Shown here: positions 1 through 64,000 of the stretch, piece by piece
How the letters are laid out: each line of letters starts with the position of its first letter
How positions within the stretch are numbered: the first letter of the stretch is position 1
From: Pararhodobacter aggregans
Lineage (GTDB): Bacteria; Pseudomonadota; Alphaproteobacteria; Rhodobacterales; Rhodobacteraceae
Reading direction: 5' to 3'
Length of the DNA: 64,000 nucleotides
NCBI RefSeq assembly: GCF_003075525.1
Contig: NZ_QDDR01000002.1
Span: 496,001 to 560,000, forward strand
Notes under the pieces: model-generated
What the model was told of the DNA's origin: nothing
The model's input: the letters and a program-made list of their open reading frames with translations, nothing else
Database searches by the model: none
Translations under genes and position numbers: made by a program

Positions 1-1
1 G

Positions 2-58
2 CCCCGCTATCACCTGAGCGAGGCCGAGCACCGGGAAAGGACCGCCGCTTGGGGCTGA
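2..58 (+). CDS. C-terminal end of an upstream gene (fragment)
   Basis: An open frame enters from the left edge and ends at a TGA at 56-58, giving 18 residues that finish in AAWG. It overlaps the start of the holin gene at 49 by ten bases, as expected for the upstream member of a coupled pair. In Rhodobacter-type gene transfer agents an endolysin gene sits next to the holin, so this could be the end of an endolysin, but 18 residues are too few to show it. The identity is inference from context only. Confidence 0.4.
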   Translation, partial: PRYHLSEAEHRERTAAWG

Positions 59-558
59 TCGCAACACTGGCCCGCGCCCTGTTCCTGCGCGGCGGTGCGG
101 CCGAGATCGGCCGCGTCGGCACTGATCTGGCCGAGGTCTTCCGCCCCAATGCCACACGGCAGATGGAACTCTCGCACGATGCCTTCACCGCGGCGCAACA
201 GGCCTATGCGGCGGAATTCCAGCTGGCCCGGCAAGGCTGGTTCGACGGTTTCGTCAATGGCTTGAACCGGCTGCCCCGGCCGCTGCTGGCGCTGGCGACG
301 CCCGCGCTCTTTGCCTATGCGATGGTCGATCCCGCGGGCTTTTCGCTGCGCATGCAGGGGCTCGCCACGGTGCCCGAACCGCTGTGGTGGCTGCTGGGCG
401 CGGTGGTCGCCTTCTATTTCGGCGCGCGCGAGACGCATTACCGCCGCGCTCTGCGCCCGCCGGAACCCGTCGCCGCCCCGCTGCCCGAGGCCCCGCCCGC
501 CGCCACCCGCAACCCGGCCCTGGACGCCTGGCTGGAAGAAGGCCGCCGCGGCCAGTGA
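49..558 (+). CDS. GTA-type holin family protein
   Basis: A 169-residue membrane protein resembling the holin associated with Rhodobacterales gene transfer agents (GTA holin 3TM family). Holins permeabilise the inner membrane so that an endolysin can reach the wall and release particles. Two hydrophobic stretches are visible, around residues 76-91 and 109-125, preceded by an amphipathic N-terminus and followed by a Pro/Ala-rich cytoplasmic tail. The start chosen is TTG at 49, because a purine-rich GAAAGG ribosome site lies 8 bases upstream and the frame overlaps the preceding gene end. The frame is open to the window edge, so a longer product is formally possible. No GTA capsid genes are in the window; in R. 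capsulatus the lysis genes lie away from the structural cluster. Confidence 0.72.
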   Translation: MGLIATLARALFLRGGAAEIGRVGTDLAEVFRPNATRQMELSHDAFTAAQQAYAAEFQLARQGWFDGFVNGLNRLPRPLLALATPALFAYAMVDPAGFSLRMQGLATVPEPLWWLLGAVVAFYFGARETHYRRALRPPEPVAAPLPEAPPAATRNPALDAWLEEGRRGQ

Positions 559-565
559 GGCCTGC

Positions 566-593
566 ATCTTCGTTCCCTAAATATCCTCGGGGG
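566..593 (+). repeat. Intergenic motif copy 1 (ATCTTCGTTC-N3-AAATATCCTCGGGGG)
   Basis: A 28-base motif just after the holin stop. It matches the copy at 14178-14205 at 25 of 28 positions, differing only in the three central bases. A related partial copy lies on the other strand at 2396-2417. All three follow a gene end, which suggests a recurrent intergenic element of this genome. The rest of 559-739 up to the convergent soeC gene is GC-rich and holds no gene. Confidence 0.6.
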
Positions 594-739
594 TGAGGGC
601 CGCCCGGACGAGGCGCCCGTGGCGCGTCGTCAGGCCCGAACGCCCGGAGCGCAAGCGCAGGGCCGGACCAGCCCGCAGGGCAGAGGGGGGCAGACGGCCC
701 CCCTTCCTTCGGCGCCCGGGTTCACCCGCGCGCAACCGC

Positions 740-1612
740 TCAGCGGCGCCCGTAGTAAAGCCCCATCACGTGCTCGGCCTCGGCAAAGAACAACCAGCGC
801 GCGGCCAGCATGCCGCCCAGATGGCTGAACGCGGCCGGGATCAGCCCGGGCCAGCCGGGCCAGAGCCCCAGCAGCAGCGCCGGGATCAGGCAGGCGAGGA
901 TCATGGCGATGACCCGCAGCTTCATCCGGTGGCGGCGGCCGACGACATAGGCCATTTCGCGCAGCAGGTAATTCGGGCCGGTATGCGGCGGCTCCAGCTG
1001 GCGGACCCGGCCGAGCGGGCCGAGGCCGGTCGCGGTTTCGGGGCTCTGGCCCGACCGGGCGAATTGTCGGTCGCCGAGGATCCAGTGCAGCGCCAGCGTC
1101 AGCGCCAGCCAGGGCAGCGCCAGCTCGGCCAGCTCGACCCGGGCGGTCAGGATCGCGCCACCGGCCAACGCCGCGGTCAGGAAAACCGCGGGCGTTGTCC
1201 AGTGATTCCAGCGCGGTACGGTACGAAGCTGGGCATAGATCATCGAGGTGGCGAGGATCGTGGCCAGGCAAAGCACAGCGCCCGCCATCCCCGCCAAAGG
1301 CACCGCCCGGCCCCAGAACACCAGCCCTGCGGCATGGGGCGCCAGCACCAGCAACGCCAGCGCCGCCAGCACCGCCTCGCGCGAGAGCCAGCTGGTGCGC
1401 CATTGGCTGAAGGCCCTGAGCGCCCGTTCGGGACGGCCCAGATGCAGGGCCGAGGCAGCGAGCCCGGTCAGCGTCAGCCCGTAGCCAAGGCCGAACCAGA
1501 GGAAGGCCGACCAGCCCCGCGGCGTCACGGCGCCGAAGCCGAGATAGGTCAGCAGCCCCAGGCCAAGGCCGGAGAGAGCGGTAAAGGCGATGATGGACGG
1601 CGCGGGATGCAT
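740..1612 (-). CDS. soeC: DmsC/SoeC-type membrane anchor subunit
   Basis: A 290-residue hydrophobic protein with about eight predicted membrane spans, of the DmsC family that anchors molybdenum oxidoreductases and passes electrons to or from the quinone pool. It is the last gene of a soeA-soeB-soeC set. Its ATG (1612-1610) shares one base with the soeB stop in a TGATG junction, so it is translationally coupled. A longer upstream reading exists but runs into soeB in another frame and is not supported. DmsC and SoeC cannot be told apart by eye; the Soe assignment rests on the catalytic subunit. Confidence 0.75.
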   Translation of the reverse strand: MHPAPSIIAFTALSGLGLGLLTYLGFGAVTPRGWSAFLWFGLGYGLTLTGLAASALHLGRPERALRAFSQWRTSWLSREAVLAALALLVLAPHAAGLVFWGRAVPLAGMAGAVLCLATILATSMIYAQLRTVPRWNHWTTPAVFLTAALAGGAILTARVELAELALPWLALTLALHWILGDRQFARSGQSPETATGLGPLGRVRQLEPPHTGPNYLLREMAYVVGRRHRMKLRVIAMILACLIPALLLGLWPGWPGLIPAAFSHLGGMLAARWLFFAEAEHVMGLYYGRR

Positions 1613-2361
1613 CAGAACCTCGATAGCGTCCGGTCGACCCAGCCGAGGAACCCGGTCAGCCCTTCGGTCCCGGGCTCGCACAGCTGGGCGAGGTCGGGCG
1701 GGGCCTCCTGCAGCCGGTCGCGCGGGCGGGGGGGCAGGTATTTGTTGACCGGTCGCGCCTTGAGGTCAGGCATCAGGTCAATGCCGCCCCGTTCCGCGAC
1801 CAGCCGCGAAACCGCGCTTTCGGGGTCGCCCAGATCGCCGAAATGCCGCGCGCCCGAGGGGCAGGTCCGCACGCAGGCGGGTTCGCGGTCGCGCTCGGGC
1901 AGCGCCTCGTTATAGATCCGGTCGACGCAGAGGGTGCATTTCTTCATCACCCCCACCAGCGCGTCGAGTTCGCGCGCGCCATAGGGGCAGGCCCAGGCGC
2001 AGAGGCCGCAGCCGATGCAGGCATCCTCGTTGACCAGCACGATCCCGTCCTCGGCCCGCTTGTAGCTGGCGCCGGTCGGGCAGACGGGGACGCAGGGCGC
2101 ATCCTCGCAATGCAGGCAGGATTTGGGGAAATGCACAGTGACCGGGGCGCCGGATTCGGGCGTGACCTCGTAGCTGTGGACGCGGTTGAGGAAGGTGCCT
2201 TCGGGTTCCGCGCCGTAGGGGTCGAGGTCCGAGAGGGGGGCGCCGTAATTCTCGGTGTTCCAGCCCTTGCAGGCGATGACGCAGGCATGGCAGCCGACGC
2301 AGGTGTCGAGGTCGATGACCAGGCCGAGTTTCTTCAGGGAGGGCGGGGGCAGGGCGGTCAT
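1612..2361 (-). CDS. soeB: Iron-sulfur electron-transfer subunit (SoeB/DmsB type)
   Basis: A 249-residue ferredoxin-like protein that relays electrons between the molybdenum subunit and the membrane anchor. Four cysteine clusters for [4Fe-4S] centres are visible: CVGCHACVIAC near residue 21, CLHCEDAPCVPVC near 81, CIGCGLCAWAC near 113, and a split CTLC plus CVRTC near 141-165. No signal peptide is present, in line with a cytoplasmic-facing enzyme. It is encoded between soeA and soeC with a one-base overlap to soeC. The gap to soeA (2362-2424) carries a copy of the intergenic motif. DmsB of true DMSO reductases is the alternative reading. Confidence 0.8.
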   Translation of the reverse strand: MTALPPPSLKKLGLVIDLDTCVGCHACVIACKGWNTENYGAPLSDLDPYGAEPEGTFLNRVHSYEVTPESGAPVTVHFPKSCLHCEDAPCVPVCPTGASYKRAEDGIVLVNEDACIGCGLCAWACPYGARELDALVGVMKKCTLCVDRIYNEALPERDREPACVRTCPSGARHFGDLGDPESAVSRLVAERGGIDLMPDLKARPVNKYLPPRPRDRLQEAPPDLAQLCEPGTEGLTGFLGWVDRTLSRF

Positions 2362-2395
2362 GGGCGGGCGTTCCGCGCGGAGCGGCCGGGCAAGG

Positions 2396-2417
2396 GCGTA
2401 TTTGGAGCAGAATGAAG
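2396..2417 (-). repeat. Partial intergenic motif copy 2
   Basis: On the minus strand this reads CTTCATTCTG-N4-AAATACGC, which resembles the first part of the 28-base motifs at 566 and 14178 but lacks the terminal G-run. It lies in the 63-base gap between soeA and soeB, inside an apparent operon. The match is partial and may be coincidental. Confidence 0.35.
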
Positions 2418-2424
2418 GGGCATG

Positions 2425-5277
2425 TCAGCTGTGCCTTGCCAGGGTCTTGGGGGCTTTGGGGACGGGCGAGATCTGGGCCTCGTGCGCGGGCTCGGAGGGG
2501 GCGCCGGGCGGGGCCTTTTCCAGGCGCACGCGCAGGTCGAACCAGGCGGCCTGGCCGGTGACAGGGTCGGCGTTGGGGCGCCGGCGGCCTGCGGGATCGG
2601 GCAGAAGTTCGGGGATCAGGTGGTTGAGAAGGAAGCCTTTTTCCGCCTCGGGGGCGTTTTCATCGAGCGCCCAGGCGCCGCGGCGTTTGCCGATGGCGTT
2701 CCAGGTCCAGACGGTACGCTCGTTCAGCGCGTCCATGCGGGCGACGGGGATGCGGATCCGGCCCTGGGGCGAGATGAGAAAGGCCCAGTCGCCGTCCTGA
2801 AAGCCGTGTTCCTCCCAGAGTTTCTTCGGCACATAGAGCGGGTTCATGCCGTGGATCTGCCTCAGCCAGGGGTTCTGCGAGCCCCAGGAATGATACATCG
2901 CCGCCGGGCGCTGGGTGAGCGCGTGGAGGGGGTACTCGGCGGGGTCGCTGAGGCTGTCGCCGAGGGGCGGATACCAGACGGGCAGCGGGTCCATCGCGTG
3001 TTGCAGTTGCGGGCGCAGATGGTCGGGGGGCTGGTGGGGGCCAAGGCCCCGGGCCGCGCGCTGGAAGCGGGCGAGCGGCTCGCTGTAGAGCGCGAAGAGA
3101 TAGGGCGCGGGTTTGTCGTAAAGGCCGCGGGCGACGGCCCAGTCCTGATAGGCGGCGTTCCAGGGTTTGAAGAAGCGGGCGTTCTGGGGCAGGTGGTCGC
3201 TGTAGAACCCGCCGTTCCGGATATAGCGGTCGAGCTGGTCGGGGTTGGGGGCGCCGCGGCCCGAGCCTTCGCCCTCCCCGCGCCAGCCGGCCAGCGGGCC
3301 GACGCCGGGGCGGCGTTCGTGGTTCACCATGTAATCGGCGTAGTCGCGGTATCTGGGCGTGCCGTCTTCCTTCACCATGCCGGGCAGGCGCATCCGGGCG
3401 CCGAGGTCCAGGAGCACCGACTGGAAGCCGCGCACGTCCCGGTCAGGCGCGACCACCGGCCAGCGGATCGCGTCGTTCATGGCATCCGGCTCGCCGATCG
3501 GGCGATCCAGCAGCGAGATGCAATCGTGGCGCTCCAGATAGGTCGTGTCTGGCAGCACCAGATCGGCGAAGGCGACCATTTCCGAGGAATAGCTGTCGGC
3601 GTAAATGATATGCGGGATGACATAGGCGCCCGAGGCGTCGGTGTCGGTCAGCATCCGCATCGCCTCGGACGTGTTCATCGACGAGTTCCAGGCCATGTTG
3701 GCCATGTAGAGGAACAGCGTGTCGATCCGGTAGGGGGCGCCCGCATGGGCGTTCGAGATCAGCATGTGCATCAGCCCGTGGGCCGAGAGCGGGTTCTCCC
3801 AGGTGAAGGCCTTGTCGATGCGTCTGGCGCTGCCGTCCTCGTTCAGCAGCAGGTGTTCGGGGCCGAGCGGATAGCCCAGATGCGGCCCGTCGAGGGGCTG
3901 GCCGGGGGTGACGCCGGCGTGGGGGCGGGGATGGGCCTCGACCGGCTTGGGGTAGGGCGGTTTGAAACGGTAGCCGCCGGGAACCTCGACCGAGCCCAGC
4001 AGGATCTGCAGCACATGCAGCGCGCGGCAGGTCTGGAAGCCGTTGGAATGGGCCGAGATTCCGCGCATGGCGTGGAAGGTCACGGGGCGGCCCTTCATCA
4101 CCTCGTGCCGCTGGCCGCGGAAATCGGTCCAGGGCTGGTTGAGGGTGATCTCCTCCTCAAACGCGACTCGGGCGAGTTCGGCGGCGACGGCGCGGATGCG
4201 GGGGGCGGGGATGCCGCAGCGCTCGGCCACGGCATCCGGCGCATGCTCGGGCGAAAGGTAGCGTTCGGCCATGAGGCGCAACACGGTCTTGTGGCCCTGC
4301 CAGTCGGCGGCAGGGTCGGGCTGGACGCCGGGCGCGTCCCAGGGCGCGGGCTCGCCCGTGCGGCGGTCCAGCACCAGGGGCGTGCCCTTGGCGTCGCGCA
4401 GGAAAAGCCCGGCCTCCTCGCCCGCGCCCTGCACGAGGAAGGGCGCGTTGGTGTAGGCCATGAGGTAATCGAGGTCGATCCTGCCCAGCCGGAAGAGTTC
4501 ATGGATCAGGGCGAGGATCAACAGGCCGTCGGTCCCCGGCGTGATCGCCAGCCAATCGTCGGCCACGGCGTTATAGCCGGTGCGGATCGGGTTGACGGCG
4601 ATCATCCGGCCGCCCCGCGCCTTCAGCTTGCCGATGCCCATCTTGATCGGGTTCGAATCGTGATCCTCGGCCACGCCGAACAGCATGAAGAGCTTCGTGC
4701 GTTCCCAATCGGCCTGGCCGAATTCCCAGAAGGCGCCGCCCATCGTGTAGATGCCCGCCGCGGCCATGTTGACCGAACAGAACCCGCCATGCGCCGCGTA
4801 ATTCGGGGTGCCGAAGCTCTGCGCCCACCAGCCGGTCAGGCTTTGCGACTGGTCGCGGCCGGTGAAGAAGGCGAGCTTTTCGGGTGCCGTCTCGCGCAGG
4901 GGTTGCATCCACGAGACCGCGAGCGACAGGGCCTCCTCCCACTCGATTTCCTGGAACTGGCCGGTGCCGCGCGGGCCCACGCGCTTCAGCGGTTTGCGCA
5001 GCCGGGCGGGCGAGAGATGCTGCATGATCCCGGCCGAACCCTTGGCGCAGAGGACGCCCTTGTTCACCGGATGGTCACGGTTGCCCTCGATATAGGCGAC
5101 CTTGCCCTCTTTCAGATGCACATTGATCCCGCAGCGGCAGGCGCACATGTAGCAGGTGGTCTGGCGCATTTCATCCGAGGGGGGCGGCGACAGGTCGAGC
5201 CGGGGCTGGCGGTGCATCGAGACCTCGCTTGCGGGGGGCTTGGGCCGATCGAACAGGATGACGCCCGCTTTGTCCAT
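2425..5277 (-). CDS. soeA: Molybdopterin oxidoreductase, sulfite dehydrogenase-like (SoeA)
   Basis: A 950-residue catalytic subunit of the DMSO-reductase superfamily binding bis-MGD and one [4Fe-4S] cluster. The cluster ligands are C42, C45, C49 and C77 (CYMCACRCG, then VLCAKG). A cysteine in GGFCSVNM, near residue 167, is the likely molybdenum ligand, as in the polysulfide/thiosulfate-reductase branch. There is no Tat signal, so the enzyme should face the cytoplasm; together with the A-B-C order this fits SoeABC sulfite:quinone oxidoreductase of Rhodobacterales and Allochromatium. The first ATG (5277) has no clear ribosome site. The in-frame ATG at 5217 has GAGG five bases upstream and would give 930 residues. 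A reductase using other S or N oxides remains possible. Confidence 0.75.
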
Positions 5278-5418
5278 GGCAAGCGCCCCGGGGCCGCCGG
5301 GGACGGGCCCCGAAAAAGCCGGAGGTGCTGCCCTTGCGGGGGTCGGATCGGAAGGCTAAGTCTTGGGCAAGAATTGACCCCTACCGTGGCAGATACCCGT
5401 CAGAGCGAGGCCCGAGCG

Positions 5419-6045
5419 ATGCGCGATCCGATTGAAACCTACATGAACCTCGTTCCCATGGTGGTCGAACAGACCAGCCGGGGCGAGCGTGCCTATGACA
5501 TCTTCTCGCGGCTCCTCAAGGAACGGGTGATCTTCGTCAACGGTCCGGTGCATGACGGGATGGCCACGCTGATCGTGGCGCAGCTGCTGCACCTGGAAGC
5601 GGAAAATCCGTCGAAAGAGATCTCGATGTACATCAACTCGCCGGGTGGCGTGGTGACCTCGGGGCTGTCGATCTATGACACGATGCAATACATCAAGCCG
5701 AAGGTCTCGACCCTGGTGATCGGGCAGGCAGCCTCGATGGGGTCGCTGCTGCTGACCGCCGGGGAGAAGGGGATGCGCTTCTCGCTGCCCAATTCCTCGG
5801 TCATGGTGCACCAGCCCTCGGGCGGGTTCCAGGGGCAGGCCACGGACATCATGATCCACGCCCGCAACACCGAGCGGCTGAAAAAGCGCCTGAACGAGAT
5901 CTATGTCCGCCACACCGGCAACACCTACCGCAAGGTCGAGGACGCGCTGGAGCGGGACAATTTCATGACCCCGGAAGAGGCGAAAGCCTGGGGTCTGATC
6001 GACGAAATCCTCGTCAACCGGGATACCCCGAGCGAGGCGAAGTGA
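5419..6045 (+). CDS. clpP: ATP-dependent Clp protease proteolytic subunit ClpP
   Basis: A 208-residue serine peptidase that forms the two-ring ClpP chamber and degrades substrates unfolded by ClpX or ClpA. The catalytic triad is visible as Ser106 (GQAASMG), His131 (MVHQPSGG) and Asp180 (ERDNFM). The oxyanion glycines (SPGGVV) and the adaptor-binding hydrophobic residues are also present. Length is normal for the family. It starts divergently from soeA with a 141-base gap and is followed by clpX, its usual partner. A longer frame runs antisense through soeA into this gene but is not real. Confidence 0.97.
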
Positions 6046-6159
6046 TCCACGGCCGCGGGCAGGAATGCGATTTGGCATTGTCCCTGCCCGCTGGCTGGCC
6101 TAGTTTTGACCCAAGGGCCCGTCAGAAGGCCAGGAACCACGACGAGCACGAGGTGTCGA

Positions 6160-7440
<1,281 letters not shown>

Positions 7441-7463
7441 GCTGTCGGCATCCTGAAGGAACG

Positions 7464-7491
7464 AAGCCCCGTGCCGGAAGGCGCGGGGCTT
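7464..7491 (+). terminator. Rho-independent terminator of clpX
   Basis: Arms AAGCCCCGTGCC (7464-7475) and GGCGCGGGGCTT (7480-7491) pair over 12 positions with one G-T wobble and a GGAA tetraloop, followed by a T-containing tail. It lies 24 bases after the clpX stop. Confidence 0.85.
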
Positions 7492-7520
7492 TGGCTTTCC
7501 ACTCTGTCAGACATTCAAAG

Positions 7521-7540
7521 GACTGACAATTGAGTCAGTC
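7521..7540. terminator. Hairpin between convergent clpX and aruI-like genes
   Basis: GACTGAC (7521-7527) and GTCAGTC (7534-7540) are perfect inverted arms around a six-base AT-rich loop. The position, nine bases past the stop of the minus-strand decarboxylase gene, fits a terminator for that operon. No T-run follows on the minus strand, so this is inference. Confidence 0.5.
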
Positions 7541-7548
7541 GCTAAACC

Positions 7549-9102
7549 TCAGAAATCCCTGACGTTTCTGCGCCGGACCTCGACCAGCCGCGGGCCTTGT
7601 CCACTGGCAACGATGATCGGCAGATCGCTGTCGGTGGCCCGGGCATAGGGCAGGCCCATCGCCTCGGCCAGCGCCCGCATGTCGGGGGCGGAGGGCGTGC
7701 AGCCGATCACCTCGGCGCCCGCATCCTTCATGGCGCGGGCGATCTCGCCATAGCCCTCGTTGTTGAAGACGACGAAGGTCACGTCCAGATTCTCGTCCCG
7801 CGCGGTGCGCAATTCGCCCGGGTGGAACATCAGCCCGCCGTCGCCGGTCAGGCAGACCACCCGCGCCCCGGGATCGGACAGCGCCGCGCCGATCGCCGCC
7901 CCGACGCCATAGCCCAGAGCGCCATAGCCGGTCGCGGCGTTGAACCAGCCGCCGGCGCGGTCATGGCTGTAATAGAGGTTCCCGGCATAGGCGATCTGCG
8001 TCGAATCGCCGATGAAAAGCGCATCGGGCACGGCGTCGCGCAGCGATTGCAGCAGCCGCACCTCGTCCTGGTATTCGGGGGTGAGCGCGGCGAAAGCGGC
8101 CTGCCGTGTGGCGGCGGCGCGCTCCGGTCCGTCGGCGGCGGGGGCGACCGGATGCAGTTTCGGCAGCATCGCCGCCACATCGGCCTGCAGCGTCAGCGCC
8201 GCGAAATGCCGGGCCAGCTGTGCGCCGTCGATGTCGATGCGGATCATGCCCGAGAGTTCGGGGAACGTCCCCGTCCCGTACATGTCGCAATCGGTCGGCC
8301 CCAGTTCCGAGCCCGCGACGATCAGCTGGTCGGAATCGCGGATCAGGTCGCGGATGGGTTGCAGGCTGGGTGAGGCCGGGATCGCCAGCGGGTGGTTGTG
8401 CATCAGCCCGCGGGCGTTGGTGGTCAGGATCACCGGCGCGTTCAGCGCCTCAGCGAAGGCGCGCAACTCCTCGCCGGCGTGACGGCACCCGCCGCCAGCC
8501 AGGATCACCGGCCGTTTCGACAGCCTCAGCCGCGCCCGGGCCTTGGCCGGGTCGGGCAGGGTGGCGACGGGCGTGGCCAGCGCCGCGGCGGGCGGGGCCT
8601 TGGCCGCCATCAGGTCGAGCGGGATTTCCACATGCACGGGGCCGCGCCGTCCGGTGGTCAGCGCGCGCCCGGCATGGGCCAGAAGGCCGGGCAGGGCCTG
8701 CGGATCCTCCAGATGCAGCGCCGGTCCCAGCACCCGGGTCACGGCGCGCTGGTCGGGCAATTCGTGCAGATAGCCCAGCCCCTTGCCCAGCGTCTCGCGG
8801 CGGTTGACGCCGGAAATCACCAGGATCGGGATGGAATCGGCCCGCGCCTGGGCCATCGGCGTCATCATGTTGGTGACGCCGGGGCCGGTGATGACCAGCG
8901 CCACGCCGAAATGGCCCGAGACGCGGGCATAGCCATCGGCCATGAACCCGGCCGAGGCCTCGTGCCGCGGGGTGATGTGGCGGATGCCGGAGCCCGCGAG
9001 GGCCCGGTACAACTCGATCGTGTGGACGCCCGGGATCCCGAAGATCACGGTAACGCCCTCGATTTTCAGCCAGTCGACAAGGGTTTGTGCAACATTGCTC
9101 AT
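7549..9102 (-). CDS. aruI: Thiamine-pyrophosphate-dependent decarboxylase, AruI-like
   Basis: A 517-residue enzyme of the acetolactate synthase / benzoylformate decarboxylase superfamily. The N-terminal half has the conserved Glu that activates the thiazolium (RHEASAG near residue 44). The C-terminal half has the TPP/Mg motif GDGGLMFHPGEL followed by NNEGYG. Directly upstream is an AruH-like transaminase. In Pseudomonas, AruH and AruI convert arginine to 2-ketoarginine and then to 4-guanidinobutyraldehyde, and this pairing is the reason for the call. The ATG at 9102 overlaps the transaminase stop by four bases (ATGA). Other 2-keto acids are possible substrates. No downstream guanidinobutyraldehyde dehydrogenase or guanidinobutyrase lies in the window. 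Confidence 0.7.
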   Translation of the reverse strand: MSNVAQTLVDWLKIEGVTVIFGIPGVHTIELYRALAGSGIRHITPRHEASAGFMADGYARVSGHFGVALVITGPGVTNMMTPMAQARADSIPILVISGVNRRETLGKGLGYLHELPDQRAVTRVLGPALHLEDPQALPGLLAHAGRALTTGRRGPVHVEIPLDLMAAKAPPAAALATPVATLPDPAKARARLRLSKRPVILAGGGCRHAGEELRAFAEALNAPVILTTNARGLMHNHPLAIPASPSLQPIRDLIRDSDQLIVAGSELGPTDCDMYGTGTFPELSGMIRIDIDGAQLARHFAALTLQADVAAMLPKLHPVAPAADGPERAAATRQAAFAALTPEYQDEVRLLQSLRDAVPDALFIGDSTQIAYAGNLYYSHDRAGGWFNAATGYGALGYGVGAAIGAALSDPGARVVCLTGDGGLMFHPGELRTARDENLDVTFVVFNNEGYGEIARAMKDAGAEVIGCTPSAPDMRALAEAMGLPYARATDSDLPIIVASGQGPRLVEVRRRNVRDF

Positions 9103-10277
9103 GCTGCCTTCTGCATCGCATAGGCAGCGATACGGGCGCAAGCCTCCTCGGTGTCGGCGTCCGAGGCATTGAGCGCGACGCGCAGCCAACCCTCCAGCGC
9201 CAGGCCGAAGGAGGCACCCGGCATCATCGCCACATCGGTCGCCTCCAGCAGCTCCAGCGCGAAGGCCAGCGAGTTGTCGGACAGCGCGCGGATGTCGATC
9301 AGGGCGAACATCCCGGCCTCGGGGCGGTGCACACGCAGCCCTGCCACGCCGTCCAGCCGGTCGAACAGGATCTGTGCCCGGCGTGCCATGCGGGCGGCCA
9401 TGCCCTGGGCGAGAACGGGGGCGCTGGCGATGGCCTCGGCGGTCATGTCGGCGATGAAGGGCTGCGAGCCGAAGAGCATGGTTTCCGACAAGGGCAACGC
9501 CCGGTGGGTGAAGTCGGCTGGCCCCACCGCCCAGCCCGAGCGGAAGCCGGGGGCCGCGTGGCTTTTCGAGATGGAGGCGGTGATGATCGTCCGCTCCTCG
9601 AACTCGGGATCGGCCAGCGCCGAGGTGAAGGGCCGCCCGTCATGGGTGAGATCGCCGTATACCTCGTCCGAGACGATCCACAGGTCATGCGCGCGCGCCA
9701 GCTCTCCCAGCGCGCGGAGTTCGCCCGGCTGCAGGATGGCGCCGGTCGGATTATGCGGGGTATTGAGGAAGACGGCGCGGGTCGCGGGGGTGATTGCGGC
9801 CGCAACATCAGCGGCTTGCAGGCGGAAGTTCTGTTCCGGCTTCAAGCGCACCGGCACCGGCACGGCGCCCGAGGCCCGGATGATCCCCTCATAGGTCGCA
9901 TACATCGGATCGCCCAGGATCACCTCGCAGCCCGGCTCGCAGATCGTACGGAACACCAGATACAGCGAGGTCTGGGTGCCGGGCAGGCAGAGGAAACGGT
10001 CATGCCCGAAAGGCCGGTTGAGCCGCGTCGTGTAACGCCTTGACAAAGCGTCCAGAAGCACGGGTTCGCCCCGTCCGTTGGAATAGCCGGTGCGCCCGGC
10101 GCGCATGGCGGTGCAGGCGGTTTCGATCAGGCTGTCGGGGGTCGGCACATCGGGCTCGCCGATGGTCAGGTTGATGACGCGATGCCCTTCGGCCTGGCGG
10201 CGCTTGGCGGCGGCGTTCAGGATCCATTTCTCCGAGCCGAGGCCGGCGAGCTGATCGGTGACTTGGGCGTATCTCAT
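9099..10277 (-). CDS. aruH: PLP aminotransferase, arginine:pyruvate transaminase-like (AruH)
   Basis: A 392-residue class I/II aminotransferase. The PLP Schiff-base lysine is Lys238 (SISKSH), with the usual NTPHNPTG segment at 172-179 and SDEVYG near 203-208. It likely transaminates arginine, or a related guanidino amino acid, with pyruvate to give the keto acid used by the next gene. The gene starts two bases beyond the TetR stop and overlaps the decarboxylase by four bases, so the three are one transcript. A generic aspartate/aromatic aminotransferase is the alternative; the context with the AruI-like enzyme and the DDAH-like hydrolase favours a guanidino substrate. Confidence 0.7.
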   Translation of the reverse strand: MRYAQVTDQLAGLGSEKWILNAAAKRRQAEGHRVINLTIGEPDVPTPDSLIETACTAMRAGRTGYSNGRGEPVLLDALSRRYTTRLNRPFGHDRFLCLPGTQTSLYLVFRTICEPGCEVILGDPMYATYEGIIRASGAVPVPVRLKPEQNFRLQAADVAAAITPATRAVFLNTPHNPTGAILQPGELRALGELARAHDLWIVSDEVYGDLTHDGRPFTSALADPEFEERTIITASISKSHAAPGFRSGWAVGPADFTHRALPLSETMLFGSQPFIADMTAEAIASAPVLAQGMAARMARRAQILFDRLDGVAGLRVHRPEAGMFALIDIRALSDNSLAFALELLEATDVAMMPGASFGLALEGWLRVALNASDADTEEACARIAAYAMQKAA

Positions 10278-10278
10278 C

Positions 10279-10905
10279 TCAGACCTCGGGGAGTTTCAGA
10301 TCAAGAAGGCGCGAGAAGGCCTTGATCGCAATGGATTTCATTTCGTCGGGCTTGAAGTGGTCGGGCAGCGCGCCCGCCTCGATCCACAGCCCGTCCAGCA
10401 GCGCGTTGCCGGCGATGGCCAGCGCCCGCGGATCCTCGTCCTGCCGGTCGGCGGCGGCCAGCGCGTCGGCGATCATCCGTTGCAGCCGGTTGCGGAAGCC
10501 GAGGTAGGTTGCCTCGTGCACCTTGCGCATCGCCGCATCGCGCGGGACCAGCTGCATCGAGGCCGCCCAGAGCGACACGGCGCGGGGGTCGGTAACCGGG
10601 GGCGAGACGGCATTGGCGACGAAACCCGCCAGCCGGGCCAGCGGATCGTCGGGCAGATCGTCGAGCCGCGCGGCGCTGGCTTCGGTCAGGCCGGTCATCA
10701 GCGTCTCATGCGCGGCGGCGACCAGATCCTCCTTGGTCGCGAAATAATGGCGGATCAGCCCCGGGGTCACGCCCGCCCTCAGCGCGATGGCCCGCACGGT
10801 GGCCGCCTGCGGCCCGCCCTCGGCAATCAGGTCGAGCGTCGCCTCGATCAAGGCACTGCGGCGGGCTTCCTCGCCCGCGCGCTGGAACGGACGGCGCTGG
10901 TTCAT
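10279..10905 (-). CDS. TetR-family transcriptional regulator
   Basis: A 208-residue regulator. The N-terminal helix-turn-helix covers about residues 17-60, with the pattern TVRAIALRAGVTPGLIRHYF typical of TetR, and the C-terminal ligand domain resembles the BetI-like group. The ATG at 10905 overlaps the stop of the DDAH-like gene by four bases, and the aminotransferase follows after one base, so the regulator is embedded in the operon it probably controls. The perfect inverted repeat at 11785-11814, between this operon and the divergent transporter, is the best candidate operator. Confidence 0.9.
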   Translation of the reverse strand: MNQRRPFQRAGEEARRSALIEATLDLIAEGGPQAATVRAIALRAGVTPGLIRHYFATKEDLVAAAHETLMTGLTEASAARLDDLPDDPLARLAGFVANAVSPPVTDPRAVSLWAASMQLVPRDAAMRKVHEATYLGFRNRLQRMIADALAAADRQDEDPRALAIAGNALLDGLWIEAGALPDHFKPDEMKSIAIKAFSRLLDLKLPEV

Positions 10906-11771
10906 GACCGCAGAACCGGGCGCGTCAGACAGGTCGGCCCGCCCTCGCAGGCGATGCACAGCGCGTCGCCCTCGAAGACCTGCACCCGGCAGCCCGCGCC
11001 CTCCATCAGCGCCCGGGTCCCGGGGAAGCCATCGACCATCACCACATCCTGCGGCTTCAGCATCAGCACGTTCAGCGATAAGCCATTGGATGCGCGGAAT
11101 TCATCCTCGGGCGCCATCAGCAGCGTCCAGCCGCGCGCCGTGAGATCCGCCCAGAGCGCATAGGGCAGCAGCGGCGCATGGATCAGCGCCATCCTCGGCC
11201 CGAGCGGCGAGATCAGCGACATCAGATGCAGGCAGGCCTCGGGCCCGGTCCAATAGGGCAGATCATAGGCCTGAACCCGGATGCCGTGCGGGGCCAGGAT
11301 CGCCGCCAAGGCCTCGATCCCCGCCTGATTGCTGCGCACACCCCGGCCGATGGCCAGGGTCTGCGGGTCGATCCACAGGCAATCGCCCGATTCGACCGTG
11401 GCGTCGCCGCCGAGCCGCCCGATCACCGGCACCCCCAGATCGGCATAAGCCGCGAGGTGCAACGCGGCCTCGTCCCGGCGCAGCGCCTTGCCCATGTTCA
11501 GGACCACCGCCCCGGCCCGGGTGACGAAGGACGGGTCCTGCACGAAGACCGCGTCCGACAAACCATCGTCGCCCGAGGGAATCCAGTGGATTTCTGCGCC
11601 TGATGCGGCAACGATGTCCGCAAGGGCCGCGTGTTGGACACTGGCCCTTGCAGCGTCAAAGCCGGGGCCGTAATGCCACAGCGCCGGATCCGCCGCGGCC
11701 ATCGCCGGGCCGGGCGCGCGCATCATCACGCGGGCCAGTGGTTTCGTGCGGTCTTCGGCGCCGAAAGACAT
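10902..11771 (-). CDS. DDAH/arginine-deiminase-superfamily hydrolase
   Basis: A guanidino-group-modifying enzyme of about 289 residues, most like dimethylarginine dimethylaminohydrolase, which turns methylated arginine into citrulline plus methylamine. Counting from the GTG at 11780, the catalytic residues are Glu130 (VESGD), His185 (LHLMS) and nucleophile Cys284 (GPTCLTRP); GRGVRSN near 145-151 is the substrate-arginine-type loop. The ATG at 11771 was chosen over the in-frame GTG at 11780, three codons earlier, because neither has a strong ribosome site and ATG is commoner. It is the first gene of a four-gene operon (hydrolase, TetR, transaminase, decarboxylase). Arginine deiminase activity cannot be excluded by eye. 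Confidence 0.75.
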   Translation of the reverse strand: MSFGAEDRTKPLARVMMRAPGPAMAAADPALWHYGPGFDAARASVQHAALADIVAASGAEIHWIPSGDDGLSDAVFVQDPSFVTRAGAVVLNMGKALRRDEAALHLAAYADLGVPVIGRLGGDATVESGDCLWIDPQTLAIGRGVRSNQAGIEALAAILAPHGIRVQAYDLPYWTGPEACLHLMSLISPLGPRMALIHAPLLPYALWADLTARGWTLLMAPEDEFRASNGLSLNVLMLKPQDVVMVDGFPGTRALMEGAGCRVQVFEGDALCIACEGGPTCLTRPVLRS

Positions 11772-11784
11772 GGGGGTCACTCGC

Positions 11785-11814
11785 TGAGTAATTATACGCT
11801 TGCATAATTACTCA
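11785..11814. promoter_or_regulatory. Perfect inverted repeat, probable TetR operator
   Basis: Arms TGAGTAATTAT (11785-11795) and ATAATTACTCA (11804-11814) are perfect inverses separated by eight bases. They form a conspicuously AT-rich island in GC-rich DNA, between two divergent operons. On the minus strand the left arm contains a perfect TATAAT (11796-11791) placed to start transcription just before the hydrolase gene, so a bound repressor would cover the promoter. Assignment to the operon's own TetR protein is inference. Confidence 0.75.
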
Positions 11815-11881
11815 GGGCTTGGCCTTCTACAAGGACAAACAAGAGGCGCGACCAACGGCGCCACACCAACAGGAGAGACTG

Positions 11882-12646
11882 ATGAAAACCCTCGTTCTGA
11901 CCGCCTCCGCGCTGGCCCTGATGGCCGGTGCCGCCGCCGCCGATCCCCTGCGCATCGGCATCGCCGCCGAACCCTATCCGCCCTTCGCCGCCCCCGATGC
12001 GGCCGGCAATTGGGTCGGCTGGGAGATCGACATCATCAACGCGATCTGCGCCGCCTCGTCGCTCGATTGTGCCATCACGCCCACCGCCTGGGACGGAATC
12101 ATCCCGGCTCTTACCTCGGGGCGCATCGACGTGATCATGGCCTCGATGACCATCACCGAAGAGCGCGCGCAGACCATCGACTTCTCCCAGCCCTATTACA
12201 ACACCCCCGTGGTGGTGGTGGCGCAGCGCGACATAGGGATCACCGCGACGGCCGAGGGGCTGGCCGGGCACGTGCTGGGCGTGCAGGTCTCGACCGTGTT
12301 CCAGGATTACGCGCAGCAGTATTTCGAGGGCGAGACCGAGATCCGCACCTATCAGACCCAGGACGAGGCCAACCAGGACCTCGCCGCCGGGCGGATCGAC
12401 GCCACGCTGGCCGACAGTCTGGCCATGGACCCGTTCCTTGAATCGGAGGCGGGCGCCTGTTGCGAGAATCTCGGCGCGGTGCCGATGGACGAGGCGATCC
12501 TGGGCAGCGGCATCGGCGCCGGGGTGCGCAAGGACGATGCCGCGACTCTGGCCGCGATCAACGGCGGGATCGAGGCGATCCTGGCCGATGGCACCTATGA
12601 CGCGATCACCGCGTGCTATTTCACCACCTCGATCTACGGCCAGTAA
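11882..12646 (+). CDS. Polar amino acid ABC transporter, periplasmic binding protein
   Basis: A 254-residue binding protein of the HisJ/ArtJ family (SBP_bac_3). Residues 1-20 form a Sec signal ending in AAAA before the mature start DPLRIG. The family signature around GWEIDIINAIC and the TSGRIDVIMASMTITEER segment are clear. The ATG at 11882 has an AGGAGAG ribosome site. The 67-base gap after the operator holds its promoter. Divergence from the arginine-type catabolic operon suggests it captures arginine, a methylated arginine or a similar cation. Confidence 0.85.
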   Translation: MKTLVLTASALALMAGAAAADPLRIGIAAEPYPPFAAPDAAGNWVGWEIDIINAICAASSLDCAITPTAWDGIIPALTSGRIDVIMASMTITEERAQTIDFSQPYYNTPVVVVAQRDIGITATAEGLAGHVLGVQVSTVFQDYAQQYFEGETEIRTYQTQDEANQDLAAGRIDATLADSLAMDPFLESEAGACCENLGAVPMDEAILGSGIGAGVRKDDAATLAAINGGIEAILADGTYDAITACYFTTSIYGQ

Positions 12647-12649
12647 CGG

Positions 12650-13399
12650 GTGTTAGACTGGCTTCATGCCGTCTGGCCGGGGCTTGAGGCCACGCTTGCC
12701 CTGCTGTCGCCCCAGCCGCCCGGCTGGGGTGGCGGCCTGCTGCGGGGCGCGCTGAATTCGCTGGTCATCGCGCTGGGGGCTTTCGGGCTCGGGGCGGTGA
12801 TCGGCACCTTTGGCGCGCTCGGCAAGCTGGGCGGCGGGCCGGTGACGCGCGACCTTCTGGCGGTCTATACCACCGTGGTGCGGGCGGTGCCGGAACTGAT
12901 CCTGATCCTGCTCCTCTATTACGCGGGCACCGACCTCTTGAATCAGGTGCTGGCCCTTCTGGGCCGCCGCCCGGTCGAGATTTCGGGCGTCGCCGCCGGG
13001 ATCGGCGTTCTGGGCATCGTCCAGGGCGCCTATGCGACCGAGGTGCTGCGCGGCGCGATCCAGGCGGTGCCCCGCGGCCAGCTGGAGGCGGCGCGGGCCT
13101 ATGGCATGAGCCGGGTGCAGACCTTCCGCCGGGTGACCTTCCCGGCGATGCTGCCGCTGGCGCTGCCGGGTCTGTCGAACCTCTGGCTCATCGCCACCAA
13201 GGATACCGCGCTGCTGGCCGTGGTCGGCTTCAGCGAACTGACGCTGGAGACGCGGCAGGCGGCGGGCTCGACCCGGGCCTATTTCACCTTCTTCCTGGCG
13301 GCCGGTGCTCTGTACCTGATGATGACGCTGGTCTCCGGCCGGGTCTTCGGCTGGCTCGAAACCCGGTTCCGCCGCGGTCAGGCGCAGGTCCGGCCATGA
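12650..13399 (+). CDS. Amino acid ABC transporter permease (HisQ type)
   Basis: A 249-residue inner-membrane permease with about five spans and the EAA loop GQLEAARAYGMSR that contacts the ATPase. It starts with GTG three bases after the binding-protein stop and overlaps the next permease by four bases. HisQ/HisM-type permeases work as a heterodimer, and the partner is the next gene. No ATPase gene follows. Confidence 0.88.
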   Translation: MLDWLHAVWPGLEATLALLSPQPPGWGGGLLRGALNSLVIALGAFGLGAVIGTFGALGKLGGGPVTRDLLAVYTTVVRAVPELILILLLYYAGTDLLNQVLALLGRRPVEISGVAAGIGVLGIVQGAYATEVLRGAIQAVPRGQLEAARAYGMSRVQTFRRVTFPAMLPLALPGLSNLWLIATKDTALLAVVGFSELTLETRQAAGSTRAYFTFFLAAGALYLMMTLVSGRVFGWLETRFRRGQAQVRP

Positions 13400-14169
13400 G
13401 GGGCTGGCTCAGACCCCATCGGCTGGTGCTGATCGCTCTGGCGCTGGCGCTGGCGCTCTGGGCCGGCTGGTCGCTGCGCTGGGACTGGATTCCGCGCTAC
13501 TGGCAGCTGGGGGTTCAGGGGCTCTGGCGGACGCTCTGGCTGCTGGTGCTCTCGGTCGTCATCGGCTTCGCGCTGGCGGTGCCGCTGGGGCTGGCGCAGG
13601 CGGCGGGGCCGCGCTGGCTCGCCGCGCCCGCGCGCTGGTTCTGCACGCTGATCCGCGGCACGCCGCTGCTTCTCCAGATCTGGCTGATCTATTACGGCAT
13701 CGGCTCGCTCTTCCCGCAATACCCCTGGATCCGGCAATCCGACCTCTGGCCTCTGCTGCGGCAGGCCTGGCCCTATGCGCTGACCGCGCTGTCCCTCAGC
13801 TATGCGGGCTACGAGGGCGAGGTGATGCGCGGCGCCTTCCGCGCCGTGCCGCCCGGTCAGCTGGAAGCCGCGCGCGCCTATGGCTTCTCGCCCTTCGCCG
13901 TCTTCCGCCGCATCTGGCTGCCGCAGGCGCTGGCCCGCGCCCTGCCGACCCTGGGCGGCGAGACGGTGCTGCAACTGAAGGCCACGCCGCTCGTCGCCAC
14001 GATCACGGTGATCGAGGTCTATGCAGTGGCCAGCCGCGTGCGCCAGGACACGTTCATCGTCTACGAACCGCTGATCCTGCTGGCGCTGGTCTATATGGCG
14101 ATCGCGGGCCTGCTGGCGCTCGGCTTCCGCGTCCTCGAACGGCGCTACACCCGCGGCCTCGGCCACTGA
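13396..14169 (+). CDS. Amino acid ABC transporter permease (HisM type)
   Basis: A 257-residue permease, partner of the preceding gene. It has the EAA loop GQLEAARAYGFSPF and about five membrane spans. Its ATG overlaps the upstream stop (ATGA). The gene ends the transporter operon and is followed by a strong hairpin at 14209-14235. An ATP-binding subunit must come from elsewhere in the genome if the transporter is functional. Confidence 0.88.
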   Translation: MRGWLRPHRLVLIALALALALWAGWSLRWDWIPRYWQLGVQGLWRTLWLLVLSVVIGFALAVPLGLAQAAGPRWLAAPARWFCTLIRGTPLLLQIWLIYYGIGSLFPQYPWIRQSDLWPLLRQAWPYALTALSLSYAGYEGEVMRGAFRAVPPGQLEAARAYGFSPFAVFRRIWLPQALARALPTLGGETVLQLKATPLVATITVIEVYAVASRVRQDTFIVYEPLILLALVYMAIAGLLALGFRVLERRYTRGLGH

Positions 14170-14177
14170 CCGCGCAG

Positions 14178-14205
14178 ATCTTCGTTCTGAAAATATCCTC
14201 GGGGG
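14178..14205 (+). repeat. Intergenic motif copy 3
   Basis: Nearly identical to the 28-base motif at 566-593 (25 of 28 bases). It lies directly after the permease stop and just before the terminator hairpin, again at the 3' end of an operon. Confidence 0.6.
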
Positions 14206-14208
14206 TTC

Positions 14209-14235
14209 CCAAAGGGGGTGGAAAACCCCCTTTGG
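14209..14235. terminator. Hairpin terminator between convergent transporter and thiE
   Basis: CCAAAGGGGGT (14209-14219) and ACCCCCTTTGG (14225-14235) pair perfectly around a GGAAA loop. No T-run follows, but the position between convergent genes and the stem strength fit transcription termination. Confidence 0.7.
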
Positions 14236-14311
14236 CGGGGGGTGCGGGGGGCTGGCCCCCCGCCTTGGTCGCCCGAGGGAACCGAGGGCGAAACCCCTCA
14301 GCCCCCAGACC

Positions 14312-14935
14312 TCAGCCCAGCGGCGCCATCAGCGCCTTCAGCGCCGCCAGGGGATCCTCGGCGCCCCAGATCTCGGTGCCGATGGCGAAGAAATCGGTGA
14401 TCGGCGCCAGCGTCTCGACCAGTGCGAGGGTCAGGGCGCCTTCGGCCACAACCGGCACTTCGATCATCTCGGACCACCAGCCGAAGAGTTCGGTCTCGAC
14501 CCGCGCCCCGGTGCCGAGGCCAGTCTCGCCGACCGGGCCGAAGCTCACGTAATCGGCGCCCGCCTCGGCCGCGTTCAGCCCGTCATGGCGCGAGGTGCCG
14601 CAGCCCGCGCCGAGGATCGCATCGGGGCCCAGGGTCTTGCGCAGCTTGCGCAGGTCGCGCGCGCCGTCGGGCAGGTGCACCCCGTCGAGGCCCAGCCGCT
14701 CGGCCAGCACCGCATGGCGCTCGATCACCAGCGGGATGTCGCGGGCATGCGAGACCTCGCGCAGCGCATCCGCCGCCCGGGCGATCTGATCCTCGTCATT
14801 GCCGGCCAGCGCCAGGCGCAGGCAGGCCACCTCGATCCCGTCCAGCACCCGCGCCAGACGCGGTGCGAATTCCTCGGGGTCGAACGCCGGGGGCGTGACG
14901 AGATAGAGCTGCGGGCGGTCTTGCTGGTCGGTCAT
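14312..14935 (-). CDS. thiE: Thiamine-phosphate synthase-like protein (ThiE)
   Basis: A 207-residue TIM-barrel protein of the ThiE/TenI family, which joins the thiazole and pyrimidine halves of thiamine. The GADYVSFGPV strand and the following TGLGTGA loop are the family's phosphate-binding part; GLDGVHLPDG is also typical. The early strand reads ACLRLALAG where classical ThiE has a Gln-Leu-Arg-x-Lys segment, so this is a divergent member. The ATG at 14935 has AGG-rich sequence nine bases upstream. No thiamine riboswitch was recognised upstream and no other thi genes are nearby, so a ThiE-like function other than thiamine synthesis is possible. Confidence 0.7.
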   Translation of the reverse strand: MTDQQDRPQLYLVTPPAFDPEEFAPRLARVLDGIEVACLRLALAGNDEDQIARAADALREVSHARDIPLVIERHAVLAERLGLDGVHLPDGARDLRKLRKTLGPDAILGAGCGTSRHDGLNAAEAGADYVSFGPVGETGLGTGARVETELFGWWSEMIEVPVVAEGALTLALVETLAPITDFFAIGTEIWGAEDPLAALKALMAPLG

Positions 14936-14957
14936 CCGGACACCTTCGGGCGAAACA

Positions 14958-14988
14958 GCGCCCTGTCTAGACGGGCCGGGCAGGGCGC
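14958..14988. other. Inverted repeat downstream of the peptide transporter operon
   Basis: GCGCCCTG (14958-14965) and CAGGGCGC (14981-14988) are perfect inverses with a 15-base loop. A second pair, ATCCCG (14998-15003) and CGGGAT (15014-15019), lies nearer the transporter stop. Either could end the minus-strand transporter transcript, but no T-run follows. Confidence 0.4.
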
Positions 14989-15028
14989 GCAATCGGCATC
15001 CCGTCCCGGCCCGCGGGATTTCACCCGC

Positions 15029-16666
15029 TCAATTGCCCGCGCTGGTCATCCGGCGATGGGCCAGCACCTTCTCCAGCCAGCCCAGCTGCATCTCCGGCAC
15101 CGAGGACAGCAGCAGGTCGGTATAGGCGTCGAAGGGCGGGGTCAGCACCTGATCCTTCGGCCCGTAGCGCTGCACCTTGCCGCGGTACATCACCGCGATG
15201 CTGTCGGCGATGGCCCGCACCGTGGCAATGTCATGGGTGATGAACAGATAGGCCACGCCTTCGCGCGCCTGCAGGTCCAGAAGCAGTTTCAGGATGCCAT
15301 CCGCCACCAGCGGATCCAGCGCCGAGGTCACCTCGTCGCAGATGATAAGCTTGGGCTTGGCGGCCAGCGCCCGGGCGATGCAGACCCGCTGCTTCTGCCC
15401 GCCGGACAGTTCCGCCGGATAGCGGTCGGCAAAGCCCTTGCCCAGTTCGATGGCGTCCAGCAGTTCCTGCACCCGCTCGTCGCGCTTCCGGCCGCGCAGG
15501 CCGAAGTAGAATTCCAGCGGCCGGCCGATGATCGTGGCCACCGTCTGGCGCGGGTTCATCGCCACATCGGCCATCTGGTAGATCATCTGCAATTCGCGCA
15601 GCTCATCGCGCGAGCGTTGCCTCAGCGCCGGGGGCAGGGGCTTGCCGTCGAAGGTGATGGTGCCCTTGCGCGGCGGCAGCAGGCCGGTGATGACCCGCGC
15701 CATGGTCGACTTGCCCGAGCCGGATTCGCCGACCAGCGCCAGCGTCTGGCCCGGATGCAGCTCGACCGAGACATCCGACAGCACGTCCTTGGCCATGGCG
15801 CCATAGCGGGCCGAGACGCTCTCCACCCGCAGCAGCGGCTCGGGCGTCGGCTGCTTCTGCTGGTGGTCGATGGAGCGGACCGAGATCAGCGCCCGGGTGT
15901 ATTCCTCGCGCGGGGCCTCGATGATCTGCTGTACGGTGCCGTGTTCGACCATCTTGCCGTGCCTGAGCACCATGATCTCGTCCGAGACCTGCGCCACGAC
16001 GGCCAGATCGTGGGTGATGTAGAGCGCGGCGACGCCGGTTTCGGCGATCGCGGTCTTGATCGCCGCAAGCACGTCGATCTGCGTGGTCACATCCAGCGCC
16101 GTGGTCGGCTCGTCGAAGATCACGAGGTCGGGCTTGGGGCAGAGCGCCATCGCCGTCATCGCCCGCTGCAACTGCCCGCCCGAGACCTGGTGCGGATAGC
16201 GCTTGCCGAAATTCTCGGGGTCTGGCAGCGAGAGGGTGCGGAACAGGTCCACCGCGCGTTTCTCCGCCTCGTCCTTCGACATCAGCCCATGGTGCAGCGT
16301 GGCTTCCGTCACCTGCTCCATCAGCCGTTTGGCCGGGTTGAAGGCGGCGGCGGCCGATTGCGCGACATAGGTCACTTCCTTGCCGCGCAACCCCCGGAGC
16401 GTGGCGGCGCCGGCCGCCCGGATCTCACGCCCGTTGAGCAGGATGTTGCCGCCCGACAGCCGGATGCCGCCCCGCCCGTAGGACAGGGCAGACAGGCCGA
16501 TGGTCGACTTCCCGGCGCCGGATTCGCCGATCAGCCCCATGACCTTGCCGCGTTCCAGCGTCAGCGACACGTCGTCGACGATCACCACATCGCGCGGCTT
16601 CTCGCCCGGGGCATAGACCGTGGCCTCGATGCGCAGGTTCTTGATCTCGAGCAGGGTGTCAGCCAC
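15029..16666 (-). CDS. Dipeptide-type ABC transporter, fused double ATPase
   Basis: A 545-residue protein carrying two complete ABC cassettes in one chain, as in GsiA/YejF-type transporters. Walker A motifs are GESGAGKST near residue 49 and GESGSGKST near 317. Signature motifs are VSGGQLQR and LSGGQKQR, each followed by a Walker B ending in FDEPTTALD or CDEVTSALD. It powers peptide or opine uptake with the two permeases encoded just upstream; it overlaps the second permease by eight bases and is the last gene of the operon. Confidence 0.9.
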
Positions 16667-17477
16667 CGCGGCCCCCTTTCAGGCTGGTCGTGCGGTTCAG
16701 CGCCCAATCGGCCACCAGATTGACCGAGATGGACAGCGTGACGATGGCCACGGCGGGGATCAGCGCCGCCGGGATGCCATAGACGATCCCCTCGCGGTTC
16801 TCCTTCACGATACCGCCCCAGTCGGTCTCGGGCGGCTGGATGCCGATGCCGAGGAACGAGAGGGTCGAGATGAAGAGGATGGCGAAGATGAACCGCAGGC
16901 CCAGTTCCGCGACCAGCGGCGACAGGGCGTTGGGCAGGATCTCGCGGAAGATGACCCAGCGCTGGCCTTCGCCGCGAAGCCGCGCGGCCTCGACGAAATC
17001 CATGACGTTGATGTCGACGGCCACCGCCCGCGACAGGCGGAAGACGCGGGTCGAATCCAGCAGGCCCATGACGAGGATCAGCACCGGGATCGTCACCGGC
17101 ATGACCGACAGGACCACCAGCGCGAAGATCAGCGTCGGGATCGACATGACCAGATCGTTGACCCGCGACATGACCTGATCGGTGACGCCACCATAGACGG
17201 CGGCGGTAAAGCCCAGAACCGAGCCCAGCGTGAACGACACCGCTGTGGCCATCGAGGCCACGAAGATCGTCGTCTGCCCGCCGTAGATCATCCGCGTCAG
17301 CAGATCCCGGCCCAGATTGTCGGTCCCCAGCCAGAATTGCGACGAGGACGGCTCCCAGATGTCGCCGACGATCTGTCCCAGCCCGTAGGGCGCTATCCAG
17401 GGCGCCAGAAGCGCGGCCAGGAAGAACAGCCCGGTGATGAATAGCCCCAGAAGGGCGGAAATCGGTATGCCCTTCAT
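16659..17477 (-). CDS. Dipeptide-type ABC transporter permease (DppC)
   Basis: A 272-residue permease with an N-terminal OppC-like segment, about six spans and the EAA-type loop (VEAARLRGEGQRW). It forms the channel with the DppB-type protein. Its ATG overlaps the upstream permease stop by four bases, and its end overlaps the ATPase gene by eight. Confidence 0.9.
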   Translation of the reverse strand: MKGIPISALLGLFITGLFFLAALLAPWIAPYGLGQIVGDIWEPSSSQFWLGTDNLGRDLLTRMIYGGQTTIFVASMATAVSFTLGSVLGFTAAVYGGVTDQVMSRVNDLVMSIPTLIFALVVLSVMPVTIPVLILVMGLLDSTRVFRLSRAVAVDINVMDFVEAARLRGEGQRWVIFREILPNALSPLVAELGLRFIFAILFISTLSFLGIGIQPPETDWGGIVKENREGIVYGIPAALIPAVAIVTLSISVNLVADWALNRTTSLKGGRGG

Positions 17478-18430
17478 TTCGGATGCCTCAGTCGCGGGTT
17501 GGACAGGATGGAGATGAGATCGGCCAGCAGGTTCAGGCCGATGTAGATGGTGGCGAAGATCAGCCCGCAGGCCTGCACCACCGGCACGTCGCGCTTGGCC
17601 ACATGGTCGACCAGATACTGGCCCATGCCGGGATAGACGAAGACCACCTCGATGACGACGACGCCGACCACCAGATAGGCGAGGTTGATCATCACCACAT
17701 TGACGATGGGGGCGATGGCATTGGGCATGGCGTGGCGGGCGATCAGGGTAAAGCGCCTGAGCCCCTTCAGCTCGGCCGTTTCGATATAGGCCGATTGCAT
17801 GACATTCAGGATCGCTGCCCGGGTCATGCGCATCATATGCGCCAGAACCACGAGGGTGAGGACCATGGCGGGCAGGGCCACGGCGTTCAGCTTCTGCAGG
17901 AAGCTCATGCCGTCATTGATGTTCGAGACCGAGGGGAAGAGCCCCCACTGGACCGAGAACAGATACATGATGACATAGCCCAGCAGGAATTCGGGCAGCG
18001 AGATCGAGGTCAGGGTGATGGCCGAGATCAGCTTGTCGGGCCAGCGGTCGCGGTAGCGCACGGCCAGCAGGCCCAGGAAGATGGCCATCGGCACCGAGAT
18101 GCAGGCGGCGACCGCAGCCAGGAAGAGCGTGTTCTGCAACCGTCCGGCGATCGACGAGGCAATGTCGCGGCCGTTCGACAGGGCGGTTCCAAGATCGCCC
18201 TGCAAGGCGCTGAAAAGCCAGCTGAAATATCGGGTCGTCGCGGGTTGGTCCAGGCCCAGCGAGGCGCGCATGTTGGCCAGCGCCTCGGGCGTTGCGTTCT
18301 GGCCCAGGATGGCTTGGGCGACATCGCCGGGGAGGATCATCGTGCCGACGAAGATCATCACCGAGGCGGCGAAGAGCAACAGGAGACCCAGCGCAAGGCG
18401 CTGGATCACCAGTTTCGGGATCGGGTGCAT
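17474..18430 (-). CDS. Dipeptide-type ABC transporter permease (DppB)
   Basis: A 318-residue permease with six spans, the large periplasmic loop after the first span, and the EAA loop IETAELKGLRRF. It starts seven bases after the binding-protein stop and overlaps the DppC-type gene by four bases. Confidence 0.9.
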   Translation of the reverse strand: MHPIPKLVIQRLALGLLLLFAASVMIFVGTMILPGDVAQAILGQNATPEALANMRASLGLDQPATTRYFSWLFSALQGDLGTALSNGRDIASSIAGRLQNTLFLAAVAACISVPMAIFLGLLAVRYRDRWPDKLISAITLTSISLPEFLLGYVIMYLFSVQWGLFPSVSNINDGMSFLQKLNAVALPAMVLTLVVLAHMMRMTRAAILNVMQSAYIETAELKGLRRFTLIARHAMPNAIAPIVNVVMINLAYLVVGVVVIEVVFVYPGMGQYLVDHVAKRDVPVVQACGLIFATIYIGLNLLADLISILSNPRLRHPK

Positions 18431-18437
18431 CGGCGGC

Positions 18438-20024
18438 TTACGTCGCGGACCACATCATGATCGGCGCCTGCCCCGCCATCAGTTCGGCGGCGGGGTTGGC
18501 GACCCAGCCGGCTATCTGGTCGTTATGGGCGTCGATGAAATCGTTGAACATCGGGCAGATCAGCCCGCCCTCGTCGCGGACCAGCAACCCGGCCTCGCGG
18601 TAGAGCGCCTTGCGGTTGTCGAGGTCCAGCTCGCCCCGCGCCTGCATCACCAGCTCGTCGAAGCGCGGGTTGAAGAAGCGGGTGTCGTTCCAGTCGGCAT
18701 TCGACAGATAGGCGGTCGAATACATCTGGTCCTGCACGGGACGCCCGCCCCAGTAGCTGGCGCAGAAGGGCTGCACGTTCCAGGTCTCGGACCAATAGCC
18801 ATCGCCCGGCTCACGGATGATGTTCAGCTCGATCCCGGCCGCGGCGGCGCTTTCCTGGAAGAGCTGGGCGGCATCCAGCGCGCCCGGGAAGGCCACGTCC
18901 GACACCCGCAGGTCCACCGGGCCCGAATGGCCCGACCGCTCGAAATGGAAGCGCGCCTGATCGGGGTCGTAGGTCCGCTGCGGGATCGAATCGTCGAACA
19001 GCGGATAGGCCGAGTTGATCGGCATGTCGTTGCCCAGAGAGCCATAGCCGCGCAGGATGCGCTCGACCATGTCCTCGCGGTTGATCGCCAGTTTCAGGGC
19101 CATGCGCAGGTCGGCATTGTCGAAGGGCGCGGTGTTGCAATGCATGATGAACACGTAATGCCCGCGGCCGGCGGTCGATTCCACATGCACGCCCGGCGCC
19201 CGGGCCAGCAGGCCCGCGACGCGCGGCTCGACCCGGTTGATGAGCTGCACCTGGCCCGATTGCAGGGCCGAGTTGCGGGCCGTGGCATCGTTGATAACCA
19301 GGATCTCGATCTGGCTGAAATGGCCGACGCCGCTGTCCCAATGGCCGTCGAACTTCTCCAGCACATGGCGCACGCCCGGCTCGTTCTCGGCCCATTTGTA
19401 GGGGCCGGTCATGATGCCCGCGGCCGGGTCATCGAAGCCGCCGTTGGGCTGGATCATCAGGTGGTAATCGGCCAGCAGATAGGGAAGGTCGGCGTTGGGC
19501 GTGGCGGTTTCCAGCACCAGCCATTCCCCGTCGACCGAGATCGAGGAGATGCCGCGCATCACCCCCAGCGCGCCCGATTGCGAATCCTCGTTCGAGTGGC
19601 GGCGCAGCGTCTGGGCGACATCCTCGGGGGTCAGGGTCTGACCGTTGTGGAAGGACACGCCCGAGCGGATCTTGAAGCGCCAGGTCTGGGCATTGGCCGA
19701 GGCCTCCCATTCCGTGGCCAGCTTCGGCAGCAGGCTGCCGTCCGGGCCGATGTTCACGATGGTCTCGCCGGTGCAATAGGCATAGGCGAAGGGCACCTGC
19801 GAGGCCGCCAGCGCCGGATCCAGCGAGTTGGTGCTCTCGCCGCCCTGCATGCCCATGACCAGCGTTCCGCCCGCCCGCGGACCCTGCGCCAGCACGGCCC
19901 TGGACAGCAGGCCCGTCGCCGCCGTCGAGGCCACGCCCAGCGCAGCAGCCCGGCCAAGGAAGGCCCGGCGGTCCAGCGTGCCGCGAGCGGCCCGCGCAAG
20001 AAGGTAGCGGAATTCGTCGTTCAT
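18438..20024 (-). CDS. Dipeptide-type ABC transporter substrate-binding protein
   Basis: A 528-residue family-5 binding protein (SBP_bac_5). The N-terminus has a twin-arginine signal (R19-R20 in LDRRAFLGR, hydrophobic stretch, cleavage after LAQ near 47), so it is probably exported folded. The ATG at 20024 has AGGGAGAAG upstream; the frame is open further to 20132, but those residues look non-coding. It follows the CocE-like hydrolase after 135 bases that contain a perfect 16-base palindrome, so it may have its own regulated promoter. The hydrolase and amidase neighbours suggest a ligand with amide or ester bonds. Confidence 0.88.
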   Translation of the reverse strand: MNDEFRYLLARAARGTLDRRAFLGRAAALGVASTAATGLLSRAVLAQGPRAGGTLVMGMQGGESTNSLDPALAASQVPFAYAYCTGETIVNIGPDGSLLPKLATEWEASANAQTWRFKIRSGVSFHNGQTLTPEDVAQTLRRHSNEDSQSGALGVMRGISSISVDGEWLVLETATPNADLPYLLADYHLMIQPNGGFDDPAAGIMTGPYKWAENEPGVRHVLEKFDGHWDSGVGHFSQIEILVINDATARNSALQSGQVQLINRVEPRVAGLLARAPGVHVESTAGRGHYVFIMHCNTAPFDNADLRMALKLAINREDMVERILRGYGSLGNDMPINSAYPLFDDSIPQRTYDPDQARFHFERSGHSGPVDLRVSDVAFPGALDAAQLFQESAAAAGIELNIIREPGDGYWSETWNVQPFCASYWGGRPVQDQMYSTAYLSNADWNDTRFFNPRFDELVMQARGELDLDNRKALYREAGLLVRDEGGLICPMFNDFIDAHNDQIAGWVANPAAELMAGQAPIMMWSAT

Positions 20025-20092
20025 GGTCTTCTCCCTGAAGCGGCTTCCCCTTGGAAGCTCTATGAGGACGGCGCGAGGCACCGTTCTTTTTA

Positions 20093-20108
20093 TTGATTGG
20101 CCAATCAA
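20093..20108. promoter_or_regulatory. Perfect palindrome TTGATTGGCCAATCAA, candidate operator
   Basis: A 16-base perfect palindrome 69-84 bases upstream of the transporter binding-protein ATG, in the gap after the CocE-like gene. Its symmetry and AT content fit a dimeric repressor site of the GntR or similar type. A second small palindrome, ACTGT-A-ACAGT, covers the CocE stop at 20150-20160. No regulator gene lies beside it, so the binding protein is unknown. Confidence 0.6.
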
Positions 20109-20159
20109 ACAACGGACCGGCGTTTCAATCAACGATAATGTTGCCGGTAACTGTAACAG

Positions 20160-22115
20160 TCATATTTCCCGGCGCGCAACACGCGCAGGGAAGTTTCTTT
20201 GGATGATTTCCGGGGTTTCCGGGCCGTCCTTGATGCGGGCGACCAGGGTGGCGTCGATCAGAATTTCCGTTTCGGTGCTGTGCTGGCGGGCGCGGACCTC
20301 GGTTTCGACCGACCAATCGCCACGTGAGAAGTGCTGCGTCCAGACCACGTCGCAGGCGGCGCTGAGCGGATCGCCGGGGCGGATGGTCCAGGTCTCGTGC
20401 ATCGTGGCGCGGGTGACGAGGCCGTGGTCGGGGTCTTCGGTCCGGCCGCTGTCCGAGGTGACGATGATCCGCTCCTCGCCGCTGATGCGGTCGCTCTCGT
20501 GCCGCCGCGTTTCCTCGGCCGGGCTCAGGCAGGTCAGGCGGCTGGGCGCGACCGGCGGCGGCTCGGCAAAGGCGCAACGGGTCAGCGGGGCCTCGGCCAC
20601 CGGCAGGGCCAGCGAGCCCCCGGTCAGCCGCAGCGCGACCGGCTTCGGCGAGGGCCAGATCCAGGGCCAATAGGTCGTGGACAGCGCCAGCCGCAGCCGG
20701 TGCCCGGGCGCCAGCTCATAGGCGCATTGGTCTAGCCTCAGCGTCACCGTCACCGGCTCGCCCGGGACCAGGGCCGACGGCGGATCCGTCCGGTGGCGCA
20801 GGTTCAGGATGCCATGGGCGATGCGGGTCGAGGCCCCGTCCGGCGCGACATCGCAGAGCCGCGCGGCGAGAAAGGCGAAGGGCTGGTCGGCGATCAGCGT
20901 CACCGTCAGTTCGGCCGCGCCCAGCAGCGTCAGGCCCTCGGGCAGCGGGGTCTCGAAGCAGACCGACAGCGCGTCGTCAAACCGTTGATCCGCCGCCATT
21001 TCCGCGTTGAGGCCCATGGGGAAGAACTCCCCCGCCGCCGCGCCCAGCGTCTGCGGCGTGGCGATGGTCCGCTCGATCGCCCCCTCGGCCCCGAGCACGC
21101 CGTTCGGGCCCAGCGTCAGTCGATGCGTCGGCGCGGCGGGCGCGGGCCCTGCCACCCAATAGCCGGGGCGATGGGCGGCGCTGGCATCGGGCGGGGCTGC
21201 GGTCAGGACATAGGCGCGATAGGCGGGCCAGTCCCCGGCGCCGTTGTCCACACCTTTCAGCCAGTGATCCCACCAGTCCTTCAGCACGCCCAGAAAGTCG
21301 ATCCGGGGCGCGGGAACGGCGGTATGGGGGTATTGGTGCACCCAGGGGCCGACGATGCCCTTGCCCATCGGCGCCTGTCCGGCCAGCGCGGCGGGGGCGT
21401 TCATGTAATTGTCGTTCCAGCCGCCGAAGGACAGGACCGCCGCGTCGAGCCGCGAGAAATCCTCGCAGACCGAGCCGTGGCGCCAATAGGCGTCGCGCGT
21501 CTGGTGGCCGGTCCAATGCTCGGCAAGGTTCGGCATCGAGGCGAGGCGGGCGCGGAAATCCCGCCGCCAGTCGGGGCGCAGCAGCGGATCGGCGGGGCGG
21601 GCGGCATAGCTGAGCATCAGCGCGCCCCAGCCGAAATTCTCGCCCAGCAGCGCGCCGCCCTTGAAATGGATGTCGTCGGCGAAGCGGTCGACGGTGCCGC
21701 AGATGCTGGCCACGGCTTTCAACGCCTGCGGGCGGCGGAAGGCGGTCTGCAGGCAATTGAAGCCGCCCCAGCTTTTCCCCATCATCCCGACCGCGCCCGA
21801 ACACCAGTCCTGCGCCGCGATCCAGGCGATCACGTCGCAGGCATCCTGTTGTTCCTGCTCGGAATATTCGTCGTCGAAGAGGCCCTCGCTGTCGCCCGTG
21901 CCGCGGATGTCGACCCGCAGGCAGGCGTAGCCCTGCGCCGCCATCCAGGGGTGGATCGTCTCATCCCTTGGCAGGGTGTTGTCGCGCTTGCGATAGGGGA
22001 TGTATTCGAGGATCGCGGGGACCGGCGGGCCACCCTCGGGCCGCCAGAGCCGCGCGGCAAGGCGGGTGCCGTCGGGCAGGGGGATGAAAAGGTCGTCCCG
22101 GTCGATGAGCGCCAC
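20160..22115 (-). CDS. CocE/NonD-type serine hydrolase (peptidase S15 family)
   Basis: A 651-residue alpha/beta hydrolase of the X-Pro dipeptidyl peptidase / cocaine esterase family. The nucleophile is Ser115 (GKSWGG), the acid probably Asp235 (GGWNDNY), and the base His260 (GPWVHQYPH). The C-terminal half, from about residue 320, is the jelly-roll domain typical of CocE. No signal peptide is seen, so it acts in the cytoplasm. The GTG start at 22115 has a strong AAGGAG site. It precedes a peptide ABC transporter on the same strand and faces an amidase, so it may cleave an imported amide, ester or proline peptide. Confidence 0.85.
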   Translation of the reverse strand: MALIDRDDLFIPLPDGTRLAARLWRPEGGPPVPAILEYIPYRKRDNTLPRDETIHPWMAAQGYACLRVDIRGTGDSEGLFDDEYSEQEQQDACDVIAWIAAQDWCSGAVGMMGKSWGGFNCLQTAFRRPQALKAVASICGTVDRFADDIHFKGGALLGENFGWGALMLSYAARPADPLLRPDWRRDFRARLASMPNLAEHWTGHQTRDAYWRHGSVCEDFSRLDAAVLSFGGWNDNYMNAPAALAGQAPMGKGIVGPWVHQYPHTAVPAPRIDFLGVLKDWWDHWLKGVDNGAGDWPAYRAYVLTAAPPDASAAHRPGYWVAGPAPAAPTHRLTLGPNGVLGAEGAIERTIATPQTLGAAAGEFFPMGLNAEMAADQRFDDALSVCFETPLPEGLTLLGAAELTVTLIADQPFAFLAARLCDVAPDGASTRIAHGILNLRHRTDPPSALVPGEPVTVTLRLDQCAYELAPGHRLRLALSTTYWPWIWPSPKPVALRLTGGSLALPVAEAPLTRCAFAEPPPVAPSRLTCLSPAEETRRHESDRISGEERIIVTSDSGRTEDPDHGLVTRATMHETWTIRPGDPLSAACDVVWTQHFSRGDWSVETEVRARQHSTETEILIDATLVARIKDGPETPEIIQRNFPARVARREI

Positions 22116-22271
22116 GCGGATCTCCTTGTCGCAGGGTCATGCGATGACAGAGGCCGGGGAATGGCGCAACCAAATGCGGCAATCGGGCGTCGAAAAGCGA
22201 CATGGGCCGATGCGGCGCCCTTGCCAAGTGCCGCTGCTCGCCGGAAAGTGGCGCAAAGCGAGGGGGTTAGG

Positions 22272-23687
22272 ATGGACGATCTTCTGGATCTGGGCGCGCT
22301 GGAGCAGGCCTCGGCGCTGGAGGCGCGGCAGGTCTCGGCCGAGGAACTGATGCGCGCGACGCTGCGGCGAATCGCCGTGCGGAACCCGGCGGTCAACGCC
22401 ATCGTCAGCCTGCGCGACGAGGAGGCGCTGCTGGCCGAGGCCCGCGCCGCCGATCAGTCCCCGCGCAAGGGCTGGCTGCACGGGCTGCCGATGGCGGTGA
22501 AGGATCTGTCCAACGTGGCGGGCCTGCCCACCTCGATGGGCTCGCCGATCATGGCCGGGCAGGTGGCGCGCAAGGACGATCTGATGGTCTCCCGGATGCG
22601 GGCGGCGGGGGCGCTGTTCATCGGCAAGACCAACACGCCGGAATTCGGGCTGGGCAGCCACACTTTCAACCCGGTGCATGGCGCGACCGGCAACGCCTGG
22701 GACCCGGGGCTGAGCGCGGGCGGTTCCTCGGGCGGGGCGGCGGTGGCTTTGGCTTGCCGGATGCTGGCGGTGGCGGACGGCTCGGACATGATGGGCAGCC
22801 TGAGGAACCCGGCGGGCTGGAACAACGTCTACGGCATGCGGCCCAGCTGGGGCCGGGTGCCCGACACGGCCGAGGGCGAGACCTTCCTGCATCCGCTGGC
22901 CACCAACGGACCGATGGCGCGAAACCCGCGCGACCTGGCCGCGCTGCTGGAGGTGCAGGCAGGCCCGAACCCGGCGCGGCCCTTCACGTTAGCGGCCGAG
23001 GATTACCTGTCCCGGATCGAGGCGCCGGTCACAGGCCGCCGCGTCGCCTGGCTGGGCGACTGGGGCGGGGCCTATGCGATGGAGGCGGGCGTGCTGGCCA
23101 CCTGCGAGGCGGCGCTCGCCCATTTCGACACGCTGGGCGTCACGGTCGAGGCGCTGGCCCCCCCCTTCGATGCCGGGCGTCTCTGGCAGGCCTGGCTCGA
23201 CCTGCGGGCCTTTGCCAATGCCAACCGGCTGGCGCCGCTCTACGGCAACCCGGAATGGCGCCGCCAGTTGAAGGCCACCGCGATCTGGGAGATCGAGACC
23301 GGCCGGGCACTGACGCTGGAGGCGGTGCAGACGGCAAGCCTTGCCCGGTCGCAATGGTGGGCCAGGGCCGCCGCGCTTTTCGAGAGCTACGACGCCCTCA
23401 TCCTGCCCAGCGCCCAGGTCTGGCCCTTCCCGCTGGCGCAGGAATACCCGATCCAGATCGCCGGGCGGTCGATGGACACCTATCACCGCTGGATGGAGGT
23501 GGTGCTGCCGGTCTCGATCCTCGGGCTTCCGGCGGTCTCGGTCCCGGCGGGCTTCGGCCCCGGGGGGCTGCCGATGGGGATGCAGCTGATCGGGCGGCAT
23601 GGCGACGATCTGGGCCTGCTGCAACTGGCCGAGGCCTGGCACCAGGCGACACCCTTCGCCCGGCGGCGCCCGCCCTTAACCGCTTAA
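22272..23687 (+). CDS. Amidase signature family protein
   Basis: A 471-residue amidase with the Ser-cisSer-Lys triad: Lys77 (MAVKDLS), cis-Ser152 (GGSSGG) and nucleophile Ser176 (GSLRNPA). These enzymes hydrolyse amides to acids and ammonia. Start at ATG 22272 with a GGGGGTTAGG purine stretch upstream; longer upstream frames are antisense to the CocE gene. It is divergent from that gene across 156 bases that may hold a shared control region (a small GTCAT-GCG-ATGAC repeat is at 22136-22148). It is not a GatA candidate because no gatB or gatC is nearby. Confidence 0.88.
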   Translation: MDDLLDLGALEQASALEARQVSAEELMRATLRRIAVRNPAVNAIVSLRDEEALLAEARAADQSPRKGWLHGLPMAVKDLSNVAGLPTSMGSPIMAGQVARKDDLMVSRMRAAGALFIGKTNTPEFGLGSHTFNPVHGATGNAWDPGLSAGGSSGGAAVALACRMLAVADGSDMMGSLRNPAGWNNVYGMRPSWGRVPDTAEGETFLHPLATNGPMARNPRDLAALLEVQAGPNPARPFTLAAEDYLSRIEAPVTGRRVAWLGDWGGAYAMEAGVLATCEAALAHFDTLGVTVEALAPPFDAGRLWQAWLDLRAFANANRLAPLYGNPEWRRQLKATAIWEIETGRALTLEAVQTASLARSQWWARAAALFESYDALILPSAQVWPFPLAQEYPIQIAGRSMDTYHRWMEVVLPVSILGLPAVSVPAGFGPGGLPMGMQLIGRHGDDLGLLQLAEAWHQATPFARRRPPLTA

Positions 23688-23757
23688 CCAGAGGCAGATT
23701 TTCCGGACCGGCCGGGCAAGCCACCATAATTCGGTCAGAATTGGGCCGCAAACAGAA

Positions 23758-23776
23758 CCGGTTGCGTAACCGGAGG
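23758..23776 (+). promoter_or_regulatory. Hairpin overlapping the Flp-like gene ribosome site
   Basis: CCGGTT (23758-23763) and AACCGG (23768-23773) pair around GCGT. The right arm runs into the ribosome site CGGAGG (23771-23776) of the small pilin gene, so folding could limit translation. The stem is only six base pairs, so the regulatory role is a guess. Confidence 0.35.
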
Positions 23777-23781
23777 TTGTC

Positions 23782-23988
23782 ATGCCCAGTCTGTTTCACA
23801 AGTTCCTCGCCGATGAACATGGCGCGGTGACGGTGGACTGGGTCGTGCTGACCAGCATCGCGGTCGGCTTCGGCTTCATGGTGCTGGCGACGCTTGGCAG
23901 CGGGACAACCGATGTCGGCGCCCAGATGCAACGCAATCTGGGCGCGGTTCAGGTCACGCAGATACCGCAGCTGGGCTTTTCGGAATAA
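23782..23988 (+). CDS. Flp-like small pilin-related protein
   Basis: A 68-residue protein with a short charged N-terminus (FLADEHGAVTVDW) followed by one hydrophobic helix at about 22-43. This is the layout of Flp/Fap type IVb pilins, where processing occurs before a glutamate-containing hydrophobic segment. Here the usual Glu-Tyr after the cleavage Gly is replaced by Val-Asp-Trp, so processing is uncertain. ATG at 23782 with a CGGAGG site. No tad/cpa assembly genes are in the window; such orphan Flp-like genes recur in Rhodobacterales. It ends three bases from the convergent pyrC stop. Confidence 0.65.
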   Translation: MPSLFHKFLADEHGAVTVDWVVLTSIAVGFGFMVLATLGSGTTDVGAQMQRNLGAVQVTQIPQLGFSE

Positions 23989-23991
23989 GCC

Positions 23992-25029
23992 TCAGCCCGC
24001 CACGCGCCAGTAGAGGTCGAAACCCGGCTCGAAGACGGTCACCGGACCGGCGCCGGTCTCGATCTTGGCCGGGAAGCGCACGGGTTCGGCGGTCTTTTCC
24101 AGCGTGATCGTGCCCGCGTTCCGCGCCAGCCCGTAGAAATCCGCGCCGAAATGCGAGGTGAACCCCTCCAGCCGGTCGAGCCTGCCTTCGCGGTCGAAGA
24201 TCTGGGCGAGGATCGGCATGGTGTTGGTCGCGGTGAAACACCCGGCCGCGCAGCAGGCGCATTCCTTGCGGTCGTCGCTGTGCGGCGCGGAATCGGTGCC
24301 GAGGAAGAAGCGCGGATCGCCCGAGAGCGCGGCCTCGACCAGCGCCTGCCGGTGCAGTTCGCGCTTGGCGACGGGCAGGCAGAAGTAATGCGGGCGCATG
24401 CCGCCGACCAGCAGCGAGTTGCGGTTCAGGATCAGGTGATGGGTGGTGATCGTGGCGCCCAGACCCTGCGGATTGGCCCGCACGTAATCCACCGCGTCCT
24501 TGGTCGTCACATGCTCCATGATGACCTTGAGGCCCGGATGGGCGCGGCGGATCGGGTCCAGCACCGTCTCGATGAACACCGCCTCACGGTCGAAGATGTC
24601 GATCTCGGCCGCCGTCACCTCGCCATGGACGCACAGCGGCACGCCGGCTTCGGCCATCGCCTCGAACACCTTGGCAACCTTGGTGAAATCCGTGACGCCC
24701 GAGGCCGAGTTGGTGGTCGCCCCGGCCGGGTAGAGCTTGACCGCGGTGACGATGCCCGCCTTGTGGGCGGCGACCAGATCGGCGGGATCGGTCTGCTCGG
24801 TCAGATAGAGCGTCATCAGCGGCGTGAAATCGGCGCCCGGCAACGCGGCGGCGATGCGCTCGCGATAGGCCGCGGCCTCGGCCCCGGTGACGACCGGGGG
24901 CACCAGGTTCGGCATGATGATCGCCCGGGCGAAATCGCGTGCCGATTCGGGGGCGATGCCTTGAAGCATGGCGCCGTCGCGCAGGTGGAGGTGGAAATCG
25001 TCGGGGCGGGTGAGGGTGAGGCGGGTCAT
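23992..25029 (-). CDS. pyrC: Dihydroorotase
   Basis: A 345-residue class II dihydroorotase that cyclises carbamoyl-aspartate in pyrimidine synthesis. The binuclear zinc site is visible: HLHLR near residue 13, the lysine to be carboxylated in AVKLYPAG near 98, His in CVHGE and EHVTT, and Asp in [11 protein letters not shown] at 25029 chosen because the protein then begins at the typical [13 protein letters not shown]; an open frame continues upstream without family similarity. It appears as a single gene on the minus strand. Confidence 0.95.
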
Positions 25030-25067
25030 GGCGTCCCCATAGCGCGCACCCGCGCGGCTGTGAAGCC

Positions 25068-26003
25068 TCAGCGCGCGGACGAAGCGCCGGTTTCGGCCCG
25101 TTGCAGCGCCTGACGCAGTTGCGGGTGATCGACCAGCGCGTTGGCGGCCCTGAGCGCGCGCAGGAACCGCGCCGGGCGGTTCTGGCTTTGCAACCGGCCG
25201 ATCAGCCGTCCGAGGTAATGCGGGTTCTGCCGCCGCGCGCGCCACAGGTGGAAGAAGCGCTGCGGGGTCAGGGTGCCGGCGCAGGCCGCGTCGATCAACG
25301 GCCGCAGCACGTTGACGCGGGCCAGTTCGGCCTGCGGGTCGCGGCCGATATGGCGGGCGCGCAGCCGGTGGATATGCGGGCCCCGGAACATCGCCGCATG
25401 CACCGCATCGACCTGCTGGATCGGGTCATAGAGGATATAGACGCTGTCGGCGCCCTCGCACATGTCGGGGGCAAAGCCGAAGCGGCTGGTGAAGTCGAGC
25501 TTGCGGGCGCGCAGGAAGCGGCGGTCCCATTCGGCCAGTTCGGTGTCGAGCGTGGCCTGCGGTGCCAGCGCCAGCACCGTGGCGCCGGGGGCGGCGACGG
25601 CAAAGGCCGCCGCGGCATAGCCGCCCATGCCCGCGCCATAAAAGACCACGCGGTCGAAATCCTCGAAGAAGGCGTCGTCGATCAGCCGGTCGAAATAGCC
25701 ATAGACCGCCGGGTCGCGGAACCAGCTGTCCTCATGCGCGACGATGGTCAGCGAGGACCAGCCGCGCGGCGCGGCGATCTGGTAACCGAGTGGCATCTGG
25801 CCGCCACCGGCCCCGCGGATGCCCGCCCGTGTCTCGAAGCTGACCAGCAGGACCGGCCCCTGATCCGAGAAAAACGCCGAATGCGCGCCGCCGAGGGGGT
25901 CGAAATAGCCCGCTTCCTCGCCGATCTCGTCCATGATGACCAGCCAATCGGCATCCGACTGCGCTTCGCCAGCATCGAACATCTCGATGGAATCGTCGGT
26001 CAT
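25068..26003 (-). CDS. Conserved alpha/beta-hydrolase-like protein of unknown function
   Basis: A 311-residue cytoplasmic protein. The middle has a nucleophile-elbow-like [12 protein letters not shown] near residue 124, where the usual Ser is replaced by Met, flanked by hydrophobic strands; so it looks like an alpha/beta-hydrolase fold that may have lost catalysis. The C-terminus is rich in Arg and Gln. Similar Rhodobacterales proteins have been labelled phosphoadenosine phosphosulfate reductase, but no PAPS-reductase motif is visible, so I do not adopt that name. ATG at 26003 has GAGGG upstream. The 242 bases before it, up to the divergent methyltransferase, hold no gene. Confidence 0.7.
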
Positions 26004-26246
26004 GGGTCCCTCGGCAATCGGAAATCGCCCCGGGCGGGGCGCAAACGTTAACCTTTTTTACACCACAGAGGCATGGCCGAAAACCGGGCAAGCTGTGGCG
26101 ATCCTGTGGAATTCGGCGCCAAGGCGGAAACGCACCGAGCTGATTGTTGCCGTCCGGGCGACGACACGCCCGGTCCAAGGCCGCTTGCGGGGGGCGCGGC
26201 CCTTGCCTAGCCTGCGCGGCATCGCTTCCGGTGTCAGGACCCTCGC

Positions 26247-26948
26247 ATGCAGTACAAGGACATTCCCGGCTGGTTCATGCCGATCGACCAGGCGGCCTTT
26301 GCCTGGCTGCTGGCGCATCAGGCCGCCACCCAGCCGCCCGGCGGCGTGGTCGAGCTGGGCGTCTTCATGGGCAAGAGCGCGGTGCTGATCGGCAACCACC
26401 TGCGCCCGGACGAGGTGTTCACCGCCTGCGACCTGTTCCAGGATATCGCCACCTCGGACGAGGCCGACCCGGACGAGCGGCGCTTTTTTCGCGACAAGGA
26501 CCTGACCCTTGCCGCCTTCGAGCGGATCTACCTCACCTTTCACAAGGCGCTGCCGCGGATCGTCCGGGGCCCCAGCTCGACCGTCACCCGCCATGTCGCC
26601 CCGGCCAGCGCCCGCTTCGTGCACGTCGATGCGGGCAAGAGCTATGACCGGGTGCGGCAGGATATCGCCTCGGCCCGAGAGATGCTGCGCGAGGGGGGGA
26701 TCGTCGCCCTCAGCGATTACCGCAAGAGCGGCAATCCCGGCTGCATGGCCGCGGTCTGGGACGCGGTGCTGAACCAGGGGCTGAGGCCCTTCGCCAATAC
26801 CGAGTTCAAGCTGTACGCCACCTGGGGCGATCCGGCGCCCTACCGGCAGGCGGTGGTGGCGGGGGCAGGGGCCTCGGACTGGGCGCTGGCCGAGGCGCCA
26901 GTCGCGCTGCGCGATACCGAGATGGTCTATCTGCACCGCAAGGGGTGA
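26247..26948 (+). CDS. Class I SAM-dependent methyltransferase (Methyltransf_24-like)
   Basis: A 233-residue protein with SAM-binding motif I in VVELGVFMGKSAV near residues 34-46 and an acidic motif II (CDLFQD) near 61. A late VHVDAGKSYDRV segment and GGIVALSDY fit the Methyltransf_24/TylF-like group that modifies sugars or small molecules. Its substrate is unknown. The ATG at 26247 is preceded by a weak CAGGA site. It stands alone between two minus-strand genes. Confidence 0.75.
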   Translation: MQYKDIPGWFMPIDQAAFAWLLAHQAATQPPGGVVELGVFMGKSAVLIGNHLRPDEVFTACDLFQDIATSDEADPDERRFFRDKDLTLAAFERIYLTFHKALPRIVRGPSSTVTRHVAPASARFVHVDAGKSYDRVRQDIASAREMLREGGIVALSDYRKSGNPGCMAAVWDAVLNQGLRPFANTEFKLYATWGDPAPYRQAVVAGAGASDWALAEAPVALRDTEMVYLHRKG

Positions 26949-27025
26949 CGCGCCTCCGGGCGGGCGACTCGGGCGAATCGGGCGTCGGTGGCCCCGGTTC
27001 CCGCCAACGGCGGGCGCGCGGCCGC

Positions 27026-27562
27026 TCAGGTAAAGCGCACCTTGCCGATATAGGGCAGGTTGCGGTTGCGCTGCGCATAGTCGATGCCGTAGCCCACCAC
27101 GAATTCGTCGGGGATCTCGAACCCTGTCCAGGTGGCCTTGATATCCACCTCGCGGCGCGAGGGTTTGTCGAGCAGCGCGCAGATCTCCAGCCGCCGGGGC
27201 TCGCGCGCCATCAGCAGGTGCTTGACGTGGTGCAAGGTGAAGCCGGTGTCGACGATATCCTCGACCACCAGCACGTCGCGCCCGGCGATCTCGCCCCTCA
27301 GGTCCTTGAGGATCCGCACCTCGCGCGAGGATTGCATCGAGTCGCCGTAAGAGCTGGCCTCGAGGAAATCGACCTCGACCGGCAGGTCGATCTCGCGCAC
27401 CAGATCGGCGATGAAGACGAAGGATCCGCGCAGAAGACCCACGACGACCAGCTTGTCGGTATCCTTGAAGGCCAGGGTGATCTCATGGGCCAAAGCCTCG
27501 ACCCTTGCGGCGATCCGCTTGGCCGAGATCATCTGGTCGATCACATAGGGCGGCTGGGTCAT
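27026..27562 (-). CDS. hpt: Hypoxanthine phosphoribosyltransferase
   Basis: A 178-residue purine salvage enzyme that makes IMP or GMP from hypoxanthine or guanine and PRPP. The PRPP-binding loop [14 protein letters not shown] near residue 96 and the flexible-loop ASSYGDSM near 69 are diagnostic; [10 protein letters not shown] is the PPi loop. The gene is separated by 79 bases from the divergent START-domain gene. Confidence 0.95.
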
Positions 27563-27641
27563 GGCGTCGCTGGCCTTGCATCAGGGGTTGAAAACCGGGG
27601 CCCACTCTAGGAAAAGACGCCCGCACATGCCAGAGGTCGGG

Positions 27642-28097
27642 ATGCCCCATCACAGCGAAAACCGCCTGCTGCCCTATACGCCCGAACAGATCTACGACCT
27701 GGTGGCGGATGTGGCGCGCTACCCCGAGTTCCTGCCCTGGACCGCCGCCGCCCGCATCCGTTCGCGCCGGCCCGCGCCCGAGCGTGGCGAGGGGGCCGAG
27801 GTGATGGAGGCGGATCTGGTCATCAGCTTCAAGGTCTTCCGCGAGAAGTTCGGCTCGCGCGTGGTGCTGATCCCGGGCGAGCGGCGGATCGAGACCGAGT
27901 ATCTGGACGGCCCCTTCAAGTATCTGCATTCCTTCTGGGTGGTCGAGCCCGAGGGCGAGGGTTGCCGGGTGCGCTTCGAGGTCGATTTCGAATTCCGCAA
28001 CGCCATCCTTCAAAAGGTCATCGGGCTGGTCTTTGACGAGGCAATGCGCCGCGTGGTCGGCGCCTTCGAGACGCGGGCGCGCAAGCTCTACGGGTGA
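27642..28097 (+). CDS. Coq10/RatA-type START domain protein
   Basis: A 151-residue polyketide-cyclase/START protein of the Coq10 group, which binds ubiquinone and helps respiratory function. The RatA toxin of E. coli is a family member. The YPEFLPW segment and the C-terminal AMRRVVGAFETRARKLYG are characteristic. The ATG at 27642 is preferred over 27627 because GAGG lies just upstream and homologues begin at this Met-Pro-x-His. It is divergent from hpt. Confidence 0.85.
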   Translation: MPHHSENRLLPYTPEQIYDLVADVARYPEFLPWTAAARIRSRRPAPERGEGAEVMEADLVISFKVFREKFGSRVVLIPGERRIETEYLDGPFKYLHSFWVVEPEGEGCRVRFEVDFEFRNAILQKVIGLVFDEAMRRVVGAFETRARKLYG

Positions 28098-28174
28098 AGG
28101 CCGGTTGCGGTCTGGGCCCGGGGCATGCATGACTGGCCCCCTGAAGACTGGTGCCCTGCGACGCCCGGGCCCGA

Positions 28175-28741
28175 ATGACAGGCCTGCCGATGCGCCCCTT
28201 CGCCTTGTCCCTAACCGGTCCGCGCCGTCTGATCTCGGGCGTGGTGTTGCTGGTGGCGCTGCAGGCCTTCAGCGCGGGCTTCTTCGTCTTCGATGCGATC
28301 GAGGACATCTGGGCGGACGGGTCCAGCCCCTTGCAGGCCATCAGCCTCTTTCAGGGGGTCGAGACGGCGGCGGCGCTGGCCATGCTGGTGGCCATCGTGC
28401 TGGAGGTGCGGCTGGTCGTCTGGCTTCTGCGCCGTCAGGCGGGGATGGAGCGCGACCTGCGGCTGGCGGGCTCGGCCGTGCAGGCGGTCGTCGACGAGCA
28501 TTTCGCGCAATGGGGCCTGACCGGGGCCGAGGCGGATGTCGCCCTGTTCATGGTCAAGGGCCTGTCGATTGCCGAGATCGCCGCCATGCGCGGCTCGACC
28601 GAGGCGACGGTCAAGTCGCATCTCAACGCCATCTATCGCAAATCGGGGACCACCGGGCGGCCTGACCTGCTGGCGCTGATCCTCGACAGTCTGATGGCCC
28701 GCGCCCCGAGGGACGCGGGCGAGGGCGCGCTCAGGAATTGA
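28175..28741 (+). CDS. Membrane-anchored LuxR-type HTH regulator
   Basis: A protein of about 188 residues with two hydrophobic helices in the N-terminal third (around LISGVVLLVALQAF and LAMLVAIVLEVRLVVWLL) and a C-terminal LuxR/GerE helix-turn-helix (LTGAEADVALFMVKGLSIAEIA, continuing to ATVKSHLNAIYRKSG). It should sit in the inner membrane with its DNA-binding domain in the cytoplasm. The start is uncertain: GTG 28151, ATG 28175 and ATG 28190 are in frame and none has a good ribosome site. Its 3' end overlaps the convergent amtB end by 11 bases. Ligand and targets are unknown. Confidence 0.75.
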   Translation: MTGLPMRPFALSLTGPRRLISGVVLLVALQAFSAGFFVFDAIEDIWADGSSPLQAISLFQGVETAAALAMLVAIVLEVRLVVWLLRRQAGMERDLRLAGSAVQAVVDEHFAQWGLTGAEADVALFMVKGLSIAEIAAMRGSTEATVKSHLNAIYRKSGTTGRPDLLALILDSLMARAPRDAGEGALRN

Positions 28742-29909
28742 GCTCGTAGGCCCGTTCGCCATGGACCGACAGGTCCAGGCCATTGGTCTCGGTTTCGGCA
28801 TCGACCCGCAGCCGCGTGACCATCGCCACCAGTTTCAGCAGCACGACCGAGGCCGCCACCGTATAGATCCCGACCAGCGCCAGCGCGCCGAGCTGGGCGA
28901 TCCAGGCGCCATGGCCCAGCACCGCCACCATGATCGTGCCGAAGATGCCGCCCACGCCATGCACGGCGAAGACATCGAGCGTGTCGTCGATCTTCAGCCG
29001 GTTGCGCACCAGATTGACCGCCTCCTGACAGAGGATCCCGGCCACGGCGCCGATGACCATTGCGGCGATGGGGCCGACGAAGCCCGCGGCCGGGGTGATC
29101 GAGGCCAGCCCGGCGATGGTGCCGGTGACGAGGCCGACCATCGAGGCGCGGCCGAACTTGATGCGTTCCCACAGGACCCAGCTGAGCGAGGCGGCGGCCG
29201 CCGACAGATGCGTCACCGTGATGGCCATCGCCGCCTGACCATTCGCCGCCAGCGCCGAGCCGCCGTTGAAGCCGAACCAGCCGACCCAGAGCATCGCCGC
29301 GCCGATCATCACCAGACCGGGCTGGTGGGGCGGGGTGGTGCGGTTCTTGCGCGGGCCCAGGAACCAGGCGATGACCAGCGCCGCCAGCCCCGCCGTTTCA
29401 TGCACGACGATGCCGCCCGCGAAGTCACGGGTGCCGGTCTCGCCCCAGATCCCGCCATCGGCCATGAACCCGCCGCCCCAGATCCAGTGCACAACGGGCG
29501 CGTAGACCAAGAGCATCCACAGCGCCGAAAAGGTCAGCACGAAGCCGAAGCCCACCCGTTCGACATAGGCGCCGACGATCAGCGCCGGGGTGATGATGGC
29601 GAATGTCATCTGGAAGGCGAAGAACAGCACCTCGGGCACGGTGCCGGTCAGGCTGTCGGGCGTGACGCCGATCAGGAAGGCCCGCGACAGCCCGCCCCAG
29701 ACGCCGCCCGGCTCGCCGAAAGCGATGGTATAGCCCAGCGCCAGCCACAGGATCGACATCAGGCAGGCGATGGAGAACACATGCATGAAGACGCTGAGCA
29801 CGTTGCGGGCGCGCACCAGCCCGCCATAGAACAGCGCCAGCGCCGGCAGGGTCATGAACAGCACGAGTGCCGTTGCGGTAATCAGAAATGCGGTATCGGC
29901 TGCGTTCAT
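28731..29909 (-). CDS. amtB: Ammonium transporter
   Basis: A 392-residue Amt/MEP/Rh channel with about 11 spans. The pore signature FAGGIVVHETAGLAALV near residues 164-180 holds the first pore His, and FAVHGVGGIFGTI near 316 the second. It moves ammonium into the cell. There is no signal peptide and no glnK gene upstream, which is unusual because amtB is normally cotranscribed with glnK. ATG at 29909 has a strong AAGGAGGGG site. The ntr genes a few kb away are the natural regulators. Confidence 0.92.
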   Translation of the reverse strand: MNAADTAFLITATALVLFMTLPALALFYGGLVRARNVLSVFMHVFSIACLMSILWLALGYTIAFGEPGGVWGGLSRAFLIGVTPDSLTGTVPEVLFFAFQMTFAIITPALIVGAYVERVGFGFVLTFSALWMLLVYAPVVHWIWGGGFMADGGIWGETGTRDFAGGIVVHETAGLAALVIAWFLGPRKNRTTPPHQPGLVMIGAAMLWVGWFGFNGGSALAANGQAAMAITVTHLSAAAASLSWVLWERIKFGRASMVGLVTGTIAGLASITPAAGFVGPIAAMVIGAVAGILCQEAVNLVRNRLKIDDTLDVFAVHGVGGIFGTIMVAVLGHGAWIAQLGALALVGIYTVAASVVLLKLVAMVTRLRVDAETETNGLDLSVHGERAYELNS

Positions 29910-30069
29910 CGTCCCCTCCTTGGCCGTGACGCATCCTCTGCGCGTTTCCGGGATGGCCAGAAAAGAGGCAATGGCGCCAAGGGCGGGTCAGTCGCCGCCC
30001 AGTTGCGAAACTGAGGGCGTCAAGGGCGAGGAATTGGGCGTCATGCTCAATTCGCGCGCGCTTTGTGAA

Positions 30070-30546
30070 TCAGATCAGGGCGTCCCTGAGCAGAATCAAG
30101 GCATGCTGCACAGAGGCTGCGCGCACCTCGGCCCGGCCGAGGGGGCCGAATTCGATGGTCTCGGTCCGGGGGGTGCCTCCGTTTCGGGCAATCCCGAAAC
30201 AGACCCGGCCTTCCGGCTTGAACTCGGACCCGCCGGGCCCGGCGATGCCGGTGATCGACACGGCCAGCCCCGCGCCGCTGTGCGACAGCGCGCCCAGCGC
30301 CATCTCGGCCGCGACCTCCTCGCTGACGGCGCCATGGGCGTTGAGCGTGTCGGCCGCGACGCCCAGCATCTCGCGCTTGGCGGCGTTGGAATAGGTGACG
30401 AAACCGCGGTCGACCACGTCCGAGGACCCCGGGATCGCCGTCAGCGCCCCGACGACCAGCCCGCCGGTGCAGCTTTCGGCCGTGGCGATCATCACCCCGG
30501 CGGTGCGGGCCAGCGCCAGAACTTCGGTGGCGAGAGTGTCTGTCAC
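30070..30546 (-). CDS. pncC: CinA-family nicotinamide-nucleotide amidohydrolase
   Basis: A 158-residue protein equal to the C-terminal domain of CinA, which deamidates nicotinamide mononucleotide to recycle NAD. Conserved TAESCTGGLV near residue 22, PGSSDVV near 39 and TGIAGPGG near 98 are visible. The GTG start at 30546 overlaps the pgpA stop (GTGA), so it is coupled to pgpA and ispDF upstream. Confidence 0.88.
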   Translation of the reverse strand: MTDTLATEVLALARTAGVMIATAESCTGGLVVGALTAIPGSSDVVDRGFVTYSNAAKREMLGVAADTLNAHGAVSEEVAAEMALGALSHSGAGLAVSITGIAGPGGSEFKPEGRVCFGIARNGGTPRTETIEFGPLGRAEVRAASVQHALILLRDALI

Positions 30547-31037
30547 ATCAGCACCCCGTGGGCGATGCCGCCGGCGACGATCACCGCGATACCGGCGGCG
30601 AGGCCGGCCAGCAGATCGTCCAGCATCACGCCCATCCAGTCGGCGCGTTCATCGGCCTTGCGGATCAGCCACGGCTTCCAGATGTCGAAGAGGCGGAAGA
30701 ACAGGAAGGCCGCGACCCAGCCGGGATAGGGCATCCAGGTCTCCCAGCCACGGAACCAGAACGCCATGGCCGGGAAGCTGAGCGCCAGCCACTGGCCGGC
30801 CACCTCGTCGATGACGATCTCGGACGGGTCGGCGCCGGGCCGGTCGCGCAGCTCGGCATGGCAGGCCCAGATCCCGGCGAAGGTGGCGAGGATGGCCGCC
30901 AGCACCAGCACCGGCGCGCCCAGATAGCGGTCGATGACCAGACCCACGGCGATGGCCCCGGCCGAGCCCCAGGTGCCGGGGGCCGGACGCAGGAGGCCAA
31001 GGCCGAAGCCGATGGAGACGAGGCGCGAGAAGGTCAT
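30543..31037 (-). CDS. pgpA: Phosphatidylglycerophosphatase A
   Basis: A 164-residue membrane protein that dephosphorylates phosphatidylglycerol phosphate. Hydrophobic helices surround the conserved [13 protein letters not shown] (near 73-85) and RLFDIWKPW (near 115) that mark the PgpA active site. ATG at 31037 overlaps the ispDF stop (ATGA), and its stop overlaps pncC. The three genes form one coupled transcript. Confidence 0.92.
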
Positions 31038-32176
31038 GCTTTCACCAGGGTTGCGGTGGCGATGGCGGCGATGCCTTCCTCGCGGCCGGTGAAGCCCAGC
31101 CGTTCGGAAGTGGTCGCCTTGACCGAGACGCGGTCGGCCTCGATCCCGAGGATATCCGCCAAGGCGGCCTGCATCGCGCTCGCATGAGGCCCCACCTTGG
31201 GCCGCTCGCAGATCAGCGTGACGTCGCAATTGGAGATGGTGAAACCCCGGCTGCGGGCCAGCTCCCCGGCGTGGCGCAGGAAGATATGGCTGGCGGCACC
31301 CTTCCATTGCGGGTCCGACGGCGGGAAATGGCGACCGATGTCGCCCTCGGCCAGCGCGCCATAGAGCGCGTCGGTCAGGGCGTGCATGCCGACATCGGCG
31401 TCGGAATGGCCCAGCAGCGCCTTGGTGTGCGGCACTTTCACGCCGCAGAGCCAGACGTGATCGCCCTCGGTAAAGGCGTGGACGTCGAAACCGTTGCCAA
31501 GGCGAATGTCCATGGCGCTCCTTTCCGCGAGCAATTGCTCGGCGCGGGTGAAATCCTCGGGGTAGGTGAGCTTGAGATTGCGCTCGCTGCCCGGGGTGAT
31601 GGCGACCTTGAGCCCCGCGGCCATCGCCACCGCCACATCGTCGGCGGCGTCGCCCGGATGCGCGGCATAGGCGGCGCTGAGGGCGGCGAAGTCGAACCCC
31701 TGCGGCGTCTGGGCGCGAAAAAGCCCCTCGCGGGATTGCAGACCCGCGACCGCGCCCGCCTCGCCCCGCCAGAGCGCATCGACCACCGGCAGGGCGGGGG
31801 CGGCGGCGGGATGGGTGGCGAGCGCGTCGAGCACGCCCGCGATCAGCGCGGGCTCGACCAGCGGGCGGGCCGCGTCGTGGATCAGGACAAGGGCCGGGGG
31901 ATCGGAAGCCAGCGCCGCCAGTGCCGCGCGGACCGAGTCGCTGCGGCTGGCGCCGCCCTCGACCAGCGGCAGGCCCAGGGCCTCGGCCCGGCGGCGGTCG
32001 TCGGGGTGAATGACCAGCAGGATCCGCTCCAGACCCGCCGCCCGGAAGGCCGCGACGGTATGCGCCAGCACCGGCCGGCCCGCCAGCAAGCGCCATTGCT
32101 TGGGCAGGCCGCCGCCCATGCGGCTACCGCGCCCGGCGGCGACGAGGATCACGGCAATGTCGTCTTTGCGGCTCAT
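31034..32176 (-). CDS. ispDF: Bifunctional IspD/IspF isoprenoid enzyme
   Basis: A 380-residue fusion of two MEP-pathway enzymes. The N-terminal part (to about 220) is the CDP-ME synthase IspD, with the nucleotide loop [17 protein letters not shown] at 12-28. The C-terminal part is MECDP synthase IspF, with the zinc site GFDVHAF and [15 protein letters not shown]. Such fusions are typical of alphaproteobacteria. The product feeds polyprenyl phosphate and quinone synthesis, which the UbiA-family enzyme at 48773-50209 uses. ATG at 32176. Confidence 0.95.
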
Positions 32177-32316
32177 GCTCGGGACTTAGGCCGTTGCGCG
32201 AAGGCCCGCAAGCCTGCCGCTGCGCCGTTTCCGAAGGGGTGTTGCGCGAAAATGAGGCGCAAGCGGTTGAGATATGCACGCGAAAAGGGCAATTGATGAA
32301 AGCGCGGGCAGATTCT

Positions 32317-32340
32317 TTTCCGTCTGCCTTTCCGTCTGCC
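32317..32340 (+). repeat. Tandem 12-base repeat upstream of the dusB-ntr operon
   Basis: TTTCCGTCTGCC occurs twice head to tail (32317-32328, 32329-32340). GGCAGA at 32308-32313 can pair with TCTGCC of either copy, giving two mutually exclusive hairpins. A further repeat, TTGCGC/GCGCAA, is at 32242-32262. This 223-base gap (32177-32399) between ispDF and dusB must contain the promoter of the ntr block; no gene is seen in it. Confidence 0.6.
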
Positions 32341-32399
32341 CTCTCTGCGCGCTAGATGGGCACCGTTGCACCACCGCACACCCCGACTGACAGGGCCTG

Positions 32400-33389
32400 A
32401 TGACTGCCGTCGCCTTTCCCGTTCCCCTGACATCGCCCGTCGTACTGGCGCCCATGTCCGGGATTACCGACCTGCCGTTCCGCCGCGTCGTCGCGTCGTT
32501 CGGTGCAGGCCTCGTCGTGAGCGAGATGATCGCCTCGGGCGAGATGGTCACCGCACGGCCTTCGCGCCGCGCCGCCAGCCGCGCCCGGGCCGAGGTCGAT
32601 GCCGATGTGCCGACCTCGGTGCAGCTGGCGGGCCGCGATGCGGGCGCCATGGCCGAGGCCGCGCGGATCGCCGAAGGGCAGGGCGCGCCGATCATCGATA
32701 TCAACATGGGCTGCCCTGCGAAAAAGGTCGTGGGCGGTGCCGCGGGCTCGGCGCTGATGCGCGAGCCTGACCTTGCCCTGAGGCTCATCGAGGCGGTGGT
32801 CAGCGCGGTCTCGGTGCCCGTGACGTTGAAGACCCGGCTGGGCTGGGACGGCGATTGCCTGAACGCGGCGAAGATCGCGCAGCAGGCCGAGGGCGCCGGG
32901 GTGCGCATGATAACCATTCACGGCAGAACCCGCGCGCAATTCTACACCGGCAGCGCCGATTGGGCCGCCATCGCCGAGGTGGTCGAGGCGGTCAGCCTGC
33001 CGGTGCTCGCCAATGGCGATATCGACGGGCCCGAGGCCGCGCGGGCCGCGCTGGCCCAGTCTGGCGGGGCCGGGGTGATGGTCGGACGCGCAGCGCAGGG
33101 GCGGCCCTGGCTGCTGGCCCAGATCAGCGCCGCGCTTTACGGCACGCCCGCGCCCGTGGTGCCGGAAGGCGCCGCGCTGGTCGATCTGGTGGCCGCGCAT
33201 TACGAGGGGATGCTCGATTTCTACGGCCGGGATCTGGGCGTCCGCATCGCCCGCAAGCACCTCGGCTGGTACATCGACGCGGCCGGGGGCGAGCCCGCGA
33301 TCCGCGCCCGGCTGATGCGCGAAAGCGACCCGGCGGCGGTGCTGGCGGCGCTGCCGCAAGCGCTCGAACCTTGGCGGGACGCGGCATGA
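32400..33389 (+). CDS. dusB: tRNA-dihydrouridine synthase B (NifR3)
   Basis: A 329-residue flavoprotein reducing uridine to dihydrouridine in tRNA. The TIM-barrel FMN site shows LAPMSGITD near residue 16, the catalytic Cys in NMGCPAKKVV near 104, and TIHGRTRAQFY near 170. The ATG is at 32400. The stop overlaps the ntrB start (ATGA), the classic nifR3-ntrB-ntrC arrangement of Rhodobacter and Azospirillum. Confidence 0.95.
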   Translation: MTAVAFPVPLTSPVVLAPMSGITDLPFRRVVASFGAGLVVSEMIASGEMVTARPSRRAASRARAEVDADVPTSVQLAGRDAGAMAEAARIAEGQGAPIIDINMGCPAKKVVGGAAGSALMREPDLALRLIEAVVSAVSVPVTLKTRLGWDGDCLNAAKIAQQAEGAGVRMITIHGRTRAQFYTGSADWAAIAEVVEAVSLPVLANGDIDGPEAARAALAQSGGAGVMVGRAAQGRPWLLAQISAALYGTPAPVVPEGAALVDLVAAHYEGMLDFYGRDLGVRIARKHLGWYIDAAGGEPAIRARLMRESDPAAVLAALPQALEPWRDAA

Positions 33390-34477
33390 GCGGCCCCCCG
33401 ATCCCCGGCGCCATCTTCGCGGCGCTGCCCATGCCGGCCTTCACCACCGGCTCGGTCGGGGGCAAGGAGCGGATCCTCGACTGCAACTCGGCGGCCGAGC
33501 AATTCTGCTCGGCCTCGGCGGTGATGCTCAGGGGCGAGCCCGCCTTCGACCGGCTGGCCATCGATGCGCCGATGGATGAAGCCGTCGACCGGGCCCGCAA
33601 CAACCGCGCCCCCATCTTCATCAACGATTGCGAGGTCTGCACCGGGGACCGGCCGCCGGTCCTGTGCTCGGTGCAGATCGCACCGATGAACGACGAGGCC
33701 GAGACGCTGCTTTTGCTCATCACGCCGCGCGACATCGCCGGGCGGCTGGGGCGGACCTCGGTCCTGAAGGGGGCGGCGAAATCGGCGATCGGCATGGCCG
33801 ACATGCTGGCGCATGAGATCAAGAACCCGCTGGCCGGGATCGCCGGGGCGGCGCAGCTGCTGTCCATGGGGCTGAACGCCGCCGACCGCGAACTCACCGA
33901 CCTGATCGTGGCCGAGACCCGGCGCATCGTGAAGCTGCTGGATCAGGTCGAGCATTTCGGCGACCAGCGTCCGCCCGAACGCCGTCCGGTCAACATCCAC
34001 GACGTGCTGGAACGCGCCCGGCGCTCGGCCGAAGTGGGGTTCGGGGCGCATATGCGCATCACCGACGATTACGACCCCTCGCTGCCCGAGGTCTGGGCCG
34101 ATCCCGACCAGTTGCAGCAGGTGTTCCTGAACCTGCTGAAGAACGCCTCCGAGGCCCAGCCCAAGGGCGGCACGATCCGCATCCACACCTATTTCGAGCG
34201 CGGGCTACAGGTCTCGGGGCTGGACGGTCGGCGGGTGGCGTTGCCGATCCATGTGCAGATCATCGACGACGGCCCGGGCCTGCCGCCCGCCATCGCCGAG
34301 AATATTTTCGAACCCTTCGTCTCGGGCCGCGAAAACGGCACGGGGCTGGGACTGGCGCTGGTCTCCAAGATCATCGGCGCCCATGAGGGCTGGATCGAGG
34401 TAAAATCCCGACCCGGCCAGACCGTCTTCGAGGTGTCGCTGCCCGTCGCACCTGCCCCAACCAAGGAGTCCCGCTGA
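33386..34477 (+). CDS. ntrB: Nitrogen regulation sensor kinase NtrB
   Basis: A 363-residue soluble histidine kinase that phosphorylates or dephosphorylates NtrC according to the PII signal. An N-terminal PAS-like domain (to about 120) is followed by the H-box [20 protein letters not shown] with the phospho-His near residue 140, then N-box NLLKNASEA and G boxes DDGPGLP and GTGLGLALV. The start overlaps dusB and its stop shares a base with ntrC. Confidence 0.95.
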
Positions 34478-35880
34478 TGGATGGTACCGTCCTTGTCGCC
34501 GACGACGACCGCACGATCCGGACCGTGCTGACCCAGGCGCTGACCCGCGCCGGGTGCCGGGTCCATGCCACCTCGTCGCTGACCACGCTGCTCAGATGGG
34601 TCGAGGAGGGCAAGGGCGACCTGGTGGTCACCGATGTCATGATGCCCGATGGCAACGGCATCGAAATGTTGCCCCGGATCAAGACCTTGCGGCCCGGTCT
34701 TCCGGTGATCGTCATCTCGGCGCAGAACACGATCATGACCGCGATCCAGGCGACCGAGGCCGAGGCCTGGGATTATCTGCCCAAGCCCTTCGACCTGCCG
34801 GACCTGCTGTCGCGGGCCGGCAAGGCGATGGAGAGTTCGCGCCGCGGCGGGGCCCGCGTGGTGCCGCAGGCGCCGCAGCCCCAGCCGATCCCGGTGCCCG
34901 AGGCCTCGGCGGCGACCGACCTGCCGCTGGTCGGGCGCACCCCCTCGATGCAGGCGCTCTACCGGCTGGTGGCGCGGGTGATGAACGCGGAACTGCCCGC
35001 CCTCATCACCGGCGAATCCGGGACCGGCAAATCGCTGATCGCCCGGGCGCTGCACGATTTCTCGGACCGCCGGGCGCAGCCCTTCGTGCTGGCCTCGGCC
35101 CAGGATTTCGGCTCGGATCAGGGCAGCGGCGGCTCGGCGCTGATGGCGCGGGCCCGGGGCGGTTCGCTGGTGCTGGACGGGCTGGGCGATCTGGACGGAC
35201 CGGCGCAGGCGCGGCTGGTGCGGCTGCTCGATGCGCTGCCCTCGGACGGGCCGCGGATCATCGCCATCGCCGACGGCAGCCTGAACGGCGCGCTGGAGGC
35301 CGGGCTCTTCCGCCATGACCTTTATTACCGCCTCTCGGGCGTCACCCTGCATGTGCCGCCGCTGCGCGAACGGATCGAGGACATCCCGCTGCTGGCCGAG
35401 CATTTCCTGGCCCGCGCGGCGCGCGAGGGGGGCAACCCGCGGCGGCTGTCCAATTCGGCGCTGGAGCTGGTGCGGCAATACCGCTGGCCGGGCAACGTGC
35501 GCCAGCTGGAGAACGTGATCCGCCGTCTGGTCATCACCGGGCAGGAGCCCGAGATCAGCCGGGCCGAGATGGAAGCGGCGCTCAACGCCCATCCCGCCGC
35601 CTCGCCGCCCGGGGAAGCGGCCGAGGCGGGCACGCTGGCCGAGTCGGTCGCCCGCCATGTGCGGCGCTACTTCGAGTTGCACGGCGCCGACCTGCCGCCG
35701 CCCGGCGTCTATCAGCGGATCCTGCGCGAGGTCGAGGCACCCCTGATCGACATCGCGCTGGAATACACCGGCGGGAATCAGGCGCGCTGTGCCGACCTTC
35801 TGGGCATCAACCGCAATACTTTGCGCAAGAAGACCAACGAGCTCGATATTCGCGTGACACGGCGCCGCAAGTTGATGTAG
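34477..35880 (+). CDS. ntrC: Nitrogen regulator NtrC, sigma-54-independent type
   Basis: A 467-residue response regulator with receiver domain (phospho-Asp53, Lys103), AAA+ domain and C-terminal Fis-type HTH ([19 protein letters not shown]). Walker A GESGTGKS is intact at 179-186. The sigma-54 contact loop GAFTGA is absent: the segment is shortened to [11 protein letters not shown], and Walker B reads LVLDGLGD with Gly in place of the catalytic Glu. This matches Rhodobacter NtrC, which activates housekeeping-sigma promoters. Start ATG at 34477 shares a base with the ntrB stop. Confidence 0.95.
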
Positions 35881-35961
35881 TCAGGCCACAGGGGCGTGGC
35901 GCAATTGCCGCACCTCGTGCCAACAACCCGCGTCATCGCCCGTGTTGCCTGATTGCCGCTC

Positions 35962-38262
35962 ATGAGTTCCTCATTGCCCCCTTCCGAGGGTTCCGACCTC
36001 GCGCCGCCGCGCGCGCTGCGTCGCCGCTCGCCGATGCAGCGGCGGTTGCAGGCGCTGGGGACCTTCGTTCTGGTTGTGCTGGCGCCGGTACTGGTGGTGG
36101 CGACCATCCTGGTGCTGGGGCCGTTCTCATTCCTGTCGAACCTTCCGTCCTTGCGCCTCGTGCTGCTGGCCGACCTGATGTACATTCTGGTGGTGGCGGG
36201 GCTGGTGTTGCTGAGGATCGGGCGGCTTATCACCGCGCGGCGCACGCGCTCGGCCGGGTCGCAACTGCATCTGCGGCTGTCGTCGCTCTTTGCCATCAGC
36301 GCGCTGTTGCCCGCCATCACCGTCGCGGTCTTTGCCGTGGTGACGATCAACCTTGGCCTCGAGGGCTGGTTCTCGGAACGGGTGCGCAACGTGGTCGGCA
36401 ATTCGCTGGCCGCCGCCGAGGCCTATCAGCAGGAGCAGGAGCGCAACCTGATCGAGGATGCACAGGCGGTCGCGAACCTGCTGGTCAGCGCGCGTGAGCA
36501 GCGCCCGACGCTCAGCGAGGGCGACATGCGCTCGCTTCTCAGTCAGGCGCAGGGGGCGATCCAGCGCGGGCTGCGCGTGGCCTTCATCATCGATTTCGAC
36601 GGCGCGCTCAGGCTTCGGGGCGAGCGGTCCTATCTCTTCGATTTCATCAACCCCGCGCCCGCGGACCTCAGGCGTGCGGCCGAGGGCGAGCTGGCGCTGG
36701 TCAAGGACTGGCCCAGCAGCGAGTTCCGCGCGCTGGTGCCGCTGCCGGGCTATCCCAACCGGTTGCTCTATGTCACCCGGGCGGTGGATGGCGAGATCCT
36801 GAGCCTGCTGGACGACACCCAGCAGACCATCGCGCTTTATAACCAGCTGGAAGCCGAGCGCGGCACCGTGCTGTTCAACTTCGCGCTTCTTTACATCGGC
36901 TTTGCGCTGATCCTGATCCTGGCGGCGGTCTGGCTGGGGATGTGGTTCGCCGAGGGGCTGTCGCGGCCCATCGGGCGGCTGGCGGCGGCGGCGGAACGGG
37001 TCGGCAAGGGCGATCTGGAGGTGCAGGTGCCCGAGGAGAAGGGCGGCGACGAGATCGCCACCATGGGCCGGGTCTTCAACCAGATGACCCGCCAGCTTCA
37101 GGGCCAGCGCGAGACGCTGCTGACCAACAACCGCCAGATCGAGGAACGCCGCCGCCTATTCGATTCGGTGCTGGGCTCGGTCACGGCGGGGGTGATCGGC
37201 CTCGATGCCGAGGGACATGTCGATTTCGTGAACCGCGCCGCCGAGGCCCTGACCAAGGTCACGGCCGAGGAGGCCGCGCATCGCTCGCTGGCCGAGGTGG
37301 TGCCCGAATTCGGCGCGCTGCTCAGCCGGTTGCAATCGGGCGAGGGCCGGCTGGTCGGCGGGCGGGTGCAGGACGAGGTGCGGATCAGCCGCAACGGGCG
37401 GCTCGAAAGCCTGCTGGTACGGCTGGCCGAACGGCGCAACGCCGCGGGCCAGCTTGAGGGCTATGTGGTGGCCTTCGACGATGTGACCGAGCTGGTTTCG
37501 GCGCAAAGGATGGCCGCCTGGGGCGACGTGGCCCGGCGCATCGCCCATGAGATCAAGAACCCGCTGACGCCGATCCAGCTGTCGGCGGAGCGCATAAAAC
37601 GCAAGTTTTCCAAAGTGATGAACGAGGAGGATGCCGAAAGCCTCGGCAACCTGACCGATGTCATCGTCCGCCAGACCGGCGACCTGCGCCGCATCGTCGA
37701 CGAATTCTCGCGCTTCGCCCGCATGCCCGAGCCCGACCGGCGGATGACCGACCTGGTGCAGGTGCTGCGCGATGCCACCACCTTGCAGGAGGCAGGCCAG
37801 CCCGAGGTCGCCTTCGACGTCACGCTGCCCGAGGGCCCGCTGATGATCGAGATCGATCCGACGATGATCAGTCAGGCGCTGACCAACCTCTTGAAGAACG
37901 CGGGCGAGGCCATCGAGGGTTTTGTCGAGGGGGGCCGCGCGCCCCAGGGCTTCCGGCCGCAGATCGCCGTGGCAATGGACGTGGCCGAGGATCGCGCCAC
38001 CATCACCATCGCCGATAACGGCATCGGCCTGCCCGAGGACCGGGCGCGGCTGTTCGAGCCTTACGTGACGACGCGCGAGCGGGGAACGGGCCTGGGCCTG
38101 CCGATCGTGAAGAAGATTATCGAGGAACATGGCGGCACGCTGGCGCTGACCGACGCACCGGTGATGCCGGGCTGCGCTCATCGCGGCGCCATGGCTGAAA
38201 TCCGGCTGCCCCTGCTGCGCAACGCACGGGCCAGCCGCAATGAAACAGGGGTTGAGGCATGA
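35962..38262 (+). CDS. ntrY: Membrane sensor histidine kinase NtrY
   Basis: A 766-residue kinase with several N-terminal spans (around residues 34-60, 65-80, 105-130 and about 295-318) enclosing a periplasmic domain. These are followed by a HAMP segment (RPIGRLAAAAERVG), a PAS domain, the H-box [19 protein letters not shown] and the ATPase boxes NLLKNAGEA and GTGLGLPIV. It pairs with NtrX, whose gene overlaps by four bases, and is linked to nitrogen and redox control. The ATG at 35962 has no strong ribosome site; a TTG nine bases earlier is an alternative. Confidence 0.93.
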   Translation: MSSSLPPSEGSDLAPPRALRRRSPMQRRLQALGTFVLVVLAPVLVVATILVLGPFSFLSNLPSLRLVLLADLMYILVVAGLVLLRIGRLITARRTRSAGSQLHLRLSSLFAISALLPAITVAVFAVVTINLGLEGWFSERVRNVVGNSLAAAEAYQQEQERNLIEDAQAVANLLVSAREQRPTLSEGDMRSLLSQAQGAIQRGLRVAFIIDFDGALRLRGERSYLFDFINPAPADLRRAAEGELALVKDWPSSEFRALVPLPGYPNRLLYVTRAVDGEILSLLDDTQQTIALYNQLEAERGTVLFNFALLYIGFALILILAAVWLGMWFAEGLSRPIGRLAAAAERVGKGDLEVQVPEEKGGDEIATMGRVFNQMTRQLQGQRETLLTNNRQIEERRRLFDSVLGSVTAGVIGLDAEGHVDFVNRAAEALTKVTAEEAAHRSLAEVVPEFGALLSRLQSGEGRLVGGRVQDEVRISRNGRLESLLVRLAERRNAAGQLEGYVVAFDDVTELVSAQRMAAWGDVARRIAHEIKNPLTPIQLSAERIKRKFSKVMNEEDAESLGNLTDVIVRQTGDLRRIVDEFSRFARMPEPDRRMTDLVQVLRDATTLQEAGQPEVAFDVTLPEGPLMIEIDPTMISQALTNLLKNAGEAIEGFVEGGRAPQGFRPQIAVAMDVAEDRATITIADNGIGLPEDRARLFEPYVTTRERGTGLGLPIVKKIIEEHGGTLALTDAPVMPGCAHRGAMAEIRLPLLRNARASRNETGVEA

Positions 38263-39650
38263 GCGACATCCTGATCGTCGACGACGAACGCGACATCCGT
38301 GAACTGGTGGCCGAGATCTTGCGCGAAGAGGGGTATTCCACCCGCCTCGCCGCCAACTCGGACGAGGCCATGTCGGCGGTGGCGACCGATCCGCCGATGC
38401 TGATGATTCTGGACCTGTGGCTGCGGGATTCCAAGCTCGACGGCATCGGCATCCTGATGTCGGTGAAGCGCGAATATCCGCATATCCCGGTGGTCATCAT
38501 CTCGGGCCACGGCAATATCGAGATCGCCGTCGAGGCGATCAAGAAGGGCGCTTACGATTTCATCGAGAAGCCCTTCAACACCGATCAGCTGCTGGTGGTG
38601 ATCGGCCGGGCGATGGAGACCTCGCGCCTGCGCCGCGAAAACACCAAGCTGAAGAAGCGCGACAGCGGCCCGACCGAGATGATCGGCCAGTCGCCCGCCA
38701 TGAAATTCCTGCGCTCGCAACTGGGCAAGGTCACGCGCTCGAACGGGCGGGTGATGCTGACCGGCCCCTCGGGCAGCGGCAAGGAAGTCGCCGCGCGCTT
38801 CATCCATGCCCAGTCGAACCGGGCGCAGGCGCCCTTCGTCACCGTCAGCTGCGCCGCCATCGAGCCAGAGAAGATGGAAGCCGTGCTCTTCGGGCAGGAA
38901 AGCGGCGCGCGGGGGGTGATCCCGGGGCTGCTGGAACAGGCCAATGGCGGGATCCTCTACCTCGACGAGGTGGCGGACATGCCCGTCGGCACCCAGTCCA
39001 AGATCCTGCGCGTGTTGACCGAACAGACCTTCACCCGGGTCGATGGCGCCGACCGCGTGAAGGTGGATCTGCGGGTCATCAGCTCGACCACCCGCGATCT
39101 CAGGGCCGAGATCGGCGCCGGGACCTTCCGTCAGGAACTCTACGACCGGTTGAACGTGGTGCCCATCGCCGTGCCCTCGCTGTCGGAACGGCGTGAGGAT
39201 ATCCCGGTGCTGGCCCGGCATTTCATCGACCTGCTGGCGCAGACCCAGGGCCTGCCCAAGCGCGACCTGTCGGAAGAGGCCGAGACCCAGCTACAATCCA
39301 TGAACTGGCCGGGCAATATCCGCCAGCTGCGCAACGTCATCGAACGGGCGCTGATCCTGGGCGACAGCCAGGGCGCCATCGAGGCGCGCGACCTGATCGC
39401 GGAATCGGCCGGGGCCGAGGATGAGGGCAGGGTGGTTCTGGCCGGGGGGCTGGCCACGCTGCCCCTGCGCGAGGCGCGCGAACTTTTCGAACGCGAATAC
39501 CTGCTGACGCAGATCAACCGCTTCGGCGGTAACATCTCGCGCACGGCGGCGTTTGTCGGTATGGAGCGCTCGGCGCTGCATCGCAAGCTGAAGTCGCTGG
39601 GCGTCAACACCGCCGCCCTGTCCGGCGGGCGCAGCGGGCGCGACGATTAA
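38259..39650 (+). CDS. ntrX: Response regulator NtrX
   Basis: A 463-residue NtrC-family regulator: receiver with Asp52, AAA+ domain with Walker A GPSGSGKE (169-176) and Walker B ILYLDEVAD, and Fis-type HTH near the C-terminus (ISRTAAFVGMERSALHRKL). The GAFTGA loop is replaced by GARGVI near 216-221, so it is unlikely to activate sigma-54 polymerase. It overlaps ntrY and precedes trkA by 24 bases. Confidence 0.94.
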   Translation: MSDILIVDDERDIRELVAEILREEGYSTRLAANSDEAMSAVATDPPMLMILDLWLRDSKLDGIGILMSVKREYPHIPVVIISGHGNIEIAVEAIKKGAYDFIEKPFNTDQLLVVIGRAMETSRLRRENTKLKKRDSGPTEMIGQSPAMKFLRSQLGKVTRSNGRVMLTGPSGSGKEVAARFIHAQSNRAQAPFVTVSCAAIEPEKMEAVLFGQESGARGVIPGLLEQANGGILYLDEVADMPVGTQSKILRVLTEQTFTRVDGADRVKVDLRVISSTTRDLRAEIGAGTFRQELYDRLNVVPIAVPSLSERREDIPVLARHFIDLLAQTQGLPKRDLSEEAETQLQSMNWPGNIRQLRNVIERALILGDSQGAIEARDLIAESAGAEDEGRVVLAGGLATLPLREARELFEREYLLTQINRFGGNISRTAAFVGMERSALHRKLKSLGVNTAALSGGRSGRDD

Positions 39651-39674
39651 GACGGGACGCACGGGGTACGGGCG

Positions 39675-41051
39675 ATGAAGATCATCATCTGCGGCGCGGG
39701 TCAGGTCGGGTGGCAGATCGCCCGGCAACTGGCGGGCGAGGCCAACGACGTCTCGATCGTCGACAACAACGCGGCCCTGGTCAGGCGCGCGACCGACACA
39801 CTGGAGGTTCAGGGCGTGGTGGGTTTCGCCTCGCATCCCGACGTGCTGGAGCAAGCCGGCGCGCGCGAGGCCGACATGATCATCGCCGCCACGCATTCCG
39901 ACGAGGTGAACATGGTCACCTGTCAGGTGGCGCATTCGGTGTTCAACGTCACCCGCAAGATCGCGCGGCTTCGGGCCCAAACCTATCTCGACCCGGTCTA
40001 TTCCGACCTGTTCCGCCGCGACCATCTGCCCATCGACGTGGTCATCAACCCCGAACGCGAGGTCTCGCGTGCGGCACTGCGCCGTTTCGCGGCGCCCTCG
40101 ACCTTCGACGTGCAGGATTTCCTCGATGGTTCGGTCCGGCTGGCCGGGATCGCGCTGGACGAGGATTGCCCGGTACTGAACACGCCGCTCAGGCAGCTGA
40201 CCGAGCTTTTCTCCTCGCTCAGGGCGCTGGTTGTCGGCGTGCGCCGCGGCGGCAAGCTTTTTGCGCCCGAGCCCGGCGACCAGCTGTTCGAGGGCGACCA
40301 GATCTATGTCGTCTCGGAAAGCTCGGATCTGGCGCGGACGCTGGCCATCTTCGGCAAGCCCCTGGCGAAGCAGGAAAAGATCGTCATCATCGGCGCCGGA
40401 AATGTGGGGCTTGGCGTGGCGCGCGCGCTGGAATCTCAGCGCGAGCGGGTCCGGGTCAAGGTGATCGAGCGTGACCGGACCCGGGCCGAGACCGCGGCCG
40501 ATGCGCTGGAACGGACCATCGTCCTGCATGGCGACGGCATGGACAGCGAATTGCTGAACGAGGCCGCCATCGATTCCGCCGACGCCCTTCTGGCCGTGAC
40601 CGACGACGACAAGACCAACCTCCTGGCCTGCGTCCGTGCCAAGGCCATGGGCTGCAAGATGACCATCGCGCTGGTCAACGACCCCTCGCTGGTGCCGATG
40701 ATGGACCATCTGGGCATCGACGCGCATATCAACCCGCGCGCCACCACCGTGTCCTCGATCCTGCGTCACGTGCGCCTCGGCCGCGTGCGCTCCATCTATA
40801 CCATCGGCGACGGCGAGGCCGAGGTGATCGAGGCGCAGGTGCTGTCGACCTCGCCGCTGGCCGGGCGGACCATCGGCCAGATCGGCTTCCCCGAGGGGGC
40901 GCTGGTCGGCGCGGTCAAGAAACAGGGCGAATTCGTCAAGCCGACCGGCTCCACCGAACTGGCCGAGGGCGATCTGCTGGTCATCTTCGCGCTCAGAAAC
41001 GACGTGCCGGTGATCGAGCGCCTGTTGCAGGTGGCGGTGGAGTATTTCTGA
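39675..41051 (+). CDS. trkA: Trk potassium uptake regulator TrkA
   Basis: A 458-residue cytoplasmic protein with two RCK halves. Each has a Rossmann NAD-binding start (IICGAGQVGWQIAR at residue 3, VIIGAGNVGLGVAR near 237) and a TrkA_C segment. It gates the TrkH channel, encoded immediately downstream with only one base between genes. The ntrX-trkA linkage is classic for alphaproteobacteria. Confidence 0.95.
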   Translation: MKIIICGAGQVGWQIARQLAGEANDVSIVDNNAALVRRATDTLEVQGVVGFASHPDVLEQAGAREADMIIAATHSDEVNMVTCQVAHSVFNVTRKIARLRAQTYLDPVYSDLFRRDHLPIDVVINPEREVSRAALRRFAAPSTFDVQDFLDGSVRLAGIALDEDCPVLNTPLRQLTELFSSLRALVVGVRRGGKLFAPEPGDQLFEGDQIYVVSESSDLARTLAIFGKPLAKQEKIVIIGAGNVGLGVARALESQRERVRVKVIERDRTRAETAADALERTIVLHGDGMDSELLNEAAIDSADALLAVTDDDKTNLLACVRAKAMGCKMTIALVNDPSLVPMMDHLGIDAHINPRATTVSSILRHVRLGRVRSIYTIGDGEAEVIEAQVLSTSPLAGRTIGQIGFPEGALVGAVKKQGEFVKPTGSTELAEGDLLVIFALRNDVPVIERLLQVAVEYF

Positions 41052-41052
41052 G

Positions 41053-42546
41053 ATGCCGCTGCGCCTGACCCGGGTGCCGCCGCTCGTCGCGCTGATCGCG
41101 CTGGCCGGGGCGCTGATGCTGGTGCCCGCGGGCAAGGCGGCGATGGACGGGCAGGCCTCGCTGGCGCGGGTGTTCCTGTACTGGTCGGTCCTCAGCCTGC
41201 TGATCGCCAGCCTGGTGGCCATTGCCATGGCGGGCCAGACCCGGCGCGGCATGCCCGCGGGACCGTTTCCGCTGCTGGCGGCGATCTATCTGCTGCTGCC
41301 CGCCGTCATGGCGCTTCCCCTGGCCGAGGCGCTGCCCGCGATGCGCTTCGCCGATGCCTGGTTCGAGATGATCTCGGCCTTCACCACCACCGGCGCCTCG
41401 CTGATCGACCTGCCGCGCCGGGTGCCCGAGGCGGTGCATCTGTGGCGGGGCATGGCGGGCTGGCTGGGCGGGCTTTTCATCCTGGCCGCGGCCACCGCGC
41501 TCCTGGCGCCCCTGCGGCTGGGCGGTTACGAGATGATCCGGCGCACCCCGCCGACGCTGCCCCGGGCCGGGTCGACGACCGGGCCCGGCATCCGGCTCAG
41601 GGCGCATACGCTGCTGCTGCTGCCCGCCTATTCCGGGCTGACGCTGGCACTCTGGCTGATCCTGACGCTGGTGGGCGTCTCGGGGTTCGAGGCGCTGATG
41701 CAGTCCATGGCGACGCTCTCTACCTCGGGGGTGCTGGCCCGGGAGACGCTGGGCTCCATCGGATTGCCGGCCGAGATGGCGATCTTCGCCTTCCTATGCC
41801 TCGCGCTCAGCCGCCGCTTCCTGCCCGGCCATGGCTCGCGCCCCCGGCCGCTTTACCGCGACCCCGAGATCCTCACCGCCGTGGCGCTGGTCGGGCTGGT
41901 GACGCTTTTCGTCGTGGCCCGGCACTGGGCCGGGGCCTTCGAGGCGCGCGAGGGCGAGAACCTGCCCGCCATGGGGCGCGCCGCCTGGGGCGCGGCCTTC
42001 ACCTCGCTGTCGTTCCTGACCACCACCGGCTTCGTCAATCAGGACTGGATCACCGCACGGGCCTGGTCGGGGCTGACGCCGCCGGGCCTCGTGCTGATGT
42101 CGGTGGCGCTGCTGGGGGGCGGGGTGGCGACCACCGCGGGGGGCATCAAGCTTCTGCGGCTCTATTCCCTCGCGCGCCTCAGCCGGTTCGAACTGATGCG
42201 GATGATCTATCCCTCGATGGTCATCGGCGGCAATGAACATGACCGCTTCCTCGCCACCACCGCCGCCCGTTCGGCCTGGCTGTTCGCCATGGTCTTCGCG
42301 CTGACCTCGGTCGTGGTGGTGGCGCTGCTGCTTTTCAGCGGCATGACGCTGGAAACGGCGATGATCTTTGGCGTGAGCGCCCTGACCAATACCGGGCAAT
42401 TGGTGCAGGTGGCGGGCGACCTGCCGCTTTATTGGGTGCTGCTGGGGGATCCGGCGCGGGTCGTTTTGGCGCTTGCAATGATTCTCGGAAGGTTGGAAAT
42501 TCTGGTTCTGCTGGCGGCAATCCTCGACCGTTCGCGCAGAAACTGA
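41053..42546 (+). CDS. trkH: Trk potassium uptake channel TrkH
   Basis: A 497-residue membrane protein with repeated pore-loop segments (ISAFTTTGASL near residue 108, MATLSTSGVL near 218, SFLTTTGFVNQ near 322, VSALTNTGQL near 443). The Gly in each is the K+ selectivity residue. It takes up potassium with TrkA. It is followed by 169 bases that hold the hfq leader and a weak GCCCC/GGGGC hairpin at 42558-42573, but no other gene. Confidence 0.95.
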   Translation: MPLRLTRVPPLVALIALAGALMLVPAGKAAMDGQASLARVFLYWSVLSLLIASLVAIAMAGQTRRGMPAGPFPLLAAIYLLLPAVMALPLAEALPAMRFADAWFEMISAFTTTGASLIDLPRRVPEAVHLWRGMAGWLGGLFILAAATALLAPLRLGGYEMIRRTPPTLPRAGSTTGPGIRLRAHTLLLLPAYSGLTLALWLILTLVGVSGFEALMQSMATLSTSGVLARETLGSIGLPAEMAIFAFLCLALSRRFLPGHGSRPRPLYRDPEILTAVALVGLVTLFVVARHWAGAFEAREGENLPAMGRAAWGAAFTSLSFLTTTGFVNQDWITARAWSGLTPPGLVLMSVALLGGGVATTAGGIKLLRLYSLARLSRFELMRMIYPSMVIGGNEHDRFLATTAARSAWLFAMVFALTSVVVVALLLFSGMTLETAMIFGVSALTNTGQLVQVAGDLPLYWVLLGDPARVVLALAMILGRLEILVLLAAILDRSRRN

Positions 42547-42715
42547 GGTCCAGGCGGGCCCCGGCACAGGGGCTGTGCGGAAATCTCCGCGTAATACGCT
42601 GAAAAGGCGACTTTTCGGGCTGGAATCTCGCCGGTTCCGCAGCCATACTCGCGCCCCAGGGGGAGACTGCGACAGCCAGAACCGCTGCGTGGGCCGATAA
42701 CAAGAAGGCAAGACA

Positions 42716-42949
42716 ATGGCCGTAGACAAACAGAATTTACAGGACGCCTTTCTCAATCATGTTCGCAAGAACAAGGTTCCGGTGACGATTTTCCTCATCA
42801 ATGGTGTGAAATTGCTGGGGGTAATCACCTGGTTCGACAATTTCTGTGTGCTGCTGCGCCGTGAGGGCCAGAGCCAATTGGTCTACAAGCATGCCATTTC
42901 GACCATCATGCCGGGTCAGCCCATCTCGCTTTACAACGGCGAGGACTGA
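42716..42949 (+). CDS. hfq: RNA chaperone Hfq
   Basis: A 77-residue Sm-like protein that joins small RNAs to mRNAs. The Sm1 motif ([18 protein letters not shown]) and Sm2 motif YKHAIST near residues 57-63 are intact. The short C-terminal tail is typical of alphaproteobacteria. An AAGAAGG-like site precedes the ATG. It is linked to hflX as in most proteobacteria. Confidence 0.97.
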
Positions 42950-42970
42950 CGGCGAGCGCCGGACAGAATC

Positions 42971-44299
42971 GTGACCATTGACGTCAAAGACCTGGGCGGG
43001 GCCGGCGGCGGGCGCCGCCAGAAGGCGTTTGTCCTGCACCCGGACATCCGCGGCAACGACGCCTCGCGCTCGGCCGAGGCCTTGCTGTCCGAGGGGCTGT
43101 CGCTGGCGCTGGCCCTGCCGGGGATCGAGGTTGCGGGGGGCATGGTCGTGCGGCTGCCGCGCGCCCATCCCGGCATGTTGTTCGGCTCGGGCAAGGTGCA
43201 GGAGCTGAAAGAGCGCTTCGAGGCCGAGGAAGTCGAGCTGGTGCTGATCGACGGGCCGGTGAGCCCGGTGCAGCAGCGCAATCTCGAAAAGGAATGGGGC
43301 GTCAAGCTTCTGGACCGGACCGGCCTGATCCTCGAGATCTTCGCCGACCGGGCCCGCACCCGAGAGGGTGTGTTGCAGGTGGAACTGGCGGCGCTCAGCT
43401 ATCAGCGGACCCGGCTGGTGCGGGCCTGGACCCACCTTGAGCGGCAGCGCGGCGGCCTCGGCTTCGTCGGTGGCCCCGGCGAGACGCAGATCGAGGCTGA
43501 CCGCCGCGCCATCGACGAGCAGATGATCCGCCTCCGGCGCCAGCTGGAGAAGGTGGTGAAGACCCGCGCGCTGCACCGGGCGGCGCGGCGGCGCACGCCC
43601 TATCCGATCGTGGCGCTGGTGGGCTATACCAACGCCGGGAAATCCACGCTTTTCAACCACCTGACCGGCGCCGAGGTGCTGGCCAAGGACATGCTCTTCG
43701 CCACGCTCGACCCGACGATGCGGGCGGTGGTGCTGCCGGGCGGGCTGTCGGTGATCCTGTCCGACACCGTGGGTTTCATCAGCGAATTGCCGACCCAGCT
43801 GGTCGCCGCCTTCCGCGCCACGCTGGAAGAGGTGCTGGAGGCCGATCTGATCCTCCATGTCCGCGACATCGCCCATCCCGAGACCGAGGCGCAGGCCGAG
43901 GATGTAGAGACGATCCTGCGCGAGCTGGGCGTCGGCAAGGATGTCTCGCGGCTGGAGGTCTGGAACAAGATCGACCTCCTGCCCCCGGACGACGCCCGCC
44001 TCAACACCGCCGCGCGGCGCGACGAGGTGATCGCGGTCTCGGCGTTGACCGGGCAGGGCCTGCCCGAGCTGGTCGCGGCGATGGGCAGGTCGCTGGGGGA
44101 CGAGCGCCGGGTCGAGGTGGTCGAGATCGGCCATGGCGAGGGCAAGGCCCGCGCCTGGGCCTATGCCGAGGGGATCGTGCAGGGCGAGGAGACGGTGGAG
44201 ACGGGGCTGCTGCTGACCGTCTCGTGGTCGGCCAAGCAGAAGCGGCGGTTCGAGACGCTGCTTGAACCGCCGCCGCCGGAAGAGTTTGATGAGGACTGA
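42971..44299 (+). CDS. hflX: GTPase HflX
   Basis: A 442-residue ribosome-associated GTPase that splits stalled or heat-damaged ribosomes. The N-terminal HflX domain ends in the glycine-rich GGLGFVGGPGETQIE near residue 160, followed by the G domain with GYTNAGKST near 218, DTVGF near 264 and NKID near 334. The start is GTG at 42971. A perfect hairpin follows the stop by two bases. Confidence 0.95.
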   Translation: MTIDVKDLGGAGGGRRQKAFVLHPDIRGNDASRSAEALLSEGLSLALALPGIEVAGGMVVRLPRAHPGMLFGSGKVQELKERFEAEEVELVLIDGPVSPVQQRNLEKEWGVKLLDRTGLILEIFADRARTREGVLQVELAALSYQRTRLVRAWTHLERQRGGLGFVGGPGETQIEADRRAIDEQMIRLRRQLEKVVKTRALHRAARRRTPYPIVALVGYTNAGKSTLFNHLTGAEVLAKDMLFATLDPTMRAVVLPGGLSVILSDTVGFISELPTQLVAAFRATLEEVLEADLILHVRDIAHPETEAQAEDVETILRELGVGKDVSRLEVWNKIDLLPPDDARLNTAARRDEVIAVSALTGQGLPELVAAMGRSLGDERRVEVVEIGHGEGKARAWAYAEGIVQGEETVETGLLLTVSWSAKQKRRFETLLEPPPPEEFDED

Positions 44300-44301
44300 C
44301 A

Positions 44302-44323
44302 AAAGGGGCCCGCGGGCCCCTTT
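44302..44323. terminator. Bidirectional terminator after hflX
   Basis: AAAGGGGCC (44302-44310) and GGCCCCTTT (44315-44323) pair perfectly around CGCG, with A-rich and T-rich flanks on the two sides. It serves hflX on the plus strand and the convergent exported protein on the minus strand. Confidence 0.85.
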
Positions 44324-44326
44324 CGC

Positions 44327-45934
44327 TTAATCGGCGAGCGCCAGAAGCTGGCGGTTGCTGATCGTGCCTTCGGATGACACCAGCCCCGCCATGCGGCTGT
44401 CCGACAGCAGGTCGCGCAGATCCACCGCCCGCCCGTTGACATAGGCCCGGCGCGAGACCAGCCGGATGCCGTGGCTGTAATCGGCGTATTGCGCGCCGTG
44501 CACCGTGCTCAGCGGCTGGATGGCCCGCCCATTGCGCTGGTGCCAGCCATAGATCGCCACGCGCCCCGGATTGGCCTGCAGTCGGTTGGTCAGCACGAGG
44601 TCCTTCTTGTGCCCGGACACCAGCTGCCCCAGCCGGGCGCCCGACTGGCGCATCTGCCCCTGAACGGTCGCGTTGTGACGCAGGAAGTAATTGGTCGAGG
44701 ACATGGCCGAGGTCGGATCCATCGGCGCCGGGCTCAGATGGACATTGGCCTGCTGATAGATCGCGTCGACCATGCGGGTCGTGGGCAGCACCATGTCGAA
44801 GCGCTCGGCCACCTGCATGGCGGCGGGAAGGCCCAGCGGCACGCGGACGAAATCGCGGTCCGAGCCGACGGAAAGGTAATCGGGCGTCACGCAGATGGTG
44901 ATGGTCATGCCGTTGCCCGCGAAGGTCACCGGCACCAGATCGCGCAGGAAATCCGGGACGTTACCGGCCAGAACCTCGGAAATGATCGCGTTGTCACGCT
45001 CGCGGCCGCCGGCATTGCTCAACCGGCCGATCACGGCGCTGCCGTCGCCGGCGCCGCGGCTGCGGCGGGGGATGGCGCGGGTCAGGTCGGCGTCGCAGCT
45101 GGCGCTGCGGGCGCCCCGGGTCAGGGCCGGGATTTCCAGCACGGCGGGGGCGGCCCGCGGCGTATCGGTGGTGGTGCGGCCCAGATCGAGCGAGGCGAGG
45201 CGTGTGACCGTTTCCGGCCGGGGTTGCGGCGTGCGCGAGCGGATCAGGCCGGTTGCCTCGCCGATCGCGGCGAAGAGCGAGGGCGATTGCTCGGGCGCCG
45301 GTTCCTCGGCCGCCGGGGCGGCAAGTGCAGGGCGCGGGCGCGGCAGCAGCGAGCGGGTCGGCGCGTGCAGGGCGGCCAGGGCCTGCGGATCGGCGGGAGC
45401 CTCGGGCGTGGCGGCAGGAGCCTCGGGCGCCACTGCGGCGGTGGCAACCGGGGCAGGGCGCCGGGGCGGGCTCACCCGCGGCGGGCCTTCACGGGTGGCG
45501 ATCTGCGGCACCGGGTGGGGTTCGGCCCGGGGTCCAGGGGCCGTTGCCGCCTCGGCGGGCGCCGGAGTGGCCTCGACCGGGGCGCTGGCCACCGCCGCAT
45601 GCGGCCGGGAAGCGCCGGGCTGACGGCGCGGCAGCACCGGGTCCAGCGCGTAATCTGGCGCGGCAAAGGGGCTCTCGCCCGTGCTGGACAGCGAGGAGAG
45701 CCAGATGCGCGGCCCCTCACCCCCGGTGCCTTGCCGGTGGTCCAGACCCAGCGATGGCCCCAGCGAGGCCACTGCGACCGAACCCGGGCGGGCGGGTTCG
45801 GCATGCCACAACGCCTGAGCGCCGACCGCGATCAGCGCCAGAGCCCCCAGACCGGTGGCGGCAAGCGTGATCTGTCCCGCACTCGCGAAGAGGCGCGCCT
45901 TTGCGGCACGCGGTTCCATTCTGTCCCTCGTCAT
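44327..45934 (-). CDS. Exported or membrane-anchored protein with unknown C-terminal domain
   Basis: About 535 residues from ATG 45934 (a second ATG at 45919 is possible). A single hydrophobic helix near residues 19-40 follows a basic N-terminus, so the bulk is periplasmic. Then come about 200 residues of Pro/Ala-rich low-complexity linker and a folded C-terminal domain of about 230 residues with VTPDYLSVGSDRDFVRVPL, IYGWHQRNGRAIQPLS and VHGAQYADYSHGIRLV. The His, Asp and HG residues of the last two segments could form an active site. I do not recognise the family. It probably acts at the envelope or wall. Confidence 0.7.
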   Translation of the reverse strand: MTRDRMEPRAAKARLFASAGQITLAATGLGALALIAVGAQALWHAEPARPGSVAVASLGPSLGLDHRQGTGGEGPRIWLSSLSSTGESPFAAPDYALDPVLPRRQPGASRPHAAVASAPVEATPAPAEAATAPGPRAEPHPVPQIATREGPPRVSPPRRPAPVATAAVAPEAPAATPEAPADPQALAALHAPTRSLLPRPRPALAAPAAEEPAPEQSPSLFAAIGEATGLIRSRTPQPRPETVTRLASLDLGRTTTDTPRAAPAVLEIPALTRGARSASCDADLTRAIPRRSRGAGDGSAVIGRLSNAGGRERDNAIISEVLAGNVPDFLRDLVPVTFAGNGMTITICVTPDYLSVGSDRDFVRVPLGLPAAMQVAERFDMVLPTTRMVDAIYQQANVHLSPAPMDPTSAMSSTNYFLRHNATVQGQMRQSGARLGQLVSGHKKDLVLTNRLQANPGRVAIYGWHQRNGRAIQPLSTVHGAQYADYSHGIRLVSRRAYVNGRAVDLRDLLSDSRMAGLVSSEGTISNRQLLALAD

Positions 45935-46303
45935 GCCTTCTGGCTTACCCACCTTTGCGTGAAGCGGCAACAAATCTATCCACAGGCCCGTCCGGGATCG
46001 GCGGCGCCTTGCCGATGCCGCAACGCAGAAAGTCGCAACGAAACCGGGCGGCCGCAAAGCGAAAGCAACCGCGCCCCGGGGCGTTTCGCTTTCGGCGCTG
46101 ACGATCAGGAACTGCGTGCCGAGCAGCCTGCCCGCAGGAACTTACCCCGCGGTGAACGCGACGCGACCAAGGCGGCGCGGCGTCCCGGCAATTTGCGATA
46201 AATTGCCGGGGCCACCTGTCCGGTGCGGAGAGGCGGCAAAAGGGCCACGCGATTCCGTCTTTACCGGACAGCCTTGCCGCCCGGTGGGCGGGGCCTGCCG
46301 AGG
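45935..46303. other. Non-coding gap with two strong inverted repeats
   Basis: A 369-base region between the exported-protein gene and the dprE2 gene, with no convincing reading frame. AAAGCGAAA (46056-46064) and TTTCGCTTT (46084-46092) flank CGCCCCGGGGCG, itself a palindrome. CCCGGCAATTT (46184-46194) and AAATTGCCGGG (46200-46210) form a perfect 11-base stem with a five-base loop, beginning 107 bases past the dprE2 stop. It may terminate the arabinose operon and carry the promoter of the exported-protein gene. No T-run is present. Confidence 0.55.
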
Positions 46304-47038
46304 CTAAAGCCGCGTGCGCTTGAACAGGATCTCGGGCAGGGCGGTGATGATCTGCATGACCAGCCGCCAGACGGGTTTCACATAGATCACGTCGCGGCGG
46401 TGTTTCTCGGCCTGCCAGATCGCCTCGGCCACCTGCTCGGGCAGGGCGGTGAGGCGCGGGTTGAGGTCCATGCCCTCGGTCATCCTTGTGGCGACGAAGC
46501 CCGGTTTCACGGTGATGACATGCAGGTCGGTGCCGTGGAAGCGGTTCCTGAGCCCGCTGAGGAAGGCCGTGAACCCCGCCTTGGCCGAGCCATAGACGTA
46601 GTTCGAGGCCCGGCCCCGGTCGCCCGCCACCGAGGAGATGCCGATCAGCACGCCATGCCCGCGCAGCGCCATCCGGTCGGCCAGCAGGCCGAGGATCAGC
46701 GCCGGCCCCTCGTAATTCGAGCGCATGACCAGGGCCGCGGCTTGCGGGTCCTTTTCGCTGGTGCCCTGGGTGCCCATGAAGCCCACGGCGCAGATCACCG
46801 TATCGGGCAGCGCGGGCAGGGCGTCGACGAAGGGCGCGAAGCCGGCCGTTTCCAGCACGTCGAAACGGTGGGTGCTGACCTTGACCCGGTGGCGCAGGCG
46901 CAGGTCCTGTGCGTCGGCCTCCAGCGCCTCGGGGTCGCGGCCGGCCAGTTGCAGCGTGTAGCCCTCGGCCCCGTAGCGATGGGCGCAGGCGCGGGCGATG
47001 TCCGACGTCGCGCCCAGGATCAGGGCTACGCCGCTCAC
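46304..47038 (-). CDS. dprE2: Decaprenylphosphoryl-2-keto-ribose reductase-like SDR (DprE2)
   Basis: A 244-residue short-chain dehydrogenase. NAD-binding LILGATSDIARA near residues 6-17, catalytic Ser near 135 and YxxxK as Tyr149-Lys153 are present. In mycobacteria DprE2 reduces the 2-keto intermediate made by DprE1 to give polyprenyl-phosphoryl-arabinose. The gene overlaps the DprE1-like gene by four bases, as the two enzymes work as a pair. The SDR family is broad, so the call depends on this context. Confidence 0.82.
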   Translation of the reverse strand: MSGVALILGATSDIARACAHRYGAEGYTLQLAGRDPEALEADAQDLRLRHRVKVSTHRFDVLETAGFAPFVDALPALPDTVICAVGFMGTQGTSEKDPQAAALVMRSNYEGPALILGLLADRMALRGHGVLIGISSVAGDRGRASNYVYGSAKAGFTAFLSGLRNRFHGTDLHVITVKPGFVATRMTEGMDLNPRLTALPEQVAEAIWQAEKHRRDVIYVKPVWRLVMQIITALPEILFKRTRL

Positions 47039-48354
47039 AGCCCCAACCTCGACGCCTGGGCCGAGGTGAAGGCCTGCGCGAGGCCCGTCTCACGGCGCAT
47101 TTCGACGAAGGCCTGCCAGCGGGGGTCCGTCCGGCGCAGCGTCTCGGCCGAGATCCGGCTGTCCTTGGCGAGGTAGAAGCGGCCGCCGAAATCGGCGGTG
47201 ATGCGGTCGAGGTCGGGCATCAGATCGAGGCTCCGGTGTGTGACGGGGAAATCGAGGGCCAGGGTATAGCCCTCCATCGGGAAGGAGAGGGCGCTCTCCT
47301 GCGGGCCGAAGCGTTTCAGCACCGCCAGGAACGAGCCCGCCCCGCTGCGGGTGATGGCGTCGAGGATGGCGCGCAGGCCCTCGGCCTTCGTCTCCAGCGG
47401 CACCACGCATTGGAATTGGATGAAGCCGCGGCGGCCATAGATCCGGTTCCAGTCGCGGATCGCGTCGAGCGGGTAGAAGAACGGCTCCCAGCCGGTGAGC
47501 GAGGGTCCGGCGCCGCGCTTGCCCATGAGGTAATAGAGCTCGTTGAAGGCGCGGATGGTCCAGGGGTTCAGCACGAAGCCCGGGAAATCGAAGGGCACCC
47601 GGGGGCTCAGATGCCCGCGCGCGGCAAAGGGTTGCGCGCGTTTGGCGGGCGGCAGGTCCGCAAGCCGGGCGTGTTCGCCGTTCATGACGATGGACCGGCC
47701 CATCCGCGCGCCAGTGGCCGCGCAGTCGATCCAGGCCATGGAATAGGTGGCGCTATAGGTGGCCTCGAACGCCTCCAGCGCCGCCTCCAGATGGGGCGCG
47801 GCCAGCGTCGTCTGGCGGATCCAGCCGCTTTCCACCCGCTTCAGCCGGATGGCGGCGCGCAGGATGAAGCCGCTGAGCCCCATGCCGCCCAGCGTCCAGT
47901 GGAAGAGGTCGGCATTCTCGGTCCGTGAGCAGCGGCTGACCTGGCCCTCCGGTCCCATCAAGTCGATCCAGTCGACGAAGGCGCCGAACGAGCCCTCGGC
48001 ATGGTGGTTCTTGCCATGGACATCAGCGGCGATGGCGCCGCCGAGCGAGACGAATTGCGTCCCGGGCGTGACCGAGGGGAACCAGCCCAGCGGCAGGAAG
48101 GCCTTGATGATCGCGCCCAGCGTCACGCCCGCTTCGGCCACCAGCTGACCGGTCGCGGCGTCAAAGGCCAGCATCCGGTCGAGGTGCCGGGTCGAGACCG
48201 CATGCGCGCCGATCGCCGGATCGCCATAGGCCCGGCCCATGCCGCGCGGCGTGATGGCGCCGCCGGTCAGCAGCGCCGCAAGCTCGACCTCGGTGCGGGG
48301 GGTGCTGAGCCTGCCCTCGGTGCGCGGATAACGGCCCCAGCCTGACAGCTGCAT
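47035..48354 (-). CDS. dprE1: Decaprenylphosphoryl-ribose 2-oxidase-like flavoenzyme (DprE1)
   Basis: A 439-residue FAD oxidase of the VAO/PCMH fold. The segments VTPGTQFVSLGGA and DVHGKNHH (His113) are very close to mycobacterial DprE1, as is AKDSR with Lys397, the equivalent of essential Lys418. The residue matching Cys387, the covalent target of benzothiazinones, is Ala366 (TLALDFP). It oxidises the 2-OH of polyprenyl-phosphoryl-ribose. ATG 48354 overlaps the gtrA stop by one base (a GTG one codon earlier is possible). The neighbours are gtrA upstream and dprE2 downstream. Confidence 0.87.
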   Translation of the reverse strand: MQLSGWGRYPRTEGRLSTPRTEVELAALLTGGAITPRGMGRAYGDPAIGAHAVSTRHLDRMLAFDAATGQLVAEAGVTLGAIIKAFLPLGWFPSVTPGTQFVSLGGAIAADVHGKNHHAEGSFGAFVDWIDLMGPEGQVSRCSRTENADLFHWTLGGMGLSGFILRAAIRLKRVESGWIRQTTLAAPHLEAALEAFEATYSATYSMAWIDCAATGARMGRSIVMNGEHARLADLPPAKRAQPFAARGHLSPRVPFDFPGFVLNPWTIRAFNELYYLMGKRGAGPSLTGWEPFFYPLDAIRDWNRIYGRRGFIQFQCVVPLETKAEGLRAILDAITRSGAGSFLAVLKRFGPQESALSFPMEGYTLALDFPVTHRSLDLMPDLDRITADFGGRFYLAKDSRISAETLRRTDPRWQAFVEMRRETGLAQAFTSAQASRLGL

Positions 48355-48773
48355 CACAGATCCCCCGCGCGGGGCGCGAAGGTGATGCGCCGGTCGAGTT
48401 GGTATTTCACCACATAGCCCACCATCAGCCCCAGAAGCGCGCCGATCTCGCGCGCCTCATGCGTGCCGAACCACAGCCAGAAGCCGGTCTCGGCGCCCCA
48501 GAACAGCGCCGTCGTGACGCCGCCCATGATCGTGTAGAGGGTGAACTTGCGGCCATGCGCCTTCAGCCCCGTCTCGTCGTCGCCGAAGATCCAGCGCTTG
48601 TCGAGGACATACTTGACCACCAGCCCCACCGCCGTGCCCGCCAGCACCGCGATCAGGTAGCGGCCCGGCCGGTCGCCGCCCGTCAGCACCAGCCGCTGCG
48701 CGCCCAGATTGGCCGCCGTCGCCAGCACGGCAAACAGGCTGTAGCGCCAGAGCAGGGTCCATCCGCTGACCAT
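48354..48773 (-). CDS. GtrA-family membrane protein
   Basis: A 139-residue protein with four hydrophobic spans (about 8-28, 38-56, 76-97 and 104-121), typical of GtrA proteins proposed to flip or guide polyprenyl-phosphate sugars. In mycobacteria a GtrA protein (Rv3789) lies directly before dprE1-dprE2, the same order as here. ATG at 48773 shares one base with the UbiA-gene stop. Confidence 0.88.
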   Translation of the reverse strand: MVSGWTLLWRYSLFAVLATAANLGAQRLVLTGGDRPGRYLIAVLAGTAVGLVVKYVLDKRWIFGDDETGLKAHGRKFTLYTIMGGVTTALFWGAETGFWLWFGTHEAREIGALLGLMVGYVVKYQLDRRITFAPRAGDL

Positions 48774-50209
48774 CAGAGAACCTTCGCGCCGATGAACAGC
48801 GCGCCGATGATCGCCACGCTGACCAGGCTCGCCGGGTCGCGGGCGGCAAAGACGGTGGGGTCGTCGTGCATCCGGCCGCGGCTCGCCACCAGCACCATGC
48901 GCGACACCCAGTAAAGCAGCACCAGGCACGCGGCCCAGAGCAGCAGCGGGTGGTGGTAAAGCATCAGCACCTCGGGCTCGTTGAGATAGAGCATCAGCAC
49001 CAGCACCGCGACGAAGCCCGAGGCGGTGGCCATCTGCGTCACCACCGCCAGATCGCTGACCCGGTAGCCGCGCCCGGCCGCCGCGGTCACGTTGCGCTGC
49101 GCCATATCCACGAGTTCGGCCTGCCGCTTGACCGCGGCCAGAGCGAAGAACAGGAACGCCGAGAAGGCCAGCAGCCAGACCGACAGGTCGATGCCCGAGG
49201 CCGCGCCCCCGGCGATGACCCGCATCGTATAGAGGCTGGCCAGGAGCGCGATGTCGATGATCGGCTGGCGCTTGAGCCAGAGCGAATAGGCGACGGTCAG
49301 GATGTAATATCCCCCCAGCACCAGCAGGAAGAGCGGCGGCAGGAAGATCGCCACGCCGATCCCGGCCAGCAGCAGCGCGGGCACCATCAGCATCCCGCTT
49401 CTGAGCGGCAGCGCGCCCGAGGCCAGCGGCCGCAGCCGTTTGCGCGGATGGGCCCGGTCCGAGGCGATGTCGAGCAGGTCGTTCAGCAGATAGACCGACG
49501 AGGCGACGAGGCTGAAGGCCACCACCGCCAGAAGGCTGGGCAGCAGCGCGTCCGCGTTGAAATCATGCGCGGCGATCATCGGAAAGAAGATCAGCGCGTT
49601 CTTGAACCATTGATGCGGCCGCATGGCCCTGAGCGCCGCCGGCAGCAGCGAGCGCGGCGGCGCGAGGTGGCGGGCCTCGCGGTGCAGGTCCTCGACCCGG
49701 GCGCGCAGCGCGGCGGGCACGCCCACGGTGACCGCCCCCGCCGCATCGCGCCAGACCGGCAGATCGGCGGTGCTGTCGCCAGCGTAGACATAGCCGCCCT
49801 TGCCATATTCGGCACGCAGCAGCGCCGCTTTCGCCTCGCCCTTGAGGTTGGTGGTGCCGTCCGAGCCATGCACCTCGTCGAAGACGCCCAGATGGCTGGC
49901 GATGGCATGGGCGATGGATTGGTCCGCCGCCGTCACCAGCGCCACCCGGCCGCCGTCAGCGCGCCAGCGGGCGATCTCGTCCAGGACCTCGGCCGAATAG
50001 GGCAGGGTGGCGGGATCGGGGGCGCCCAGCGTCGCCAGCCGCGCCTTCAACGCCGCCTTGCCCCGCGCCAAGGCCGCCAGCGCGGCCAGCGGCGTGCGCC
50101 AGTCGCGCGAAAAGGCGGACCAGAAACTCTCGTACAGCATGTCCGAGCGCACCAGCGTTCCGTCCAGATCCACGACCAGCAGCGGCCGGGTATCTTTCAT
50201 GTGATCCAT
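48773..50209 (-). CDS. HAD phosphatase-UbiA prenyltransferase fusion (phosphoribosyl-polyprenyl-phosphate synthase-like)
   Basis: A 478-residue two-domain protein. Residues 1-185 are a HAD phosphatase with VVDLDGTLVRSD (Asp14, Asp16) and a late GDSTADLP motif. From about 190 it is a UbiA-family membrane enzyme with the aspartate motif NDLLDIASDRAHPRKR, which matches the mycobacterial phosphoribosyltransferase Rv3806c. It should transfer phosphoribose from PRPP to a polyprenyl phosphate and remove the 5-phosphate, feeding DprE1. The start is uncertain: ATG 50209 has AGGA upstream, ATG 50254 and ATG 50260 give longer N-termini. It is the first gene of the operon; NoeC/NoeH of Azorhizobium appear to be the separate equivalents. 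Confidence 0.83.
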   Translation of the reverse strand: MDHMKDTRPLLVVDLDGTLVRSDMLYESFWSAFSRDWRTPLAALAALARGKAALKARLATLGAPDPATLPYSAEVLDEIARWRADGGRVALVTAADQSIAHAIASHLGVFDEVHGSDGTTNLKGEAKAALLRAEYGKGGYVYAGDSTADLPVWRDAAGAVTVGVPAALRARVEDLHREARHLAPPRSLLPAALRAMRPHQWFKNALIFFPMIAAHDFNADALLPSLLAVVAFSLVASSVYLLNDLLDIASDRAHPRKRLRPLASGALPLRSGMLMVPALLLAGIGVAIFLPPLFLLVLGGYYILTVAYSLWLKRQPIIDIALLASLYTMRVIAGGAASGIDLSVWLLAFSAFLFFALAAVKRQAELVDMAQRNVTAAAGRGYRVSDLAVVTQMATASGFVAVLVLMLYLNEPEVLMLYHHPLLLWAACLVLLYWVSRMVLVASRGRMHDDPTVFAARDPASLVSVAIIGALFIGAKVL

Positions 50210-50376
50210 CAAGGGCGTTCCTGTGCGCAAGCCAGCCTGCGGGTGGTCCGACATTCGCATGCCCCGGGAAGGCGGCGCAAGGGGGGCGGGATGCGGTCAA
50301 TTGCGCGGCAAAAGGGGCGGGAGATGCGGCTATCGGCGCCGGTGCAGGGCGGGTGGCGTGCCGGGGGCCGCCGGGG

Positions 50377-50778
50377 TCAGTTGATGATATCGCCGGTGAT
50401 CGCGGCGATCCGGGCGCGCCAGGCGGCGCGTTCCTCCGGGGTGAGCCGGGTCCAGCCCTCCAGCTCGCCGACGATTCTGAGCGGGGCGGCGCTGCGGTAG
50501 GAGCGCGTCGGATTGCCGGGGAATTTCTGGTCGGTGACGTTCGGGTCGTCCTCGAACGGGCCGGTCGGGGTGACGATATAGACCCGCTCGCGCGCCTCTC
50601 CCGGGGCGAGCGCCGCGGCCAGCGCCGCCGGGGCGGGCAGGGCGGTGAAATAGACATGGTTCATGCGGATCGAGGGGCGGTAATTCGACGGGTTCCCCGC
50701 GACCAGCAGATCGCCGATCCGCAGATCGGCGCGGGTGCCGTGATAGAAGGGGCCGTTATCGGCGGGGACTGGGGGCAT
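50377..50778 (-). CDS. arr: Rifampin ADP-ribosyltransferase (Arr)
   Basis: A 133-residue protein strongly resembling Arr enzymes, which ADP-ribosylate the C23 hydroxyl of rifamycins using NAD. The segments GPFYHGTRADLRIGDLL (His13), VYFTAL (Tyr43) and PTGPFEDDPN (Asp77/78), and FPGNPT with LRIVGELE, follow Arr-2 and Arr-ms almost throughout. Length is the family norm. ATG 50778 has GGGAGAGG upstream. It is not in an integron or near a transposase, so it looks like a chromosomal copy. Activity on rifampin is inference from family membership. Confidence 0.88.
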   Translation of the reverse strand: MPPVPADNGPFYHGTRADLRIGDLLVAGNPSNYRPSIRMNHVYFTALPAPAALAAALAPGEARERVYIVTPTGPFEDDPNVTDQKFPGNPTRSYRSAAPLRIVGELEGWTRLTPEERAAWRARIAAITGDIIN

Positions 50779-50928
50779 CGGGCCTCTCCCTGGCTGAGGC
50801 CGTCATTCAAGGGGAAAAGGCGCCTGCCGATCAATTCTTGAAGGGATTTTTCTTGTCCCCATATCAAGGGGGGCAGGGTGAGGCCGCGCGCCCGGATGCG
50901 GCGACAGGCTCCTGCGGTCCCTCGGACC

Positions 50929-51004
50929 TGGTGCCGGTGGAGGGACTCGAACCCCCGACCTTCGCTTTACAAGAGCGTTGCTCTACCAACTGAGCTACAC
51001 CGGC
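50929..51004 (-). tRNA. tRNA-Thr (anticodon TGT)
   Basis: The minus strand reads a complete cloverleaf: acceptor GCCGGTG pairing CACCGGC, D arm with AGCTCAGTTGGTAGAGC, anticodon loop CTTGTAA (TGT) on a CGCT/AGCG stem, T arm GGGGGTTCGAGTCCC, discriminator A and an encoded CCA. It is transcribed leftwards toward arr. A small GGTCC-N3-GGACC hairpin at 50916-50928 follows its 3' end. Confidence 0.97.
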
Positions 51005-51012
51005 GCAGCGCC

Positions 51013-51041
51013 GTGATAGCGGCATTCCCCGGGCCGGACAA
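51013..51041 (-). promoter_or_regulatory. Housekeeping promoter of tRNA-Thr
   Basis: On the minus strand TTGTCC (51041-51036) and TATCAC (51018-51013) are separated by exactly 17 bases, and the -10 ends eight bases before the tRNA 5' end. This is a good sigma-70-type promoter with almost no leader. Confidence 0.7.
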
Positions 51042-51144
51042 GCGCCTGAACGCGGGAAGGGCTTGCCCGCACGGGCTTTTCGCCGCGGCGCCATTCCCGG
51101 GATCGGCCTTGCCAGCCGGACCCTGCGCGGGCTAGATCGCGGCC

Positions 51145-52020
51145 ATGGAAATCGCCCTTCACCTCGGCGCGCATCTGACCGACCAGGACCATCTGGTGCG
51201 CTGCCTGATGCGCAACCGCGGGCCGCTGCTGGCCCAGGGGATCGCCGTCCCCGGACCCGGCCGCTATCGCCAGCAGCTGCGGCAGCTGGCCTTCGACATG
51301 CGCGGGCACGAGACCAATGCCCAGACCCAGGAAGCGCTGCTCGACGGGATCCTCGATGAGGACAATGTCCGCCGGGTGGTGTTCTCGTCCGACAATTTCC
51401 TGGCGATCTCGAAATGGGCGCTGAACGCCGGGCAGCTTTACCACGCGGCGGGGGAGCGGGTGCAGATGCTGCGCCACCTTTTCCCCGAAGCGCGGCTGGA
51501 GCTGTTCCTGTGCCTGCGCAACCCCGCGACCTTCCTGCCGGCGCTGCTGGCCGCGGACGAGACGGGCGCGGTGCAGAAACAGATCGAGGACGCGGCGCTG
51601 GCGAGCATCCGCTGGTCGGCCACGGTGGCGCAGATCCTGGAGGCCGCGCCGGGCGTCAGCCTGACGGTCTGGGCCGACGAGGATACGCCGCTTCTGTGGC
51701 CCGAGGTGCTGCGCGCGGTCTCGGGCCATGCGCCGGGGATGGATCTGGCGGGCTGGCTGGCCTGGTATCACCGGCTGGTGACGCCCGCCGGCCACGCCGC
51801 CATGCGCCGCTGGTTCGAACAGAACCCGCCGGTGGACGATGCGGCGCGGCGGCGGATGCTGGCGGCGCTGCTGGCGCGCTTCGTCAAGCCCGAGGCGCTG
51901 GAGGGCGACCCGCTGCCGCCCGGCTGGACCGAAGAGACGGTCGATGCGCTCACCGATCTCTACGACGAAGATCTGGATCTGATCGCCGCCCTGCCGGGGG
52001 TCACGCTGCTGGAGCCGTGA
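51145..52020 (+). CDS. Uncharacterised protein, sulfotransferase-like
   Basis: A 291-residue soluble protein. It opens with MEIALHLGAHLTDQD, reminiscent of the HxGxxKTGTT phosphate loop of sulfotransferase-like proteins but without a Lys, so a P-loop function is doubtful. The pattern RLELFLCLRNPATFLPALL near residue 117 also resembles that family's 3'-phosphate site (R-N-P). No transmembrane segment or signal peptide is seen. It is convergent with gapR and separated from it by a perfect hairpin. Function unknown. Confidence 0.65.
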   Translation: MEIALHLGAHLTDQDHLVRCLMRNRGPLLAQGIAVPGPGRYRQQLRQLAFDMRGHETNAQTQEALLDGILDEDNVRRVVFSSDNFLAISKWALNAGQLYHAAGERVQMLRHLFPEARLELFLCLRNPATFLPALLAADETGAVQKQIEDAALASIRWSATVAQILEAAPGVSLTVWADEDTPLLWPEVLRAVSGHAPGMDLAGWLAWYHRLVTPAGHAAMRRWFEQNPPVDDAARRRMLAALLARFVKPEALEGDPLPPGWTEETVDALTDLYDEDLDLIAALPGVTLLEP

Positions 52021-52026
52021 CGTCTG

Positions 52027-52054
52027 GTAGGATGGGCACTATTGCCCATCCTAC
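52027..52054. terminator. Bidirectional hairpin GTAGGATGGGCA
   Basis: GTAGGATGGGCA (52027-52038) and TGCCCATCCTAC (52043-52054) pair perfectly over 12 bases around CTAT. It lies between the convergent 51145 gene and gapR, seven and eleven bases from their stops, so it most likely terminates both. Confidence 0.75.
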
Positions 52055-52064
52055 GGGCGCCCGC

Positions 52065-52319
52065 TCATTGCATGCCGAGCGCGGCCTTGTAGAGGTCGAG
52101 CACCGCTTCTTCCTCGGCGATCTCGTCGGGCTTTTTCTTGCGCAGGGCGATGATCGTCTTCAGCGCCTTGGTGTCATAGCCACGGCCCTTGGCTTCGGCC
52201 ATCACTTCCTTCTGCTGGTCGGTGATGTCCTTCTTCTCGGCCTCGAGATGTTCGTAACGCTCCACGAACGAGCGCAGCTCGTCGGCGGTGACGTCATAGG
52301 CGGAATCGGTGCTGCTCAT
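52065..52319 (-). CDS. gapR: GapR-family nucleoid protein (DUF2312)
   Basis: An 84-residue protein with the DUF2312 features: LRSFVERYEHLEAEKKDI, AEAKGRGYDTKALKTIIALRKK, and a helical C-terminus. In Caulobacter GapR binds overtwisted AT-rich DNA and supports replication and segregation. ATG at 52319 has AGAGG upstream; the frame is open further but those residues are not family-like. A small membrane protein is divergent from it. Confidence 0.92.
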   Translation of the reverse strand: MSSTDSAYDVTADELRSFVERYEHLEAEKKDITDQQKEVMAEAKGRGYDTKALKTIIALRKKKPDEIAEEEAVLDLYKAALGMQ

Positions 52320-52438
52320 GATCGGCCTCTTCTGTGTCCGGGTCTCAGACCCCGTCCCTAGCGCGGCGGCGCGCGTCGAGCAAGGCGCTTGCCCGGCGGG
52401 TTCGGGCGGGGTAGAGGGCCGCAACGACAGGAGACATC

Positions 52439-52663
52439 ATGAACACGGGCGATCTGTTGATCTGGGGCGGCGCCGCCGTCACACTGGCCGGGGTGATCGG
52501 GCTTTTCGCCTGCGTGGTCTATGCGCTGAAGGTGCGCCGGGCGGGGCTGGAGGATGCGGCGATGCGCAAGGCGCTGCAGCGCGGCGTGGTCTGGAACATG
52601 GCGGCGCTCTTCGTCTCGGTCCTGGGGCTGATGGCGGTGATTATGGGGATCACGCTGGGCTGA
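52439..52663 (+). CDS. Small two-span membrane protein
   Basis: A 74-residue protein with hydrophobic helices at about 7-29 and 50-72 linked by a short charged loop (KVRRAGLEDAAMRKALQRG). The ATG at 52439 has a strong AGGAG site seven bases upstream, which supports it as real. Similar short proteins accompany gapR in Rhodobacterales genomes as far as I recall. Function unknown. Confidence 0.7.
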   Translation: MNTGDLLIWGGAAVTLAGVIGLFACVVYALKVRRAGLEDAAMRKALQRGVVWNMAALFVSVLGLMAVIMGITLG

Positions 52664-52694
52664 CCCCGCCTCCGGCGGCGGGGGGGTTGGTCTT

Positions 52695-53095
52695 TCAGAC
52701 GCCCAGCCCGCAGGCCCGTCGGATGGCGATCGGCACCGGCGAGGGAGGCTTGGCCGGGTCAAAGCCTCCGGTCGGCAGCAGCGCCGGTTGCGCCATGAAG
52801 CGCGGCTCGCGCCCCTCATGCCGTTGCGCGGCATGAACGGGAACTTGTGGCCCAGATAGACTGTCACCGCCGCCCCGGTCGCCAGCGTCTCAGGGCGCTC
52901 TGCGCTCGAGGCAAAGCTATCCCCCGACAGCTCCCGCAGGCTCAGTCCTGCTTCGTCCCGCAGGAGCAGCGCGCGGGCGATCACCCGGTGCGAGCCCTTG
53001 CGGAGCCGGGTCGGGGCCTCGCGCGGCCCGACATCCGATAAGTGGAACACCATCAGCAGCGCCCGCCCGCAGGCAAGGCGCCGCCGGGGCAGGGC
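52695..53095 (-). pseudogene. Decayed phytanoyl-CoA dioxygenase (PhyH)-like gene
   Basis: The minus strand encodes LLMVFHLSDVGPREAPTRLR, then GSHRV and, further on, AAVTVYLGHKF, which resemble the middle of PhyH-family dioxygenases. The frame is then lost near 52838-52842. In the next frame the sequence continues as HEGREPRFMAQPALLPTGGF to a TGA at 52695-52697, again PhyH-like (RFMAQP). The N-terminal half, including the first metal-binding His-x-Asp, is missing: the region upstream is a terminator and another gene. One frameshift plus a 5' truncation make this a pseudogene. Confidence 0.65.
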
Positions 53096-53102
53096 ATGGG
53101 AA

Positions 53103-53128
53103 AGCCCCCGAAACAGGTTTCGGGGGCT
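53103..53128 (-). terminator. Terminator of the purine operon
   Basis: AGCCCCCGAAA (53103-53113) and TTTCGGGGGCT (53118-53128) pair perfectly around a four-base loop; on the minus strand a short TTT follows. It lies 21 bases after the BMP protein stop, the last gene of the xdh-transporter operon. Confidence 0.8.
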
Positions 53129-53148
53129 CTCGGGTCTCGGGGGCGGCC

Positions 53149-54234
53149 TCAGTTCGGGATGTCGCCCGAGATGCCCTCGACATAGAAGTTCATCCCCAGC
53201 AGCGTGCCATCATCGGCGACTTCGCCCTCGGCCAGCCAGGCCGAGCCGTCCTGCCGGTTCAGCGGGCCGGTGAAGGGGTGGTAGCTGCCGTCACGGATCG
53301 ACTCGATCAGCGCGTTGGCTTCGTCCTGCACCTCGGCCGGGATGCGGTCGTTGAAGGGGGCGAAGGTCACTTCGTCCTCGGGGATGCCGCTCCAGACGTT
53401 GTCGGCGGCCCAGGTGCCGTCCAGCTTCTCCTGGATGCGCTTGACGTAATAGGGCGCCCAGTTGTCGATGATCGCGGTCAGGTGCACGTCGGGGGCAAAT
53501 TGCGTCATGTCCGAGGCCTGGCCGAAGGCCAGCGCGCCGCGCTGCTGGGCCACGCTGAGCGGCGCGGTCGAGTCGGTGTGCTGCATCAGGATGTCGCAGC
53601 CCTGCTCGATCAGCGCCTCGGCGGCGGCGGCTTCCTGCGCCGGGTCGAACCAGGAATAGGCCCAGACGACGCTCAGCGTGATGTCGGGATTCACCTTCTT
53701 GGCGTGGATATAGGCGGCGTTGATGCCCATGATGACTTCGGGGATCGGGAACGAGGCGATGTAGCCGATCTTGTTGGTCTGGGTCATGCGCCCGGCGATG
53801 GTGCCGATGACCGCGCGGCCCTCGTAGAAGCGCGCGTTGTAGAGCGAGACGTTCGGCGCTTCCTGCAGGTAGCCGGTCGCGTGTTCGAAGGCGATGTTCG
53901 GGAAGCGCTGCGCCACGGCATTGAGCGAGGGGCCATAGCCGAACGAGGTCGCGAAGATCATGTTTGCGCCCGACAGCGCCATCTGCGTCATGATCCGCTC
54001 GGCATCGGGGCCTTCGGGCACGTTGTCGACGTAGAAGGTCTCGACCGCATCGCCGAAATGCTCCTGCGCGGTCAGGCGGGCCTGGTCGTGGGCATAGGTC
54101 CAGCCGAAGTCGCCGGGCGGGCCGATATAGACGAAACCGACCTTGAGGGGCGTCTGGGCGCGCGCCTTCGAGCCCAGCGTCGCGGCCAGACCCAGCGCCG
54201 CGGCCGAGGTCGCGAGGAGTTCTCTGCGTTTCAT
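53149..54234 (-). CDS. BMP-family ABC transporter substrate-binding protein
   Basis: A 361-residue binding protein of the BmpA/PnrA family, which binds purine nucleosides or nucleobases. The N-terminal signal (MKRRELLATSAAALG, cleavage near ARAQ) has a twin-arginine look. The mature part opens with VGFVYIGPPGDFGWTYAHD, typical of the family. It is last in the operon, after xdhABC, the ATPase and both permeases. With xanthine dehydrogenase genes in the same transcript, a purine such as hypoxanthine, xanthine or a nucleoside is the likely ligand. Confidence 0.88.
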   Translation of the reverse strand: MKRRELLATSAAALGLAATLGSKARAQTPLKVGFVYIGPPGDFGWTYAHDQARLTAQEHFGDAVETFYVDNVPEGPDAERIMTQMALSGANMIFATSFGYGPSLNAVAQRFPNIAFEHATGYLQEAPNVSLYNARFYEGRAVIGTIAGRMTQTNKIGYIASFPIPEVIMGINAAYIHAKKVNPDITLSVVWAYSWFDPAQEAAAAEALIEQGCDILMQHTDSTAPLSVAQQRGALAFGQASDMTQFAPDVHLTAIIDNWAPYYVKRIQEKLDGTWAADNVWSGIPEDEVTFAPFNDRIPAEVQDEANALIESIRDGSYHPFTGPLNRQDGSAWLAEGEVADDGTLLGMNFYVEGISGDIPN

Positions 54235-54282
54235 ACTCTACTCTCCGTGTTGGCGGACGGGGACGCCCGCATAGTCAACCGC

Positions 54283-55215
54283 TTATCCGGCGGCGTGGAA
54301 GGACCGTCCCAGCGAGCCGGGGGCGGCAAGGGTTCTGCGTGTCCGATTCGAGGACATCACGACCAGCACAAGGATGGTGATGATGTAGGGGCTCATGGCA
54401 AGATACTCGACCGGAATTCGGTAGCCCGCGGCTTGCAGATTAAGCTGCAACACCATGATTCCGCCGAAAAGATAGGCACCGGCCAGCACACGCCAGGGTT
54501 TCCATGATGCAAAAACGACCAAAGCCAGGGCAATCCAGCCGGCGCCGGCGGTCATGCCCTCGGTCCATTGCGGCACCCGCACCAGGCTCAGATAGGCGCC
54601 GCCCAGCCCCGCGCAGGCGCCGCCGAACAGGATGGCGAGGATGCGCACGCGCTTGACCTTGTAGCCCAGCGCATGGGCGCTGTCGTGGTTCTCGCCCACC
54701 GCGCGCAGGACGCGCCCGCCGCGGGTGTAGTTCAGCCAGTACCAGACCGCCGCCACCAGGAAGAGCGAGACATAGACCAGGATGTCATGGCCGAAGAGGA
54801 TGCGCCCGACCACCGGCAGGTCGCTGAGAAAGCCGAAATTCAGCTTCTCGGTCCGGGGCGGGACGATGCCGACATAGCTCTGCCCCAGCAGCGCCGAGAA
54901 GCCCAGCCCGAAGAGCGTGAGCGCCAGACCCGAGGCGACCTGATTGGCCATCAAGACCTGCGTCAGCAGCGCGAAGATCAGCGACACCGCGGCGCCCGCG
55001 ACGATGGCCGCCAGCATCCCCAGGATCGGGCTGCCGGTCGTCACCGCCGCGGCGAAGCCCGAGACGGCGCCGACGATCATCATCCCCTCGACACCGAGGT
55101 TCAGGACGCCCGCCTTCTCCACCACCAGTTCGCCGATGGCCGCCAGCAGGATGGGCGTCGCCGCCACCATCAGCGAGGCGATCAGGACGACGGGATTGAT
55201 CGAACCGAAATCCAT
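54283..55215 (-). CDS. ABC transporter permease (YufQ/nucleoside type)
   Basis: A 310-residue permease of the BPD_transp_2 type with eight or more spans and the family's GVEGMMIVGAVSGF segment near residue 40. It pairs with the neighbouring permease. ATG at 55215 lies one base after the upstream stop. Confidence 0.88.
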   Translation of the reverse strand: MDFGSINPVVLIASLMVAATPILLAAIGELVVEKAGVLNLGVEGMMIVGAVSGFAAAVTTGSPILGMLAAIVAGAAVSLIFALLTQVLMANQVASGLALTLFGLGFSALLGQSYVGIVPPRTEKLNFGFLSDLPVVGRILFGHDILVYVSLFLVAAVWYWLNYTRGGRVLRAVGENHDSAHALGYKVKRVRILAILFGGACAGLGGAYLSLVRVPQWTEGMTAGAGWIALALVVFASWKPWRVLAGAYLFGGIMVLQLNLQAAGYRIPVEYLAMSPYIITILVLVVMSSNRTRRTLAAPGSLGRSFHAAG

Positions 55216-55216
55216 G

Positions 55217-56317
55217 TCAGACAGTCTCCGTGGTGGCGCGCTGCGGCAGGAACAGCCGGACGCGGTAATTCGACAGCACATCCAGCGCCAGCAGGAAGAA
55301 CAGCAGCATCCCCTGGAAGACCTGGATCGCCGCGGCGGGCAGGTTCAGCATGAACTGCGCCAGTTCGCCGCCGATATAGGTCAGCGCCAGCAACAGCCCC
55401 GCCAGCACGATCCCGATCGGATTGAGCCGCCCGAGGAAGGCCACGATGATCGCCGTGAAGCCATAGCCCGCGTTGAAGTCGATGGAGATGAGCCGTGCAG
55501 GCCCCGCCACCTCGAACATGCCGGCCATCCCGGCGAAGGCGCCCGAGATCCCCATGCACATCAAGACCAGCCGCGCGGGCGCAACCCCGGCAAAGCGCGC
55601 GGCGCGGGGTGCCTGACCGGCCAGTTGCACCTGGAAGCCCAGGATATGGCGTTGCAGCATGATATAGGTGAAAAGGACGGCGACAAAGGCCGCGACGCCC
55701 CCCCAATGCAGCCCGGTTCCGGCAAAGATCTCGTGGTTCGCGGCCGAGGCATATTGGTTGATGTTGCGCGATCCCGGGAAGCCCGCTCCCTGCGGGTTGC
55801 GCATGAAGCCGGTGGCGGCGGCGGCCAGCAGTTTCTCGGCGACATAGACCAGCAGCAGCGAGACGAGGATCTCGTTGGTGTTGAACCGGGTGCGCAGGAT
55901 GGCCGGGATCATCGCCCAGGCCCAGCCGCCCAGCGCGCCTGCCACGATCATCAGCGGGAAAACCAGCACCGATTCCGCGGGATAGAAGGCCAGCGCCACG
56001 GCCGCCGCGCAGAGCGCGCCGACGATGTATTGCCCCTCGGCGCCGATGTTCCAGATCCCGGCCCGGAAGCCGATCGACAGCCCCACGGCGATCAGGATCA
56101 GCGGCCCCGCCTTGACCAGCAGCTGCGGGCGCGAATAGGCGGCGAATTGCTCGCTGAACAGGGGATCCCAGAAGATCAGCTTGATCGCCTCGAACGGGTT
56201 CTTGCCCAGGATGGTGAACAGGATCCCACCCGCGATCATGGTCAGCAGCACCGCGACGACCGGGGTGGCGTAGTTCCACGCTTTTGACGGCGAGGGGCGT
56301 CTTTCAAGCCGCAACAT
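55217..56317 (-). CDS. ABC transporter permease (YufP/nucleoside type)
   Basis: A 366-residue permease, BPD_transp_2 type, with an extra N-terminal span, the IWNIGAEGQYIVGAL segment near residue 86 and NEILVSLLL near 146. ATG at 56317 chosen for its GGGAGAG site; ATG 56338 would add seven charged residues. It overlaps the ATPase gene end by 14 bases. Confidence 0.88.
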   Translation of the reverse strand: MLRLERRPSPSKAWNYATPVVAVLLTMIAGGILFTILGKNPFEAIKLIFWDPLFSEQFAAYSRPQLLVKAGPLILIAVGLSIGFRAGIWNIGAEGQYIVGALCAAAVALAFYPAESVLVFPLMIVAGALGGWAWAMIPAILRTRFNTNEILVSLLLVYVAEKLLAAAATGFMRNPQGAGFPGSRNINQYASAANHEIFAGTGLHWGGVAAFVAVLFTYIMLQRHILGFQVQLAGQAPRAARFAGVAPARLVLMCMGISGAFAGMAGMFEVAGPARLISIDFNAGYGFTAIIVAFLGRLNPIGIVLAGLLLALTYIGGELAQFMLNLPAAAIQVFQGMLLFFLLALDVLSNYRVRLFLPQRATTETV

Positions 56318-57824
56318 CGGTCTCTCCCGTTTCCGCACCGCCCAGCATCAGGCCGATCTGGTCCATGGTCAGCCCCTGCACCGGCCGTGGCGCGCTGAGC
56401 TTTCCGCCATTAAGCGCCGCGAAATTGTCCGCAACCTCAAGGATTTCGTCGAGGTCCTGGCTGATGACGACCACCGCCGCCCCGGCCTGCGCCAGATCCA
56501 GCAGCGCCTGCCGGATCGAGGCCGCGGCCGAGGCATCGACGCCCCAGGTCGGCTGGTTCACCACCAGCACCGAGGGCCGTTGCAGGATCTCGCGGCCGAT
56601 GACGAATTTCTGCAGGTTCCCGCCCGAAAGCGCCCGCGCCGCGACCCAGGGGCCGGGGGTGCGCACGTCGAAACGCTCGATGACCTTTTCGGCGAAGCCC
56701 CGGGCCTTGCCCCAGTTGACGAAACCCCGGGTCACCAGTTTCTCGCGCCAGGCGCCGGTCAGCAGGGCGTTTTCCGTCAGGCTCATGTCAGGGGCGGCGG
56801 CATGGCCCAGCCGTTCCTCGGGGGCACACAGCAGGCCCATGGCGCGCCGCGCGTTCGGCCCGAATTGCCCGACCGGCTCGCCCGCCATCCGGACCGCCTC
56901 GGCATTGGCCCGGATCTCGCCCGAGAGCGCGCCGAGGAGTTCGTCCTGCCCGTTGCCCGCCACCCCGCCGATGCCCAGGATCTCGCCCGCCCGTACCGCC
57001 AGCGACACGCTCTTGAGCGAGGTGCCGAAGGCCGAGGGCGAGGCGACCGACAGGTCCGTGACCTGCAACAACATCTTGCCCGGCTGCGCCGCGGGGCGCG
57101 AGGGCGTGTGCAGCGTCTGGCCGACCATCATCTCGGCCAGCGACCGCGCGCTTTCCTGCCGCGGATCGGCCCGGCCCACCACCTTGCCCAGCCGGAGCAC
57201 CGTCGCATTCTCGCACAGCGAGCGGATTTCTTCGAGCTTGTGCGAAATATAGAGGATCGAGCGCCCCTCGGCCCGAAGCTGCCGCAGGGTGCGGAACAGG
57301 ATCTCCACCTCCTGAGGCGTCAGGACCGAGGTCGGCTCGTCCATGATAAGCAGCTGCGGGTTCTGCAGCAGGCAGCGGATGATCTCGACCCGCTGGCGTT
57401 CCCCGGCCGAAAGGTCACCGACCATCCGCGACGGGTCCAGCGGCAGGCCGTAATTGTTCGAGACTTCCGTGATCCGCGCCGCCAGCTCGCGGATCGGCGG
57501 CGGGTTGTCCATCCCCAGCGCCACATTCTCGGCCACGTCCATGGCGTCGAACAGGCTGAAATGCTGGAACACCATGGCGACGCCGGTGGCGCGGGCCTGC
57601 GCAGGGGCGTTCGGCGCATAGGGCTGGCCGCGCCAGAGCATCGTGCCCTCATTGGGCCGGATCAGCCCGTAGATGGCCTTGACCAGCGTGGATTTTCCGG
57701 CGCCGTTCTCGCCCAGCAGCGCGTGAACCTCGCCCTCGCCGATGTCGAAGGTGACGTCCTTGTTGGCGACGACGCCGGGATAGACCTTGGTCAGGCCCTG
57801 GATGGACAGGAGGGGTGGGGTCAA
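56304..57824 (-). CDS. ABC transporter double ATPase (YufO/nucleoside type)
   Basis: A 506-residue protein with two ABC cassettes. The first has Walker A GENGAGKST near residue 37, LSAGERQR and LLIMDEPTSVL. The second is degenerate, as usual for this family (GVAGNGQDEL in place of Walker A, LSGGNLQK). It starts with TTG at 57824 overlapping the xdhC stop and preceded by GAGAGG. It drives purine or nucleoside uptake with the two permeases and BMP protein downstream. Confidence 0.88.
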   Translation of the reverse strand: MTPPLLSIQGLTKVYPGVVANKDVTFDIGEGEVHALLGENGAGKSTLVKAIYGLIRPNEGTMLWRGQPYAPNAPAQARATGVAMVFQHFSLFDAMDVAENVALGMDNPPPIRELAARITEVSNNYGLPLDPSRMVGDLSAGERQRVEIIRCLLQNPQLLIMDEPTSVLTPQEVEILFRTLRQLRAEGRSILYISHKLEEIRSLCENATVLRLGKVVGRADPRQESARSLAEMMVGQTLHTPSRPAAQPGKMLLQVTDLSVASPSAFGTSLKSVSLAVRAGEILGIGGVAGNGQDELLGALSGEIRANAEAVRMAGEPVGQFGPNARRAMGLLCAPEERLGHAAAPDMSLTENALLTGAWREKLVTRGFVNWGKARGFAEKVIERFDVRTPGPWVAARALSGGNLQKFVIGREILQRPSVLVVNQPTWGVDASAAASIRQALLDLAQAGAAVVVISQDLDEILEVADNFAALNGGKLSAPRPVQGLTMDQIGLMLGGAETGETDVAA

Positions 57825-58765
57825 CGGACGGCCTCTCTGGCTGGGGCAAGGGCGGGCCGGGCAAGCAGCTCGGCGGCGACGGAAATGGCGATGGCCTGCG
57901 GATGCTTGCCCAGGGCGGGATCGCCGATCGGGCAGCGGATGCGGGCGATATCCTGCGGCGCGTGACCCAGTGCCCTGAGGCGGCTCTGGAACCGCGCCCA
58001 TTTCGAGGCGCTGCCGATCAGGCCGCAGGCGCCGAAGCCATGGGCGAGGATCCGGTGGCAGAGGTCCAGATCCAGCGCATGGCTGAAGGTCAGGATCAGG
58101 TGTTCGGCGGTCGCGGGCGCCTCGGCCACCAGCGCCGCGGGGTTCGCCGCGATGCGGGGGGTGACGCCGTCGGGGATGGTTTCGGGAAAGCGGGCGCGGT
58201 CGGTGTCGAGCCAGGTCAGGGCGAGGCCGGACAGGGGTGTCAGCGTATGCACCAGCGCCCGCCCGACATGGCCCGCACCCCAGATCCACAGGTCACGGGG
58301 CCTCGGCGCCACCGGTTCCGACAGCCAGCCCTGCAGGTAGCGCGTCACCGCAACGCCCTCGCCCCGCGCGATTTTCTCGGCCCGGCGCAGGGCGAGCGGG
58401 GGCTCCCCGGCAGCGTCCCGGGCGAGGGGGCGGGAATGGAGGCCGGTTTCGGGAATCGTGGTTAACGCGCTGGCGTCGAAGACCTCGAACCCCAGCGTCA
58501 CCGCGCCGCCGCAGCATTGGCCCAGCGCCGGGCCCAGGGCGATCTTCTGGGTCTTTGCCGCCGCGCCCGGCAGCATCCGCCGCGCCTCGGCCGCGGCCTC
58601 GTATTCCAGCGCGCCGCCGCCGATCGTCCCCTCCTGGCCCCCGGCCCAGACCAACATCGCGGTTCCCGCCTCGCGGGGCGACGAGCCCTGATGCGCGCAG
58701 ATCACCACCCGGGTGACCACGCCATGGGCCGCGACGGCACGGACAAGGGCGGCCCGGTCAAACAT
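57821..58765 (-). CDS. xdhC: Xanthine dehydrogenase accessory protein XdhC
   Basis: A 314-residue molybdenum-cofactor chaperone that delivers sulfurated Moco to XdhB. QGSSPREAGTAMLV near residue 27, GQCCGGAVTL near 84 and the Rossmann-type IWGAGHVGRALV in the C-terminal domain are characteristic. Its ATG overlaps the xdhB stop by eight bases. Confidence 0.93.
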   Translation of the reverse strand: MFDRAALVRAVAAHGVVTRVVICAHQGSSPREAGTAMLVWAGGQEGTIGGGALEYEAAAEARRMLPGAAAKTQKIALGPALGQCCGGAVTLGFEVFDASALTTIPETGLHSRPLARDAAGEPPLALRRAEKIARGEGVAVTRYLQGWLSEPVAPRPRDLWIWGAGHVGRALVHTLTPLSGLALTWLDTDRARFPETIPDGVTPRIAANPAALVAEAPATAEHLILTFSHALDLDLCHRILAHGFGACGLIGSASKWARFQSRLRALGHAPQDIARIRCPIGDPALGKHPQAIAISVAAELLARPALAPAREAVR

Positions 58766-61121
58766 AGCCGCCCCGCTGCCGCCGGACCGCGCCGAGGATC
58801 CGCTCGGCCGTGGCGGGGGCGTCGAGATTGACGTAGGTCGAGCCATCGCCGCAGGCCGCCACCGCATCGCTGAGCGCCATCAGCACGGCGATCCCGTGCA
58901 TGAAGGGCGGCTCGCCCACGGCCTTGGATTTGTGGATCGTGTCCTCGGGGTTGGCGCCGACCCAGAGATCGACATTGAAGACGCGCGGCCGGTCGCCGCA
59001 GGCCGGGATCTTGTAGGTGCTGGGCGCGTGGGTGCGCAGGCGGCCCTTGTCGTCCCAGACTAATTCTTCAGTGGTCAACCATCCGGCGCCCTGCACGAAG
59101 CCGCCCTCGACCTGGCCCTTGTCCAGCGCGGGGTTGAGGCTGGTGCCCGCGTCATGCAGGATATCGACGCGCAGGATCCGGTTTTCGCCGGTCAGCGTGT
59201 CGATGACCACCTCGGCGCAGGCCGCGCCATAGGCGAAGTAGAAGAACGGCCGCCCGTCCCCGGCGATGCGGTCCCAGGCCAGTTTCGGCGTGGCGTAATA
59301 GCCGGTTGAGGACAGGCTGACGCGGGCGGTATAGGCCGACATCGCGGCTTCCGCGAAGCTCATGTCGACGGTGCCGACGCTGACCCGGCCTTCGGCGAAG
59401 CTCACCTTGTCGGCGGTGGTCTTATGGCGTTCGGCCAGATGTCCGGCGATCCTGTCGCGGATCGTGTCGCAGGCGGCCTTGACCGCCATCCCGTTGAGAT
59501 CGCTGCCGGAAGACGCCGCCGTGGCCGAGGTGTTCGGCACTTTCGCGGTATCGGTCGCGGTGATCTTCACCGCCTCGACCGGCACACCGAAGGCCGAGGC
59601 CGCGACTTGCGCCACCTTCTGGAACAGGCCCTGACCCATCTCGGTCCCGCCGTGGTTCAGATGGATCGAGCCGTCGTGATAGACATGGACCAGCGCCCCC
59701 GCCTGGTTGAGATGGGTCAGCGTGAAGCTGATCCCGAACTTCACCGGCGTCAGCGCGATTCCCTTTTTCAGCACCGGATTGGCCGCGTTCCAGTCGGCAA
59801 TCTTTGCCTTCCGGGCTGCGTAATCGGCGGATTTCTCCAATTGTGCGACCAGCTCATGCAGGATGAAATCCTCGACCTCCTGCCCATAGGGGGTGGTCTG
59901 GACGCCGGGCGCCGCGGCGGTCTTCGGCGAATGTTCAGCGCTGAACCGCTTGCCGGTGCCGGGACCTGCCTTGGCCGGCGTGCTGGCGCGGTAGAAATTC
60001 GCCTTGCGGATCTCCAGCGGGTCCTTGCCAAGAACACTGGCGACGTGATCCATCACCCGCTCGATCCCCAGCATGCCTTGTGGTCCGCCGAAACCGCGGT
60101 AAGCGGTGGCCGAGCACATGTTGGTGCGCAGGCGATGGCTTTCGATGCGGATATTCGGCAGCCAATAGGCGTTGTCGGCGTGCAGCATGGCGCGGTCGGC
60201 GACCGGCAGGGTCAGGTCCATCGACCAGCCCGCCCGCGTGTAATGGGTGAAATCGACCGCCAGCAGCCGTCCCTCGGCATCGATTCCGACCGTGTAGTCG
60301 ATGCGGAAATCGTGCCGCTTGCCGGTCACCACCATGTCGTCGTCGCGGTCGTAGCGCATCTTGCAGGGCTTGCCGGTCAGCCGGGCCGCCAAGGCACAGG
60401 CGACGGCCAAGTGGTTGCCCTGACTTTCTTTTCCGCCGAAGCCGCCGCCCATACGCCGGGTTTCGACCCGGACCGCATGCATCGGCAGATGCAGGGCATG
60501 GGCGACCTTGTGCTGGATCTCGGTCGGGTGCTGGGTCGAGGAGGTGACATGCATGTCGCCCCCCTCCTGCGGCTGGACCAGCGCCGCCTGGCCCTCAAGG
60601 TAGAAATGCTCCTGGCCGCCCATTTCCAGACGCCCCTCGATGACTTTCGCCGCCTTGGCGAAACCGTCAGGCAGGTTGCCGCGGGCCCAGATGCGGGGGG
60701 CGTCCTCGAAGCGGGAATCGGCGGCGAGCGCCTGCTCGACCGTCAGGGTGGCAGGCTTCTCGGCATAGGTGATCTTGCCCAGTCGCGCGGCCTTACGGGC
60801 ATTGAGATGGCTGTCGGCGATGACCAGAAAGACCGGCTGGCCGACGTAATGCACCATGCCCAGCGCCAACAGCGGCTCATCATTGTTTGAAGGTGAACAA
60901 TCGGCGTGACCAATGTCATCGCCGGTCAGGACCGCCACCACCCCGGGCGCCGCACGAACCGCCGACAGCTCCATCGACGTGATTTCGCCATGCGCGACAC
61001 TCGACAGGCCGAAGGCCAGATGCAGCGTGCCTGCGGGCGTCGGGATGTCGTCGACATAGCGCGCCTCGCCCGTCACATGCAGGGGGGCCGCGTCATGGGG
61101 GAGGGGTTTGTGGACGCTCAT
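58758..61121 (-). CDS. xdhB: Xanthine dehydrogenase molybdopterin subunit XdhB
   Basis: A 787-residue molybdenum hydroxylase subunit oxidising hypoxanthine and xanthine to urate. The Moco-binding GGGFGGKES, the substrate-binding [10 protein letters not shown] and the catalytic Glu in [11 protein letters not shown] are present. ATG 61121 overlaps the xdhA stop by four bases. Length matches Rhodobacter capsulatus XdhB. Confidence 0.94.
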
Positions 61122-62482
61122 GCCGAGACCTCCAGCACATTGGTGGCAAGGCCCTGATCCTCGAGGAAATAGCGCAGGAGCAGGTTCTGCGCCGCCTCCA
61201 GCCGGTACTCGGCCGAGGCGCGCATGTCGGACATCGGCGTGAACTCCCGGGCGAAGGCGGGCAGGGCGGCGGTGATCGTGGCCTCGGTCCAGGGCTGGCC
61301 GACCAGCGCCGCCTCCACCGCTGTCGCGCGTTTCGGGATGCCCGCCATGCCGCCATAGGCGATGCGCGCCGCGCTCACCCTGCCGCCGTCGACCGTCACG
61401 TTGAAGCAGCCCAGCAGGGCCGAGATGTCCTGATCGAAGCGTTTGGAAATCTTGTAGCATTTCAGCCGGTCGGGCTGGCGGGGAATGCTGACGGCCTCAA
61501 CGAATTCGCCGGGTTCGCGGTCCTGCTTGCCATACTCCAGAAAGAATTCCTCGAGCGGCAGCGAGCGCCGCGTATCGCCCTTGCGCAGATACAGCGTCGC
61601 CCCCAGCGCGATCAGCGCGGGCGGGCTGTCGCCGATGGGCGAGCCATTGGCGATGTTGCCGCCGATGGTCGCGGCCTCGCGCACCTGCGCGGATCCGTAG
61701 CGGCGCAGCATCGCGGCAAAACCGGGGTGATGGGGGGCGACGGCGGGCAGAAGCTCGGCGATCGTGGTGACGGCGCCGATATGGATCGCGTCTTCCGTCA
61801 CCTCGATCCCGCGCATGTCCTCGACCCCGGCGAGGAAGGCCACAGGACCCAGATCCCGCAACTGCTTGGTGACCCAGAGGCCCACGTCGGTAGCCCCGGC
61901 GATGAGTCGCCCGTCGGGATGGGCCGCGTACCAGGCGGCGAGTTCGTCGGAAGAACGGGGCAGGGCCACGCCTTCCGGCGGCTCGACACTGGGGACGGCG
62001 GAGGCTTCAGCCTTCAACCACTCGGGCACCGCCTCGCGGCTGGCCGATTCGGCGGCGCGGACGATGGGCGCGTAGCCGGTGCAGCGGCAGAGGTTGCCGG
62101 CCAGATGCGTGTCGTGATCCGTGACCCCGTTCAGATGCCCGGTCGCCATCGACATGATGAAGCCGGGCGTGCAGAAGCCGCATTGCGAGCCGTGCTCGGC
62201 CACCATCGCCGCCTGCACCGGATGCTGGCCCTTCAGCCCCTCGACCGTATGCACGACCTTGCCGTGCAGCTGCGGCAGGAACAGAATGCAGGCATTGACC
62301 GCGCGCGAGCCCCGCGCGTCCGAGACCATGACGGTGCAGGCGCCGCAATCGCCCTCGTTGCAGCCTTCCTTGGTGCCCTTGAGCCCGCGATCCTCGCGCA
62401 GCCAGTCCAGCAAGGTGCGGGTCGGCGGCTGCCCCGTCACCGTGACAGCTGCGCCGTTCAGGACAAAATGGATGCCGGTCAT
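61118..62482 (-). CDS. xdhA: Xanthine dehydrogenase FAD and iron-sulfur subunit XdhA
   Basis: A 454-residue electron-transfer subunit. The N-terminal [2Fe-2S] ligands are in CNEGDCGAC near residue 40, the second cluster in CGFCTPG and CRCTGY near 100-140, and the FAD domain begins near 190 with [11 protein letters not shown] and has [13 protein letters not shown] near 277. ATG 62482 has GGGAGAG upstream. It is the first gene of the seven-gene purine operon. Confidence 0.94.
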
Positions 62483-62553
62483 GCGTCTCTCCCGAAGGGG
62501 CTTGTCGTTCCGGTCAGGGCGGCCTAGGACGCCTCCGTGCCCCTTGTTCTTGG

Positions 62554-62639
62554 GTTCAAGTGAACATTGGCGGGGCTTTTCAGGCAAGCACAGACTTGCC
62601 GCATCCGCGAGAAGCATTTTCGCCGTTCTGTAGAAAATG
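62554..62639. promoter_or_regulatory. Cluster of inverted repeats between xdhA and dnaE
   Basis: Three inverted repeats fall in the 200-base divergent gap: GTTCA-AG-TGAAC (62554-62565), GGCAAG-N6-CTTGCC (62583-62600), and CATTTTC (62615-62621) with GAAAATG (62633-62639). Their place between divergent operons fits regulator binding; a purine-sensing repressor of xdh is a reasonable guess. Confidence 0.45.
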
Positions 62640-62682
62640 GCGTCACCCTTGCACGTCCCTGCGCGCTGGATAAGCTCTGATC

Positions 62683-64000
62683 ATGGCCAATCCCCGATTC
62701 ATTCACCTGCGAGTGCACACCGAATATTCGTTGCTGGAAGGCGCGGTGCCGGTGAAGAGCCTCGTGAAGACCTGCGACAAGCGCGGCATGCCCGCCGTCG
62801 CCATCACCGACACCAACGCGCTGTTCGCGGCGCTGGAATTCTCGGTCGTGGCCAAGGGGGCGGGCGTGCAGCCCATCGTCGGCTGCCAGATCGACGTGCA
62901 ATTGCCCGCGCGCCAGCCGGGCGAGAAGCCGCGTCCGGGCGCCCCTCTGGTCCTGCTGGCACAGAACGAGCGCGGGTATGAGAACCTGATGCTGCTCAAT
63001 TCCTGCCTCTATCTGCGTACCGACGGCTCGCTGCCGCATGTCACGCCCGATGAGCTGGCCCAGCACGCCGAGGGGCTGATCTGCCTGTCGGGCGGCCCGG
63101 ACGGGCTGGTCGGGCGGCTGATCCGCGACGGGCAGATACCCCGCGCGCAGGAGATCATGGATTTTCTGGCCGCGACCTATGGCGACCGGCTCTATGTCGA
63201 ACTCCAGCGCCATCCCGGCGAGGGCGGCGCGCTGACCGCGGCCGAGCAGGCGACGGAACGCCCGTTTCTGGAAATGGCCTATGCCATGGGCCTGCCGATC
63301 GTCGCCACCAATGACGTCTATTTCCCGGAGGCCAAGATGTTCGAGGCGCATGACGCGCTCCTCTGCATCAAGGAAGGCGCCTATGTCGATCAGCAATCGC
63401 CCCGCCGCCGCCTGACCCCGCAGCATTACCTGAAAAGCCCCGAGGAGATGGCGGCGCTGTTTGCCGACCTGCCCGAGGCGCTGGAAAACACCGTCGAGAT
63501 CGCCCGCCGCTGCGCCTTTGCCGCGTACAAGCGCAAGCCGATCCTGCCGAAATTCGCCGATGACGAGGTGGAGGAACTGCGCCGTCAGGCCTGGGACGGG
63601 CTGCGCGCGCGTCTGGCGGTGATCCCGCACGCGGCGCCGGTGTCGGAATACGAGGACCGGCTGACCTTCGAGCTGAACATCATCGAGCAGATGGGCTTTC
63701 CCGGCTATTTCCTGATCGTGGCCGATTTCATCAAATGGTCCAAGGATAACGGCATCCCGGTGGGGCCGGGCCGGGGCTCGGGCGCGGGCAGTCTGGTCGC
63801 CTATGCGCTGACCATCACCGACTTGGACCCGCTGCGCTATTCGCTGCTGTTCGAGCGGTTCCTGAACCCCGAACGCGTCTCGATGCCCGACTTCGACATC
63901 GACTTCTGCATGGACCGGCGCGAGGAGACGATCCAGTACGTCCAGCAGAAATACGGGCGCGAGAAGGTGGGCCAGATCATCACCTTCGGCGCGCTCCTGT
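62683..64000 (+). CDS. dnaE: DNA polymerase III alpha subunit (5' part, cut by window edge)
   Basis: The first 439 codons of the replicative polymerase. The PHP domain begins at once ([13 protein letters not shown] near residue 8, ITDTNALF near 41). The polymerase active site begins with [16 protein letters not shown] near 365, and [11 protein letters not shown] near 400 holds two of the three catalytic Asp. Codon use and domain order are normal. The gene runs off the right edge. Confidence 0.95.

What the first reader, a model, noticed from the sequence alone, without database searches (positions are those of the whole stretch)
46304..50209. Four-gene operon matching the mycobacterial polyprenyl-phosphoryl-arabinose pathway
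The sequence shows, in one overlapping operon, a UbiA enzyme with the Rv3806c-type NDxxDxxxDRxHPxKR motif fused to a HAD phosphatase, a GtrA protein, a DprE1-like FAD oxidase and a DprE2-like SDR. This is the full route from PRPP and polyprenyl phosphate to polyprenyl-phosphoryl-D-arabinose. In mycobacteria the GtrA-DprE1-DprE2 order is the same. The HAD fusion would supply the 5-phosphatase step. What an alphaproteobacterium decorates with D-arabinose (LPS, capsule, glycolipid) is open; no arabinosyltransferase is in the window.
Basis: partly seen in the sequence, partly recalled or inferred. Interest (0 to 1): 0.75.

Follow-up and report, generated by a model that had tools for sequence, protein, structure and literature searches.

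The report
Arabinose-lipid donor operon with new partners
A bacterium that looks like a relative of Rhodobacter carries the genes to make a lipid-linked arabinose building block, as tuberculosis bacteria do, and in the related genomes examined two poorly understood envelope proteins occurred only where the first enzyme of that route was present, a hint at how the sugar is used.

Summary
A minus-strand operon encodes a HAD phosphatase-UbiA fusion (48773-50260), GtrA (48354-48773), a DprE1-like oxidase (47035-48357) and a DprE2-like SDR (46304-47038). Profiles, solved-structure matches and catalytic motifs support a polyprenyl-phosphoryl-pentofuranose donor pathway, most likely D-arabinofuranose. 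The kind is known: the HAD-UbiA fusion was proven biochemically in Citrobacter (PMC11127046), and D-arabinosylation genes are described in rhizobia (PMC5080398). New here: (1) Four GT-C profiles found no partner in this genome; other GT-C families were not searched. (2) The next gene (X, 44327-45934; no Pfam or NCBIfam family) and another protein, c1 (faintly phosphodiester-glycosidase-like), occur in the same 23 of 198 family genomes, all 23 with HAD-UbiA (83 of 198; hypergeometric 3e-10, not phylogeny-corrected). In 5 of the 23 X is clearly unlinked to HAD-UbiA (chance 0.006). (3) X goes with several HAD-UbiA clades, with or without DprE1/DprE2 nearby. The donor probably feeds this envelope module. 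What X and c1 do is unknown; the boldest reading, a non-GT-C pentofuranosyltransferase, is speculative.

The parts
48773..50260 (-). HAD phosphatase-UbiA fusion, polyprenyl-phosphate phosphoribosyltransferase (PPPRS) type; HAD about 49754-50176, UbiA about 48863-49573
   Evidence: NF006088 616.8 bits over cut-off 351; Pfam HAD and UbiA; 8j8j E 3.4e-32
48354..48773 (-). GtrA-family small membrane protein, candidate flippase
   Evidence: PF04138 45 bits, NF037976 164 bits, both over cut-offs; start codon
47035..48357 (-). DprE1-like FAD oxidase; Mtb Lys418 kept, Mtb Cys387 replaced by Ala
   Evidence: DprE1 structures E 4e-80 over residues 3-439; residue numbers counted; NF053785 397 bits, below its cut-off of 500
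46304..47038 (-). DprE2-like short-chain dehydrogenase/reductase with YxxxK motif (YVYGSAK)
   Evidence: NF005489 341 bits over cut-off; NF053786 DprE2 184 bits under cut-off 250
44327..45934 (-). gene X: one hydrophobic segment (hydropathy only), variable linker, conserved C-terminal domain (44330-45118); no Pfam or NCBIfam family; fold perhaps C-type-lectin/FGE-like (weak)
   Evidence: next to the operon in 4 of 5 X-bearing genomes of the phylum sample; 33 of 80 X loci hold all four operon genes; model pLDDT 91, fold comparison

Best explanation
The operon makes polyprenyl-phosphoryl-D-arabinofuranose. [quoted passage not shown] All steps are inferred from homology; the PPPRS and HAD steps are proven only in a relative. 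In this lineage the donor is consumed by, or for, an envelope module: X (beside the operon), c1 (faintly phosphodiester-glycosidase/NAGPA-like) and c2 (FGE-sulfatase domain). In the genomes sampled here X and c1 occur only with a HAD-UbiA synthase. Some X loci have an extended-SDR epimerase in place of DprE1/DprE2, or no epimerase nearby, so the module seems to need a polyprenyl-phospho-pentofuranose of some kind. Which component transfers the sugar, and to what, is not known.
For: Donor genes. Precedent for HAD-UbiA: PMC11127046. X and c1 in the same 23 of 198 family genomes, each a different genus code; all 23 carry HAD-UbiA over its cut-off, against 83 of 198 with any hit; hypergeometric 2.7e-10. 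In 9 of the 23 neither X nor c1 was within 15 kb of HAD-UbiA on one contig (1e-4), but in 4 of these X lies within 7 kb of a contig end; the 5 clear cases give 0.006. On a quick HAD-UbiA tree of 63 rows the X label needs 9 changes, at least 5 forced by starred branches. Arrangements: 80 X loci. Own c2-c1 lie at C2:587778-590539, about 28 kb beyond the window. No minus-strand terminator-like site between SDR and X.
Against: Nothing here measures chemistry. The DprE1 and DprE2 equivalog cut-offs are not met. In the window genome c1/c2 are not near the operon, and X begins 369 bases after the SDR. 60 of 83 HAD-UbiA genomes lack X/c1, so the donor has other uses. The co-occurrence test is not phylogeny-corrected, its strength rests mostly on genomes where the genes are linked or linkage is undecided, and the c1 profile was built from loci beside X. 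NAGPA similarity of c1 is weak, its model is poor (pLDDT 52), and X's fold matches are weak.
Confidence: 0.6

Rival explanations
1. An ordinary three-component system: the operon supplies polyprenyl-P-arabinose to a GT-C transferase encoded elsewhere in the genome, of a type not tested here. X/c1/c2 act downstream on the finished glycan or bind it.
For: GT-C transferases are the known users (PMC11127046). An AftB-like GT-C family (A7) lies in the HAD-UbiA stretches of some relatives and occurs in 9 of 198 family genomes, all 9 with HAD-UbiA; 3 of the 9 are where the profile came from, and the other 6 give 0.004. 8 of the 9 lack X. GT-C families are diverse: 9 of 10 candidates scanned reached no Pfam cut-off. 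Among 20 X+ HAD-UbiA stretches, 4 (L165, L177, L179, L181) hold large multi-TM proteins that I did not class.
Against: PF13231 and three GT-C profiles found nothing in this genome; of these only PF13231 and A7 had genomes where they rang.
Confidence: 0.35
2. The product is not D-arabinofuranose but another pentofuranose, such as ribofuranose or a different epimer.
For: DprE1/DprE2 cut-offs not met. In 47 of 80 X loci no DprE1 lies in the fetched stretch (many are cut by contig ends), and an extended-SDR epimerase is present in 17 of 80.
Against: Full-length DprE1 similarity with the Lys418 equivalent kept; DprE2 is the second-best NCBIfam model; same gene order as in mycobacteria (recalled).
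Confidence: 0.12
3. X/c1/c2 and HAD-UbiA are merely co-inherited neighbours in one lineage without a shared function.
For: X loci found are nearly all from Rhodobacterales-type records. The tests are not phylogeny-corrected, and only 5 of 23 genomes are clearly unlinked.
Against: X+ genomes fall in several HAD-UbiA clades, and the 5 clearly unlinked ones still carry HAD-UbiA (chance 0.006).
Confidence: 0.25
4. The UbiA protein is a quinone-type prenyltransferase and the oxidase/SDR pair serves other metabolism.
For: UbiA is a broad family.
Against: Best curated models are PRK08238 and decaprenyl-phosphate phosphoribosyltransferase, not quinone enzymes; the DPPRS motifs are present; DprE1 co-occurs in 32 of 40 loci.
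Confidence: 0.03

Closest known systems
Citrobacter youngae O1/O2 three-component pentofuranose system (ORF15/ORF14/ORF12; PMC11127046, sections 7, 9, 12 read)
   Same: HAD(PRP)-UbiA(PPPRS) fusion with the same catalytic motifs; extracytoplasmic donor logic; an epimerase diversifies the sugar (ORF13 in O2)
   Different: MATE flippase and a GT136 GT-C; the O2 epimerase is an SDR, not DprE1/DprE2; here GtrA, DprE1/DprE2-like enzymes and no GT-C found
Mycobacterial decaprenylphosphoryl-arabinose pathway (Rv3806c, Rv3807c, DprE1, DprE2, Rv3789; as described in PMC11127046)
   Same: UbiA synthase, oxidase/reductase epimerisation, small SMR-type transporter
   Different: 5-phosphatase is a separate unrelated protein; dedicated arabinosyltransferases; decaprenyl carrier
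Rhizobial Nod-factor D-arabinosylation, noeC(N)HOP (passages of PMC5080398 and PMC2443382)
   Same: Alphaproteobacterial lipid-linked D-arabinose route
   Different: NoeP as likely transferase, Nod-factor acceptor
Pseudomonas aeruginosa pilin D-arabinofuranose pathway (known here only through PMC11127046; Harvey 2011 not held)
   Same: PPPRS-based donor in a gram-negative
   Different: No HAD fusion; TfpW transferase (name recalled)

Membership tests
HAD-UbiA fusion PPPRS (PRK08238 / ORF15 type) | Over the curated cut-off of NF006088 along both domains | tested here: met
   616.8 bits, cut-off 351, residues 22-493
HAD-UbiA fusion PPPRS (PRK08238 / ORF15 type) | NDxxDxxxD motif and the loop IV Arg/Glu pair (residues named in PMC11127046) | tested here: met
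   NDLLDIASD and KRQAE in the alignment to 8j8j
HAD-UbiA fusion PPPRS (PRK08238 / ORF15 type) | HAD nucleophile Asp | tested here: met
   VVDLDGT in the translation; Pfam HAD E 1.2e-11
HAD-UbiA fusion PPPRS (PRK08238 / ORF15 type) | Makes polyprenyl-P-ribose from PRPP | not testable with these tools
   needs an enzyme assay
DprE1 equivalog (NF053785) | Score over 500 bits | tested here: not met
   397.1 bits; so DprE1-like, not filed as DprE1
DprE1 equivalog (NF053785) | Full-length relation and catalytic Lys418 (role recalled) | tested here: met
DprE2 equivalog (NF053786) | Score over 250 bits | tested here: not met
   183.8 bits; so DprE2-like
GtrA family | Over NF037976 and PF04138 cut-offs | tested here: met
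Three-component pentofuranose system | Dedicated GT-C transferase | tested here: inconclusive
   PF13231 and profiles A2, A3, A7 found none in the genome; other GT-C families not searched
Phosphodiester glycosidase (NAGPA/DUF2233), for c1 | Sequence profile or fold match | tested here: inconclusive
C-type-lectin/FGE fold, for X | Fold match | tested here: inconclusive

The most novel reading that the evidence does not exclude
c1, with X and c2, is a new non-GT-C way to use polyprenyl-phospho-pentofuranose: an exported phosphodiester-glycosidase-fold enzyme takes the sugar from the lipid phosphodiester and passes it to an acceptor held by two lectin/FGE-fold partners, with a swappable donor (arabinose, another epimer or ribose).
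Probability: 0.12. Interest if true: 0.85.

Novelty: new variant of a known kind. Interest (0 to 1): 0.5.

Why it matters
The donor operon itself extends a known kind of pathway. The observed dependence of X/c1 on a lipid-pentofuranose synthase gives a defined, testable set of proteins for the open question of what these bacteria decorate. If c1 really works on the lipid phosphodiester, it would be a glycosyl-transfer route outside the GT-C fold.

Tried and rejected
Quinone-type UbiA reading: rejected on profiles. Extensin-like reading of X (my first guess by eye): no Pfam or NCBIfam support. L,D-transpeptidase-like reading of X's SHGIRL motif (by eye): no such match among the rows shown, not pursued. 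Homology between X and c2: hhalign probability 0.7%. NAGPA against X: hhalign probability 0.2%. Controls for the c1-NAGPA comparison gave E 0.026, 0.3 and 0.68, so E 0.003 is only somewhat better. X on plasmids: no match. PDB by sequence for X and c1: none up to E 10. Arr as part of the system: not found at any of 80 X loci. Viral structure library for X: best E 0.027, nothing convincing. GT-C tests cover four profiles; EmbABC, AftA, AftD, GT87 and GT136 families were not searched. Empty answers had no positive control; PF13231 rang in 10 of 14 control genomes and A7 in relatives. In one search, L064 showed no HAD-UbiA with my ORF picker; tblastn found it. My ORF picker misses or merges some genes, and cluster 4 mixes two kinds of protein, so counts quoted are tblastn or the genome search counts where possible. 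Co-occurrence of c2 was not tested genome-wide. My first count of 9 unlinked X+ genomes was too generous: 4 of them (G321, G365, G474, G232) have X within 7 kb of a contig end. Literature searches; listings only, except the papers named.
Full report
What is there. On the minus strand of the window, four genes overlap by one to four bases: HAD-UbiA 48773-50260, GtrA 48354-48773, a DprE1-like oxidase 47035-48357 and a DprE2-like SDR 46304-47038. HAD-UbiA scores 616.8 bits against NF006088 (cut-off 351), and its UbiA part matches the solved M. tuberculosis phosphoribosyltransferase 8j8j at E 3.4e-32. The motif NDLLDIASDRAHPRKR and the KRQAE stretch carry the residues named for ORF15 in PMC11127046. 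The oxidase matches DprE1 structures at about E 4e-80 over its full length. The Lys418 equivalent is kept, and Mtb Cys387 is Ala here. The curated DprE1 and DprE2 equivalog cut-offs are not met (397 of 500 and 184 of 250 bits), so I call them DprE1-like and DprE2-like.

What is known. Kelly et al. 2024 (PMC11127046; outline, passages and sections 7, 9 and 12 read) showed that a Citrobacter HAD-UbiA fusion makes farnesyl-P-ribose from PRPP. Mutating its HAD Asp led to the 5-phosphate product, with some activity left. They describe such systems as widespread, with DprE1/E2 homologues in arabinofuranose systems. Rhizobial noeCHOP genes arabinosylate Nod factors (passages of PMC5080398 and PMC2443382). 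So the operon is a further example of a known donor pathway. At E 1e-20, NF006088 finds relatives in 46 of 299 Pseudomonadota genomes, 37 over the cut-off; some weaker hits cover the UbiA part only. Of 40 loci fetched from these 46 (own counted apart, 5 weak hits not fetched), 32 have DprE1 within at most 20 kb and 12 have all four genes.

Looking for the transferase. PF13231, an AftB-like profile (A2), a rhizobial GT-C profile (A3) and a profile made mostly from GT-C proteins in HAD-UbiA stretches of relatives (A7) found nothing in this genome. A7 rang in 9 of 198 family genomes, all 9 with HAD-UbiA; 3 of the 9 supplied the profile, and the other 6 give a chance of 0.004. 8 of the 9 lack X. 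Other GT-C families were not searched, and 4 of 20 HAD-UbiA stretches from X+ genomes hold large multi-TM proteins that I did not class, so a hidden GT-C is not excluded.

Gene X. The gene after the SDR (44327-45934, first ATG) has one hydrophobic segment and a conserved C-terminal domain without a Pfam or NCBIfam family. It starts 369 bases after the SDR, with no minus-strand terminator-like site between. In the phylum sample X occurs in 5 of 299 genomes, all with HAD-UbiA, and beside the operon in 4 of 5. A scan of genome contigs gave 124 relatives, of which the best 80 were kept; their titles name Rhodobacteraceae or Rhodobacterales, or genera I recall as such, apart from a few broader titles, one Phyllobacteriaceae and one Maritalea. 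In these 80 loci, many cut by contig ends, tblastn finds HAD-UbiA in 53, GtrA in 45, DprE1 in 33, all four in 33, c1 in 66, c2 in 66 and an extended-SDR epimerase (c9) in 17. Four arrangements recur: operon-X facing c2-c1; X facing c2-c1-c9 with HAD-UbiA and GtrA; HAD-UbiA-X facing c2-c1 without DprE1; and X facing c2-c1 alone. In the window's own close relatives (L077-L081) c1 and c2 are not in the flanks.

Co-occurrence. In 198 genomes of the family, each a different genus code, X is in 23 and c1 is in the same 23. HAD-UbiA is in 83, including all 23, all 23 over the cut-off. The hypergeometric chance is 2.7e-10. Cautions: phylogeny is ignored; linkage explains part of it. Neither X nor c1 was within 15 kb of HAD-UbiA in 9 genomes (1e-4), but in 4 of these X lies within 7 kb of a contig end; the 5 clear cases give 0.006. 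The c1 profile was built from loci beside X, so divergent c1 copies without X could be missed. On a quick tree of 63 HAD-UbiA proteins (23 X+, 40 of the 60 X-; 27 of 60 inner branches drawn open) the X label needs 9 changes, at least 5 forced by starred branches, so X/c1 goes with several kinds of HAD-UbiA. In the window's genome c2-c1 lie at C2:587778-590539, about 28 kb past the window.

Mechanism. Most likely the operon makes polyprenyl-P-D-arabinofuranose and flips it outward, and an envelope module containing X, c1 and c2 depends on it. Whether c1 or X uses the lipid-sugar directly, or a GT-C does so and X/c1/c2 act on the glycan, cannot be decided here. NAGPA enzymes cleave sugar phosphodiesters (recalled), and polyprenyl-P-sugars are sugar phosphodiesters, so a direct role of c1 is chemically sensible but untested.

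A related lead. A second clade of HAD-UbiA in the family lies beside Flp/Tad pilus genes: 25 of its 30 rows (the 5 c9-type rows set apart) have at least two of CpaE, CpaF, RcpA, RcpC and TadB in the fetched stretch, against 1 of 27 own-like loci, 0 of 5 c9-type loci and none in the window. This suggests pilus arabinosylation in those genera; the listings of the literature searches I ran did not show it described.

Verdict. Observation confirmed, donor interpretation supported, kind already known. The new part is the association of X/c1/c2 with the donor synthase.

Noticed in passing
30 loci of the second HAD-UbiA clade (listed; for example L199, L209, L183): Flp/Tad pilus genes (at least two of five) in 25 of 30 stretches, an SLT transglycosylase in 29 and an LPG_synthase_TM protein in 27, beside HAD-UbiA: possible D-arabinosylation of the Flp pilus.
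   Followed up: partly
window 50377-50778 (-): Gene resembling rifampin ADP-ribosyltransferase Arr (NF033144 143 bits, cut-off 130), 116 bases upstream of HAD-UbiA on the same strand; not found at the 80 X loci.
   Followed up: partly
L126, L114, L153 and others: Extended-SDR epimerase c9 next to HAD-UbiA without DprE1 (c9 in 17 of 80 X loci): perhaps another pentofuranose, as ORF13 of Citrobacter O2 is linked to xylofuranose.
   Followed up: no
L083, L085, L096, L118, L122 and others: An exported-looking protein upstream of the operon or X in several X loci, with Sel1 repeats and a weak peptidoglycan-binding match in the one member scanned.
   Followed up: no
window 47035-48357: The residue matching Mtb DprE1 Cys387, the covalent target of benzothiazinones (recalled), is Ala here.
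   Followed up: no
window 51145-52020 (+): Protein of 291 aa without a Pfam or NCBIfam family; by eye like cluster 34 (three X loci, representative L081).
   Followed up: no
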